A DNA stretch of 64,000 nt, taken from NCBI GenBank assembly GCA_002989075.1, contig PSQN01000005.1:806001-870000 (forward strand), given 5' to 3'. The stretch's first letter is position 1. Every line of letters starts with the position of its first letter. Under the pieces are notes generated by a model. It did not search any database. It was not told the origin of the DNA and was given only the letters and a program-made list of their open reading frames with translations. Below are positions 1 to 64,000 of this stretch, piece by piece. A program made the translations under genes and the position numbers. Origin of the DNA: Arthonia radiata. Lineage: Eukaryota > Ascomycota > Arthoniomycetes > Arthoniales > Arthoniaceae.

Positions 1-504
1 GGCTTGCTGATGGTGCTGGGAAGTTTGTCAGTCGGGGGTTGGGGAAGTTGGGGGTTGGGAAGGGTGAGGGGGGGAAGTGAGGTGCTCAGTGATGGTGGAT
101 GAGGGTTTCTGTGTTGCTCTGCATACGGTACGACGGCTTTTTGGAGGATGATATCCTACTCGGAGGGGTTTCTGTTCGAATAAGATGTCTTCGCGAGTGT
201 CTCTGGGCAGATCTTTGCATGCTTGAAGCTGGCGCACGTCGCGTTCATATCCAGCTTGCCAGTATGGGATGCATCAAGATAGCTGAGCGTGCGAGCCGGT
301 AACCCCGTTTCATGTGCTGACACTGTTCCGACATTGTGCGGCGCTCACACGCTTCCATCATGCTCGTTTGCCTCTCGCCACCAGGTGCAGACGCTGTGCA
401 AACCGGGTCCGTCATGTATATACACTTACGTAAACCGCGCTCCTCATCGGCAAGCCTCGCCATATTGAGGACACTCTTCGTACATCTCCCAAGCGCCAGT
501 TGCT
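1..504. other. Left-edge intergenic stretch
   Basis: No coding region is supported here. Bases 34-74 hold six runs of three or more Gs separated by short spacers, a potential G-quadruplex on the plus strand. The rest is presumably the upstream region of the gene that starts at 505. Confidence 0.5.
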
Positions 505-1239
505 ATGTCTTCAAACTTCGATACCGAGCCTGACGTCCCTGGCCCCGACGCAATCTTCAACAAGCCCCCCATCGATTACACTGGTCCCTGCCGGCGCCCT
601 TGCTCCCCGCCATGCTCGCCCAAGTCAGCTCCTAGAGTCTTGGCCGATGCTGCCGGAAGTGCGGCGATGGTCGCAAAGGAGACTTCTGAGAACGAGCGGG
701 ACCGGGCGAGTGATAAGGAAGCAGAATGTGTGTCTAAGAGCGATGGGACGGATGTGCAGCGGTGTCCTTCGTCATACTCACCATCGACATCAGCGACAAG
801 CTCTGAGGTCACGATTCCTAACCCAAAGGCAGTTTCTAGTAATCTTCCCATCGACTATACCCGCCCTAGAAAGCGTCACTACTCACCGACCCCCTCGCCA
901 AAGTCTGGGCCAATCCTCATTAATGGCGACCTCGAGTCCTCTTTTGCGCTGCCCGCCGTGGATCAGAAGCTGTCTCCACCTGTACAATCCAAAGGCCGCG
1001 CAAGCATTCGCCAACCGTCGGACTGGGACGATAAAGGCTTCCTGAAAGCGCTTTGGCAGTACTATATGGATACCGAGACGCCGCATGCTGAGGCTGAGAA
1101 GTTGATTGTGACGCATGAGCTCAATTACTACGGGCATCGGTGGCGAGAGGTTGTGTTTGGCGAGAAGCGGGCGGTTGATAAAAGGTGTGATGAAGTGCCT
1201 GCGGGTGATGGCAGGCACCAAGATCGCGACAAGCCGTGA
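505..1239 (+). CDS. Hypothetical disordered protein with an internal duplication
   Basis: A single-exon frame of 244 residues that I do not recognise. The first two thirds are rich in Ser, Pro and charged residues and look disordered. A segment near residues 21-38, of the form PIDYT-x-P-x-RR-x2-SP-x2-SPKS, recurs near residues 115-132, so part of the protein is an old internal duplication. The last 70 residues (about 170-240) are more compact, with a Trp-Asp-rich stretch and aromatic residues that could form a small helical domain. The ATG at 505 is preceded by CT-rich DNA as in many fungal leaders. The final 15 residues may be misread if an intron lies near the 3' end. Function unknown. Confidence 0.55.
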   Translation: MSSNFDTEPDVPGPDAIFNKPPIDYTGPCRRPCSPPCSPKSAPRVLADAAGSAAMVAKETSENERDRASDKEAECVSKSDGTDVQRCPSSYSPSTSATSSEVTIPNPKAVSSNLPIDYTRPRKRHYSPTPSPKSGPILINGDLESSFALPAVDQKLSPPVQSKGRASIRQPSDWDDKGFLKALWQYYMDTETPHAEAEKLIVTHELNYYGHRWREVVFGEKRAVDKRCDEVPAGDGRHQDRDKP

Positions 1240-1897
1240 GGCGTGACAGCGTTGTGTTTCTTCGGGATGATCGTGCATCACAGTGTTTCCACACGATTGT
1301 CTATTGGCAATTTGGCAGGCCTATTGTATGACCGCGAAGCGTGCCTTGGCCACTCAACGACCGGCAAAGCGTCAATCCAGAATGGCTATCACAGCAGCTG
1401 TATGCACCGTACGAAGAAACGGGCCAGAAGCGATCTTGCGGCAAAAAGTGACGCACAAAAGACGGCGACAAGATCGCGACACGCCCGGGCTTCTGAGGAG
1501 CTGTCGCGAGGTGCATATTGAATAGGTCGGAAGAAGGTACGTCAGTGGGCCTCCTGCCCTGTAGAGTATAGAGCGGGCACAGCGGGCTACGAATCTAGTC
1601 TGGTATGACGCACTTCCGTGGGGCGAAGACATCGCTAATGAGTACCGATTGCCGAATTGGGCCTACTGAGTTTTGTACAAAGCTTCTTTCATGCGGTCTA
1701 ATCAAGAGCTGTCATGAATCCACTGCTGAAGTATGCATCTTCTCGCTCTGCTCGCATGATGCTGATCGTCTCGTACACCTCTTATAAGCTTACCAGGTGG
1801 TTCACTTCGATCAATGTAGCCCTTCAATCATAGGAAATCAAGCAAGACCGCGCTTGAGGTCTTTTCTGAACAGTAAAGGGATATTTGTTTTGCCAAG
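1240..1897. other. Intergenic stretch upstream of the MFS gene
   Basis: Only short overlapping frames with no protein-like composition. It should contain the terminator of the 505-1239 gene and the promoter of the MFS gene at 1898. I see no repeat or RNA gene. Confidence 0.4.
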
Positions 1898-3840
1898 ATG
1901 TTACCAGCACCGGATTCTCATTCTCCTTCTGACGGTGCGCGTGCATCATCCAAAGAGACTGGAATTAGCAACATAGATTCTTCTTCTATTATGCCTGATG
2001 AGCGGGACGACGGTCGAAGTCAGCCGGCCCAGTCAAATGCTGATATTGACGCGGAGAAGGGCAATGCGGGTGTCTCCTCCAATGAAGAGTCGCTTCCAGA
2101 GGTAATCCTGGCAAGAAAAATGAAGGCGTGGGTTTGGTTCCTACTTAGCAGCGCAGTCTTGTTTGCAACCATGCTTATGGCTTTGGACAATACCATTGTA
2201 GCGGATCTGCAACCTCAGATTATCGAGGCTTTGGGTGAGATTGACAAGTTTCCATGGATCAACCACACATTCGATCTGGGAAGTGTAGGTACGGGCCTTC
2301 TCTGGTACGATCCTTCGATTCCGACCAACTGAGGTGAATGTCAGTAAGATCATGGGACGCTGACTGGGCGGACAGGGCAAAGCTGTACAGCTCATTTGAT
2401 ACTAAGTGGTTGTTTGTGGGAGGTGTAGCCCTCTTCGAGATCGGGTCCACGATCTCCGGAGCGGCGCCAGACATGAATACATTCATTGTTGGCAGAGCGA
2501 TCGGAGGGGTTGGTAAGCTCCAATATGATATGACAATTCTTCTCTTTGATTTTAGAAGGATATGCGCTAAGTCGGCTTTGCCAGGTGCCAACGGGCTGTA
2601 CCTCGGGGCAATAACTATCGTCGCCCGCTTTACCTCTTCGAAAGAACGATCTGTGTACTTTGGCTACTTCGGAATATCGTGGGGTATCGGCACTTTGTAT
2701 GTCTCGGTCACCTGCTCGTGAATACTATGTCCTGCTGACGTGGTCAGGACTGGACCTTTGATTGGCGGCTTGTTCACCCAATCCAGCGCAGGGTGGAGAT
2801 GGAGCTTTTACCTGAACCTCGTCTTCGGGGCTGTCGCTATTCCCATCTATCTCTACTGTCTGCCTGACTGCAAAGTCGAAGAAGCGGAGGGCACTCTGTG
2901 GGAGCGCGTGAAGCGAGTGGACTATGCTGGAGCTGTTCTCTTCGCTGGCGCTTTCACATCAGTAATAGCGGCTGTATCGTTCGGAGGTGCCATTTATCCA
3001 TGGCGTAATGGAAGGGTCATCGGCCTTTTCTGTTGCTCCGGTATACTCTGGATCTTCTTCGCAATACAGCAAGCGACTACCACCTTCACCACAAGGCTGG
3101 ATCGGATATTTCCCACGAGCATCATGCAAGATAGAGAGATGTGGATCCTCATATTGCAGGCCGCTTCGGCGATATCGGTGCAGTTTGTGACACTCAACTA
3201 CATTCCTCTCTACTTCCAGTTCGTCCGTGGCGAGACTGCCTTGAAGGCAGCCATAGACATGTTACCACTCATCTGTGTCTCGATCGCGGCTATTCTTCTT
3301 CAAGGTTATCTCATGCCGAAGCTTCGTTACTACATGCCGTGGTACCTCGTTGGAAGTATGATGGCAGTAGTTGGCGTAGCAATGATCCGCGAAACAAAGG
3401 TTGACACGAGCCATGGTGCGATATACGGATGGTCGATGCTCTTGACAGCTGGCGTGTGTCTCTACATCCAGGTCGCATACCCAGCAAGTGGCTCAATTGT
3501 CAAGACGCCGCAACAAGCCTCGGACGCCGTCAACATCATCGGTTGTACGCAACTTGGCGCGATAGCTATATCTCTGGCAATAGCCAACAGCATCTTCGTC
3601 AACAAGGCGACGGATGAACTCCATCACACGCTTCCCAATCTTCCAAGCGCGGCTGTGGAAGCAGCAATCGCAGGAGTAGGCGCGCCCGTTTTTCAGGAGC
3701 TGCCCTCAGAGGTGAAGCAGCAAGTTTTGGAGACGGTGAATAGAGCCATCCGAGATGTTTGGACCCAATGTCTGGCAACGGCATCGTTCTCATCCATCCT
3801 GTCGCTGGTCATGAAGCGAGAGAAGATGGTGACGGGATAG
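1898..3840 (+). CDS. MFS multidrug/toxin exporter, 14-helix (DHA14) type
   Basis: A plasma-membrane proton-driven exporter of the drug:H+ antiporter-2 group, the class that includes fungal toxin and multidrug efflux pumps. Four exons fit: 1898-2304, 2376-2512, 2585-2696 and 2748-3840. The introns are 71, 72 and 51 bases, and the product is 582 residues, normal for DHA14 proteins. A charged cytosolic tail of about 75 residues precedes helix 1, which carries LDNTIV (residues 96-101), the family's motif D1. Spliced reading restores the W-x-K-LY-SSF and GRAIGGVGGA segments and the GPLIGG antiporter motif of helix 5. The substrate cannot be inferred, and no biosynthetic core gene lies alongside. 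The continuous reading of exon 1 past 2304 ends after a few codons, which supports splicing. Confidence 0.9.
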
Positions 3841-4452
3841 AAAGTTCCTGTCTGTTCATGAAGGCCACCGATGGCAACGTCGGACACGTTGAAGGGCGCA
3901 GATAACGAGGAGGCGTGGAGTTTGCGCTGCGTGGTTTCTGACAGCAGATGCGGTTGCTCGAAGAAGAGAGGTGTTGGCCCTGAAGACCTAAAGAAACTCG
4001 GACCTGATTTGCCGACCCCAAGGCGGATGTTCATGATCTAAACACGCGGTGTCGTTGGGCCACCAGACAATAGAATGTGCTAGACCTCGAGCGCGCGCAT
4101 AAGAACATGGCAACATATGGGTAGCCGCAGAGATGCTGAAAAGGTGGCGTAGCTGTACCTTCTCAGAGTCCTGGTTATGCTTAGGGTCCACGGAAGCTGT
4201 GCTGACGGCTCTGAGAATAGGTGGGTAAGCTATCTTGACACGCACAGTGTTCATCCACTCCGCTGATCGCCCCGACACGACAGCACATTCGTGGAGTTCG
4301 CACTGCAGCGGTGGAAGGGCAGAAGCGTTGAGCGCGCTACCGTTGGGATTGCTTCGAAGCATCGCTGAGTTTCACGAAGCATGTGGTGCACAGAGAGCCT
4401 CTTTAAATGTATTCCCATTGCTTAGCTGGGTCAAAAAGTCCGCATGGCGAGG

Positions 4453-4593
4453 CGCAATCGAGTTTGGTGAATTGAAATGGCGATTGAATCGTCATTTCAA
4501 TTAGGCTTAGCGATGCAATCGATTGAGCTCGGAGTTAAGTCGCTAGCGTCGGGTCGCAATCGATTTTGGTGATTTCAATCGACGTTTGAATCG
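4453..4593. repeat. 39-base direct repeat pair with a hairpin in the first copy
   Basis: Copies at 4453-4491 and 4555-4593 both begin CGCAATCGA and end TTTGAATCG or GATTGAATCG, with scattered differences. They lie 102 bases apart. A partial GCAATCGATTGAG unit lies between them. In the first copy AATTGAAATG (4470-4479) pairs with CATTTCAATT (4493-4502) around a 13-base loop. No terminal repeats or coding remnant mark it as a known mobile element. Confidence 0.6.
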
Positions 4594-5339
4594 GCGCACT
4601 CGGCCGGCCGCAGTCATTTCGATCGATACCTTTCCTTGTTTGAATGTGCCGAGTCCAATCTGGTGAGAACGCGCCGGCGTCCAATGTGACCATCCTAAGC
4701 AAGAGCCGCAGTATGCGCAACAATCTGGAATGTTTCTGGAATGTTTCTCCAGAAGAAGGACTTTGCGGCTCTCAAAGGTCTCTTGCGAGCCAGCAAAACC
4801 CATTGACCATCCGATCCGAGCTTGCCTTACAGGACGAATTGTGTTGTACTTTCGAGACCACCAGTCCCACGTGGATTGACAGCCCGGCTTATTCCTGATA
4901 GATAATTCCTCTAACAGGAAGAGTACGGTTACACAGGATCGCTTATTTCGATGCATTCATAGAGCCCTGCTGGACCAATGGATAGATGCCCTAAGCCGCA
5001 TACTTTAACACAAGCAGGACGCAAGTAAGGCAGATCACGCCGACGCTCATTACAAGGTTTCAAGTATCCGGCGTGTTACTAAAACCGACTCCAGCAACCA
5101 GAACGGCTGACACGGCCTGCTACGCATGTGAAAACCGCATCGGGAAGCTGTAGCTCCAATGTATCTACTTCCGATCCTATATGTATAGTCGACTACGGAC
5201 ACTAATTTCGAGATTGTCACTATGGGGCATGCACTATTGAAAACGCCTATCCGTTTCGATGACTCTTGAAGAATACGCAGTGAGCGGTAGGTAGTTGGAA
5301 GAACTTGCCACTACCATGAAACGTTCAGCCCGATGTACT

Positions 5340-5392
5340 ATGCATTGCAGCAGGCAAATGCTTGCCTGCTGGCGGCTGAGCTTGCAATGCAT
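5340..5392. promoter_or_regulatory. Nested inverted repeat in the leader of the DUF3176 gene
   Basis: Outer arms ATGCATTGCA (5340-5349) and TGCAATGCAT (5383-5392) are perfect reverse complements. Inside them AGCAGGCAA (5349-5357) pairs with TTGCCTGCT (5362-5370) around a four-base loop. It would form a two-tier stem with a 12-base one-sided bulge. Its place 90 bases upstream of the ATG suggests a promoter palindrome or mRNA leader structure. Confidence 0.55.
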
Positions 5393-5481
5393 CCTCCTCG
5401 CGTAAGCAATAGAATCTCCCTTCATCAAGCCAAGACTGAATTTCTCTTCTCTTTTTCTTCTCGTCCGTTAACTTCAAATCA

Positions 5482-7801
5482 ATGATGGCACAAACACCCG
5501 CTATGTCGGAGCGTGGCCGCATCGACCAATCTCGTCATTTCTCAGAACCTCGTTCAGCACCAGCACCGCCGAGCGTTAACCCATCAAGTCAGCCGTCCAT
5601 CGCACACAGAAATGGTTCAGCTCAAGGTCTTCGGCAACCGGGACATCCCTCACACATGACTACGCCAGCTAGCGGCGGCAATCCTGCGCACCTTGCTGCT
5701 CCACCGTCAAGGTCTGGCGCTGTCCATGTACTCAGTAGGGGCCAGGGCAATCCGAGTCCGGCGCCACGAAGTCCTTCTCGCACCCCAAATACGCCCAATC
5801 AGGCCAACGTACCACTGCTTTCCAACAATCACGGCCAGTCCCGGCATCCTCTGCCGAAGAAGCAGACTACGCTCTCCAAGAGTCGTCACTTATGGGTGAA
5901 GCTATCTGCATGGTGGACCTGGGGAGCTCTGCGGGTTGGCATTGAGCATCGCGTGTTTCGCTGCGATCTGCGCGATCTGCGCAAAGCTCCAAGGCCGCCC
6001 TCTCTTCGAATGGAGGTCGTCGATCTCACCTAACGCCACGGTCTCGACTTTGACCACGCTTGCCAAGGCGGGCGTGCTATATGCGGTAGGCCCTACTCAC
6101 AATCTATTGTCAGGTGTTCATTGACGATTTTAGGTCGCGCAAAGCGTCAGTCAGCTCAAATGGGTCTACTACGCTCAACGGCCGAGACGCCTTGCGACCA
6201 TCGATCTCCTCAACAATGCGAGCGAAAATCCGCTAGGAGCCCTCGGCTTCCTCATCCGTGTTCCAGACCGCCTTTCCACACTGCTTGTATCTGTAACATC
6301 AATCACGGTCATCGCTGCCCTCGCGTTCGAGCCCATGGCGCAACAAGTTTTTACCTATCGAGCTGGCTTGACACAAGATCCTGACGGGATTGCTGTCATG
6401 CCAATCGCACAGATCTACGATACAGGTGCCAGCATCGAGAATGGACAGCACCAAAACCACTACAGCTATGACATCGACCCTGGACTGCAAGTCGGAATCT
6501 TAGATGGCTTCTTTGCTGGTTCAAGCCGTGGTGCGGCCGCCTCATTGTCCTTACCGACCCAATGTCCTTCCGGAAACTGTACATGGTCAACCTTTACTAC
6601 TCTTGGAGTCTGCTCGTCCTGTTCCACTGACAATTCAACGGTCAACGTGAGCTGCGATGACAATCTACGCTGCACCTACAAGTGGCCATCCGGCCTTTCC
6701 ACTGGCGCCCGAGCCTCAGCGAACAGCCACGATTTTTGGACATTGCTCAACGTCACGGCGCCTCTGCCACTTTATGTTGCTCAAGAAGATGCCTGGACCG
6801 AGCAAAGTCCAACAGATGTCATTACGAATTTTGCAATGGTGAAATGGAATCCGCCTTTGGACAACGAGGCAGATGAGGCCGGTCCTGACTTTCTGACCGG
6901 CCCTGATGGCAATTACAGGATACCGCCTCCAGACGCAGCATGGCAGTGCAGTCTGAATTGGTGCGCACAGACGTTCGACGATGCGGCAATCAATAATACA
7001 CGGGACTACTACGGTACGCCATCCCGAACGTTTCCCCTGCGTGTCGTCAACTACAGCGATGAAGCTACCGGTGAGGAAGTTAGCGCACCTGGCTTCTGGC
7101 CTCACCACTTCTCAGACTACACACTTGCCATGTTTGAAGCTCAGACTGACGCTTTGGCCGATATACCTAACAAGACCTTCACAATCAACTGGGCCGACGC
7201 CATGGGCATCACCTCTTACTTCAGCAACCTCCTCACTGTCAACCAAACGTATCCTGGCGGGACGACCGGCCTCGGCGTATACCGGACAGACGCTGACGTG
7301 AGCGAGGTCTTCACAAACACGGCCAACCTGTCAGAGCTCATGCAGAACGTCTCGCTTGCAATGAGCAACGCACTGAGACTGAGCGCCAATCCCGACGTCG
7401 GCGTAGCGATAAACCCAGCGGGGCACAACAGCGCGCCGACCAGCGTCAGCGGCACCGCTATGGCTATCACGACCTACGTGGACGTTGAGTGGGGACGGCT
7501 CAGCTTGCCCGCTGCGATCATCGTGCTCGGTGCGCTAGTCCTCGTAGCAGCGATGGTGACTGCTGGCTTGCCCAGTAATTGCGCGACTGACAAGCCCGTG
7601 CTCTGGCGGAGTTCGAACGTGGGTCTGCTGACGCAGGGCTTGCGCAAGCACGAGATGGCTGACCTTGCGTCGGAGCCGTTGGCGCACACGAAAGAAGCGG
7701 GGGAGGAATGGGCGAGAGAAGTTCGTGTGCAACTCAAGAGAGATGAAGACGGCTATCTGAGGTTCGTGCGTTCTAAGCCTGCGGTGCCGGCTCATCCGTA
7801 G
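5482..7801 (+). CDS. DUF3176 membrane protein, frame broken in a G run
   Basis: A fungal DUF3176-type protein of unknown function. A disordered Ser/Pro/Asn-rich N-terminus of about 135 residues is followed by a membrane helix, an SQLKW-type segment, a second helix, a long Cys- and Asn-glycosylation-rich outer domain and a C-terminal helix near the end. One intron fits at 6086-6133 (48 bases). The frame shifts between about 5915 and 5936: the upstream frame gives WWTWGAL, the downstream frame gives CGLALSIACF. Reading the GGGG at 5921-5924 as three Gs yields W-T-W-E followed by the helix, the family pattern, and makes the exon length divisible by three; the product would then be 756 residues. 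The locus is therefore either a recent pseudogene or has a one-base assembly error. A tiny intron could also be proposed but would remove the conserved Trp residues. Confidence 0.8.
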
Positions 7802-9847
7802 GTCGAGGTGTCAGAGGAGATAAGAAAGATACCTTGATGCTGTTGTTTGCTAGTCAGAATGGCCATCTGCTGCTCTGTAGGTGGCTCTAACCATGTTTTT
7901 ACAGAACCTGTTTACATAGATTGTACCTGACCGTGCTTCGACAGGTGTTTAATATGGAAGCCAGGGAGGAGAGCGGACGGGCTATATGGAGGCGTTAATC
8001 TGTGCAGACTGCGCAATGATTGAGTAATCTTCTCGAATGCTTGCAGAAGAGGGACGCCACAGCGCGACCATGAAATCGCTGGCGCAGTCCTTACAAGCCG
8101 ACTTGAGCTTGCGCTTTTGCTGGAGGGCGCACCCAGCCCAAGGAACACGTCCAGGGCATTCAACCCCTTCCCTGTAAAAGGTCTCCAGTCACCCCTCAGA
8201 ACAATCCAGAACAACCCCTCATATCCACCATCCAAAACCCAAAATCCATCGACCCAAAACCCCAAACCCAAACCCCCTCGCCGCCCGGCGCCCACAACCC
8301 CCGCGATCGGACCCAGCACGCCGTCCCAGCGGGCCGATGGACGATCTCGGCTCCTGCGACCACAAATTCGGGCTGAGGCTTGGCGGCCTTGGAACTCCGC
8401 GGTCCAACATAAAGTGTGCACCTTCGCGTACTTCTTCCATGGGTGTTTCTTCCAATCTGCGCTTCCACGCGTGTCTCAACCGGGCGCGAGGATCTTGAAG
8501 GAGCATGCACTAAGTACTAGTGATACTCGCAGGTCGCTGTCGCGGTGCGCCGTGTGCGCAGATATAAAGGTCCGAGATTCCGCGCATGCTTTGGCAGGAA
8601 AAAAATGCTCGAGGGCGATCGTAGGCTCTCGGGGTGCAGATCGGGCGAGGCGAGAGATGTTTGCATGGAGCATTGTGCAGGAAGATCGAGCGCCACGTGA
8701 GTATTGCTGCAATCACTGCGGAGACGGTAGGGGCAGGTTAAGGGCAGTATGCTTTGTAAAAGACTTAAAACTTGTGTGTGCGGAACTTGAGACTGCTGAG
8801 ATAACACCAGCACCGCCAGTCACAGTGATCCCAAAGGATAGTTCTCAGGTCCTACACATATGCGTCTGGCGACCATGCGTCTGGCGTCCATACGTCTTAC
8901 AGCGCCGCCCTCTTCTATTACTGTCATGTTGGATAGCCCTACATTGATGAGCCGCCCACGCTGTGTAGAAGCGCTTACCAGGGAAGAACAACAGTCCTCT
9001 TATGATGTACTATGCGCTCCATCATCTTCTAGCTCTGCGAGAAATGTGCTGGCTATGCCAGATCATCGTTCTTTCCTGCATCGAACTTTCTCTTAGTATA
9101 TGTTTTAGAGCTCGTACTTGTTTCCTCCCGCACCGTCATTCAGCCGCTGGGATACAAGCGTGGGGGTGTATTGATAGGGTGAAGACCGCATGTTGCAGAT
9201 TGAACGCGCTCACTGGCGGCTGGTCGAGACGTCGAGGATGCTGGTGCTTTCCCCTTGCCTGGTTAAGTTTGCTGAAAATACGTTCGAGCGGTAAGAGCAA
9301 TGTGCGTGCGGACCAAGTGAAGCCAATGCCGTATGCGTTTTATGCTGACAGCTGCCGGCGGCGTGCAAGGCGGGTGGTGTGTCGCTGGTACCATTATCCG
9401 TTAAAAATTCGAAGAATGGGGAATAATAGTGCTGAAGAATCGTTGCTGCTTGCGCGCCTTACCCAATGGCTTGAGTTCTGACCAGTAGTCCGGATAGTCA
9501 TCCGACAGCACTAGCTTTTTCGAGGTAGCAGACGTCCCTGCCGCGTCCTCAATACTCCTTCAGGCGGCGTTCATATCAAATGCGGTGTACGAATAAGCTA
9601 TGCTTCCTCTTTGCTCTTCGCGAAATATCTAGCGCATTCATAGTCTCTCAAAAACGGAGACCTTGGTCCCAAAGAGGAACACCGAGCCTTATAGCGTGAG
9701 GCTGACCCTAGACATTCTAAGAATAGACAAATCAGCACCTCACTCGGTTATCCCAAAATAAGACTTCAAGTAATATAAGAAAGACAAACGAATGCGCTTT
9801 TCACACAGGAGTCGTTCAGATCCTTTCATTTTACTACTTGCGAGGAT
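7802..9847. other. 2 kb intergenic stretch
   Basis: Several long frames overlap on both strands (the longest is 8117-8947), but composition is biased and none has family motifs, so I call no gene. A C-run series at 8253-8277 could form a G-quadruplex on the minus strand. A 15-base unit is repeated in tandem at 8861-8890 with a degenerate third copy. Confidence 0.4.
8861..8890. repeat. 15-base tandem duplication
   Basis: TGCGTCTGGCGACCA at 8861-8875 is followed directly by TGCGTCTGGCGTCCA, with a degenerate third copy starting TACGTCTT. Too short to assign a role. Confidence 0.6.
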
Positions 9848-11680
9848 TCAAGGAACCTCCCATACCTCACGATCAATCCACGGCTCGTTCTCCGCTATCC
9901 GCCAGCCCACCACCGTTCCAAATGCGCTGTCGCCCGCATCTTGGATTCGTGTGGTTTCTGCAATCTGTTTGAGGACGGTGTTGAGCCATTTTCTCCGCTC
10001 GCCACGCGCGGGGAATCTGCTGATGCGGAGAGGGGCGATCATGAAGTAGGCGCCGACACTGGGAGAATGAGGGCGCCGTCCGTTTGAGGAGTCTGGAGGT
10101 ACAGGAGGTGCAATGTGGTAAGGTACTGAAGATATGATGGCGTCGATGCTGGCGTCGAGGGATATGCGGATTTTGGCGGTGTCGAGATCGGATGTTGAGG
10201 CTGAGGCGAGGGTGGGGTATAACGTTAAAAGGGCATGCATGATGCTGTAGAAGAGAATGAGGGTGGAGTGGTAGATGACGAAAACGTTGGAGATGAGTAA
10301 GGAGGGGAATTCGAGTTCAGTGCCCGCGTGCGTTGGAGGAAGAGGTAGGAGGAGGGTTTCTAAGTCGCAGCGTTCGACGTCGCTGGAGAGGGTCTGTCAG
10401 TCGCAAGAGTCAATACAAACGCCGTGGATCCTTTCACTAACCTAGATCTGCGGCGAACCATGTCTGGTTTGGTCGCCATCCACTCGTCGAACCATTCCCG
10501 CATCTCGTTGAGCGTCTCGACTGTTTGTTTGAAGAGGGTGTCGCAGCGCTCTTCCCGGTTGCGCTGATCAAAACCTTGCCTGAGGTCGTCTACTCTCTCA
10601 AGGAGCCCCGGGACGTCTGCAGTGAAGTCGAGAAGATGTTGCAGTGGGCTTCTAGGCGCCGGCTCACTGGCTTCGAAGTCGGCCTTGCTCCATGGGAGGG
10701 TCTTCCACACGGTGTCCTCGAGGAAAGACCGCTTCCGCATCGTAATTGCACAGACTATGAGCTGGAAGCGGATGTTCTCGAAGAGTTGTCGGTCAACAGG
10801 CGAAATATGAGCGTAAGGACCACGCATTCTCAGTAGGTTGCCGAGGCCAAGTTGATGTTGGATCCAACCGGCGGTAGCATCGTTTGAGAGGCACTAAGCA
10901 AGGTCAGCCATGGATAGGTACAGATTGTGGTTTAGTGGTTGCCCTAGCCCTGCAACATCTTCAGGAGCAAGAGAAGTGCATACCTCGTAAACTCCCAGAA
11001 TGGCAACACTTGCGATGGTGTCTCGACTGCAAGCTTTCTCTGGGTCTCGTAGCTTCGAGTTGAGTGACTTCAGAACTCTGCCGTACGTTCTGACGCCATC
11101 ACGCTCGATTTCCTGTTCTTCATGGGCACGACCAAAGGCGACTTGGGCCAAGGCAGAGAAGCACTCGCTGGCCAGAATATCTTGACCAGTCTGAGAGATC
11201 GCAAACGGCAACCAAAGACCGTTTTCTCGGTAGGGACCATGGAAAAGCGTCCGAACGGCGAACATTTCGATGGTCCATTCTCGAGGAAGAGTAAGTGGCT
11301 TTACCAAAGTCAAGCTCTTCTCCGTGGCTGGGTTGATAACATTAAACCATGGATCGTTCTTTTCCGGCGGCGGTGAAAGAGACGAGGCATGACTGAATCT
11401 TCGACGGGGACTCGCAGAAGCTGATTTGTACCTTCCCACAGGTACACTCTGATTGATAAAGGTGTGATCATTGTAGCCACCGCATTCAAGACCGAGTCGC
11501 TGGCAATTATGGCAAGTCGGCTTACGTTCGTCTAAAGGGAAGGAATGTCAGCGCCAGATCCGGGACCGTGGGTCAACGACGCTTGCGAGAACTCTTGGCT
11601 CGCAGAAGAGACTTACCACACTTGACTCGTCGCCGTCTGCAAGTCACGCAACCTTTGGATCTTCCAGCACGTCCTACCAT
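9848..11680 (-). CDS. Zn2Cys6 fungal transcription factor
   Basis: A nuclear, sequence-specific DNA-binding regulator of the Gal4-type binuclear zinc cluster class. Four exons (11680-11617, 11531-10984, 10893-10442, 10382-9848) with introns of 85, 90 and 59 bases give 532 residues. The zinc cluster is split by intron 1 and rebuilt on splicing: Cys at 11, 14, 21, 28, 31 and 38, with RRRRVK between the second and third Cys. A basic Ser-rich linker follows, then a helical middle region typical of fungal regulators of the DUF3468/Fungal_trans_2 kind, including an LLRMRGP segment. The C-terminal region is Trp-rich. No pathway gene is adjacent that would name its targets; the nearest neighbour is the divergent intergenic stretch and then the RmlD-like gene on the same strand. 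Confidence 0.92.
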
Positions 11681-13244
11681 ATTCTCGTAGCACTGTAAAT
11701 CCAGAGGTTAAGTTCAATGAGCAGCTTAGCACGCATCGCAGTTGTGGGAGCCGTTTCCGACTTTGTAATATATGCTAGTAGAGGACAAGACGGCAAGAAT
11801 ATGGTACCTGTATTAAACAAACGAGGCTCAGCTCGCTGGGGACACGACATGCTAGCGAGGACCATGCGTTCACAATATGTCTACGAGACTTCTGCATGCA
11901 GCAATTGCCGTGCAGCGACCGGGTGGTGCTGGTTAGTGAGATGAGGGATCTGCTAATGATCTGGTAGGGCTGTCGCCTGATTAGCCACATAAGGCTTAGC
12001 AAATGCGAGCGTCTATTAAACGCGCGTGTCAATTGCTACCGCTTCGGTAATAATTGGGTATGAAACGTCAAGATGCGGTACGTTGACTTGGACGAGTGCA
12101 GGGGTTGGCTTGCTACTGTCTGAAGCTGGAAGAGACACAAAGGCAGATCCCGATGTTGTTGTGGGGTCCGATAAACGTTATTCCTCCTTGCTCTTCCGTT
12201 GGGACAAAGGTCGACGGCACGAATCATATGATCGCTATTGCGTCGGAAACATGTTTCTCGAGGCGACCCGCACAGGGGGAAGCTGGCATAGGTTAGGACA
12301 ATTGAAGTAGGGCGATTACCAGGAACGGCATAAACGGCCAGGTCTTGGATTGGTTCGCTCGGTACGGTAGGCCCATGGTACCCTGTATTACGACTCATGA
12401 CCACCTCTGCGGGCTGGACTCCTCAGTAGAAGAGATGCAGAAGCGGTCCGCTGCTCCGCTGGGCACATGGCGTGACTCTCGGCACTCTCAAGACACAACG
12501 CACTAGAGCGGCACACTCCTTCAGCTGAGGAGCTTCGAGAGCCAGATGATTGCGCCCTGCGGGGTTGTTTAGCCGCTACGACGTAGTGTATGAGGTAGCA
12601 TCTGTGTCCACAGTGCTCTACCGTCTGAAGAGTCTACAGCGGGTGTACGAAGTAGTCGCTGCTGTTTCGTTAGGCCAAACGTCCGAAGACTCGCTGGTGC
12701 TGCGCCGATACTGAGCCGATGCTGCGATGTCCTCATCTGAACAAGAGCATGGCGGTGATTCGCGTAGAGTGTTTACCATCGCCGTGGAAATTGACCCACT
12801 CAGATTCTCAGCCCCCTCAGGACGGCTTGCCCCGGTAGCCGCCACGTGTGAACCACATTCCGCTAAGTCTTACAGAGATTCGAAGTGTTCATAATTCTAG
12901 TGCTCGGATCTTTCTTATCCCGTATAATGCGGGCCTCCAGTCAAAGACCTGACTCTCGCGCGCGGCACACCAGAGGCCACGTGTTCGAATGGTTGACCCA
13001 CTCTTCAATCGGCAATGAAACAGGGTGATTGGATGTGTTCCGACTCACAACGGCAAAATGACGACGGAGCTCTTATGGTTCCCTGCACAGATGGCCTCTT
13101 AAGATCTTGAAACACGCGGCCAACTGCGCATTATTATTATCGCACGCGAGCGCATTGGATCTCGGGATTTACCTTGTGTATCCGCCTTCACTCGGCGTAG
13201 ATCGTAGCGAGTGAGAAGACACGGCCGGTGCGTGCTATCTTTAC
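11681..13244. other. 1.6 kb intergenic stretch
   Basis: Frames here are short and contradictory on the two strands. I find no splice-connected protein-like reading, repeat or RNA gene. It contains the promoter of the zinc-cluster regulator at its left end. Confidence 0.4.
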
Positions 13245-14499
13245 TCACTTTCGAAACGCACCTACTTGCCATCGCCACCATGTCTTGAAGTCTTGACAGT
13301 GAAGGTCAACCCCCAGCTGTTGAAGTTCATTGGTGCGGAGGTGGCAGTCGTATGGTCGCTGTACTGAGGCCTTTGGGTCGTTACCTTGCTTGTTCGGCAC
13401 CAGGCCGCCCATAGGCAGGCCCATAATCTCAGCAAACACTTCGCAAATCTGATATTTCGTGAAGCGTTCCTCAGCTGAGAATTGTAAAACTCGTGGCAGA
13501 TCCTGCCGCTGTTCTGGTGTGGAACTGGCGATGAACGTTTCACAGATGTCCTGCGCCACAGTCAGTGTCTCGTTTTTACGAGCCGCAGCGTGCTGAACAT
13601 GAAACTTTTGCCAACCCTGTATGCGCAATACGTCTCCGCCGCTTTAGGGACGGCAAGCGGGTTATAACATACCTTACAGACGCGACCAACGTCAGACGTT
13701 AGTGTTGGGTAGCGTATGCCCCAGTCATCCATCTTGATATGTTTGCCTGGCTCTTGCGCGGCCCATAGCTGATCCATAAGGATGTTGGTTGCGCTTTCTT
13801 TGTTGCCTATGTCTGGGCTGACAGGACCGTAGAGTACAGGCACGCGGAGGACAGCAGCATTACTCGTGCTCTGAGTCTCTTTCAGCACCACCTCCTCACC
13901 AGCTAGCTTCAGCTCGCCATAGAAGTTTGTTGGGCCGGTTGCAGAGAGTGCGGAGTATGGCGCCTCGCCTTCTTTGCCGGGAAAGACATAGTCGGTGGAG
14001 ATATAGAGGAGGAAGATGTTGCGGCTGGCACAAGCGCGCGTGAGCGCTTCCGTAGCAGTGACGTTGAGGGATCGCGCGCCTTCAGGGTTGGAGTCGACTT
14101 TGTCTGGGGCGCGCTCGGCAGCGCAATGAACTACGGCTTGGGGTCTGTGAGAGTGCTGTCAGCAGGTGGCTTTCAGAAGGGACAACGGACACATGGACAG
14201 TAATGGCAGAGCTCGGAGGGTCCGCAAAACTCGGAGTGCCCGCAAGGCTCGGAGGGCCCGCGAGGCCCGCAAAGGTCAGGCTCGCACCGCAAGCAGCCAG
14301 CGTGATGACAAATGACATACTTGGCTTTGTCCAAGGCATTCTCAATGTCGGTCTCGCTAGTCAGATCCACTTTGAGGATGTTACCAGTCGCGCGAGAGAA
14401 CCCGGTGCCTGTGACCTCCCATCCGCTCTTCTCGAATGCTTTGGCGACTTCACGACCGAGGAGGCCAGTTGCGCCTGTGATCAGAGCAGCTTTTGACAT
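13245..14499 (-). CDS. RmlD/MAT2B-like NAD(P)-binding SDR protein
   Basis: An extended short-chain dehydrogenase of the RmlD-substrate-binding family, which includes dTDP-4-dehydrorhamnose reductase and the regulatory beta subunit of methionine adenosyltransferase; the latter is the usual fungal annotation. Three exons (14499-14321, 14144-13673, 13550-13245) give 318 residues. The N-terminal Rossmann signature GATGLLG is at residues 9-15. After splicing come VVHCAAERAPD, STDYVF and the active-site YGELK (Y-x3-K). Introns are 176 and 122 bases, long for this window. The first holds an 18-base minisatellite. Acceptance of the exons rests on exact phase agreement and good splice sites (GTATGT donors, CAG acceptors). 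Whether it acts as an enzyme or as a subunit cannot be told from sequence. Confidence 0.88.
14212..14275. repeat. 18-base minisatellite inside an intron
   Basis: About 3.5 imperfect copies of a unit CTCGGAGGGTCCGCAAAA, written on the plus strand. They lie inside the first intron (14320-14145) of the minus-strand RmlD-like gene. The unit is a multiple of three, so copy-number change would not disturb frame even if the intron were retained. The arrays explain why this intron is longer than its neighbours. Confidence 0.75.
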
Positions 14500-15248
14500 T
14501 GCGTAGTGTTGTGCAGGAGGAATGATGGGTGCATTGCAGATGTGACATCAAAGCATCGTCGGAGATGGGCGGGGCTCTTGTGACGAGTACAGTGCATGTA
14601 CAGCAGCACCAAAACCAGAGTGTTTCAAGGCAATGAAAAGATCGTAAACCTCCGAACGTACGCATACGACGTGGAAAGTATGTTTCCAATGGTATTGCTA
14701 TGTCGCCTCTCGTTTTTTCACGAGTATGTATGCAGAGCTTGTGCTATACACGGGGAGGGTAGGATATGGGAGCACGATATTCACCAATAACCTCGTCGAG
14801 TATAGAAAGTGACCCATCGTGCCCATTCTGTTCACAGTGGTTTGGTGTACTCAAGCAGCCCGCATGTCTTGATTCAAATTCAACCGACGCTCAACTCTGA
14901 GCTGCTCTTGACCAAGACCCAGTCGTTACCCATTCTTTCACCCCGTAATAAGACCACTTGCAAGCCGTATCCTTCACACCAGCGACCTTCGCAATACCCT
15001 TACTCCGGCGCGCAGGTCTGCACCGTAGCACGCTTGAACGAGGGCGCTTTGAGACATTCCCCGTTGAGATCTGATTTGCAAGCCTTACGTGTCAGTGATC
15101 ATTCGATGTTCGTTTGCTGCCGACCGTAGTGACGCATCGTGTCTGGTAATGAGGCAGCACGTATCGCGGAGATGTGGTGGAATATATGAATTGAAAAGCT
15201 CTTCCTTGCACGCCAGCGTCGAGGCCAGTCGAGCAAAGAAAGGCGTCA
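14500..15248. other. Intergenic stretch
   Basis: No coding signal supported. It separates the start of the RmlD-like gene from the 3' end of a small minus-strand gene. Confidence 0.35.
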
Positions 15249-15667
15249 TCAATGATGAGCATGGGGTTCCAAAAATTCCCAAGCGACCCGAAGGCCACTT
15301 GAAGCAGTCAAAAATTTATAGTTTTCAACCAGCAAAATCAAGAGCTCAGCCAAAGCTTCACTGCTACTCGAAATGCCCTATGGAGTTGTCAGTGCACTGT
15401 AAAGGCTGGGGGAGATGATGTGGGGACGACATGACTTACCTTGCACTCGGATGAGGAAGAAAGAAGGAGAGCGCGGCGAAGCGCGAGATTATAAACCCTC
15501 CGGGTCTTGGCAATGTGCACCGTGCGTCTCCAGGCAGCTATGTCACGTGCTGTTGGTTGACTCGACCTGACGCGTCGCTGGTTCCGTAATACCTCCATAA
15601 TCATCAACAAGTTCAATCGTCTCTCGACAGCCATGTGTAGGTATGGAAAGTTGTCATCTGCTCTCAT
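15249..15667 (-). CDS. Small two-exon hypothetical protein
   Basis: Not recognised. Two exons (15667-15440 and 15377-15249) joined by a 62-base intron give 118 residues. The donor is GTAAGT, the branch-like CACTGAC lies close to the acceptor CCATAG, and both exons are in phase 0. The first exon is basic and helical, rich in Arg and Leu. After splicing the reading continues through a Ser-rich hinge into a leucine-rich segment (AELLILLVENY) and stops after a His-rich end. The frame upstream of the chosen ATG stays open for about 12 codons, so an earlier exon is possible. It is divergent to the small gene at 16149, with about 480 bases between. No homology can be named; support comes from splice signals and composition only. 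Confidence 0.5.
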
Positions 15668-16148
15668 AGTCACGATGAGAGATTCGATGCTGCGCCGTCG
15701 ACCGATACTTCACGCTCCTCCATGCGCCTCCAGTGAGCCCCTTGTTGTACATGGAGGTCAGAAGCCAACTATTACGGCGGACACTGCTCCAGGCCATCAA
15801 TTTTGATGTGCTCTAACTCAAGATGTCAGCACAGCACCTTCTAAAGTTCATTCACTATTTCGAACAAAGTATTTAGATGCAATGCCGGCGTGCTAGCTGC
15901 CAGGCATAGAGCTTCAGGTAACAGAAGGGAATATTTGGATGCTCTACATTTAACCTCGCTATCCGAGCTCATCATGTAATTGCACGTGAGTCTAGCGCGG
16001 CGAGCAAGTGGTGACACTGCAAGTGACGCGCTTCACTTCAGCGGACTCGTTGGCACATAGCAACCAACACAAACATTCAAGACGCGCTCCGTGCTTTTCG
16101 TGCTCACTTGAGTCTTTCCAATATTCGTAATGACACCACATCCGAACA
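15668..16148. other. Divergent intergenic stretch between two small genes
   Basis: Presumably a shared promoter region. I see no gene, repeat or clear site in it. Confidence 0.35.
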
Positions 16149-16719
16149 ATGAACCCACTGAAAGTTGAGACGTGCGTATCCGAAGACGCTGATCACCAAC
16201 ACCCCGAAATGGAAGACGACAGTTGGGAACGATACAGGCTGGTCAGCTAACAGGCACTCCTCACACAACCGACGGGACGGCGTGCTAATGAAAGTCACAG
16301 GCAGTCACCGCATACGAGAATGACGTCGCGATCGCCGCACAAAATGTGTTTGTCGACCTCATCAGCGACACAGCTACCTCGATCCATCTACGAGCGTCGG
16401 CACATCAATTCCTCGCAAAGCTACATATGTACGAATACTCGGTCAGCCGTCATCACTTGAACTGGTCGATCTGGCTCTGCGATGCTATGTACCAAAGCGG
16501 GGAGTATATACCAGCGCAAGTGAGCGCAATCAGGCAGAACGCGGTGCGCCCCCCAAATCAACTCGAGCACCCACTCAACACCGTCAGGAAGCTGACACGA
16601 CTCGACAGATACAAATGCTAGGCGAACTGGAATCGTATCGCGCTGTGCATCGAAGCATCTCACGGCAAACGCAGAGCTCAGGCAAAAGAACGAGCACATC
16701 AACCGATGTCGAGCAGTGA
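16149..16719 (+). CDS. Small three-exon hypothetical protein
   Basis: Not recognised. Exons 16149-16241, 16301-16519 and 16609-16719 give 140 residues. Introns are 59 and 89 bases; both are in phase 0. Intron 1 has a GCTAAT branch-like site but a weak GTCAGC donor, intron 2 a GTGAGC donor and GACAG acceptor. An in-frame stop just upstream of the ATG fixes the start. The first exon is acidic, the second is helical with Trp, His and Tyr (a possible globular core), and the third ends in a Ser/Thr-rich basic tail. No signal peptide or membrane helix. The three exons join without a stop, which is unlikely by chance, but no family can be named. Confidence 0.6.
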
Positions 16720-17051
16720 AGTCATGAGAATCACCGTCGTTTCGTGCTCCTAGTCTACAACAATTACTATGTGTGAGCAGTTTACGTCATTCACAATATA
16801 TTTCTTCTCGAGTAGTGCAGCGAATTCTCTCCTAAGGTATTGCAGTCCAGCGCCCACAGCTTCACCTGAACTTGCACGAGTAAACAAACCCTGTTGCCCA
16901 GCCTACCCTTCGTATTGTTCTCGCTTTGCCAAGACCTTTCCCCATTAGGTTATGTGAATGGCTGGCTCATGACGTTTGTATTCTACCTCCTTCAAGATGT
17001 CCGACCACTCCCAATCCCAGCCACAAAATAACAGCGTCCATAATACCCGCG
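16720..17051. other. Short intergenic stretch, promoter of the 898-residue gene
   Basis: No gene. The frame of the next gene is open back to 16926, but the ATG at 17052 is preferred because the extra residues look like translated leader. Confidence 0.4.
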
Positions 17052-19748
17052 ATGGACCACAACAATCGCGAACCCCAAACTCCAAGCGTACCTCCTCAAA
17101 GGTCAAGTGCGCGTCCATCACTTCTGCAAAGAATCCAAGCTCAGCTTGAACAGCGGTCTCCCAGTTCTCCACGCTCTCAAGCGCCATCAATAAGGGTGAC
17201 TGACGATGAGCAACGCCATCATAGCCATCAATCACCCTCGGGTGGCTACGCAAGCCGGATTCGCACCGGCACGCGTGACAGCTCTCAAAGTCTGTCACTC
17301 CCGCTGCGCATCTCGCCAGCATCTGTGCGCAATGGCTCGGCTAGCAATGATGCCAATCGACCGTCCACTCACCCAACGCTGATACATCGTCCTCGATCAA
17401 GCCAAGGCCCGCGGTCCACGTCGAAGCGCAGAAGAGTCAATTCTGTCGGCGATGAATACATTGTGTACGACGACCTACCTGAGCGAAAGCCCTCGACAAC
17501 GAACGAAGACGACCCGTTCGTTCCTGCCAACCCCCGCCTGCCCGCTGTCAGCTTCGCAGCGCCGCTCACGACTCGAAACTTTCAAAGCGACGCTGATCCG
17601 GCTTTTTCGGATACCAGTGACGAGGACAGCCAGCCAGAAAGCTTTGGACACAGGCGCAAACGGTCGTGTGCGGATATTGATGTCACTGCCGCGAACGAAA
17701 CGAGGACAATGTGGTCTCGACAAGAAGATCGCAATGCGGACCCATCGCGCCGCATTGCGACGCCGACGCCCCGAATGACACGACGGGACCAGCGCGCAGC
17801 GTCTCCTGTGACTCCAGTCACCGCTATTGGTAGGCCACCAGCAAACACTGGCTTGACAGCTTCTCTCGCCGGCTTCTCAACACAACAAACCCGCCATTCG
17901 CGTCCACCTCTCATCGCACAAGACAACTATTCTACGAGGCTGCATGCTTCAGTTCAGTCCACTTTGGGCCCAACACCGGTGCGCCGTCGCCGCCGTGCAT
18001 TCCATCTCTGGGGAGCCATCAAGTCGCACTCGGAGATCCTCCTCTACCTCACGACTAATCACCTCACGCCGGACCAAGTCAAAGAGCTCTACAGCATCGA
18101 CAGACACTTCCACTACATCCTCAACTCCTTCGTGCCAATGGTCATCAAACGCATGGTCAAGCGCTGGTGCATCTGCACGCCTCCCGAGCTCGTGCGCCGC
18201 TACAACAACGGCTACTTCGACCGGGACGGTATACCCGCGGCGTACTTCAAGCGCGTCCCAGTCCCACCCTCTGCAGACACCAAGTCCGCCACCAAGCCCG
18301 ACACCACCCCCAAAAGCAAGACCAGCGCCAAAACAGAACCTTCATCCCATCCCTCCACGAACCCCCAGCCCACCCAACCAAAGACCCCCTACCACACCAA
18401 CCGCAAACCCTACACCGAACCTCCCCTCACGCACATCCTCCGCCACGCCTTCTACCGCGACGTCACCACCCGCGACGCCCGCCGCATCACCATCCTCGCC
18501 GACTCCCCCTTCGCGCCCCACCGCGCCCCCAACCCCGACGGATCCTACAACACCAACAACTCCCAAATGGTGCCCTCCCTCCGCTACTTCTCCATGCTTT
18601 ACCAGCGCGCCACCACCATCCACGCCATCCTCTCCATTTTGTTGTACAAACACCAAATCGTCCTCCCCCCTTGGACCGCCCACGCACTGGTTAAAGCCAC
18701 TTTCCTCATGGACGTGCCCACCACCGCTGCTCGCGCGTTGATCGCTGGATCTCGCGCTTTTATCGACGATCCGGAATTGGAATGCCTGTTGTTGTTCGCA
18801 GTGAAGTTGGATATGGCGACGAATGACCCGCTCAGTCCGGCGCACCATCCGCAGTATAATGCGAATGTGCATCCGCGCTTCCGCTTGCCTGCCGCGAGCA
18901 CGGCTCTACGACGTCATTGTTTCTGCCATCCCAGCCTCGCCGCCACTCTCTCCCTCCTCCAGCGCCGCACCCTGAGGAATCCAGTGAACGTACTCAACGC
19001 GTTCGCGCACGCCAAACCTTTACTCCCGCCGCCGCATGCGGGTGAAGCTATGTACGGCATCCCCTCAGACCTCGTCGGCGCGCTGCGTCTAGAAGGATGG
19101 GGCGAAGATCCGCTCGGAGCTGCGCGGGGGCTGCGGCCGTGGGGGCACGTACAGATGGGACGGGGACCGGTGCCGATGCCGCGGCGGACGCTGATTCGGG
19201 TTGATAGTGCGGTTGTGTTGGCGTTGCTGCAGCGGGGGGCGTTGCCGGGGGTGCAGGGGTTGCGGAGGATGGTGTGTGCTGGGTATGGGGAGGGGGCTGA
19301 GGGGGGGGTGGAGGGGTTTAGTGAGGTGGTGCTTGGGAGGAATGATTGGGATGTGGTGGGTGGTGGGCATGGCGGTGGTGTTCACGGGGATGGTGGCGGG
19401 AGTGAAGAGCATGGGGTGGATGGCGGGAAAGACGGTGGTGGGACTCAAGGTGGTGAGGGAAAGGGGAAGATTGCTAAGGGCAAGATGTGGCAAAAGCCCG
19501 AGCTACCCGAGGGATGGAAGCGGCCGCACTGGGACTGGAAGGGCGATGAGGAGGATGTGGAGGTGTGGATGTTGGGGTTGGAGCGGGAGGAGGAGAGGGA
19601 GGCTGCTGCTGTTGCGGCGGCGGCTGATGGTGGTGGTGAGGGAGGTGAGGATGCTGGCAACGAAGACCTGGAGAGCGATGAGGACGACTATAACGATGAG
19701 GAGCTTGCTGAGGCTGAGGAGGAGGATGATGAGTGGGAGGATGAGTAG
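17052..19748 (+). CDS. Large hypothetical protein with acidic C-terminal tail
   Basis: Single exon of 898 residues from the ATG at 17052; the in-frame ATG at 16926 would add 42 residues of doubtful character. I do not recognise the family. The first 310 residues are disordered and rich in Ser, Pro, Arg and Thr, with basic patches that could be nuclear localisation signals (SKRRRVN). A conserved-looking core starts with a HLWGAIKSHSEILLYL segment, runs through about residue 700 and includes Trp-Cys and many helical stretches, interrupted by a Pro/Thr/Lys-rich loop. A Gly-rich stretch follows, and the last 60 residues are almost entirely Glu and Asp. The layout suggests a nuclear or chromatin-associated protein, which is inference. 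Codon usage is odd: third positions are mostly C in the middle and mostly G near the end, which creates long spurious frames. Confidence 0.8.
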   Translation: MDHNNREPQTPSVPPQRSSARPSLLQRIQAQLEQRSPSSPRSQAPSIRVTDDEQRHHSHQSPSGGYASRIRTGTRDSSQSLSLPLRISPASVRNGSASNDANRPSTHPTLIHRPRSSQGPRSTSKRRRVNSVGDEYIVYDDLPERKPSTTNEDDPFVPANPRLPAVSFAAPLTTRNFQSDADPAFSDTSDEDSQPESFGHRRKRSCADIDVTAANETRTMWSRQEDRNADPSRRIATPTPRMTRRDQRAASPVTPVTAIGRPPANTGLTASLAGFSTQQTRHSRPPLIAQDNYSTRLHASVQSTLGPTPVRRRRRAFHLWGAIKSHSEILLYLTTNHLTPDQVKELYSIDRHFHYILNSFVPMVIKRMVKRWCICTPPELVRRYNNGYFDRDGIPAAYFKRVPVPPSADTKSATKPDTTPKSKTSAKTEPSSHPSTNPQPTQPKTPYHTNRKPYTEPPLTHILRHAFYRDVTTRDARRITILADSPFAPHRAPNPDGSYNTNNSQMVPSLRYFSMLYQRATTIHAILSILLYKHQIVLPPWTAHALVKATFLMDVPTTAARALIAGSRAFIDDPELECLLLFAVKLDMATNDPLSPAHHPQYNANVHPRFRLPAASTALRRHCFCHPSLAATLSLLQRRTLRNPVNVLNAFAHAKPLLPPPHAGEAMYGIPSDLVGALRLEGWGEDPLGAARGLRPWGHVQMGRGPVPMPRRTLIRVDSAVVLALLQRGALPGVQGLRRMVCAGYGEGAEGGVEGFSEVVLGRNDWDVVGGGHGGGVHGDGGGSEEHGVDGGKDGGGTQGGEGKGKIAKGKMWQKPELPEGWKRPHWDWKGDEEDVEVWMLGLEREEEREAAAVAAAADGGGEGGEDAGNEDLESDEDDYNDEELAEAEEEDDEWEDE

Positions 19749-20327
19749 GCATGCGCGATAATGAGCATGCGAGGGGACGATAAACTAGCAAAGCAGATCA
19801 CGAAAGCTGCAATGAATCATCGTTGACATGATATGTTCATATTCATACCGTCTTGCGACGTGCATGAGCGTTGAGTCTATTCTATGTTACAGTATCTGCA
19901 AGAAGTGTGATCAAACTGCCTCCGCTTCAATGCGCCTTAGCCAAGGGTTTGACCAAGCTGGTGAACCAGCTGCACGGGCAACAGCTATGAGCAATAGCTC
20001 GGATAGTTCAGATGGAGCCCAAGTGAGCTCAGAGAGCGAACGAGAAGTCCAGCAACAGAAGAAGAGAAGGTATGGCATCTGTGTTCCGCCCAGGCACGTG
20101 GTAGCTGAAGTGGCACGTGCGCGCGCCGTCAACGCGGCAGATCGATCGTCGGCCATCAGATCCCGCGAGTCGCATGGGAGGCGTGGGACAGGACGTCGAG
20201 GAAATTGGAAATTCGCTCCTTGGGGAGTATACAGGGTATCATCGTTGGTATTCATACAGGTCATGACGTCGTGAAGGTCTATTGTGTGAGCGTGTGATCT
20301 GGCTTGGAACACACGGGTCGAGGCCGA
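19749..20327. other. Convergent intergenic stretch
   Basis: Lies between two gene 3' ends. A plus-strand frame at 19828-20274 has a Ser-rich and basic composition but no other support, so it is not called. Confidence 0.4.
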
Positions 20328-21101
20328 TCATGGAGCATCAAGGCCCATGTCGCCGTGAGTTCCCGTTGGAAGCCACGCTGGCAGCGGCCACGAGTCGGAG
20401 GCGCTGTCGACGCGCTGCACATTGTGCGAGGGGTAGATGGGTCCTTCAGATGGCGATGTGGCCCCGGAAGAGTCGAAGTAGCTCGCAGGCGTGAAGGGGG
20501 TGTCGCAGGTGTTGGCATCCGAGGTTCGCCTTGAGCGAAGAAAGCCCGACACACGCACGTCAGAGGTAGACGAGGCGGCTGAGCGTGAGCTGCCGAACGT
20601 GGATGGCGGTGCGAGGTGGATGAGCTTGGGTTTGCCCGGGCTTGACAGAGAGACTCTCTTCGCGACTTGATTCTCACAGATATCCACGATCTCGACGTCT
20701 TCTTCCTCCTCGTGCTCTGAGTTATCGGCCGACGGCTCGTTGGAGCTCAAGTCTTGAAGGTAGTCGTGGAATTTGGCAGCTGATGCTGCGCTGAGCTCGA
20801 AGGGGAGCTGTTCATCGACTGGCGAGACGTACGACTCTTGGAACAGGGGTTCGAAGTCTTGTGGCTTGTCTGGGAACGAGGTGCTGAAGGGAGACTTGGT
20901 GAGCTGCCCAGCTGGTGCGCCCTGAGGGATGTCGGCGTATTGGCTTGTGTCTTTGCTGCTCTCGATCAAGACGGGGTTGCCGATCTTGAGTGCAGTCGGC
21001 TTGCGTGGCTTTGGCTGGGCTGAGGTATCAGTGGGCTTGAAGGGCCATCTGAACTCGCCAGACTGGCGGCCTGCCTGGTGTTTGTTGCTGAAGATGCCCA
21101 T
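20328..21101 (-). CDS. Hypothetical disordered protein
   Basis: Single exon of 257 residues with no recognised domain. The N-terminus has a Trp-Pro-Phe-Lys segment and Lys/Pro-rich stretches; an acidic cluster (EHEEEEDVEIVD) lies near residues 128-139; the C-terminal half is Ser/Thr/Pro-rich with SP and TP sites. Such composition fits a phosphorylated scaffold or regulatory protein, but nothing more specific can be said. The ATG at 21101 sits in a CAAG-like context and the upstream region is long and gene-free. Composition and codon use match neighbouring genes, which supports it being real. Confidence 0.65.
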   Translation of the reverse strand: MGIFSNKHQAGRQSGEFRWPFKPTDTSAQPKPRKPTALKIGNPVLIESSKDTSQYADIPQGAPAGQLTKSPFSTSFPDKPQDFEPLFQESYVSPVDEQLPFELSAASAAKFHDYLQDLSSNEPSADNSEHEEEEDVEIVDICENQVAKRVSLSSPGKPKLIHLAPPSTFGSSRSAASSTSDVRVSGFLRSRRTSDANTCDTPFTPASYFDSSGATSPSEGPIYPSHNVQRVDSASDSWPLPAWLPTGTHGDMGLDAP

Positions 21102-22938
21102 GATGACGATATGATGGGTAGTCTTGTCGAGAAACGATGCGATCTTGAAGCTGGTTGGGAAAGTCTCTGAGTGTAGAAGGTGTGGTAGTAGAGATCGTCT
21201 AGATCGAGCGGAGATATGTAGCAGATTGGCTGAATCCGAAACGAGGAGGTTCAGCCTAGAGTGAGAGTGAGTTACGAAACGAACGAAGATGACAATCGCA
21301 GTGGTTTGAAATGAAGAACAGCAGGGATCAGAGAAGGGAAGCCAGGATGCCCGCAGTCACAGGGAATGACTACTGCAGGCAGAGAAGCTGGGGTGGAGTG
21401 AGAAGAGACAGAGTTGGGAGGAGAAGCCTGATGCTGCAGCAGAGTGCGTCCAGGTGCAGCAAAGGACAGGTCGGCGGGTGGATCTTGATTGGTCAGATGA
21501 CGCTTAACGTCGCGATCCAGAAGATTTCGAGCACGCGCCTATACTGTTTCGGGTAAGCGCTAGACTCCATCTCGATCCCGCCTTACCCATTGATCGTTAG
21601 CGAGGGGTCAATTCTCAATCTCACAAACCAGAAGACGCCGGCTTGGAACTCAAACGTTGACGAATCCTCGTTGCGCCCGTTTGTCTACCAGATCCAAAAA
21701 GATACCACCTTATCGCTTCATCGTTCTAGAAAGACCGTTGCCCACCGCACACTTTAACAGCAGTTACAACACGCTCAACAGCACGTGCAACCGCATCTAG
21801 CGAGAAGCGCGAGCCTCGTGTTCTATTTCGAACAGACGATACTCGCATGATAGTCCCTCAGCATGCTACTTCGAGTGCTGTACGAATCGCAGGCGGGCGG
21901 GTAGGCAACATGCATGACATGAAGCATGCCAGAATGCTGGCCGTCCCTCTCTTGGCTCCAAAGGGGGTTTGCACCGAACTCCCACTTCAGTGTGCCTCGT
22001 CTGGTCTAAAGACTGAGAAGGTTGCAGCGAAGCCCCCGCTTAAGCAACTAGGCAATGCGCCTACTGCGCGCTTAAATGTGTGGTTCTGTAATCTTCTCAA
22101 CCCCGTTACTTTCATCCTCGACGCTTCTCTCAGCAGTCTGCGTAGCTTTGCTGTCGGCGACGAGGCAGGACATGAAGTCTGTCAGCCTCGGCAGCCGGCA
22201 GCAAATGACTTCTCCTGCAGGCATTCTCCGCATGTCGTGACAGCCGTTGGGCGGCACCCAGGCGCTGCGTGTTTCATTCAGGGATTGCAGGCGTTGGAGA
22301 TAACCAGGAAATATCGGCGCCCTTCTTCCCGGTGGGCGAGCAGTCGTCGGCCTCACTTTGACCTGACAACCGTTCAGAGGTGCCATCTGTACTCCCCTCT
22401 GAAACTCATCTGCGCGACCTGTAGGTCTCTTTCTCAGATGAAATGCAGCACGCCGCCGCTTTGATCGAATACCAGAACTGCGCACAGAGCTCCGATACTA
22501 GGGTTGCACCCTCTGCATCACGGCATTCATCAAAATCTTCCACTTGAAGCAAGACAATGTCTTCAGCAATAGTACCACAGCAACTTTTCCTACAGACCAG
22601 CCATACGCGGCGACCTCGGATCTTCTATCGTCACCAACGTGCTCGTGCCGTCTGCCTTGTACCTCAATAAATCCTGTTTCCCTTGTGCAATCGTAGAAGC
22701 TCTCGATCCTATGCTCGCACGCTCAGCCCGGGCAGCATCTGCGATACCTGCCTCAACTTGCTGCTTTCACCTCCCAATGCTCGCATACTTCCTTCCGAAA
22801 TCAGACCATCTCGCATTCCTGTAAGCGCCCAATCACGAGTTAACAATTCAATACCCTTTGCTTCCAACCTCCTGATCTACTTCAGCCACCTCGCTGGCGT
22901 TGGATCGCGCCTGATTCTATCTACCGTCTGACAGCAAC
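21102..22938. other. Divergent 1.8 kb intergenic stretch
   Basis: No gene supported. The plus-strand frame at 21847-22464 lacks motifs and conflicts with an equally poor minus-strand frame. The end just before 22939 is pyrimidine-rich, as expected of a fungal leader. Confidence 0.4.
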
Positions 22939-23937
22939 ATGAACGACTTCTACGAGCGTGTGCAGCAACTACGGGCCACCGTGGAGAAGAAGCGAACAAC
23001 TACAAAGCTTTTCGCTCCCGGTGGACGGCCTCATCGCACCTATTCTTGGGACGCCCGAAATCGCATCCTCACCATCTGGTATGCCGACAACCCATGGCGT
23101 GTCTCCGGGTTCCGCCTCCACGATCGCCCGGGCCTTCGTTCCGGCGCTATTCTGCGCTTCGACGACGAGCCACCGCTTGAGCCTGGCTTCTGGGAAATCG
23201 ATGGCGAATGCGTTCATTTCCTTTCCCAGCCACCGGCAGAACCTGAACTTATAGACGAGGAAGATGATTACGAAGACTTTGAGGACATGCTTCTGCATCT
23301 GCCGCGTGTGGCCGTCGACCCGGCGGTCCACTTTCAAAAGCGAGCAAGATGTCGGAGTGAGGTATGCAATCTGCTGGCCTGTCAAGGAGGTTGCTGCACA
23401 GGCGCTTCCGACATACGACCGTTGGTGCAGCTGCTTGGTGTAGACAACAGTAACCGCCTGGTTTTTCCTCAATACTCGACGTGGCACTATTTCAGCAAGA
23501 CTTTGACGTCGATCACGGCGTACAAACGATGCTTCCTAGATATCGTCTCTGCGCTCGAGATACTCCACTCTCATGGTATCACGCACCGCGATCTCCGCCT
23601 TGACAATATTCTAGTCGACACTACGACCCAGCGAACTCTCCTTTGCGACCTTGAATCGAGATGGGGCAATTTACTCGCTCCAGAACTACTCGCTCCAGAG
23701 CTAGACAAACAACCTACCCTCGACGCAGGATGGACGCCTCAATCTGACATCTTCGACTTTGGTACCGCTATTCAATCATTGATCTACATAAACAACATGG
23801 CAATACCAACCCTGGATTGGCGGGTTCCGGATCCATTCCAGGAGCTGGCCTCATCCTGCCTGCAACGTGATCCGGACCGCCGGCCATCGCTACCGGTAAT
23901 CCGACGTATGCATGAAAGCATCCCTGACGATGGATGA
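22939..23937 (+). CDS. Protein-kinase-like protein with altered DFG motif
   Basis: A 332-residue single-exon protein with a kinase C-lobe. The catalytic loop HRDLRLDN is present (Asp218, Asn223), followed by a CDLES segment where DFG is expected: the metal-binding Asp237 is kept but Phe-Gly is replaced. Helix F Asp (SDIFDFG, about 270-275) and the late Arg of RRPS (315) are present. No glycine-rich loop is visible; the first 120 residues instead form a separate region ending in an acidic stretch. The APE-like motif is doubled (APELLAPEL) by a 15-base tandem duplication. These traits fit the divergent kinase-like proteins common in Pezizomycotina. It may be a weak kinase or a pseudokinase; substrate unknown. 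Confidence 0.85.
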   Translation: MNDFYERVQQLRATVEKKRTTTKLFAPGGRPHRTYSWDARNRILTIWYADNPWRVSGFRLHDRPGLRSGAILRFDDEPPLEPGFWEIDGECVHFLSQPPAEPELIDEEDDYEDFEDMLLHLPRVAVDPAVHFQKRARCRSEVCNLLACQGGCCTGASDIRPLVQLLGVDNSNRLVFPQYSTWHYFSKTLTSITAYKRCFLDIVSALEILHSHGITHRDLRLDNILVDTTTQRTLLCDLESRWGNLLAPELLAPELDKQPTLDAGWTPQSDIFDFGTAIQSLIYINNMAIPTLDWRVPDPFQELASSCLQRDPDRRPSLPVIRRMHESIPDDG

Positions 23938-24087
23938 ACCCGGGAGGTCTGGTCAAATTAGCACCACGTGCCGATGCACCCAGTCAGAAACGCTCTACGA
24001 AACTTGCCGTGGCATGTTTCCTAGGTGCGGTCGGATACTATCAAGACCGCTGTGACTCACCCATCAAAACCCCGAAACTGATGATAG

Positions 24088-24713
24088 TTACGCTGTGGAT
24101 CTCTTCCTCAAACGGGATGCAGCATCACCATTCGGCCCCGTCGCTCTCCTCAACAACGACCACCTTGCGTGTCCACTCTCATCGCTTGCTTTGCCACTAC
24201 CATCGCGAGGACTGCTGCTCTTCGGAAGGAGCAAGCTCTTGACGCTGACAGATCGCTTCGGCTCGTCCGGCTCTCCAAGCGTATATTGTCCCGTGCAGGT
24301 CGTCGCAACCTCCAGCGTCTTGAACGCTCGGCCATCCGCCGCGCAAAGCAACACTCTGAAGTAGTCGACTTTCACCCGTCTCGGACCATCTCTCACGTGT
24401 TTGCTGGTGAGCTCTCTATGCGACTGGGTCAGTCTGCTTGCGGACGGGGGTGCAGATAGAATAAAGCGGCTTACGCAATAAGGGCCGATTCCACATACAC
24501 CCCTTTGTAGGACCGTTTCTCATCACCCGTGCACACAGTCACGGCTGCTCGGATGAGCAACAGATCTTTTGGAAGACTGTCGTTCTCCTCGAACTTCTTG
24601 CGCGGAAGATGTTTCTCCGTGGCTGGCTGAGCCCAGATTGAGAGGCCATGCTGTGTCTCGAGGATCTCCCATGGCCCTTTCTTTTGGGAGGGAAACGTCC
24701 AGGCGCGCTTCAT
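24088..24713 (-). CDS. Small two-exon hypothetical protein
   Basis: Two exons, 24713-24475 and 24415-24088, joined by a 59-base intron with GTAAGC donor, a GACTGAC branch-like site and CATAG acceptor, give 188 residues. The first exon reads as a compact protein rich in Lys, Glu, Trp and aromatic residues. The second continues in phase with a basic, Ser-rich tail. I do not recognise a family. The 3' end faces that of the kinase-like gene, 150 bases away. A plus-strand frame at 24169-24459 also looks protein-like, so the strand is not certain; splice-site quality and frame continuity favour the minus strand. Confidence 0.55.
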
Positions 24714-25168
24714 GGTTCCATTTCATAGCGCAGACGTCTCCGAACGCTGACCATAGCCTGTAAGAGGTACAAGACTTGAATTGGCAGACTGCTGTATTGC
24801 AAGATAGGCCACGTGTCGTGCGGCTGTGAGTGAAAGAGGTCCATAATGCGACACTAGCGACACCACGGCCGTGCGTTTTCTTGTGTTCAATGGAGGACGT
24901 GTGATATACGTGTTATTTAGGCTCGACGCCGTCAAGAACGCATCGCTGCACACTGGGAATGTGTCCGCGCTTTGCCGACGGCGTCGACGGACATATTAGA
25001 TAGCACTGCTGACCCTCTAAGTAATCATACATTCTTCAAGGCTGCAAATGCCCCGCCAGCCTTCTCTCAGACCGAATGCAACCCCCCATGCCAATGCAAA
25101 AGAACTCGTTGATCCCAGTCCATTACCTTCGTTCTTTCATGCAATGCTATCCCTTCTTTCGAACCACC
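24714..25168. other. Intergenic stretch
   Basis: No gene supported. It lies upstream of the small minus-strand gene and downstream of the GH16 gene. Confidence 0.35.
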
Positions 25169-26416
25169 TCAAGAAGCTTGATACACCTTGAACCTTCCCA
25201 ACTCCCAAAACGCATCATTGAAAGCCGCCGGGTTCTGCGCCACGTAATCCGTGCACGATCCCGGGCAGTTGTCCTGCGTGTTGTATACACGCCCAGCCCA
25301 CTGACCACAAAGATCGATGTTGACAATAATACTCTGATTTTTGAAATGACTGCTGATATCGCAGTCTGTGCCCGGAAAGTCCGCCAGCGCATCACCCCAC
25401 TTCGAGGGATCAGGATGCGTAGTGTCCGCAGGGCCCGTGTCGATTGCAGCGGAGACGTCACCAGGAAGTGATGCGCGCGCGAAGAACCAGGTACGGATAC
25501 CCTCCCTCCTGAGTTCAGCTGCGAATACGCCTCCACCGTTCTGGTTGAGCGCAGCGCCGTAGGAATACACCGGCCCTGTCACACCGCAACCTGCGTTGGC
25601 GTCTGTTCCGTTCCAGCAGTTTGTTCCCTCGACCGACCCAGTCTGCTTTCTCTTGACCTTCATCGTGCAGCCGTTGCTCGTGTGCAGCGTGCTCTGCGAG
25701 CCGGATGTGCCTTGGTTGACTGATTCAATCACGTCGATCTCGCCGTTGTTAGGCCAATTGCTTTGATCAGAAAGCCATATTGCCGGCCATGTGCCGCATC
25801 CGTATGGCGAGTGTTTGACGTCGAAGAGGAAGAGGCCGTCATTGTATTGTTTCAAGCTGGAGACGCGCGCGCTGTGCCGGCCGGTGATGGCGTTGGGCTC
25901 GGTCCGGTCGACTTGGACGAACGCCGAGTCGGGCGAGACGAAAGTGGTGTTGCGCGCGTTTGAGTCCGCCTGGCTGTCGTAGTGTACGAAGCCTTGTGCT
26001 GGGTCGTAGGTGTTGAAGTATTGGAAGTTCTGGAAGAAGGTTGCTGGTTCGTCTGCGGTGCTTGTTAGCTTTGTTGCGATAGCAAGTGGAGGGCGCTTAC
26101 ATGTGTCGGCGTGGTTGTACGACAAAGGACTGTAGTCCGGGTACTTGTTGCTTCTCGAACTGCCGACTGCTGCGGCTATGACAATGATGAGGATGATGAC
26201 AGCAAGAACAGAACCGACTATGATCTTCGTGCGCTTTGTCCATGTGCGAGGATGAAACCGCTGTGCGCCGCCGGGTGCTCGCGAAGGAAGGGCATTCCCG
26301 CCGTATGACGAGTCATAGTTCCCTCCATACGGATCTCTTGAGGATTGCATGAATGTGTGATTGTTATTATGAGCTGAGGCTGGATATGATGCAGCATTGG
26401 GCTGCTTGTACGCCAT
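25169..26416 (-). CDS. Membrane-anchored GH16 beta-glucanase
   Basis: A glycoside hydrolase family 16 enzyme, probably an endo-1,3(4)-beta-glucanase or related wall-remodelling enzyme. The cytosolic N-terminus (about 63 residues, Asn/Ser/Tyr-rich) leads into one membrane helix (64-84), so the catalytic domain faces outward: a type II membrane protein. The active-site motif GEIDVIE is intact (nucleophile Glu210, Asp212, acid/base Glu215 in spliced numbering), preceded by the aromatic GTWPAIWLS segment. The frame is open throughout, but 26100-26053 is a good 48-base intron (GTAAGC donor, GCTAAC branch site, CGCAG acceptor) whose removal deletes a family-foreign insert just before the domain. 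The spliced product is 399 residues, exons 26416-26101 and 26052-25169. Confidence 0.93.
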   Translation of the reverse strand: MAYKQPNAASYPASAHNNNHTFMQSSRDPYGGNYDSSYGGNALPSRAPGGAQRFHPRTWTKRTKIIVGSVLAVIILIIVIAAAVGSSRSNKYPDYSPLSYNHADTCKRPPLAIATKLTSTADEPATFFQNFQYFNTYDPAQGFVHYDSQADSNARNTTFVSPDSAFVQVDRTEPNAITGRHSARVSSLKQYNDGLFLFDVKHSPYGCGTWPAIWLSDQSNWPNNGEIDVIESVNQGTSGSQSTLHTSNGCTMKVKRKQTGSVEGTNCWNGTDANAGCGVTGPVYSYGAALNQNGGGVFAAELRREGIRTWFFARASLPGDVSAAIDTGPADTTHPDPSKWGDALADFPGTDCDISSHFKNQSIIVNIDLCGQWAGRVYNTQDNCPGSCTDYVAQNPAAFNDAFWELGRFKVYQAS

Positions 26417-27274
26417 GCTCGGCGATGTAGAAAAGGAAACGCTCCTTCAGGATATTTCTTATTTTTCGAATAGCAAGCGATGGCTTTCTTTGAATGAGTG
26501 TTGCACAACAGCAATCCGTTCGTATACGAAACACTCGAAATTGGCTGGTAGAAGGTTAAGATGTAAGAGATGAAGCAAGACAAAGCTGGAATGGAGTAAG
26601 CAAGGAGATGATTCCAAAGAGCTTGACAAACAATTTAGAAACGCTTGTTGCTGGGCCAAACGAGTGGATACGGGTTGCGACCTGATGACGCGTAACGTGA
26701 TCGGCGCTAACAAGAAAAGAAACGGCGCTGCAGCCCTGCTTTTACGGGGGCTGAAACGCCGCTCCAGGGGCACGCAAGCCCTGCATTTCAACAACGGAGT
26801 GCCTCCGCATGGTCGCCCCACACAGAATGTGCGGGCGTACGTGCGCAGGGAGTACTCACTCAAAAGCCCAAAGTCGAACTCCGTAGGAATGCGGCCAATA
26901 GATTTCCACGATTGATTTACTGAGCCTTTTTGTAGATGCAAACATGTAACAAAATATATGGAATTTGAGAATGTGAGATGAGATCAAAAAGGTGTATGTT
27001 AGTTCCTCGACTGGCGTCCATGGACGCACTCTGACTCTTTCACAGCCAATGGTCTAGTGGTATGATTCTCGCTTTGGGTTGCATACGCCGTCTGCGAGAG
27101 GCCCCGCGTTCGAATGTAAATTCTGACTTTACCATTCTGACGTAATGCACCATTCTGACATGATTCATAGCGCGGTTGGACCCCAAACACTTTCTCTTTT
27201 TGCTACGTTGGACATCGTTTGGTGCTTTTTTGGCTTCGTCGCGCCCTGGGACGTGTACTAAGCGACTTCAAACA
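26417..27274. other. Intergenic stretch with a truncated tRNA gene
   Basis: Upstream region of the GH16 gene. It contains a partial tRNA-Pro at 27045-27115 followed by three ATTCTGAC motifs. The minus-strand frame at 26459-26941 is judged to be leader or non-coding. Confidence 0.45.
27045..27115 (+). pseudogene. Truncated tRNA-Pro (anticodon TGG) with intron
   Basis: The D-arm (GGTCTAGTGGTATGATT), anticodon stem CTCGC/GCGAG and loop TTTGGG match fungal tRNA-Pro. A 14-base intron-like insert follows one base after the anticodon, the normal eukaryotic place. The T-arm begins (GCGTTCGAAT) but its 3' stem and the acceptor strand are missing; unrelated AT-rich sequence follows. It is therefore most likely a 3'-truncated, non-functional copy. 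Confidence 0.65.
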
Positions 27275-27691
27275 TCAGCGTGACAGCCCTTCGACCTTCT
27301 GGTATGCTGTTCCTGTGGGATCAGTAGCTAACATTGACTGAATGCTCGTCCGTCCACAGGGGTCAAATATATGATTGCGCGGGACAGTCACCAAATCCTT
27401 AGGGTTACGGCCGTAGATGTTTTGGACCTTGAAGTTCAATGCAGGACACTCGCATGCTAAGCGCTGGGGTTTTTTTGTCACGTCCGCGCTGGATCTGGCG
27501 TACATGTGAACGCAATGCAAACTTTCTCCGCCGATCTCTGGATTGTGAAAGTATTCAAACTCGGGTTTATTTATGTCGAGCCACAATGGACCTTTCGTGG
27601 TGGAGATTGGCAAGCGATCAAACGCGGCCCCGGTTGCCGTGGCAGCCATACGCGCTAAACAATTCTCCCGATTCGACTGCGGACCTTGCAC
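27275..27691 (-). CDS. Possible small hypothetical protein
   Basis: A 138-residue single-exon frame with balanced composition, including several Trp, Tyr, Pro and Cys residues and a TGTAYQK end. No family, signal peptide or membrane segment is recognised. Two in-frame starts are possible, the second 14 codons in (MAATATG). It lies head to head with the GCK kinase gene at 27837, 145 bases away, so a shared promoter is possible. The evidence is only frame length and composition. Confidence 0.35.
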   Translation of the reverse strand: MQGPQSNRENCLARMAATATGAAFDRLPISTTKGPLWLDINKPEFEYFHNPEIGGESLHCVHMYARSSADVTKKPQRLACECPALNFKVQNIYGRNPKDLVTVPRNHIFDPCGRTSIQSMLATDPTGTAYQKVEGLSR

Positions 27692-27836
27692 ATACCGCTG
27701 TTTGCTTGTCCAGACCCCCGGAGCTTAGGCGCTATCGCAAAGCTCTGGAGCTCCATCTATCCTTATCTTGACACATTTGCGCAGTTCTGCTCATCTTTCT
27801 TCGGCCTCTCCGCGCTGGCCTGTTATCACCTCCACG

Positions 27837-30311
27837 ATGGACCTCGACGACCCGTCTCTTGCATATGAGATGCAAGAGGAGCTTGGCAGTGAGTGCCTCT
27901 GAACATCAAGAAAATTATTGAGCTGACAAAGCACTAGGTGGAAGCTTCGGAGTCGTATACAAAGCTCGCGAGCGAAGCACCGGCGAGCTTGTCGCAATAA
28001 AACACGTCAGTTCAGACAGGGTCCAATCCTTCGGACGAGCACCGACTGACTGCATGCAGATCGACCTAGACGGCACAGACGACGACATCAAAGACATACA
28101 ACAAGAGATCAGCTGTCTCAGCACATGCTCTAGTCCTTTCGTAACAAAATACAAGACCAGCTTTGTTCGCGGCGTCAAGCTATGGATTGTCATGGAGTTT
28201 CTAGGAGGTGGATCATGCCTAGACATCGTACGTCGTACTCAGCACCTGCGACTGGCGCAGCTAACAGAAGACAGGCAAAAGAAGGTCTCTTCAGTGAAGC
28301 GCACATCGCCATCATCTGCAGGGAGCTGCTCTCAGGGTTGGACTATCTACACAACACCGGCAAGATACATCGCGACATCAAGGCGGCCAACATTCTATTG
28401 TCCAGCAATGGCAGAGTCAAAATCGCAGATTTCGGTGTCGCCGCGCAGTTGACAAGCATGAAGTCGCAACGAATGACGTTCGTGGGCACACCGTACTGGA
28501 TGGCGCCGGAGGTCATACAAGAGAACGGCTACGACTTTAAGGCTGATATCTGGTCGCTCGGGATCACTGCGATGGAGCTTGTCAGTGGGGAGCCTCCAAA
28601 CGCTGATCTCCATCCAATGAAGGCGTTGTTTCACATACCAAAGAGCCCGGCACCAAAGCTTGAGGGTCGCTTTAGCCGCGACTTTAAAGGCTTTGTTGCA
28701 TCATGTCTGGTGAAAGATTGCGACGAGCGACCCACAGCACGGGAGCTCCTGCAACATCGCTTTATCCAAAGAGCTGGAAGAGTGACATTATTGAAAGACT
28801 TAGTAGACGTCAACGACCGCAAGAGAGCAGCAAGCCCGGACAAGAAGGACGTCAAGTATTACGAGGAGACGATGAGGGATATGAACAGGCCGAGCGACGA
28901 CAACGATTGGGTATTTGACACAGTAAAGCCTTCGACTGCCTTTCCGCCTCCTCCGCTGCCTCAGCGTGAGCCTCAAAGTGACACCGAAATCCACACGATG
29001 AAGAAGCGAAAACTGTCGCAGACTTTCACGGCTGAGCCACCGACTGAGATGATGGAGAGACTGGATTTGAACAACGCGAAGCCGCCACAGGAGGTGGAGA
29101 TGACACCGCTGCCACAAAACACAGTGAGGACGATTCAACGAAGGCACTCCGCAGCTGCGACAGGCACGGCAAGAAGAATCACCACCGCGTCTAGAAGACA
29201 GAGCATGTTGATGCCACCTACCCCTGAATCAGGCTCCCCTTCGCCAAACGCCAGTCCGTCACCATCGCCAGTCCGGCGACAGAGCAATGCCAGGAAGCGA
29301 GAGCCCCTCGCGATTGATAGCAGTTTTGGCAATAGCCCGTCGGGTGCTCGTCCTTTCCGCCGCGTTTCAGAGGAGCAGTGTGCATCTGGGTCGATCGCAC
29401 CCATTCTCGAGGACAGCCCGCCCAATCGCGACAACTCTGAGAACATTCCACCGCCAGCAGAAGCAACGACCAGGGAGGCAAAGCTTGGCCGCAAGATCTT
29501 CGCCAAGGTCGTTGACCCAGCTTTCCAAGTAACCTACGCGCACACCGCATCTAGCAGCAGCAGAGAAGCTTTGGCAATGGTGGGCCTCGCATGGAGCAAG
29601 CTGGATGCCATCGACCCAGAGGGAGGTGCAGCCTTCTTCAGAGCCATCGCAGAAAAGCTACAGTTCGAGCCGAAGCTCTCCGCCGCTGTTCTTCCACCAC
29701 GACAACCGCAAACACCCAGCCGTCTCTCATCGACAGCCAGCTCCCAAGCCACGCCAATCCGCACACCATCTGCTACTCCATCACGCATATCCTCAAAAGA
29801 AAACGGCTCACCTCAGAAACCATCTAGCAAGCTCGTCCTCGCACAAAGCAACCCACACCTCCAAAGCCACGCACGTCGACAAAGCAGCCAAGTCACCCTG
29901 GTTAGCGCCACGGGTGAGCAAGCCAGCCCCGCGCCGTCTCGCAGCCCCAGCAAGCTCGAGCGTAGCCCTTCAAAGGCGTCAAACCTCGAAAGAAGTCCTT
30001 CGAAGATCCCTAACCATGAGCGCACGCCATCAAAGCCATCCAACCTCGAACGCACGCCTTCCAAGGCATCGGCACTCGAGCGCAGCCCCTCGAAGATCTC
30101 TGCTTTAGAGCGCAGTCCGTCAAAGGTTGCGGTGGACCGCAGCCCCTCGAAAGCCTCGGCGTTGGATAGGAGCCCGTCAAAGGCACAGAGGCGGGAGTCG
30201 GCGATTCCAGATCTGACCCCGGCGCAGGCAGCGCAGAGTGAGCAGAGTCGGCGGATGAGTGAGTATATGCACAATCGGTGGGTGGAGGGGATGAAGCAGC
30301 GGTGGGGGTAG
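27837..30311 (+). CDS. STE20-family germinal-centre kinase (GCK), possibly Sid1/SepL-like
   Basis: A Ser/Thr protein kinase of the STE20/GCK group, which act in septation, polarity and morphogenesis pathways in fungi. Exons 27837-27888, 27938-28005, 28060-28227 and 28275-30311 give 774 residues; introns are 49, 54 and 47 bases. The catalytic domain starts at the N-terminus, as usual for GCKs: glycine loop GSGSFGVVY, Lys39, HRD with Asp130, DFG 148-150 and the STE20 signature GTPYWMAPE. The tail is long and disordered, with a short conserved-looking helical block (LAWSKLDAIDPEGGAAFF) and an end reading RWVEGMKQRW. Between them nine [ST]PSK units stand in tandem, each a full CDK consensus site. 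Assignment to Sid1/SepL rather than the MST1 or POD6/Kic1 branches is uncertain and needs a tree. Confidence 0.92.
29940..30190 (+). repeat. Coding tandem repeat of [ER/DR][ST]PSK units
   Basis: Nine copies of a six-residue core ERSPSK, ERTPSK or DRSPSK (the first reads SRSPSK), separated by three to five variable residues, in the tail of the GCK kinase. Units are 24-30 bases and have diverged at silent sites, so the array is not brand new. Each core is S/T-P-x-K, the optimal CDK phosphorylation site. Confidence 0.85.
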
Positions 30312-30694
30312 TTGTCACGGAACATGGAAGGGTCGTGAGGGCCGAGGTGAAGCATTCGCACCTGCACAAACCGAACAGAAGATGGGTAGAGAGAGGGAGT
30401 ATATGGGGGGTTGCGAAGATCGCTGAAATGGTGAGTGACGTGGGGTGAAAGGAGGGCAAGGTGGGCTGGATAGGTGGTCATTCACTCCTCTGGCATGGCG
30501 ACGGAAGCATTGTACTCCTCCTGTACGATTTCACGCACAGCGCGGTTGCATAGCGTCATAGATGTGTGTTTCTGATTTATTGCATGGAGCATCTAGCGTT
30601 CAATCATCATTTCTGACATAGCGATCTTTCATTCCCCCCTTATACGTGCACAGTTCCACGCCTCACAAAATTGCTCACATGTACACCTTAACCT
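30312..30694. other. Convergent intergenic stretch
   Basis: 3' ends of the GCK kinase and the first membrane microprotein. Nothing else seen. Confidence 0.4.
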
Positions 30695-31054
30695 CTATGC
30701 TGTCAGTGATGTCGCCAGCGGCGTTGATCGAGATTGGTGCGTCTCGTCAAACCCCATCGCATCCACCTCCCCTTGCTCCTCCCACCACTCCCCATAATCA
30801 ATGACAGGTGTCTCGGGTCCGTCGACAACGTCGACAATAGAGTCTTCCACCTCCAATGCAACATTGACGTGCGGCCTAAGCTTGTGATAGAACATGAAGC
30901 CCGGCAAGAGGTGATCGAGCCTTGTGTAGCAGGTTGAGCCATATACGGCGCAGATGCCCATTTCGAGGAGCCTGAATGCGATGAGGGAGACGTAGACCAT
31001 GAGGAGGTATACGAGGAGGGCGAGGGCGATGCGGAAGCGCAGTGGGAGATGCAT
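30695..31054 (-). CDS. Single-pass membrane microprotein, CxC-T-D-P family, member 1
   Basis: A 119-residue protein: a membrane helix at about 8-28, then the motif C35-x6-C42-x-T44-x2-D47-x3-P51, then an acidic soluble tail with Trp-Trp-Glu. The frame is open further upstream (to 31393), but the ATG at 31054 places the helix at the N-terminus as in the three relatives at 36208, 37080 and 37823. Around the motif it reads MGIC...STC-T-LD-PG, closest to member 3. I do not know this family. The topology is ambiguous (signal anchor with the Cys pair outside, or reversed). The two conserved Cys could form a disulfide or coordinate a metal or cofactor; this is inference. Confidence 0.65.
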   Translation of the reverse strand: MHLPLRFRIALALLVYLLMVYVSLIAFRLLEMGICAVYGSTCYTRLDHLLPGFMFYHKLRPHVNVALEVEDSIVDVVDGPETPVIDYGEWWEEQGEVDAMGFDETHQSRSTPLATSLTA

Positions 31055-31606
31055 GATGGGTGTTGGGCGCACGCTGCTGTGATTGAGGCGATGAGAACTT
31101 TGCAGGGCTGCCTGGATGAGTGGGACTGGATGCTCACTTGGGAGGTCTTGGGCGCGTGATATGTTGACGACGAATGAGCTCAGCTCGAAACGCCTGCTAC
31201 GAACGTACTGGAGATTCAGATTGTCTATTAGGGAGGTTGATGCTAGGTCGCTTCGTTCTTTTGGGAGCACGATGACGATTGTGGTCTTTAGCAAACGCCA
31301 CGAAGTGCCAAGTGTAAGTTTCACTTGTTTCCAGTACCAAGTGGAGGCGACTTCTATCCACCTCGTCGCAGCAAGCTCCACTTGTCTGGTCACTGGCTGT
31401 CATCTCACGAGCCCGCTTTGCAGACGACGGAAGCTTGGGACATCGTCGCCTCACTCATCTTTCACGATGTCGACCGAAATAGCAACACGAGTTGCTTATC
31501 TCTTTTATCTTGCCTACGGTGTTGCCTCTCTTTCTCTGTCTGCATCAGCCAGAGTGATGCACGTCCAGGCTGATCACAGATGCGGCCATGCTTGACACAC
31601 GGAGCC

Positions 31607-31822
31607 ATGGCTCCGCAACCAGTATTCCTGACCATGCTTGCGCTGGTTTATCTTCTTACAATCTCCTCCGCTGGCATCATTGAGCCCGTTGCACCTGTTG
31701 TTGGCAAAATCTCCATCGGAACACAACCTGCATCCTCTTCTGTTCCCTACAATAGCTTTCATCTCCGAGCGCGTCGACGGCTGTTCAATTTCCATGAGCG
31801 CAGTCCAGATCAGAGTCGTTGA
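31607..31822 (+). CDS. Candidate small secreted protein
   Basis: A 71-residue frame whose first 22 residues look like a signal peptide (MAPQPV, hydrophobic core, SSAG). The mature part is about 49 residues without Cys, ending in a basic Arg-rich segment. The ATG context (GAGCCATGG) is good. A minus-strand frame overlaps it. An unseen intron could change the C-terminus. Weakly supported. Confidence 0.28.
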   Translation: MAPQPVFLTMLALVYLLTISSAGIIEPVAPVVGKISIGTQPASSSVPYNSFHLRARRRLFNFHERSPDQSR

Positions 31823-32449
31823 GGGTCGCACGCACTGTAGCTCGATCACTGTCGTATGCAGTTGCTCAGCTTCTATGCAAATTGTCGCTGTGAAGGACAT
31901 GTACATTTTCATGTTCAATCGTGTAAGAGTTGAAACTGTAACAATATGAGTCTGTACGCAGTCCGATAATCACGTGATACCATCATCTATCGGCGGCCCG
32001 TGCTTTGCTTGGCGCAACTCAAGGATCGATTTTTGACCGTAAAAAACTTATCTTCACCTCTTCGAAGCTGGGAAAGGCCAGCGACGCCAAAACAGGCCCT
32101 GAAAAGAAAGTCTTTGACGATGTTTGAATGCTCTGCGTGTTCAACTCAAGCATAGCCGGTGTATGTACGTATTTACAGCATCCATGAGGACTGAGCCCGT
32201 TTTTCGTAATGGCAAAGGTACAGAGACTCCTGAGCAGGTGCTGAAAAGCAAGGTTGTGGCTATGCTGAGCTGCTGCTTGTATCAGAAGTACCTATTATGT
32301 AACTAATTCAGGGGCGACCAAGTTAAATAGCGATGTACTTCATTGCGTACGCAGACAAAGGGCTTCCGATGCTAATGAACTTAGTTCTACCGACCTTCTC
32401 CAGCGTACACATTGACCCTTGGACGCCGACTGAAGTATATACCAAACAA

Positions 32450-32565
32450 GATGAATTCAGAACGACATGAAACCCAAACGGCATAGACATCGACTGACAA
32501 GAACATCGAATAACATGAACACCGAACGACTTGAACATCGAATAATTTGAACATCAAACAGAACA
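32450..32565. repeat. Imperfect tandem repeat, unit about 16 bases
   Basis: Five to six diverged copies resembling TTGAACATCGAATAA or ATGAACACCGAACGA, ending just past the stop codon of the RNase gene. It probably lies in that gene's 3' untranslated region. Confidence 0.5.
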
Positions 32566-32574
32566 AGCGCTTTG

Positions 32575-33312
32575 TCAAGTGCATAGCTGGAAGCGTTCCG
32601 CCCCTTTGCCATCCGCATTCTCCTGCACATGCGTCATGACACCGCAATACCTGGCCTCATCATCGATCTTCGCAAACACGATACGCATCGGCGTCTGGCC
32701 GGCTTGGTCACTGGCCTTTGTATTCTTCTTCCACGTCTTCTTGGCGTTATCGCCAAAAATTGGGTACTCGTAGAGCTTGTCGTTGTTCCGGTCGCAGTCG
32801 TTATTCTTGAATTCGATGTTGTCTTTGTTTTGGAATTTGTGGGGATCACTGTCGGCCGTCAGATGCAGAAAGAATAAAAAGAAAAAGAAAAGCGTGCTGT
32901 TCCTTAAGCGATGAGCTACAAGCAAAGTGACTTACCCACTCTTTCCCTTGTCGAAGCTGTCCTTCTTGCCTATATCCTCCAAGGCGTTGTTGGTCATCTC
33001 GAATTTGGCACGATCAGTCGCAACAGGACGGCTGTAGGTTTTGTCTGGATCGTTTTTGTTCTTTTTGCTGGAGGTGGGCCTGCAGGTGACGGTGCCCTGT
33101 GTTGGACGTTAGAGTGGTAATGGAAGGCAATAGCGCCGGCTTCGTGCATTTACCGGTGCTCGTGGGATCAGTGCCGGGTCTGCAGACTCTGTCGGCACAG
33201 GCGCGACTGCGCGAGCGACGTTGTCTGTCTGTGTTGGTTGCGCTAACGGGCCAGCCATAGCGCTGCCAGCCAACACGGCGAGTGAGATGATGGAAATGAT
33301 ATGCATACTCAA
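32575..33312 (-). CDS. Secreted N1/T1-family guanyl-specific ribonuclease
   Basis: A secreted RNase that cleaves RNA after G through a 2',3'-cyclic phosphate. Three exons (33312-33154, 33096-32936, 32848-32575; introns 57 and 87 bases) give 197 residues. A signal peptide covers about residues 1-20 and is followed by a propeptide-like stretch ending near PRAP. The catalytic set is complete: His110 in DPHKF, Glu134 in YEYPI, Arg162 in MRIVF and His180 in MTH. Cys57, 125, 175 and 196 could form two disulfides. Compared with RNase T1 (104 residues) the mature domain has long Lys-rich loops, and the CDR and CG-[IV]-x-[AT]H stretches recall ribotoxins, so it stands between the two groups. It looks intact. 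Its neighbours are the membrane microprotein family. Confidence 0.88.
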
Positions 33313-34533
33313 GAAAATCGAAAACAGCGAGCGGTTGACAGTGTTTCTCTATCAGGAATGGGGGTGGAAAGGGTCTAGAGTGAGAGAATTGAACTGAACA
33401 ATGTTCACAGTCCTATGGGTATGCGGTGTTGCCCTCTTTATAATAAGACTACTGTCAAGTATGGACTGACCACGGCAGCATCCAGCCCGCCGTAATGATG
33501 ATCTCTCATGGCCACCGTCCACGCGCTGTATCGCTTTGTGGCCTCGCAAGATTGTTTCTCTTTTCTGAAATCGTTGAGTGGTGCTGATGCCATTATCGGG
33601 GTCCTGATACTCTGCCTCCGGAAACGCTCTGCCTGCAGGAACGCCTAACATGGAACGCGTAACTGGAATGCTATAAGCCAAGGCAGATGAAACGCTCCCA
33701 CAGCCGTGGGTGGAAGTTTTCAGCTCCGATGGCCTATCCATCCAGGTCTGTGTGGCATTCACTCAGCGTTCAACCCAATTTATTCTCCATCGAAGGCGTT
33801 TGGCGAGAGAGAAAACGAACGCTGACGATGCTCACTTCTTCTTGAGATTACCCAGCTTGACAGTTTATGCTGTCCTGAGAGGTGTGCGTATTAGTGAGCT
33901 TCGAATCGATTCGTGATGCAAGCGCTTTCGATGACATCAGTCACGGGAGCTGCATTTCTCCTTCATTGAGAAACATTGAGGGAAGGCTCCAATGGGAGTG
34001 CCCAAACATATCTTCTATGCGTGACATTGATCCCAAGATGGCGTAATCGGTGCAACGCTGGATGTCCGTGTTTCGGGAGGGGACGATCCATGTCAATTTA
34101 GGATTCCAAGCGAACAAATCCCGATGGTTGCCTTCTAGGCGCAATCCGTGTAGTGGAATTGCGAAACATTGCCTGCGCAGTGTGCAGGCTACGAGTGCTT
34201 GTTCAATGTAAACTTGGGTACTTCTCGGTCAGCATAGGCTGGGTTCAGAAAGGCTCTGTTCGGTCGCGAGATGTCACGCTGCTCCGTAGTTCCCTCTGCC
34301 TATCGAGCAGGTCTCGATCGAAGCGAGACGCGTAAAGCGCACCCGTGGCACGTAGGTACGTACCTGTGAGTGGAGAAGCCGGAAACAGGTACAGGTTCCG
34401 CCCGTTCGCCGTTTGCCCAGACCTCACCATTCTTTTCGCCTCGCGCAGCTATATGTGGGAAACCCTCTTGATTCGCTTTACTAACCAAAGGTTTGCACAC
34501 ATTTGCAAACAAAGCATTAGCAGATCAACGATC
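33313..34533. other. Divergent intergenic stretch
   Basis: Promoter region between the RNase gene and the DUF3632-like gene. The minus-strand frame at 33352-33762 shows no protein features and is not called. Confidence 0.4.
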
Positions 34534-35850
34534 ATGGCGGACGTCCTTCCCTTCCGATTGGTCGAAGACACCTACTTCCTCATCAGTGATGAGGAGACTG
34601 AGCAAATGCGCGATTGGATCCTCGCAGTCGTTGGAGGCTCGGAGACTTCAGCGTCAGCCGCGCAATTGATCACGAACTGGATTGTCGAGGAAGCAAACAC
34701 GGATTCAGAGTCGGTTGTCAAGTATCGAAATAAGTCGATCGCCGGCCAGGGCGGCAACGACGACGAAGACGAATTTAAGCATCGTCGACCGCAACCTGCG
34801 CTCTGCAGAGAGCTCGTCATACTCCAAGCTGGCAGTGCCGCTGCATCGTTGCCTCCGCATGATGTGGGTAAGTAGAAGAGCGTCCATCTTTTCTGTTCTG
34901 TTCCTTTATTGCCCTCAACTTGAGCGCTCCACGGGATTCCTTACTTCGCACTCTTGCTAAATATCGCCGTCTGCTGTTCAGAACACATCAATTGACATGG
35001 AATCCGCACTTTATGTCCTGGACCCTCTATTGCGTTTGTCACGCTTTCGCCGTCAGAAAGGCGCACGCGACGTTCATAACTAGCTTTTGTAATTTGCCGT
35101 ACAGACCATATAGTACTGACAACCTGCGTACAGGTCACAACAGGCTCATCAACCTGTTCCATAACTTCGCGGCTTTCCCACCCAAGAAAGTCCCATCGTG
35201 CACGACCACCGACGCCACCGGCCTTTCAAACCGGGAGAACGTTTGGGGCACCTCGGATCACACGCAGGACATGGGTCAGCAGTTCTACGAGCTTGCCGAC
35301 TGCAACGGAAAGAGTACGTATCCGCTTGTCTCAAGCTCACTCAGATTACACCCAAGCAATTGCTAACGACAAGAAATCAGGCACTTACAACGGAATCGAC
35401 TCCGGCATCGACCAACCCGGAAGCACCGAGCAGCAACGCTGGCGGAACCTGCAAAGTTTCCTCGCTCGGCTGTGCTCGGACGATTCCGGGTTGTGGGACT
35501 GCTCGATGTACTGCGCGCTGTTCGAGCTTGAACGCGAGCTACATTTCTCGCAACGGGAGAAGGCACGTTCGAAAGAGTTACGGGCGGGCCACGCTATCGC
35601 AGCGGCTCAGTGGATTGTGCCGGCAGGGATCGGGGAGTGGGTTTACGCGCAGTGCAGGATGCGGGCAATGCCAAGCGGAGATGATAGGAAGCGGCGGCCG
35701 TGGCATGATATGTGGACGATGGAGAGCTGGAAGGTGTGGCTGAAGGCGTTTGAGGAGGTTGCGGATGGTGAGGGGAATGATGCTGCGGCTCGTGAGACTG
35801 CTGGACGCGCTGCAGCGCGGATGAAGGGGATTGAGGGGGAGCAGTCTTGA
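34534..35850 (+). CDS. DUF3632-like fungal protein
   Basis: A soluble, mostly helical protein of unknown function. Exons 34534-34867, 35134-35313 and 35381-35850 give 327 residues. The C-terminal half has the pattern seen in DUF3632 proteins: a Trp-containing NLQSFLARLC segment, a WDCSMYCALFELERELH helix, AAQWIVPAG and a final W-x2-W-x3-F block with an Ala/Arg-rich helix. Intron 1 is 266 bases and part of it is open in the downstream frame, so an alternative exon inside it is possible; intron 2 is 67 bases with a GCTAAC branch-like site. The ATG at 34534 is chosen over the in-frame 34345 start because the upstream residues look like leader. The family assignment is by pattern memory and moderate. 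Confidence 0.72.
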
Positions 35851-36207
35851 GCGTCGGATTGGCTGTAGAAGTGAAAACAGATGGCCGTACGGAGTGTTGC
35901 GTGTTGTCAAAGACATTGTTTTGGTAAGGTGGTGCGCGCGAAGAAGGCATCATATGCGCTTTCACGCAGCCAACAGGAGGCAGAAGGCCAAGAAGACGTG
36001 TCATATCATCTTCATTCCATGCTTGGGTATTACCAGGCTGATCTGTCAGCCATCTCGAGAGGTCGTCGTTCGTAACCTTGTTTTCCGCCTCATGCTATGC
36101 CCATCACTCTTGACCCTCATTTTGTGGTCTCATGCACTGCTTCATTGTCCCCACTTCAGGCCTCGCTCCGCGCTTTCATGTCACACTCGACTCCCGCCGT
36201 GTAACAA
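35851..36207. other. Convergent intergenic stretch
   Basis: Between the 3' ends of the DUF3632-like gene and microprotein member 2. Nothing else seen. Confidence 0.4.
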
Positions 36208-36525
36208 CTAGTCGACCTCCTCTCCGTTCCAATTCGTCGCAGCACAACCCATGAACTCCTGCTCGACCTGGAGCTTGACCGTGGACTTCATGCACTGAAG
36301 CGAGGCGTGTGCGGAAGCTGAGGGCGGAACCTTGGAGTATGTCGGGGTCGGCATGAGGTAGTCTGGAGTCGTGCCGCAGGGGGCTGGCACAGTAGCGCAG
36401 TTAGCTTTTGTCGCCAGCTGCATGATGATGAGGACAGCCATGCCAGCAATAAGTCCGCCGACGAGACCAGCGAGCACCAGCTTGGGTTTGTCGGAGGAGA
36501 CGTCGTTGATGACTGGCACGCGCAT
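36208..36525 (-). CDS. Single-pass membrane microprotein, CxC-T-D-P family, member 2
   Basis: A 105-residue protein. A short polar N-terminus with Lys13 and Lys15 precedes a Gly/Ala-rich membrane helix (about 16-37), then the family motif C43-x6-C50-x-T52-x2-D55-x3-P59. It is the most divergent member: Pro replaces the usual Thr before the second Cys and the usual Leu before Asp. The tail has two further Cys (about 78 and 93) and ends acidic. It may thus carry an additional disulfide not found in the others. Single exon, transcribed in the same direction as members 1 and 3. Function unknown. Confidence 0.7.
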   Translation of the reverse strand: MRVPVINDVSSDKPKLVLAGLVGGLIAGMAVLIIMQLATKANCATVPAPCGTTPDYLMPTPTYSKVPPSASAHASLQCMKSTVKLQVEQEFMGCAATNWNGEEVD

Positions 36526-37079
36526 CTTGGTGCTGTGAGTCTCGGGTGAAATGGTTGGAATCGTTGTTTTGGAGATCGTGATCTGGGTGTTGTTCGGGTC
36601 TGATGATACTGGTACTGACTCCTGAGAGCTCGAGGTGAATGTCGTGTTGTTTTGATAGCCTCGTGAAGTTCAATATGGCTTCGCGAGAGTGTTCGCGAGG
36701 TTGAAGAACCTCGGAAGAGCCGTTTTGGTTCAAGAGCGAACGTGAGCTATGCTGAGCTATGGTAAGCTGCAGCTGTTAGGCAGCTGCTGTGGATGCGAAT
36801 GGTCAGGTGACTTCGAGAGCGTAGCTTTGTTGAGCTGTGCACACTCATCAGGTGAGAGTGGTTTCTGCTCGCAATTGCAGTTGTTTACTGCCAGCCTTCG
36901 TTTATTCAAGCGAGCCTGCATCATATGAGCTCGCACTTCTGATCGGCATGCAAGTTTATGCATCATAATCGGGTCGGTAAACTTGCATTCGCGTATTCCT
37001 TTAAAGCTCGGCAGCCCATTGCGCATTCACGTCTGCTCCCACTTCTTCGAAACGCAAGTACGACCAGTCTTCTCAGCAC
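36526..37079. other. Intergenic stretch
   Basis: Upstream region of microprotein member 2, containing short imperfect repeats (GCTATG and GCTGCTG-type). No gene supported. Confidence 0.35.
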
Positions 37080-37433
37080 TTACAGCACCGCCCTCGGGGG
37101 GATCTGTAGCTCCTCCATGAACACAGGTCGCTGCTTGACTCCCAAGTCCGCATTCGACGGAGCCTTCATCTTACAGCTCTCGTAATACCGTAAAGGCCGG
37201 CCCTTGTAAGTCTTGATGCCATCTTGTTCTACGCATGGGGCTACTCGCCCTGTGTGACCTACCACACCGGGAATCATGTCGTCGAGTATCGTGTCACATG
37301 TGCTGGGATGTACACTGCAGATGCCCATTCGGTATGCTTTGCCAACGACAAGGGTGATGAGTTTGAGCAAGATGATGAGAGCGAGAATGCCGATGATTGT
37401 GTTGCGAACGATTTTGAGGTGTGAGTTGATCAT
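37080..37433 (-). CDS. Single-pass membrane microprotein, CxC-T-D-P family, member 3
   Basis: A 117-residue single-exon protein. The membrane helix is at about 12-31, flanked by basic residues. The motif is C39-x6-C46-x-T48-x2-D51-x3-P55, read as MGIC...STC-T-LD-PG; this is nearly identical in its key positions to member 1 although the tails differ entirely. The tail contains two more Cys and several Lys. It lies head to head with member 4, with 389 bases between the start codons, so the two may share a promoter. Function unknown. Confidence 0.75.
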   Translation of the reverse strand: MINSHLKIVRNTIIGILALIILLKLITLVVGKAYRMGICSVHPSTCDTILDDMIPGVVGHTGRVAPCVEQDGIKTYKGRPLRYYESCKMKAPSNADLGVKQRPVFMEELQIPPRAVL

Positions 37434-37822
37434 GGTACCTGTGCCTTGTTCGGACTTCGAGGTTTGGAGTTGTTAGTCGAACAAATACTGATTTGTGATT
37501 TTTCAAATGTCAATGGGTTTGTGAGTCTGTTTGAAGTTGTCATGAGACAAACGGTCGAAGCTGCAGACTTCTGCGTTCAATCGCCACGCACTTCGAGGTG
37601 AGAGCTGACTATGTGCACTGCGAACTGAAGACGCGTTGCTCTACCTCGTCCTGACTTCGATACACCTTCTGCCTAAGTCTGAGGAATTGTTAAGTAGTGG
37701 CTCTGTTGTTTGCTGTCTCTTAGCGGATTCAATTCAACGCTCCAATTTTCTCAATCCACACCTCAACTCACATCTCAGCTGGCAGTCACGCTACAAGGTC
37801 GGCAGAATCAGCAAACGCAGAG
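37434..37822. promoter_or_regulatory. Divergent promoter between microproteins 3 and 4
   Basis: 389 bases separate the ATG of member 3 (minus strand) from that of member 4 (plus strand). The interval has no coding frame of its own that I can support. Shared regulation is likely from geometry alone; I did not find a convincing binding site. Confidence 0.45.
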
Positions 37823-38128
37823 ATGCCTTGCAGCAGTCTCAGCATTTACATCATCATCTTCTCCCTTCTCTGGGCTATCACTCATATTCTGGCAAAACAC
37901 GGCAGCTGCACGCTTCTTCCAGCAACCTGTGGCACAAAGCTCGATTACATTTTCCCCAGCGAGGGCTGGTATGCTGGAATGCCATTCCGGCCGGGGGTTG
38001 GCTGGGGCGGCTGGGACGACAACGACTATGATGCGACACCTCCCAGGCACCCCAGCAGTTTCGAGCAGGGTGCCGGTGTCACGGAGATCCAGGTAGCCAC
38101 AATGGAGAGTGGTGACGATAGGATGTGA
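37823..38128 (+). CDS. Single-pass membrane microprotein, CxC-T-D-P family, member 4
   Basis: A 101-residue single-exon protein and the only member on the plus strand. It starts with a membrane helix (about 5-24) that could serve as signal anchor. The motif follows directly: C29-x6-C36-x-T38-x2-D41-x3-P45, read as HGSC...ATC-T-LD-PS. The rest is a Gly/Trp/Asp-rich segment with three Trp, then a Pro-rich acidic tail. The other members lack the Gly/Trp part. Its stop lies 280 bases from the 3' end of the carboxylesterase gene, which runs the other way. Function unknown. Confidence 0.72.
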   Translation: MPCSSLSIYIIIFSLLWAITHILAKHGSCTLLPATCGTKLDYIFPSEGWYAGMPFRPGVGWGGWDDNDYDATPPRHPSSFEQGAGVTEIQVATMESGDDRM

Positions 38129-38409
38129 TGGGGTTAGCAGATGAAGGATCATCGCGCTCATACAATGTTCATCTTTTGAGTATGTCCATGTCGAGAATAG
38201 AGTTTTATAAGGATTCAAGAGACCACATGAATGTGCCAATCGCGCTGAGATTATTAAAAGTTCTTCTCATGCTTGCGCGTTATTCAGGTGATAAGGATCA
38301 CGTTAAACAACTTACCTTTGTGAAGCATGGCAGTACACGCCACGAAAGAAAACGAGAAACCCAGTTGTATGTTCTGTCAGTTCATATGATTTATAGTCGT
38401 CCGCAAGCG

Positions 38410-40077
38410 TTATGCCAAGAGCTCACGGCTAATCGAGTTGATGAATGCGATTCCCTCTTCTCTGAACGTGTCAGGTTCCACAAAGCTGCCGTTGGCGTTG
38501 AGCACCATATTCGTAGGCTGATCAATCGTGTACTGTGGCCATGTAGGCAGGCTGGTGGGACCGTTCCCGCTTTCTATACCGTTTGGATTGTGAGTGCCAA
38601 CGAAATTGCCGTAAGCCTTGCCGATACTCAAACTGAGGTCTTTGTAGCTTTGATACTGCGGCAGCGGGCCAAGCGCTCCGCTGATGTTCTGAAACGAAAA
38701 GACGACATTGACGAAATGGTAGACTGCCACTGGTGTTTGGATGGCTGAGGCGTTCCAGTACGGCGTATCAAAACGATACGAGTAGACATCGCTGATACCA
38801 CCGTTCACGAACTCCTCTGCAGTCTTCCGACGTTGAGCAATGATGACAATGTCACCACCAATGGCAGCTCCTCTGCGGTATTCAAGGCCTCGAGATCTTG
38901 ATGCATACGTATTGTTGGTGTGGTCGTTGTATGGCGGGCTTATGGATGGATCATCAGGATACAGGTCCAGGATGTTATTGATACTGGGTGGCGTCAGAGC
39001 ATAGTTGCGCCAGTATGTCAGTGTGTTGAAGAGGTCTTGAGTCGTATTCGCGCCTATCGTGTTTGACACGTCAAAGCTGATGCCTTCATCAGTGTTTGCG
39101 CCGATCAGCAAAGGCACATGCACAAACTGGCCATTCGCGGCAAGATTGCTTGGATAATCTGTCAGGAAAGTGCCGTCCAGGATCGGATTCCATACCACCG
39201 TATATCTTGCGTTGAAGAGCTGCTCTGACGTGAGACTGCGTAGGCACGCAAGACTTGCTGGGTCCGTCCAAGTGGTAGGACATCCAACGGTACGCGTCAA
39301 GTTTTCCGCAGCTACATTGTAGAATGGCAGGGGCTCGAGGTTGGTGCCGACCGGGCCGCCTGACTCCAGTATGGCAGCAGAGTATAGCCCGTCGTCACGG
39401 CCTCCATGGGAATGCAGGTGCAGGCCGATCGATTGCGCTCCTGCGCTTTCACCCCACACAGTCACGCGCTGTGGATCGCCACCGAATGCTGCAATGTTCT
39501 CCTGTACCCATTGCAGGGCCAGACGCTGGTCAAGCAGACCGGCGTTGGAGGAGCCTTCGGCAAGGATCTGCGGTGTAGCTAAGAAGCCCCAAACTCCAAG
39601 CCTATAATTGATGCTCACGCCAATGAAGGGATTGTCGGTAGATGTCGAAGTGTTGACAATGCCAGAGATATTGTACTGCGGATCAGCTGTGCTTCCAGCG
39701 GTCAAGCCGCCGCCGTAGATCCAAACGAGCACCGGGAGACTCAGATTGTCATACCCGTGAGGTCGCACCACATTTAGGGTGAGGCAATCTTCGCTCAGGT
39801 TGAAGTTACTGTTATATTGGTAGCAACTGTAGCCATATCGAGTGGCGTCGCGAACGCCGTCATAAGATCCATTGAGGGTCTGAGGTGCTCTGAAGCGCAG
39901 ATTGCCTAGAGGAGGCTGTGCGTACGGGATGTCCAAGAAAAAGTCCTGGTTCCAAATGGGCGAGGACACACCCTCAAGCGTGCCATTGAGCACATCAACC
40001 TGAGGTCCGCTCGCGTCTTGTGCTGCAGCTAGGACGACGGCCAAGTATACAGCGAACAACACCTGGAGAAACCCCAT
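38410..40077 (-). CDS. Secreted type-B carboxylesterase/lipase
   Basis: An alpha/beta-hydrolase of the cholinesterase/carboxylesterase family that hydrolyses ester bonds outside the cell. One exon, 555 residues, typical length. A signal peptide covers about residues 1-19. The catalytic triad is complete: Ser211 in GESAG, Glu331 in TDEG and His454 in VYHF. The oxyanion-hole Gly triplet is at 122-124 and the EDCLTLN family signature at about 96-102. Many N-x-S/T sites indicate glycosylation. The His region (AVYHFVN) differs from the usual HGSE/HGAE of cholinesterases, so substrate range may be unusual. Native substrate unknown; the neighbouring P450 is on the same strand but about 500 bases away, so a joint pathway is only possible. 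Confidence 0.93.
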   Translation of the reverse strand: MGFLQVLFAVYLAVVLAAAQDASGPQVDVLNGTLEGVSSPIWNQDFFLDIPYAQPPLGNLRFRAPQTLNGSYDGVRDATRYGYSCYQYNSNFNLSEDCLTLNVVRPHGYDNLSLPVLVWIYGGGLTAGSTADPQYNISGIVNTSTSTDNPFIGVSINYRLGVWGFLATPQILAEGSSNAGLLDQRLALQWVQENIAAFGGDPQRVTVWGESAGAQSIGLHLHSHGGRDDGLYSAAILESGGPVGTNLEPLPFYNVAAENLTRTVGCPTTWTDPASLACLRSLTSEQLFNARYTVVWNPILDGTFLTDYPSNLAANGQFVHVPLLIGANTDEGISFDVSNTIGANTTQDLFNTLTYWRNYALTPPSINNILDLYPDDPSISPPYNDHTNNTYASRSRGLEYRRGAAIGGDIVIIAQRRKTAEEFVNGGISDVYSYRFDTPYWNASAIQTPVAVYHFVNVVFSFQNISGALGPLPQYQSYKDLSLSIGKAYGNFVGTHNPNGIESGNGPTSLPTWPQYTIDQPTNMVLNANGSFVEPDTFREEGIAFINSISRELLA

Positions 40078-40607
40078 GCTGGCATGTGTTGAGGAACATT
40101 GAAAGCTGCATTTTCATTGCAGTAACTGGCATCATACTACCCATGCGCGTTGCTTGTATGCCGATGCGGTGCCGACAAAAGAACCAAAGCCATCCTTGGT
40201 TGGTTCGTGGGGAATCTCTAGGCTAAAAGAGGCATGTCGACTTGTTTCTGTGTTAGGAGAGATCAGGACGTCATTTGAAATTCACTGTGGTCACTCGTGC
40301 GGTTTCCGTCCGTCGCGATCGAGATTGTGCTAAGTGGTCGATTCTGGAAAGGCGTTTGCTGGGGTTTCGCGAAACTTGCAGAGAGGCACAGAGGACATTA
40401 TTTGGGGGAAGGGCATGAACCACGCGACGTTATACGAGTCAGGTGGGTCTAAAACGGGATCTAGGGGCTAGTGGTCCCCCTCATCTCTTATTGGGGTCTG
40501 TGCTCTGGGGGTTTATATGGCATGCGGACGTTCGCCCAACTGACGGTCATCGCGGCCACTGATCAATTCCCCAACACTGCCTTCGAACGTGAGACGTAGG
40601 AAATTGA
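40078..40607. other. Intergenic stretch
   Basis: Promoter of the carboxylesterase and 3' end of the P450. No further gene. Confidence 0.4.
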
Positions 40608-42291
40608 TCACCCCTCGGCCGGCACCCACACGTTTATTCCCCCATTGTCCTTGACCTGAGAGTTAAACCACTCGTACTTCTCGATTCTATTGCTTACTGT
40701 CGTCATGCCCTCCAACACTCCACTGCATACCAACGCCTCTGTAGCCCATAGCAACTCCTGATGCGCTAGGTTTCTTGCAATGCACTGCCGCGTTCCCGCA
40801 CCGAAAGGGATCATGTTGGCATTCATGCGTCTCTGATCGATAGGAGAGGCTTCCAGCCAACGCTCAGGGTGGAAGTTGAACGGATTTGCGAAGCAGCTGG
40901 GCTCATTGTGCAAGCTGTAGCTCTGGCAGCCGACAACTGTGTCCGGTGGTATACTATGGCCCAAAATCTCAACGCCATGACTTCCTTTCGGTACCAAACG
41001 AGCCAGCCTGGTGGGATTCGCAAGGCCAAGCCTCAAGCCTTCTTTGACCGTTGCATCTAGCATCGGCTTGTCGCCGCCATTCGTCTGCGCCGTCAGCTCA
41101 CCCTTCAGTCTTTCCATCCAACCCGGGTTGCGAATCAAATGAAAGCAGAGCGTCGCAAGAGTCATCCCCGTACTGTCGGTACCAGCGAAGATCAGGTCTT
41201 TCAGCTGTGTGTTGACTTCAGACCGCGAGATACCGGCGTTGAACAGTAGTCGAGACTGGTACGTGTCTTCGCCTTCCTTTGCAGCTGAGATGCGTTCGGC
41301 GCCGTACTTGTCAACCAGGTTTGAAGAGTGTGCCTCAGTGCCGTTTGGAAAAAGCCGTTCCACAACACCGGCTACGACATTGAACAGCGTCGGCGGGAGG
41401 AGGAAGAAACGGCCAACAGTGACGTACGAATCGACGAAGGGACTAGCTATTGATCTCGTACCTACGAGGAAGTGTGACATTTCCTTCTTGGAGGCTGAAA
41501 GTAGACCGTCTTCGTCCAGACTGCCGTAGGCATGCCCATAGAGATACCCAGTGACAACATCAGTCGCCAAGCGTCTGCATTCGTCTGAGATATCGACTTT
41601 GTGCGCCTTGTCACTAAAGATATAGACATCAGCACCATGCTACCCGCAAAATAAACGAGTCCGCACACCAGACTTCAAACAAGAATTTGAGGTGATTACG
41701 TGCGAACACATTCCCACCCCATAAAGAGAACGTCGCTCGAATGCCATGCACTTACCTCCTTGCAGCGTTGCTCCGGTGTTGTCTCAATCGTTCAATAAAT
41801 TTATCGACGAGCTTACGACAGACACCTTCGGCGCTCACGAAACTTTCCCGAACGCGACTAGGAGCGAACATCGGCACCACCGCCTTGGCCCTCACCGCTC
41901 TATGCTCATGGTCTCTTGTTGAGAAAATGGTTGCATGACCGTCAATGTCGAAGTTGCTGTAGAACGCGGGTTTGGGCAGACCGCCGTTCGTCACGTAGAT
42001 CTGGGTAATTGGGTTCACTTCTTCGGGGTCGTTGGTCGTGTTGCTGATGGAGAGGTGATTCGGGGCGATACGAACGATCGAGGAATTGTATTTGAGGTGC
42101 TGGTTGCGAATAGCGGATGCCTCGGTGCCAAAGTACGCGTGGTACCAGAGCCAGAGCGGACTGAGCTTTGCGATAAAAGGCCCTGGGTAAGGATGAAGAT
42201 AGGCGCGCCTTAACAGACGTCCGAGATGGAAGACGGTGAGTGCCACGACCGCAGCAACGACGGCGCTTGTAGGCCCAACGTGCACATCCAT
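40608..42291 (-). CDS. Cytochrome P450 monooxygenase
   Basis: A haem-thiolate monooxygenase anchored in the ER membrane by its N-terminal helix (about 8-28). Two exons, 42291-41756 and 41613-40608, joined by a 142-base intron with GTAAGT donor and TTTAG acceptor; 513 residues, the normal length. Family landmarks in order: PGPFIAK after the anchor, the I-helix oxygen-binding FAGTDST, the ExxR motif (KEGLRLG), PERW and the haem loop FGAGTRQC with Cys456. The residue two after the haem Cys is Ala instead of the common Gly, which occurs in some fungal P450s. The start is set at the last ATG before the anchor. Substrate cannot be predicted; the set of landmarks fits the fungal CYP groups acting on small lipophilic molecules. 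Confidence 0.93.
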
Positions 42292-42969
42292 GATTGACGT
42301 GCAGTACGCTGGGGAGGTGGTCTTGACTCGTAAGAGATGGACAGGAGGTGTAAGATAAATTGTGGAGTGTCTGTAAGGAGAATGGAGAAGCGAAAGATAA
42401 ATGCAGGTACTGATATGTATTATCACAGCTTGCGAGTATGGTACCTTTGCGGCTTTAGCAAAGAAGGCTTAATATTATATTAAGAGTTGCCAAGAAAGTA
42501 CTAGTGGCTCCCAGCTTAGCAGGTGGCAGCTTTGTTTTTCGACCGGATGTTCCGATGCTTTTCCTTCGAATTCAGCCTCGTAGGCAACCAGAAGCCTACT
42601 CGCTGCGTTTGACGCTACGACTTTGTTGCACGCAGATTGCATTAGTTTCGCTTCTTCCCCTTTCAGAAGGACGTACGCATTATTTGCACCTCGCTGCTAT
42701 ACGTCGCTCAAGCTCACTCCCGAGCTTTCTGCAGCCTGAATAAAATGCGCCGCTTCTCGTTCGTTCGCCTCGCTATGCACGGCCCAGTGCCACCAACAGT
42801 CTCACCGAGAGCAAGAGTATGAGCACGAGCATTGCGTCTTATATAAAACTATGTGCCTACAGCACCTTAGAAAACGGCGATCGGGTGGACTTTCTTGGGT
42901 GGCATAGGCAACCAGGAACAGCTCCAAGCTCTACCCACTCGTAAGCTCCCGCTGCCTTTTTTCGTAGCC
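42292..42969. other. Divergent intergenic stretch
   Basis: Shared upstream region of the P450 and the gene at 42970. The next gene's frame is open back to 42895. No other feature. Confidence 0.4.
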
Positions 42970-44642
42970 ATGGCTCCGCGATCATTAGCTTCACTATGGC
43001 CTCGCGACATCAACACAGAGGTCAATACTTGGGCAATGGCAGGCACATGGTTTGGCGCCCTCGTTGCTACTCTCGGACTCATTGGCGTTGTCATTCAGCT
43101 CCAATCATGGGTCGCAAACCGCAGACAGCGTCAGCAGCGCTTACTCAAGCAGATCACGGGTCAATATGCGCCTCTAGTAGAGTCAACATTCAAGAACAAA
43201 GGTCTAGTCGAAGGCGTCGCCCCTTCCTTCCATGCTTGGATGCAGGGAGCATACAATGCAAATCAATGCGTTGCCCTCACACAGGGTGATCGAGGCACGA
43301 GTGGTACCAGCAGCTGGAGTCGTCTACTCACTCAAGTCGGTGTCCAGGTAAGCGTGCTATTCATCAATAAAAATCATCCTAACGAGCACACTCAAACAAC
43401 TCTTAGCCTCAGTCTCTTGCCTACTACGGCGGTCCGAATGCCAAATTCTATGCGGTGAGCACGGGACAGCCGAAATCTCGCCCACCTCCTCAAGGCGACT
43501 TGGTCATCGAACAAAGCTCCATCTACTATGGCTTCGCTCCGAACGAGTTCATTGCCCTGCTCATCATCAGCGGCTTCTCACCCACTGGCATGTCGCGCGT
43601 TGGTGCCTCAACAGCCTATCTGGGCAAGCTAGTAATGGGAGAGCACTCTCCTCTCTCATTGCAAGCGAAGTTCGACCCACATGCGGGCGCGGTGGACGTA
43701 TCGGAGGGCCGTGAGACCGAGCGAGACCGGTGCATCGTTCCGGTCAGGCACTGTGTCAATTACGCCGTTGGCTTCGTCCCAATTAGACCACGTGGCGGGC
43801 CTTTAGACGTCGTCATCATGCCAGATTATGGACCATCCACACCACCGTCAGCCCCTTCAGATGAAGCTGCTCTCACGCAGTGGCAAGGGCAGCCCAGCCC
43901 AGCCCAGTTGAACGGCGTTAGGTTCAACCTTGAGTGCCTCGTCTCGGTCTCCGGAGCAGACATGATTCCCTATAACGTCAACACTGAGCGCGCACAAAAA
44001 TACTTCAAGGACGTCATAACACGTATTGTCCCAGGCTTCGGGATACGGCCCGAGACATGTCAAGTCGCTACCCTCGCTCTCTGCGCACTCGCTGATCTGG
44101 AACCCTGGCCCGTTCTTCCCGTTTTGCAGCCTCATTTCGTCCCTCCATTCCTTCCACTGCTAAAGCCATTGGTCGGCTCACGCGCTGATACGGTAGAATT
44201 GCTGCAGCAGAAACTTTTGGAAAATCCCAAGCTGCAGCCCGTATCTGGGTGGGCTAGCATCGAAGAGCAAGCGCAGGAGCTTGGGCAGACAGGTGACATC
44301 TCAAAGGAGTACTTCTCTCGCAGCGCTTCAACGAGTAGCGTCTACTACAAATCGATGATGCTCATTTTTGAGCTCGAAGAGCAGGACCTGAAGGCAATCA
44401 GGACCGAGCTAGCTGCGGCTGCAGTTTGGGAGCTGCTTCTCAGGCCCATTGCCGGTAAGTCATTGAGGGAGAAGGCAATGGCCAACATGCGAGCGTACCT
44501 CGAGCCCACCAGCGTGGGCACAGAGCCCGCTAAGTGGGCAGTCACGGTTTACGCCGCCTTTCTGTATGGCTGGCTCGGCGACTACATGGACGTGGAGATC
44601 GATTTCGAGCATGGCCTGAAACGGCGCATCTTCATCGGCTAG
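42970..44642 (+). CDS. Hypothetical protein with one membrane helix
   Basis: Exons 42970-43347 and 43407-44642, with a 59-base intron (GTAAGC donor, CTTAG acceptor), give 537 residues. An N-terminal membrane helix (about 26-46) is followed by a basic stretch (ANRRQRQQR), so the bulk is probably cytosolic. The large soluble part has no motif I recognise; it contains conserved-looking Trp, Tyr and Pro positions and a helical C-terminal domain. It resembles large fungal-specific families without known function. An in-frame ATG at 42895 would add 25 residues, but 42970 (CCATGGC) has the better context. Signs of transfer or decay are absent. Confidence 0.75.
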
Positions 44643-45560
44643 CTTGAGCCGCCGGCGAGGGTCGCTCCACGTTTGCTAGTGCAGTGAAAGCAAGAAGGTG
44701 CCGAGACCGGGCTTGTGGTCTAGCCGACTTCGACGGGGCTCGCGTGAAGAAGAGTCCTCAGTACAACATCGAGTCCAGGTGCAATCTATGAGCATCGAAG
44801 CCCGGCCGGGCTCGAACGCCCGTCCGCAGTCGCAGTTCTTTCTTTGGCGTGTTGTGAAATCATTAGCTTAGCCCTGTCCTAGAACAACGTGCTGTGCATC
44901 AAGCATAGACGCTAGCCTTCTGAAACAAGCACAAGAAGCTCGCGAGAGAGATAGTGGAAGAGGTGCCAGTCAGGGTCTGATGAAACGTGGATGAGAGTTT
45001 TTCAATTATCAACCGCGCACTTTCAAGAAGAAGGTCCTATAAATTGGGACTAGAGAGGATCCTACACGAGGCTTATTCGAGGCAGATTTCGCAGGATTGA
45101 GGGAGAAAAACAACTCGCAATTGGGGATTTGCCGGCAGAGGACTCCGCAAAGTCGCAGAGTTAGCAGCTCGTGCACCAATGCAAATTGAGTGATCGTCGA
45201 CTGCTTGTTGAAGTAATTTTCATGTCATCTGTTTACGGACGTGCGGACGCTCGTGTACCCGCGTTGTTCCCTCGCCTGCAGGCCATCTCGCGTCCTTTCT
45301 CGCGACCAAGGCGTTCCTCTAGTTCAAGATGGCCAGCTCATCCTTCCGCTACGAACAAGGTAGCTTGCTCAGAGGCCTGAAAAGTGGATTCGTTATCGGC
45401 GTCGTCAGCGTCTTGACGCCCTGACCGTCTGACCCTATCATGTGGTTCACGGCTTTTTATTACCCATTTCTTACTATATATGCCATGTCAATAGGAAGTC
45501 AGTTCGTTTTTCATATGGTAGCCGCACTGAGCTATCAAGGACAGCTTTGAAATCGCAGCC
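44643..45560. other. Intergenic stretch
   Basis: No gene supported. A T-arm-like sequence on the minus strand near 44803-44820 has no matching tRNA body. Confidence 0.45.
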
Positions 45561-46471
45561 ATGACGGCGCAGTCGTCGGAGAGCGAGAGCTTCATCCGCG
45601 CCTCCACCATGACTATGGGTTGGATCTACTTTCTTCTTTGGTCGATTTCCTTCTATCCACAGGTATTCAAGAACATCAGACAGAAATCCACCCAGGGCAT
45701 GTCTCCAGACTTTCCCGTAGCCAACACGCTCGGCCTATCTTGCTACACCATCTACGCGTCGGCACTGCTCTTCTCGCCGGTCATTAGAGCACAGTACGCC
45801 GACAGACATCACGGCCACAAGCCGGAAATTCAATATAATGATCTCGTCTACGGTGCACATGCTGTGTGTATTGAGCTCATTGTACTCAGCCAATATTTCC
45901 CTTGGCTGTGGGGCTTCAGGGCAGATGCAAGACAGAGGCCTAGCTGGGCTATGCTGAGCTTGTGCGGAGCTTGCCTAGCATATTTAGTAGGAACGATACT
46001 ATGGACGGCGGCACACGGGCATCCAGCTTCACCTGCTACGTACAATGGCGCGTGGCTCGACGTGGTACGTTTCCCTGCCCTCTATCCGACTGGATAACCT
46101 GCTCACGCCCTCAGATATACGCCATTGGCAATATCAAGATCTTGCTTACTACAATCAAATACGCATCACAAGCACGATATTTACAGAAACGCCAATCTAC
46201 CGTTGGCTTCGCCATGTCGGCAGTCTGGATGGATATCATCGGCTCCCTTCTGTCCCTCGCCCAGCTCATTATTGATTCAGTCTTGGATAATGACTGGACC
46301 GGTATCACTGGCAATCCTGCAAAGTTCGCGATTGGCAACGTCAGCCTGCTCTTCTCCTTCATGTACGTGCTGCAGCATCACGTGTTGTATCGTGAAGCGA
46401 GAATGAAGGCGAAAGCGATCGAAAGCGAGGACGGCGAGACGGAGCCTTTGATCAGCGGTGCACTAAGGTGA
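45561..46471 (+). CDS. Cystinosin-type PQ-loop transporter
   Basis: A seven-helix PQ-loop protein of the cystinosin/ERS1 family, which exports cystine with protons from the vacuole or lysosome. Exons 45561-46064 and 46115-46471, with a 50-base intron, give 286 residues. The first PQ loop reads YPQVFKNIRQKSTQGMSPDF, with the conserved Pro33-Gln34 and Asp50. The second repeat reads KYASQ-x-R-x2-LQKRQSTVGF, where Ser replaces the Pro of the motif, as in many cystinosins. The seven hydrophobic stretches are spaced as expected, and the end (EPLISGALR) is acidic with a dileucine-like LI that could serve vacuolar sorting. The start at 45561 gives a short hydrophilic N-terminus. Confidence 0.9.
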
Positions 46472-46989
46472 CATTCTGTTTCTTCTAAAATCAATTGCCG
46501 GTATACTTATTCGAGCTCCTCTGCTTGGACTACAAAATGTTGGGATCTAAGACGCCAAGGGCGATGTCACGGATTTGGTCCAACAAACGGTGGCAACCTG
46601 GCTTTGTACGTCGCATCACTTCCAGACGCTTGCACCTACCATCTTCCCACTATGACGCCGAGCATCGATCAGCTTCGCAAGCGCCGAGATGCGGAAATGG
46701 TTCTTGAAGCACCCCATATGCAGAGAAAAGGGGCAGCACTGCTTTGCACGAACGTAGCGATTGCACGCGGCACAGCGGGCACAGCGCTTGTTAACAAACA
46801 ATTTCAACGAGCAAACGGCCCGATCCCAACGTGCAGGGACAACTTCATTTCACGCGGAAAGCACGATCTCACGCCAGTTGCCTCACTTGACTCACTACCA
46901 CTCACATACTCACCTGACCTCACACAACTACGTTTACATCAAATTCATCCTGCCCGAGCCCAGCATTCTTACAGCACCACAACCGCATC
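46472..46989. other. Intergenic stretch
   Basis: 3' end of the cystinosin-type gene and promoter of the next. Nothing else seen. Confidence 0.4.
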
Positions 46990-48471
46990 ATGGGCGGCGC
47001 CCTCTTCACGCACGCCACGGCTACCCACCCAGCCCTCCACGTCCCCGGCCTCCCACCACCCCTCTACTTCACCCTCAAAGCCAACCTCACCACCACCCTC
47101 CTCCAGCACTTCACACACGTCTCCACACCCCACGAAGCCCCCGAGAAGCCCAACCACGGCGACATCGACTTCCTCGTTTGCGAGCCGACCACAAACCCCA
47201 GTCCCACCGTGCTCTCCGGGCAGCACGCTACTATTCTGCACACCGCACTGCACGCCGTCCGCTCCGAGGCCACCGGCTCCCGGCAGAGAAGTTTCGCGGT
47301 CCCAGTCCCGGAATTGGATGAAACCTCCGTCAATGAAGATGGCGCGGAGGCGGGCAAACACGCGTACGCACAAGTGGATCTGACGGTCTGCGCCAGCAAA
47401 CCCCGCCTAGACTGGCTCATGCTCACGCACTCGTACGGCGACCTCTTCCAGATCCTGGGCGTGCAGCTGCGGCCGCTCGGTTTGACGTTTTTGCCGGATG
47501 CGTTTGTCGCGCGTGTGCATCCGCATGTCTTTTCCATTTCTTCGACCCCTGAAGAGACAGCAGGTGAAGTGGAGTACAACCACCCCAAACGCCTCCTCGA
47601 ACTCCCGCTCTCCTCAGACCCCGCCGCTGTGCTGTCCTTCCTCGGTCTAGACAAAGGAAAATGGGAGACAGGCTTCAACAGTTTGGACGAGATCTTCGCG
47701 TTCATCGCCGCGGGGCGTTTCTTCGACCGTCGCACGTTTGAGTATGCTTCCGAATCTCCGGCTTACTCTGACGACGAGAATGCACCACCTAGCAATGTCT
47801 CCGAGCAGAAAACCGCCAACACAGGAACCAGTAAAAAGCGCATGTCAGAAGAGTGGACCACACGCCAGAAATCCCGGGATAAGCGGCGGAAGCGGCTGAG
47901 ACCTATGTACCGACACTTCCTGGAGGAGTGGCTGCCTGCACACCCTGAGGTCGGGCGGCAGGGAAGTGAGAGTGAGGGCGTTGACGGGGAGGGGTTGTAC
48001 GAGACGCGCACGCGGGTGCTTGATGAAGCACTAGACTTCTTCGAAAAGAGGGCGGAGTACGACGACCTCGTTGCGCGATTAAAGGAGAAGCAAGACGAAG
48101 AGACGTTCTGGAGCGAAGTCCGCAGGAGAGTGCCGTTGACAGGTGAGAGGCTGGGGTGCGCTATGAGGGGGTTGAAGAGCTGGGTGGGTTTTGAGGTGAG
48201 GGAGGTGTGGTTGATCAGCCAGGGAAGCGGGGGTGGGGAAGGAGGGAAGACGGTGAGAGTACTGGAGCGCCCGCCGGTGATTCGGAGTAAGCCTGTGAAG
48301 AAAGGGGGAAAGCAGCCGGTGTGGACGCGGGAGAGTGGGTCGGGGAGGCAAGAGTTGTTGGCGTGGGTTGACAGCCATTGGAGTGAGTGTAAGAAACTCG
48401 AGAGGCAGCGGGAGAAGAGAGCGGAGGAGGAGAGGAGGGTCGCGAAGGAGAGGTTACAGCGGAAGGGATAG
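46990..48471 (+). CDS. Conserved fungal protein, nucleotidyltransferase-like
   Basis: Single exon, 493 residues. The N-terminal domain has HGDIDFLV (about 56-63) and, 70 residues on, YAQVDLTVC, which match the [DE]h[DE]h and third-acid h[DE]h pattern of the nucleotidyltransferase superfamily. A GDLFQILGVQLRPLGLTFLPDAF segment follows. The C-terminal half is rich in Lys, Arg, Glu and aromatic residues and ends in a long charged helix, probably a coiled coil or RNA-contacting part. A basic cluster (SRDKRRKRLRP) could direct it to the nucleus. The gene is probably real given its length, regular composition and single ATG. Enzymatic activity is inference; a structure prediction would decide. Confidence 0.75.
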   Translation: MGGALFTHATATHPALHVPGLPPPLYFTLKANLTTTLLQHFTHVSTPHEAPEKPNHGDIDFLVCEPTTNPSPTVLSGQHATILHTALHAVRSEATGSRQRSFAVPVPELDETSVNEDGAEAGKHAYAQVDLTVCASKPRLDWLMLTHSYGDLFQILGVQLRPLGLTFLPDAFVARVHPHVFSISSTPEETAGEVEYNHPKRLLELPLSSDPAAVLSFLGLDKGKWETGFNSLDEIFAFIAAGRFFDRRTFEYASESPAYSDDENAPPSNVSEQKTANTGTSKKRMSEEWTTRQKSRDKRRKRLRPMYRHFLEEWLPAHPEVGRQGSESEGVDGEGLYETRTRVLDEALDFFEKRAEYDDLVARLKEKQDEETFWSEVRRRVPLTGERLGCAMRGLKSWVGFEVREVWLISQGSGGGEGGKTVRVLERPPVIRSKPVKKGGKQPVWTRESGSGRQELLAWVDSHWSECKKLERQREKRAEEERRVAKERLQRKG

Positions 48472-48612
48472 AGGCAGGTACAAGCGGATCGTGTAGGCGA
48501 TATTGGATATCACAAAGCAGGCTCACAGCCCGCGTTCATTCATCAAAGCTCATTACCAAGCACCATGCAGCCTATGTCCCAGTAATGCTGCTCCCAACGC
48601 CAAACGCCTTGC

Positions 48613-51600
48613 TTACTTGCTATTGCCATTACCGAGTATTTCTACAGTTGTTTTACGTTGGTGTCCCTTTTCTGGGCCGCCGCCTTTGTCGTCGGGTTTG
48701 AGTGTTGCGCCTGGGCTAGGGGCGCTGTCTTCTGTGGTGGGTTGTGGGTCATTTCCGGCGGCTTCTTCCTCCTCGGCGTCGAACATGGCGGAGCCGTTTG
48801 TTGACGGCTTCTCCTCTTCTTTCGCGGGAGGTGCGGACTTGACCTGCTTGCTCTTGACGATGTCGACGAGGGACGTGCCGAGATCGTTGGAGCTGTCGAG
48901 CTTGCTGAGACGGGACTGCATGGTGTCGATGTCTTTAAGTAATCTGTGAATGATGAGCATGACGCGCTACTTTGAACGTCTCCAGGAAAACGTACCTCGC
49001 CTTCCCGCCCTCCGTCCCCACCTCCACTCCTTCCAGCGCCTTTCCCCACTCCTCTGCATAGCTCCTGAAAATGGGCGACATGATCATCTTCAGATCTACC
49101 TCGCCAACGTGACGACTCAGCACCCTATGCAAAGTCCCCGTCTCTTTACATATATCCTCGACGAACTTGCTGGGGCCTTCATCACCGTTCTTCGCAAGCT
49201 CATCAAACTGCACCTTCTTCAGCGCGGCTATATGCGCTGTACTCCGGCTACTCATGATATCGACGAGCTTCTCGTGAATGCTGGTCTGATGGTCCTGGAA
49301 CAGCCGCTTTACCTTGTCGAACTCTGCGAGCACGCTTGAGCCAGCAGGAAGATGCCGCCGTGCGAACTCGCGGATGTACGGCATGAGCGCGACGACGAAG
49401 CTGCAGGCTTGCGATGCGAGCGCTAGATGCTTTGAGTTGATGTTCTTGAGGCCAGCGGACTTCGTGGCACCGGCGCCGAGGATGAGCTGGCATGCGCGGG
49501 AGTTGAATAGTTTGAGGTAGTCGAGGAGTCGGATGCAGGCGTCAGGGGCGACAGCAGGGATAGCGGCGATGAGATGCGTGAAGTTCGTGATGCCAGGGAG
49601 GAGGGCTTGTGCGGAGGGAACAAGGAAGAAGCGGTGGTCATCAATGTGCGCGGCGCGAGTTGTGGGCTTGTCGGAGGTGTTGCCGTTCGGTTGAGATGTG
49701 CCATTAATCTGAGGGACAGTGAGCTCGTCTTGCCACAGTCGGGTATACGATGTCCAGGCGTTGGGCGTGGTGGTCATGGAGTCGAGGAGGCGTTGGAGGA
49801 GAGTGCTCGCTTCGTCGTCAAAGTCTCTGGGATCCCAGCGATCGGTTTCAAGCGTGCTGTTGATCTGTTGCTTTTGCGTTTCCGAGAGGATGTTGAGGAA
49901 GTCTTTGATCTGGGCATTGACGACCTCTTTGAGGGCATCACCGCTCCGGGAAGATACGGCTTCGCATTCATCTGCAAAGAGTCGATTGAGCACGAACCAA
50001 CGTAGGAACAATTCGAGCGGTAAATGCGTGTTCTCTTCTCGTCGTACTTTCAGAACTTTGGTGATCTGGCCCTGAACGATGTCGACGGCCTGACCCAACA
50101 GCGCGGAGAGATCGAGTGCTTCTGTGACCTCTTCGCGCACGTTGCTGGGCTCTGGTGTGCTGTTGACTTGGATCTCTGGGTTCTCAGAAGCTTTCGTCGA
50201 CGTCTGTGCTTCAGCTGCGGTAGTGTCGATGGTCACGGTCACATCTAGCAAGATCTTTGTTTGCATGACGAGGCGTCTTAATGCTTCACCGACGGTCGTA
50301 TACACGTTCGTAAGTAGACCCTCCATAGCTTCCGCGTCCAATGCGCGGAGGTTGCGCGCCAATATCGCTGACTTCTCTTGCTGTGTTAACCGTCTCCCGC
50401 CTCGCGTGGATACAGAAGTAGCCGATTCGTTGTCCTCGTCGTTGGAACTAGGAAGCTGCGCACGTATCATGCTCTTCATCTCGCGCATGACAGCATCACG
50501 ATACGCAGTCGCTGCTTGACTTGCCTGCCCCGCGCGGTTCAAACCAGCAAGCGTGGCGAGTAGAGTAGAGCGGAGGCCCTCGCTAGTGTCCAGATACGTC
50601 GGCGCGACCGATTGGTGTCTCCTATGATCACTGCGTCCCCGAAATGTTGCTTGAGCATAACGCTGTAACGTTTGTCGCTGTGGCACGCTTTTGACATGCT
50701 CTCGAAGATCGTTGAGCAGCGCGTCTTTGAAACGATCCTCGAAGCCGCGACCAATGCGTGAGCGAAGTTGCGCTATGCCTTCCGATATGCCTTCTAAGGC
50801 CTTCAAACTGCGCAGATCGATTCGGTTTTCCGATTTGCTCTCTGCTCCATCCATGTTCGTGGCACGGCCTGTGATCAGATCCTCTAGTCCATCTATTCGA
50901 GATGATGCTTCTTCGACATTGCCATCATCAACAAGCTCCTCGCACTTCTTGGCTTCCTCAACAACCTCGCAGAGCTGCGCCACCGCTAAGCCCAGCCTTC
51001 TTAAGTTTTCTCGTTTTCGACGCATGCCTGCCAGCTTCAGTCCACCCAACGCCATCTCTCGATCCATATCCTGTAGAGCTGAGCGAAGATTCTTGATCTT
51101 ATCAATAGAGTCTGCAGCCTCCCCTTGCAGCTCTTTCAACGATCCCAGTGCTGCGAAGAAAGACGATGATGCGGCGGCTATTGACGAGATGAGGTGGACC
51201 TCGACGGTGTCCATGTACCATGACAGCTTCTCTTGCAAGATCGCATTGGTATGCAACGCTTTTCTGGGCTGAGTCGGTGCTGTCGCAGTGCCATTTGCAT
51301 TCGCCTGGCCATCCTTCAGCGCTCCTCGCTCAGGCGGGATGATATCCGAGAATTCAGAAATAACATCAAATGTGCGCGGATTCTCGAGGTGAAAGTCTTC
51401 ATCGAAGTAAATGTTAGGTATAGTGGACAAAGGTGTAGGTCCCTGTAACGCGCGGCGATTTCGCAGTGATCGGGGTGTTCCAGAGCCTGGTGTCTGTGGT
51501 GGAGAGAACGTGCTTTCACGTTTACTACTTGTAGGCGATGTCACGGTCTGTCCCCTTACATGCTTGCCGAAGACATCTGAGAACTCATCATGATTCTCTG

Positions 51601-52078
51601 CTGCTCGTATCCTACTCGTCAATGTGTCCGAAGCTTCTGCACTAGCTGCTTTCGCACGGTTGAACGAATCAAATAGCGGACCAACTTGGGATAAATAACT
51701 GTTGAAAGCGGAAGACTCTACATGGGGTATAGAGGTCAAAGTGACGGGCGCGATATCCTTGGGGCCTGGAGGACGATGTGACGAAGATTGAGGGAGTGAG
51801 GTATGCGGGATTAAGCCGGTACGGACTATCGCAGGCGATAACAAGGTTGAGATCGCGTTTTGTGACCATTTGTTCTCCTGCGTATTCGCGGGCGCCGTAT
51901 CCAATGTGCCTCCGATAGAGCTGGTAATACTTGCGGCTGATCCTCTTCGTGCTGGCGCGCCGCCGGCGGTGCCCGGCCTGTGTATGGTGGAAACATTCCT
52001 AGGGTATTGTGGCCTCGATCGTAGAACGCTTGGTGATGTGGGTGTTTCTTTACTGTCTGAGGTTCGGCGGTGGGACAT
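48613..52078 (-). CDS. VPS54: VPS54, GARP tethering complex subunit
   Basis: Large subunit of the Golgi-associated retrograde protein complex, which tethers endosome-derived vesicles at the trans-Golgi with Vps51-53. Exons 52078-48996 and 48943-48613, with a 52-base intron near the 3' end, give 1137 residues. The disordered N-terminus (about 150 residues, Ser/Pro/Thr-rich) leads to the signature segment IPNIYFDEDFHLENPRTFDV found in VPS54 proteins, then long helical-bundle stretches including coiled coils (KIKNLRSALQDMDRE), and the VPS54 C-terminal domain (LFADECEAV...). After splicing the last exon adds a helical segment and a disordered Glu/Pro-rich tail ending in GNGNSK. The gene is divergent to MCM5; 428 bases separate the start codons. 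Confidence 0.93.
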
Positions 52079-52386
52079 AATAGGATTGCGGAGTGCTCGG
52101 ATGGTGGATGCATTAGTATTGCGAACTGGTCAGCGAGCTGTGTCGCATCGATGATGAAGCTAGTGATTCTGGAAGTACCATCAAGAAGCGCGATATGCCC
52201 TTCCGGCCGCAAAGAGCACGACAACGCAGCCAGACATGCAGGCCATCTCCTGCCAATGCGTCCTTACGAAGCCATCTCAAAGCCAAGAGACGGAGGTTTC
52301 CGCGCGCAGTAGTCAAAATTACTATGATAGGCGATATGAGCGCAGCAGGCACTATGCTTGATATGGCCTTAATTGACCCATCCAAG

Positions 52387-52413
52387 ACGCGTCGCGTCTT
52401 TCAACGGACGCGT
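52387..52413. promoter_or_regulatory. Pair of MCB (MluI cell-cycle box) elements
   Basis: Two perfect ACGCGT sites, 52387-52392 and 52408-52413, with further CGCGTC-type core between them. MCB sites are bound by the Mbp1-Swi6 factor (MBF) and drive G1/S expression in fungi. They lie 94 and 115 bases before the MCM5 start, a position and spacing that fit. They are in the divergent VPS54-MCM5 interval but closer to MCM5. Confidence 0.7.
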
Positions 52414-52506
52414 CTCATATACCCCCTCGATCCTGGATCTCTCTTCGCACATTTCTTCTGTCGCAACAGCTCTACTTCTGGCGCAAAACGACGACCCGCA
52501 CGAAAG

Positions 52507-54818
52507 ATGGATACCCGATCAGCGTACACTGTCAGCGTATATCCCCCTGATCAAGACTATCACGGACCGGACACCAGGGTGTGGACACAGCAAGCGCTCA
52601 CGAACTTCATACTCGACTTCCACATTGACAATGTTTTCATCTATCGGTGCGCTGCGAAAATTTCTCGTGTGACCGACATGATGCTAACACGTTAGAAGCG
52701 ATCAAATCCGAGAAAATGTTTTAGTAAAGCAATACTTTTGCGAGATTGACATTGCTCATTTCATCTCATACAATGAAGAGCTCGCAAGCCGGCTAAAAAA
52801 CGAGCCTGCGGACATCATACCAATCGTAAGGCGATTTTCGAGCTTGTGCCTATATCTATGCTCACTTCGTACAGTTCGAGGAGGCTTTGAAGCAATGCAC
52901 TCAACGTATTGTCTTCCCCTCTCAGCGAGACATCGTCAGCTCCCTCCCTAAGCATCAACTCCTCATTCGGTCATCAGCCGCCGTCACGCCTATTCGCGAT
53001 CTCGGCGCCACCAGTGTCTCCCACTTAGTGCGCATACCCGGCATCATCATTGGCGCTTCGACGCTGTCATCAAAAGCGACTATGCTCACAATCCAATGTC
53101 GATCATGCCAACATATCGACTATGTCCCGGTCATTGATGGATTCGCTGGCGTCTCGCTGCCTAGAACATGTTCACGACCAAAACAGCCGGACGAACAGTC
53201 CACACAATGTCCCTTAGATCCTTACTACGTTGTACATGAGAGATGTCAGTTTATTGACCAGCAGGTGTTGAAGCTGCAAGAAGCGCCAGACCAAGTGCCA
53301 GTCGGAGAACTACCACGACATGTATTGATATCTGCCGATCGATACCTTGCGAACCAGGTTGTTCCAGGATCGCGGTGCACCATGACAGGTATCTACTCGG
53401 TCTATCAGAGCAAGGGTGCGAAGACGTCTTCAAATTCAGCAGTGGCTATTCGACAACCCTACATACGCGCAGTCGGCATTTCGAGCGATGCGGATCATAC
53501 AGCCAAAGGGCACGCACTCTTTTCCGATGCCGAGGAACAAGAGTTCCTTGAGCTCAGCAGGCGACCTGACCTGTATGAAATGTTCGCAGACTGCATCGCG
53601 CCTTCGATCTACGGCAACCGAGACATCAAGAAGGCAATCGCATGTCTATTGCTGGGCGGCTCGAAGAAGGTTCTACCGGATGGCATGCGGCTCAGAGGAG
53701 ACATCAACGTCCTGCTGCTCGGTGATCCAGGTACCGCAAAGTCACAGCTGCTCAAATTCGTGGAGCGCGTTGCACCGATCGCCATTTATACATCCGGAAA
53801 AGGATCATCCGCAGCTGGTCTGACAGCTTCAGTACAACGAGATGCCGGTACAAGAGAATTCTACCTCGAAGGAGGTGCGATGGTGTTAGCAGATAGTGGT
53901 GTCGTGTGTATTGACGAATTTGACAAGATGCGAGACGAGGACCGTGTTGCAATACATGAGGCCATGGAACAGCAAACAATCTCCATCGCAAAGGCTGGCA
54001 TTACAACAATCTTGAACGCACGAACGAGCGTGTTAGCAGCGGCGAACCCGATCTTCGGCCGTTACGACGACCTTAAAACTCCTGGAGAGAATATCGACTT
54101 TCAGACTACGATTCTCTCTCGGTTCGACATGATCTTCATTGTTCGAGACGAGCATGATCGTGCTCGAGATGAGAAGATGGCTCGGCACGTCATGGGCATC
54201 CACATGAACGGTCAGGGGCCTAACAATCAAGAGGAGCAAGTCCAGGCTCCGATCCCGAGTGAGAAGATGAAGCGATACATTTCCTACTGCAAGCAACGTT
54301 GCGCGCCTCAATTGAGCGAAGCGGCGGCAGAGCGCCTGTCAAGCAACTTTATCGCCCTGCGAGAGCAGCTTCAGCACTCCGAAACCGCCGCGGGAGCGCG
54401 AAGTACAGTGCCAATCACAGTGCGTCAGCTCGAGGCCGTGGTCCGTATTTCAGAGTCTCTGGCCAAGCTCCAGCTTTCGCCTGTGGCCGACGAGTCACAC
54501 GTAGACGAAGCTATTAGGCTGTTCCTCGCGTCCACGATGGATGCTGCCACCAGCGGGGAGAACAGTCAGCACGGCCAAGCTGCAGCCGGATCGGGGGGCA
54601 ACCGGGAGCTGATGACTGACGTGAACAAATGTGAGGAAGAGCTTAGGAGACGGTTACCCGTCGGCTGGAACACCAACATCTCAACGCTCAAGAAGGAATT
54701 TGTACACGGACGAGGCTATTCTGAGCAGGTTCTATCGAGAGCTTTGTTGGTGATGCAGCGGCGAGAGACAGTACAGATGAGAAGCGGCGGACATCAGGTG
54801 TTCAGAATAGGCGCTTGA
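52507..54818 (+). CDS. MCM5: MCM5, replicative helicase subunit
   Basis: A subunit of the MCM2-7 helicase that licenses origins and unwinds DNA, acting in the nucleus. Exons 52507-52646, 52696-52825 and 52875-54818, with two 49-base introns, give 737 residues, normal for MCM5. Splicing rebuilds the N-terminal segment [24 protein letters not shown] zinc-binding Cys set (about 165, 168, 189 and 202) follows. Walker A GDPGTAKS (about 373-380), Walker B CIDEFDK and the arginine finger SRFDMIF are intact. The C-terminal winged-helix region ends in IGA. Two MCB elements in the promoter fit G1/S expression, as known for MCM genes in other fungi. Name assignment is by recognition of the MCM5-specific N-terminus. 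Confidence 0.96.
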
Positions 54819-55257
54819 AGGGAGCTCGTTGTGTGCATGGCTTGAATGGTTTACGATGGGAACGGGAAGTTGTAATTGTTATATGCATGGCGTTTGGGTG
54901 CTACATTGTGCCGTCTATGGATGGAAGAGGTGCTTTCTGACATGAACAAGACGAAAGCAGATAGATGATGTCCTCAGCCGCAGAAAGGGCGCCTATGAAT
55001 AATGCATTGTCATGAGGTCGTGTCAAGTGCAGCATTTACAAGTCGCGTGTTTCACATTTGCATGCATCCACGTCAAAGCACTGCAGAAGCCCTGCGCCTA
55101 TAACTACCTACACGGTCCCATCCTTCGAGGAACATCAAAGATTAGATTCTCGTGAAGAGGGGAAGTCGGGGTCGTTATCGTGGACATGTGAGAGCTAGCC
55201 GAGTAGGCGGAGCGCTCCAGTGACGCCATTAACCTCCACGACCACCTTCCCAGAGAC
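54819..55257. other. Intergenic stretch
   Basis: Downstream of MCM5 and upstream of the probable first exon of the GID7-type gene. Nothing else seen. Confidence 0.35.
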
Positions 55258-58122
55258 ATGCTTCAGTCAACCTCATCATCGACGAATCCCTATCACGACT
55301 TTGCAGATTACCCTCTCGTTTCGTCTCACGATCAGTTGTGACGGAATCCGCACCGGGTCTCTCGTACCTTGCAGACTGGCGTCAGTGCTGGGGCTGATCC
55401 TCTCAACTCCAGTCACCGCGGAAAACGAGCCTCGACGAGCTCACACCTGGTGTACAGCTGTCAAATTGCCGTAGATCGGACACTGCAGCAGTCATCACAG
55501 AGGCGTTCGAGCCGTCAGCAGAGCAGACATTCAGATAGGCTACAGTCATAAGCCTTCATCTTCCGGACAACAAATTAGCAAGGCTCGACGTCAGCCTATT
55601 TATTAAGCATCAGGCTATACAACTGCCCAATACCGTTTCACGTGTCATACACTCTCAAGCCAACTTCTGAAAGCATTCAGTCAGCTATACAGGCGTCCTG
55701 GACGCCGAATCCACTCCAGATACACCCCCAGTCACCACCGACCGCCCAACCACCCCGCAACCTGATCGTTCTTCCAGCACAACCAACTCTGCCCCTTCCC
55801 TGCTATCCACTAGCAATCCATCAACTTCATTACAACACGACAATTCTCAACAACCCCATCCTCCTTCAAACCTCGGCCGTCGCCGGCGTCGATCGAGCTC
55901 TTCTGGTTCTCCACCCGAGGAGTATCCTGTCGAGCGAGGTCGGTACGCTCGTTCTTCTACCAAGCGCCGCCGTACCAACCCTCGAAATATGCATGGCAGC
56001 ACATATACACCAGATTCATCATCGCCGAGTCAGAGCTCAACGCCTAGCAGATCTGCATCACCGGAGAAGCCAGTGTCAAATGGCTACGTCAACGGATCCA
56101 CGAATGGCGAGTCAAAACATTCGTCCCCGGCATCCGCAAGGAATACTTTTGAGGGTACTCAAAACGTCAGCAGACAAGCACAGTTTTACGGACACGATAG
56201 AGAACAGGTAACACGGATCCTCATTCAAGGCTTGCAAGATCTGGGATATAGTGATGCGGCAGAGGCTCTCACAAATGAGAGTGGCTATGAGCTCGAAAGT
56301 CCTAGTGCTTCCGCATTTCGCAATGCTATCTTGTCCGGCGATTGGGCGGAAGCAGAGCTGCTATTGCCGCAAAGCTCAAATTCTGACCAGGCTACAAACG
56401 TTGTTCAGCAAAATGGCAACGGTGTGACTAATGGGCATGCATCAAAGTCTGAGCGCACCACTTTAAGTCTAAGAGATGATACAGATCGAGATGAGATGCT
56501 GTTTCTAATTAGGCAACAGAAATATTTGGAGCTGTTGGAGCAGGGAGATGCATCCGCTGCGCTCATGTGCCTCAGACAAGAGCTGCACGCACTTCACCAG
56601 GACTCACGACAGCTGCATGCGCTCTCCAGTCTGATCATGTGTCAGACACCTGAGGAGGTCAAACAGCAAGCAAACTGGGATGGCGCCCAAGGCTCATCTC
56701 GGAGAAAGCTGCTGTCGAATCTCGCCAATGCCATATCTCCGTCCATTATGCTGCGAGATCACAGATTAGCTCGTTTACTTGGTCAGTGGAAGGACGGCCA
56801 AGTGGACGGATGCGTGTATCACAACACCTCAGAAAGCCCATCACTTTACGTTGACCATGCCTGCACGCGAGACGACTTCCCTTTGGATCCGGTCATCGAA
56901 TTAAGCCATCATACAAATGAGGTATGGTCTGTCGCGTTTTCGAATGACGGCAATCATGTCGCCACTGCTGGCAAAGACCGCACAATCGCTATCTACGACA
57001 CGTCTGAGTTTCGACTTCGACATAATCTTGCAGAGCATAGGCAAGGTGTCGCTGGCGTGGCATGGAGTCCAGATGATAAGACGCTGGTCAGCTGCTCTCA
57101 AGACAACGAGGCGCGATTATGGGATGTCAATGTAAGTCGTTCTAACACTGTTGCACTGTTTAGATTGCGCTAACAGGCTATTTCATTTTCAGAGTGGACG
57201 GTGTCAAAGAGTGCTGAAGCACCACGAATCAGCTATTACCTGTGCAGCATGGGCACCAGATGGTCAAACATTCGTTATAGGCTCACACGACATCAACAAG
57301 CCTTTGTCGATTTGGGGGGCTCGCTCTTCGCCTGGTGAGCAGTCGCCGCTTTCTGCGTTCGATAAGAACAGTCTCAACAGGGTACAGGATTGTGCAGTCG
57401 CAGCTTTCACGCCACCTACTTCGTATGACATTGGAGCCAGCAATGAAACTGCGCGGTCAGCGCATGCAGTCAGATTAGCCGCGTTATGTGTCGACTACAC
57501 GATCCACATTTACGACTATCAACGGCGAGAGAAGCTGCAGCAAATTGAGATTGGACACACGCTCACAAGCATCCAACTAAGCCGAGACGGTCAAGAGATG
57601 ATAGTCAACTTGAGCTGTAACGAAGTTTGGGCGCTAGGGGTTGATGACGGTGCTGTGCGACGCAAGTATCAAGGCCAGCTGCAAGGCAATTATATCATCC
57701 GGAGCTGCTACGGCGGAGCGAGTGAAGGCGTCGTTGTGAGTGGCGGCGAAGGTAAGAAACGTTTCGCAAATCGTACTGTAGCCCCTCACTGACAAACCAC
57801 TACAGACGGACGAATAAGTATCTGGCATAGACACTCAGCTCGGTTACTGGAGCAGCTTGATGGGCATTGCCCTACATCAGTCAACACCGTCGCGTGGAAC
57901 CAGGCCGATCCTCGAATGTTTGCCTCAGCAGGCGACGACTGCAAGGTTCGGATTTGGGCTGCTGTCAACTCAGATCTTGGTCGCTCGGCCCTAGCACGAG
58001 ACGCGCGTCCAAGAGGTGAGTCGAACGCACACCTAGGAGTGAGCGCAGAGCGGAGCGTACCCCAATGGGGCTCGTCGGGTGCAGGTCGTGTTAGTGGCTT
58101 GACCGCATTGATGCGTCGATGA
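55258..58122 (+). CDS. GID7/WDR26-type LisH-CTLH-WD40 protein
   Basis: Homologue of yeast Gid7 and animal WDR26, a scaffold subunit of the GID/CTLH ubiquitin ligase that degrades gluconeogenic enzymes. Well-supported coding spans are about 55681-57131, 57193-57751 and 57806-58122 (introns 61 and 54 bases). The disordered basic N-terminus (RRRRRSSSSG, STKRRRTNP) is followed by a LisH motif (DREQVTRILIQGLQDLGY), a CTLH region and WD40 repeats with WS/WD ends (HTNEVWSVAFS, SQDNEARLWDV, DDCKVRIW). The frame is open upstream of the first in-frame ATG (55989) for about 100 protein-like residues and begins after an acceptor at 55680-55684. No ATG lies between 55261 and 55985, so the first exon probably starts at 55258; its donor is uncertain. 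If so, that intron is about 350 bases. Confidence 0.88.
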
Positions 58123-59022
58123 TCATGAGAGCATATGGTGGTTCGTTTGAAATGGGACGCAATGATTCGGGCAAGCATTTGACGACGACAAGACGCTTAC
58201 GACACGGGATCACAGCATAGCTGGCGGCGTTGGCAAGAGACCATTGGATGTTGAAACACTGCTGAGCGCCATTGGGACGTGTGCCTCTATGGCTGCTTCG
58301 TTCTCCATAGACTTGATCAAGCACCTCCCTCACGTCTGAGAGACACTCTTATTCATGCGCTGCCTACATTCCTCGCGAGCCTGTCCGGACGGCTTTCATG
58401 GGCGGGACGACCACAAGCACGATCACACCCTCCCTTGCGTGCTTGCGACCTCTTTACCCCTTTGCGTGGGCGATCGCGGCTCATGACCCCTGTCTGGTTG
58501 TCGATCTATCAGGGCTCCCGCACCACGTGCTGTCAAACGGGTCGAACCTCTGCAGATCTCACACATGGACGTGAACAATCCCGTCGCTGACTCCATCACC
58601 CTCGTACCGGCCGTCACTTGGATTGACTCGGGATTTCACCGGAGAAAGCAGTCTGTTCAGGGGTGTACGACAACCGCTACATGCTTGCAGTCGCCAAGAG
58701 CAAATTGGCCTGGGAGAAAATAGCAAATCTCCCAAAGAGGAAGGTTCAGTGAAGGAACATCTTTCCGTGTTGATCGGTTTCACCACTTGACAACACAACC
58801 TCCCGCTCGCAGACCTTCTCGACCACTTCTCTTTCTCGCTACTGGCCTCGTCTGCCGGCCTGCATGGTACCCAGGGCCCGTTGCCTCCCTATTGCCCCTC
58901 TCTGATCGTTGGTCAACGTCTTTTCGGCCCTCCTGACCTGGATTCATCATGTTCTGTGCTTCTCTGCGCTTGGCCTGTGCAGGACCTCCGTAATAGTCTC
59001 GTTTCTCGAGCAATCACAGAGA
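58123..59022. other. Intergenic stretch, promoter and leader of the DUF4048-like gene
   Basis: No gene supported. Pyrimidine-rich sequence before 59023 fits a fungal leader. The downstream frame is open back to 58909, but residues before the ATG at 59023 look untranslated. Confidence 0.4.
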
Positions 59023-60705
59023 ATGGCATCACCTATACTGCTGAACGACATGGTCTACGCCAAATCAGTCAGCAGCGTAACAGAGTCACACTCTCCTGCA
59101 ATCACTCAGTCTCGACCCCTCCCTGCTGAGAATCCATCCCATTCTCGAGTCAACTCCAAGGACACTGTGTCGTCGAAGACTGCAGTGACACCAACTCAGC
59201 CCACGCAGCCCAAGGCTCCCATCGTGCGGGGAAAAAGCAATTCTCTGAGCTTTCCACTGCTAGTCAGTGCCGCTGCCAGCAGCCAGTCAGCATCTGCTCC
59301 ACGTCGAAAGTCTTTGAGGACCAGAAACGCGCTTCGCATACACGTTCCGCAGTCAAGTGACACAAGTTTCTTGACAACCCTAGCAGCGCAAGAACGACAT
59401 GTACTTGAATTGAAGGAAGAGCTGTCAAAAGCAGAAGAGTCACTCCACAAGCTTAAATCACAATGGGCCTCACATGAGTCGCGAAGACGAGAGACCGAGG
59501 CACGACGTCTTCATAGGATGAAGTCGATCAAGTCCGATGGGCCAGCAACTCCGAAGTTTGGGGCTTCCACAGGAGGTACAACTACACCTCGCGAGGTGTA
59601 CGAGGAAATACAAAGACGGAAGGCTACCGAAGAGCAAGCGAAGCGATCGCCAAGGCAACGGAGGTTCAGCGGCTCGCGGCAAATACGGGCGTTGTCATTG
59701 GTTTCTTCTGACGTCCTGGCGAAGTACGCGGAGCATGCGCAATCGCAGTCTCAGCTCCGCCGGGAAGTGGCTGGCGAGAATCAAGAGAAGGTGCAATCTC
59801 CTGTGTTGATGAGCAGTCCGAGCGATGTTGTTCCCCCAACGCCGGACTTGATACACGAGGACGACGATGAGAGTCCCGACCCAAGCACGGATTCACAACA
59901 AAGCATTGAAAGCCCGAAACATCCCCGGCATGGTGTTCGTGCATCTATGCAGATGGCAGCGGACTTCCGCGAAGGGTTGTGGACATTCTTTGAAGACCTA
60001 AAACAAGCTACGTATGGCGAAGACGCGCGCGGTGCAAACGTCCAAGTTCGGGGAGGCTCAAAATATGACGCTCAGATTCGTCGCGAGATGCAAGCGCGTG
60101 GCACGCACGCTCAAGCGAAGCCACACAAGCGCACCGTCCGTAGGCAAACCTGGCAGATTCGGCCACGAGACTCTCAAGAAAGCCTTATCGATGCAGGTGG
60201 CGTGCAGCATACCGTGCAGAATCGCCGGGATGGCCTGCGTCTAGAGCGCCCCACACTGTCACACCGGACCAACACGGCACCTGTCGAGACTCCACAAAAG
60301 ACGCCTCAATTCTATGAGAAGGAGGTGGATGGTGAGGTCTGGCAAAGCTGGGGTTCTCCGCGGACGGGAACGGACAGTCGCACCACCAGCCGGGCAACAA
60401 CACCTGTCCAGCCGACGCGCAATCCGTCGATTGACCACCAGACGAAGAAGCTTGTTGGCGAAGAAGGGGTCAAGCGTGGCTCGCTGCCATGGCCGGCGTT
60501 GAGCAAGCTCAAGCCAGGACAGCTGACGAGAACAGCGTCACAGCTCATGGATGAGTGGGAGAAGAGCTTGAATCCTCCGACTGCGTACCATCAGATCCAG
60601 CATATCCAACAGCAACATGACAGTGGGAGAATCTCGCCGCGACCGGCAAGCCCACGGCCCGTGAGCAAGCGGAGTAACTCGAGGTTGGATGAAACGTACA
60701 CGTAG
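59023..60705 (+). CDS. DUF4048-like fungal coiled-coil protein
   Basis: A 560-residue single-exon protein. A Ser/Thr/Pro-rich N-terminus precedes a coiled coil (about 115-163: TFLxxLAAQERHVLELKEEL-like heptads rich in Glu, Lys and Leu). The central conserved-looking block is FREGLWTFFEDLKQATYG. The rest is disordered and basic with many SP, TP and RxxS sites. The arrangement matches the fungal DUF4048 family as I remember it, whose function is unknown. The start at 59023 (AGAATGGC) is chosen over 58909. Such a protein is likely a cytosolic or cell-cortex scaffold regulated by phosphorylation, which is inference. Confidence 0.75.
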   Translation: MASPILLNDMVYAKSVSSVTESHSPAITQSRPLPAENPSHSRVNSKDTVSSKTAVTPTQPTQPKAPIVRGKSNSLSFPLLVSAAASSQSASAPRRKSLRTRNALRIHVPQSSDTSFLTTLAAQERHVLELKEELSKAEESLHKLKSQWASHESRRRETEARRLHRMKSIKSDGPATPKFGASTGGTTTPREVYEEIQRRKATEEQAKRSPRQRRFSGSRQIRALSLVSSDVLAKYAEHAQSQSQLRREVAGENQEKVQSPVLMSSPSDVVPPTPDLIHEDDDESPDPSTDSQQSIESPKHPRHGVRASMQMAADFREGLWTFFEDLKQATYGEDARGANVQVRGGSKYDAQIRREMQARGTHAQAKPHKRTVRRQTWQIRPRDSQESLIDAGGVQHTVQNRRDGLRLERPTLSHRTNTAPVETPQKTPQFYEKEVDGEVWQSWGSPRTGTDSRTTSRATTPVQPTRNPSIDHQTKKLVGEEGVKRGSLPWPALSKLKPGQLTRTASQLMDEWEKSLNPPTAYHQIQHIQQQHDSGRISPRPASPRPVSKRSNSRLDETYT

Positions 60706-61101
60706 GACGTGCTCAGAGGAATCCTGGGGCAATTGCGACTCTAACGACCTGATATTGGATATTGCTGATATTTTAAAATGCATAGCGACGGCGCGCCATC
60801 AAAAGTAGTGTAGCATATTGGGGGTGGCATAATCGGATCGACCTGTATCAACAACTATCAGCTACATAGAGCATACATGAAACATATCATCTATCACACT
60901 CCGTTCTTCCTTCGCTTATATCATGCGGTACTTCGCAAGTCTGTGATGAACACTCTCGAGCATTGCTCTTACTGCAGGTGTCCTCCATCTGCACCAATCC
61001 AACCCTAACCCTAAACCATCCTCCCTTTCCACAACCTCCAATTCCACACGCCAGCTCGTCTTCCACGCACCACCCTCCACAAACCACTATCCTCACGCAC
61101 A
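60706..61101. other. Short intergenic stretch with a telobox
   Basis: Promoter of the p24-type gene. It contains the telomere-like AACCCTAACCCTAAA at 61001-61015 and a CT-rich leader before the ATG. Confidence 0.5.
61001..61015. promoter_or_regulatory. Telobox-like element (AACCCTAACCCTAAA)
   Basis: Two tandem CCCTAA units, the complement of the telomeric TTAGGG, lie 86-101 bases before the p24 gene start. In yeasts and filamentous fungi such sites in promoters are bound by Tbf1-type factors. A role here is inference. Confidence 0.45.
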
Positions 61102-61952
61102 ATGCGCTCCTTCACAACCCTCCTCCCCCTCCTCCTCCTCCCCTTCACGCGAGCTACAGCACTCACATACCGCCTCGCCCCCTCGGAATCAACCTGCTTC
61201 TTCACCTCCGTGGCCCCGGACTCCACCGGCAATAAGGTCGCCTTTTACTTCGCCGTCCAAGCTGGGGGCTCTTTTGACATCGATTATGCGGTGACGGCGC
61301 CGAGCGGGAAGGTGGTGCTGGATGGGCAGAAAGAACGACAGGGCGACTTTGTGTTCACGGCGAATGAGGATGGAGAGTATCGGTTTTGTTTGGATAATGG
61401 GGGATGGGTGAGTTTTTTGTTTGCTTTTGGTTGGGGTGGTTGGGGTGCGGGTGAACGGAGTCAAGGGACAAGAGGAGAAAGCATTGAGGAGGCACGACTA
61501 GAAGGGTCAGAACGCAAATGGAAGCATGCAGCAAGAGTGCCGGCCCGCACCAGAACGCTCATTCAAACAGCGCAACCACAGCAGCGTTCAAACAGCAACA
61601 CCCAAAAACCCAGCTAACGAAACTCCAGGGCGGCGAAAAAGTCGTCGACTTCGAAATCACCGTCGAGAACGAGACGCGCGCCTCCTTACCCTCCAAACAA
61701 GGCGCGCCCCCGGAACAGACGTCCCTTCTCTCCGAGTCCATCTTCAAACTCTCTGGTCAACTATCCACGATAACGCGGAACCAGAAATATTTCAGGACGA
61801 GGGAGAACAGGAACTTCAGCACCGTGAGGAGCACGGAAGCGAGAATCTTCAAGTTCAGCATTGTGGAGAATGTGGTTATACTGGCGATGGCGGGGCTGCA
61901 GGTTTTTGTGGTGAGGTTCTTTTTTCAGGGGGCTAGGAAGGGGTTTGTGTGA
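61102..61952 (+). CDS. p24 family (emp24/gp25L) cargo receptor
   Basis: A single-pass type I protein of the early secretory pathway that cycles between ER and Golgi in COPII/COPI vesicles. Exons 61102-61407 and 61629-61952, with a 221-base intron, give 209 residues, the usual length. Signal peptide about 1-20; GOLD domain with its conserved Cys pair (near 32 and 97), FDIDYAV and GDFVFTANEDGEYRFCLDN; then coiled-coil neck (SESIFKLSGQLSTITRNQKYFRTREN) and a membrane helix ending in a short tail with FFQGARKGFV. The tail's FF pair fits COPII export. Intron donor GTGAGT and acceptor TCCAG are good, and phase is 0. The subfamily (Erp1-6 or Erv25-like) cannot be fixed without a tree. Confidence 0.92.
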
Positions 61953-64000
61953 TTGTTGTGGGGAATGGGTGAGATGGACAGGAGGGAAGGGAAGGAGAAG
62001 ATGGTGTTCGAGGAGCTGGCGTGAGATGTTGGGCGAGGGGGTGTACAGCATAATCAGCTGGGCAAGACAACTGAATGCACAAGTAAGACGTTCAGGAATG
62101 AGGGAGTGCAGTGTATGATTACAAGCTTAAGCATTATCAGAAGGACCGCGATGTCCAAGCCCAGCGTTCTGAAGGCGAGCGGGTCGAGAGGAAACTATCC
62201 AACCACGACCTCATTTACCACAACGTCGCTATCTCAGTAGCGAAACACCACCAGGATCTCCGCTGCGCCTGTGACGTTCGTCACTGCCTCGCCGCTCTCT
62301 GGGCCAGAGATAACCTTCTCCTGCCCTTCGCCACGCAGTCGATCCGTCGACACGGGATGTCTCATAGACTTCGCCGCGGGTACGTGTTCAGTCTTGACCG
62401 TCCTTCCGCAGTCTTCCCTCATCTACTTCCCACAGTCCCGCTGGCATCCAGCCACCTCAGTGCTCTCACACAAACAGGGCTCATCGTCTCTGGCCTTGCC
62501 AGGCGGTTGAACCACCAGGCGCGAGATGTCTCACAAACTCGGCGACGCACAGACATATAGTTGCGACCGTCCTTCATTCGTGCCTGCACTTGCTCCCTGC
62601 CAACACCCACGCTTCACGCTCACAACCCCAGGACCTACGGCATTGACCCCTCGCAGCATGGGCCCATCAAATCCTGAGCATGATCAGGCCTCGCGATGCG
62701 TACACTTCACTCATCCTCCTTCGCTTCTTTGTTCCCCGCTGCTGGCAGCCAGCCACGCATTGTTCTCAGACAGCAGATTTTCCGGTCGCATACTTCGCTG
62801 GCTTTCGATGGTCATCCACAGTACATTGTTGATCGTCATCCACAGTACACTATCGCTCGTTGTCCGCGTAAACGTGCAGTCGTGGCTATTGCCATTTTTC
62901 CCTGTTCGCTTCTGTAGTCTGCTGCTTGCGTCCAGCCTTCAATGCTCTAAACGGACAGGTATACTTCCGTTCCTCTCGCAGCCGCCAATCCAAGAGGGGG
63001 GGTGCGTCTTGCGCCTTGCCAGGATTGAGCGGTGCGTTCCCGTCATGTTGATGTACCCGTTCTCCTTGCTCCATTCTACCTTCAAATTCTTTTCTCACCT
63101 TCATCTTGCAGCCAGCACCCAGCTCCTTCGATGCTTCGGAATACGAAAAGCACCCGCTCAAGCCTCTTGCTACGCGATTGATACATCAAGCATTGGATTT
63201 CTCATGCCCTGGGTGCATGTAGTTAGTCGCGGCTGTCCACACCTTCTTTCCTCGGGTTGCTTACCTTTGTTGCTGCCCTGATCTTGCGCTGGCACCGGCT
63301 TTTCACACAACGGCCCCGATCTAAGTCCCGTATCGCCGATGTTCCATCTCTGAGGACGTGTGTCACTGGCTCATCGGTAAAGAGCCGGACCAACCCTCAC
63401 AGACCGCTTGTGCTGTGCCTGAGCACTCCGTCCTTTCGTTCCGCGCCTTCGACGGCGGTGCTAGGCCGCGAGACCACTTCGTTTCGTATTTTACACGTTC
63501 ATGGCGGTAAGAGACTTTCACATCCTGGCACATTGCACTCCTGCGTATGTGGAAGAGGCTGACGGCACAACCGGCACAGAGAATAGACATCTAGCGGTGG
63601 TTTAAAGTAGTGATGCGGTGTATAGCGCGCCGCTCATCATATAGCTGATAGCAGCTGGTCGAACGCAGGCGCGACTGCCACGTCGTTCGATTCAGTGGCT
63701 TTCGTGATTTGCAAGAACTTCCACGAGTACGGTGACGGCTCTTGAGGTCATGTTACAGAAACCGAAGGATGGAGGGTAGGATATGGGAAGAAAGGCGCTG
63801 GGGAAGAATGGCGTTTCCTGATATAGCAGAGGGCATAGCGGCGATACAACCTGCTTGGTCGTCTCGTGGGTAGGTCAGTGGTCTCGAAACCAGACGATGC
63901 TGGTGAGAGCGGACGAAAGAGGAGGAAGTTATGGTTTCTAATTTCAAGGCGTGAGAAGTAGTTTGTTAGTGGTTGTGTGATTGCTGCTCAGGGAAGCGTC
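61953..64000. other. Right-edge stretch without a convincing gene
   Basis: Two kilobases of C/T-rich DNA. The longest plus-strand frame (62526-63281) lacks protein-like composition. Segments around 62357, 62525, 62731, 62914 and 63004 resemble one another (for example GATGTCTCA-x-A-ACTCG and GCCTTGCCAGG), as if they were diverged repeats. A 24-base unit is repeated at 62811-62858. Confidence 0.45.
62811..62858. repeat. 24-base tandem duplication
   Basis: GTCATCCACAGTACATTGTT and onward (62811-62834) recurs with few differences at 62835-62858. It lies in non-coding, pyrimidine-rich DNA. Confidence 0.65.

Follow-up and report, generated by a model that had tools for sequence, protein, structure and literature searches.

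Four short genes clustered in a single 64-kb stretch of DNA (the window; contig 11, positions 806001-870000, of a 33.5-Mb genome of 16 contigs) form a real, local family with a strict signature, and this family is unnamed in Pfam, the PDB and the protein database. Their products, which we refer to as P1 to P4, are microproteins with one strong hydrophobic stretch each, followed closely by a short conserved block. The preliminary description of the window had proposed four frames of 101-119 residues, and the translations, read from ATG to stop, agree:

30695..31054 (-), P1, microprotein of 119 aa, ATG to stop confirmed by translation
36208..36525 (-), P2, microprotein of 105 aa, ATG to stop confirmed by translation
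37080..37433 (-), P3, microprotein of 117 aa, ATG to stop confirmed by translation
37823..38128 (+), P4, microprotein of 101 aa, ATG to stop confirmed by translation
37434..37822, intergenic stretch of 389 bp between P3 and P4, which lie head-to-head

The stretch between the divergent P3 and P4 could act as a shared promoter; the inverted repeats I5 and I6 (15-16 nt), which connect the start of the P3 frame with the 5' side of P4, are possibly due to chance. The proteins contain 2, 4, 4 and 3 cysteines (P1 to P4), with just two past the helix in both P1 and P4, and their tails carry net charges of -11 (the acidic tail of P1), -2, +4 and -7.

Signature, relatedness and coding potential

All four proteins contain the 17-residue signature C-x6-C-x-T-x2-D-x3-P, in which the second Cys lies seven residues after the first, Thr and Asp two and five residues after the second Cys, and Pro four residues after Asp, exactly as first described. 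The first Cys is residue 35, 43, 39 and 29 in P1, P2, P3 and P4, respectively, so that the P1 motif spans C35-P51. P2 is the most divergent copy, with A-N-C and a P preceding the Asp. A regular-expression search of the six frames of the 64 kb finds the exact motif in four places, all within P1-P4, as compared with 59 simulated windows with no motif and one with a single motif among 60 order-2 Markov simulations (mean 0.017). Because the motif had been picked after inspection, two kinds of control were used, namely these simulated windows and a motif-blind comparison of frames. For the latter, 136 ATG frames from the window, between 70 and 136 aa long and in some cases forming the ends of longer ones, were scored pairwise on their best ungapped 19 residues, which gave 9,106 pairs once overlapping pairs had been dropped. 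P1-P3 ranks first (score 61), P4-P2 second (59), P4-P1 fourth (51) and P4-P3 fifth (50), followed by P1-P2 at rank 72 (35) and P2-P3 at rank 129 (33). Pairs outside the family reach a score of 53, one of them at rank 3, so that a single score of about 50 is not decisive by itself. P2, second with P4 and much lower with P1 and P3, its weakest links in the family, is therefore tied in mainly through P4.

Comparisons with shuffled sequences place the similarity within the block. In each of the six pairs, the 17-residue block outscores all 400 shuffles, whereas the tails after the motif behave like shuffled sequence in all six (0.19-0.87 of 400 shuffles score equally well) and the parts ahead of it are equally unremarkable (0.06-0.94). 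This bears out the earlier impression that the proteins are nearly unrelated outside the block. In protein searches of the whole genome, which score only the best candidates from a first look, P1 retrieves P3, its closest copy, at E 4.8e-5 and P3 retrieves P1 at 7.3e-5; with E up to 10, neither retrieves P2 or P4, P2 retrieves only itself, and P4 retrieves none of the other three. Judged by their sequences, P1-P4 are one paralogous family whose similarity among the four exceeds chance, and the motif counts, pair ranks and shuffles concur with the proposal of a single local family with a conserved block and divergent tails. Comparison among the paralogues suggests that the block may be under selection.

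Could these frames instead have arisen by chance or decay, with an old duplicated segment in common, and not be genes in use? The unrelated tails and the lack of a detected homologue beyond this genome would suit this explanation, which we nevertheless consider very unlikely, as all four frames are intact, their codon use is coding-like, and conservation is limited to the protein motif, with codons that have changed synonymously. Nine frames of the window served to train a codon model, which scores P1-P4 at 0.142, 0.161, 0.157 and 0.134; the MCM5 exon (0.141) and the esterase (0.238), given for comparison, belong to the training set. The score is a coarse one, because a Pfam-supported DUF3632 frame outside the training set reaches just 0.020. 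Among 86 ATG frames between 85 and 136 aa long, the four take ranks 9-12 by this score. Each of their start codons is preceded by a purine at -3, and of the five fixed residues, four (the second Cys, Thr, Asp and Pro) are encoded by synonymous codons that vary from copy to copy, the first Cys being encoded by TGC throughout. Further evidence against mere duplicated DNA is that no listed DNA repeat of at least 14 nt joins two of the blocks. Taken together, codon use and synonymous differences favour P1-P4 being genes.

Relatives within and beyond the genome

The 33.5-Mb genome was searched with P1-P4 in full, with two natural pieces and with one pattern; these searches, which are of limited sensitivity and cover members with the motif in its unrelaxed form, yielded no convincing fifth member. 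The pattern C-x-T-x-[F/L/I/M/V]-D-x3-P occurs in 49 places, compared with 45 for its backward control. Three of these are P1, P3 and P4, the P before the D barring P2 from a match, and inspection of the other 46 (30 as loci and 16 more) revealed a correctly spaced upstream Cys in two, L029 and L033. In addition, a 49-residue profile of the four blocks was run on six frames of 58 sequences (the window, 53 earlier loci and 40 kb of flanks; 266,078 bases with overlaps), where only P1-P4 and their copies in overlapping loci scored above threshold; the profile having been built from P1-P4, their own scores prove nothing. L029, the top match outside the family, reached 12.2 bits (E 0.033) and was not accepted. 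Nor was L033 (contig 10, near 103728-103756, minus strand), which has the correct motif spacing and a hydrophobic run ahead of it, with a profile match of 4.6 bits (E 7.7); its motif match is a probable chance occurrence. On contig 2, P4 has a weak match (E 0.00997 for the complete protein and 0.00117 for a 35-residue piece) that was rejected: it is interrupted by a TGA and retains the two Cys and the Pro without the motif's Thr and Asp, and the same stretch is open in a different frame that is enzyme-like by eye. The absence of the motif elsewhere had been named beforehand as an observation that would speak against a gene family. Within the genome the motif is indeed nearly confined to the locus, as would be expected of a young local family and equally of non-genic sequence, and it is the codons and synonymous differences that favour genes.

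Beyond the genome, the family matches nothing with a name in Pfam, the PDB or the protein database, as had been supposed. No Pfam model exceeds its curated cut-off for any of P1-P4; P2, P3 and P4 are without any match, and the sole match of P1, DUF234, reaches 14.7 bits where the cut-off is 22.5. A profile search of the PDB gave nothing better than E 0.97, a single match to cytochrome b that was taken as chance. The protein database (5.8 billion) was searched with the four-protein alignment and, among the single proteins, with P3 (786 + 8 candidates), and nothing was returned at E<=10; as each search uses at most 100 words and short genes often go unannotated, this result means that no annotated relative was found and is not to be taken as true absence. 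The database does contain near relatives. The MCM5 of Coniocarpon cinnabarinum (Arthoniales, Arthoniomycetes) matches the MCM5 exon of the window at 492/520 residues (95%), the highest identity among the best 120 of 8,000 matches, and the differences are scattered along the alignment. The genome is thus probably that of an arthoniomycete, perhaps a lichen-forming one. In viral contigs, nine stretches fit the pattern and none was confirmed as a relative, and Rfam has no family within 30000-39000.

Membrane topology and a proposed mechanism

Hydropathy agrees with the single hydrophobic stretch per protein that had been reported. The best 19-residue windows have means of 2.69, 2.67, 2.87 and 2.15 (P1-P4) and stop 7, 8, 7 and 4 residues ahead of the first Cys, that of P1 comprising residues 9-27. 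Windows above 1.6 jointly span 30-37 residues in P1-P3 and 26 in P4, whose stretch is the shortest of the four. A structure model of P1, based on a four-row alignment (mean pLDDT 58.4, pTM 0.31), is confident in a helix of residues 5-37 only and so speaks neither for nor against a loop in the block. Net charges within at most 15 residues before and after the helix are +2/0 for P1, +1/+1 for P2, +2/+2 for P3 and 0/+2 for P4, a weak bias that favours an inside N-terminus in P1 alone and leaves topology undecided by charges.

We propose, at what we judge to be about even chances, that P1-P4 are coding, lineage-specific and signal-anchored paralogues that dock or assemble by way of a shared disulfide loop, with tails that are free to vary. 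According to this model, local amplification would have produced the four paralogues in the interval bounded by a protein-kinase gene and a carboxylesterase gene. The N-terminal helix would be kept as a signal anchor in a membrane of the secretory pathway; the short N-terminus would lie on the inner side, and the juxtamembrane block would face the lumen or the exterior. There, a disulfide between the two cysteines may form a C-x6-C loop next to the membrane, with T, D and P fixing the turn that follows. This small loop would be the shared docking or assembly element, while the freely diverging tails, unlike in charge and cysteines, would set the partner.

The hydropathy of all four proteins and the helix in the P1 model are consistent with a retained helix, and the tests run are also compatible with a signal peptide that is cut off. 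In the latter case P1-P4 would be small secreted proteins, with mature, effector-like peptides of about 60-85 residues and 2-4 cysteines directed towards an algal partner, microbes or grazers. As is typical of such proteins, P1-P4 are small, clustered and apparently lineage-restricted, with a hydrophobic stretch near the start; the stretch of P4 is the shortest, and the same island includes a gene that, by eye, probably encodes a signal peptide. The hydrophobic lengths given above, in particular those of P1-P3, are however long for a signal peptide, and the P1 model forms a single helix of 33 residues, which leaves secretion a possible and somewhat doubtful explanation. Most small secreted proteins still await characterisation, as stated in PMC4759460.

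The proposed anchor could also have the opposite orientation, with a cytosolic block whose two juxtamembrane cysteines are palmitoylation sites for a membrane domain and with the tail as the cytosolic working part. The distance of the first Cys from the best hydrophobic window (4-8 residues past it) is the usual position of such sites, and the charges flanking the helix leave the topology unsettled; lipidation, in contrast, would require neither a strict C-x6-C spacing nor an invariant T, D and P, and we regard this arrangement as unlikely.

Genomic neighbourhood and comparison with known systems

Lineage-specific genes appear to form a small island in the cluster region, flanked by conserved ones, with the following neighbours:

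28134-30308, frame of a protein kinase gene that ends left of the cluster
32575-33306 (-), ribotoxin-like gene between P1 and P2 (Pfam Ribonuclease, E 2.9e-8; hirsutellin A, E 1.9e-17)
34345-35847 (+), DUF3632 gene between P1 and P2, probably of two exons
38413-40113, carboxylesterase, right of the cluster
40611-41639, P450, right of the cluster

The gene at 32575-33306 is small, with apparent splicing and, by eye, a likely signal peptide, and its Ribonuclease and hirsutellin A matches both come from a single last-exon piece; by sequence, it resembles a ribotoxin gene, here in a probable lichen-group fungus. A genome search with the Ribonuclease model found one place, on contig 3, and missed the window's own ribonuclease-like gene, so that its power for weak members is limited. 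The DUF3632 match covers 35293-35847 (E 3.4e-10), and 34345-34872, which has no Pfam match of its own above the cut-off, is probably the first part of the same gene; in the genome, DUF3632 is found at five places at E<=0.01, four of them over the cut-off and two of the five with internal stops. Elsewhere in the window, 6134-7798 (+) matches DUF3176 (E 3.6e-11), a domain that the fungal allorecognition protein CWR-2 also carries.

The position of the ribotoxin-like gene between P1 and P2 is the basis for a further idea, namely that P1-P4 serve this locus by protecting the fungus from its own secreted ribonuclease or by helping to traffic it, in which case the divergent tails would track the ribonuclease or its targets. 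As a joint claim we consider this highly improbable. If true, this would be a toxin-and-guard cluster in a eukaryote, here a probable lichen-group fungus, and among the leads from this locus the ribotoxin-like gene alone could make the family more significant. Together with the DUF3632 gene, this neighbour makes a comparison of the island worthwhile.

Fungi often have lineage-specific families of this sort, and P1-P4 alone settle no long-standing question. They are a clean case of a family of short genes, easily overlooked in annotation, in which, with no confident fold and with unrelated tails, a 17-residue block is still kept in four copies. Should Arthoniales relatives carry the family, it would provide a handle on the origin and diversification of membrane microproteins in a little-studied group.

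UstYa-type DUF3328 proteins are fungal proteins with one N-terminal membrane helix, a feature that they have in common with P1-P4; the DUF3328 Pfam model is absent from the matches of P1-P4 at E up to 10, a range in which matches above about 0.1 are mostly filtered. The cwr-1/cwr-2 locus and other fungal allorecognition loci consist of linked, diverging genes for cell-surface or membrane proteins, CWR-1 being a monooxygenase. P1-P4 are likewise encoded by linked and diverging genes, whereas the proteins of those loci are larger and belong to other families. A surface, stress or self-recognition role had been suggested for P1-P4, and nothing found speaks for recognition in particular. The closest general likeness is to the small secreted and orphan families of fungi, which are similarly short, apparently lineage-restricted, clustered, fast-diverging and poor in cysteines. 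In contrast to these families, P1-P4 more likely retain their membrane helix, and their conserved part is one short juxtamembrane block.
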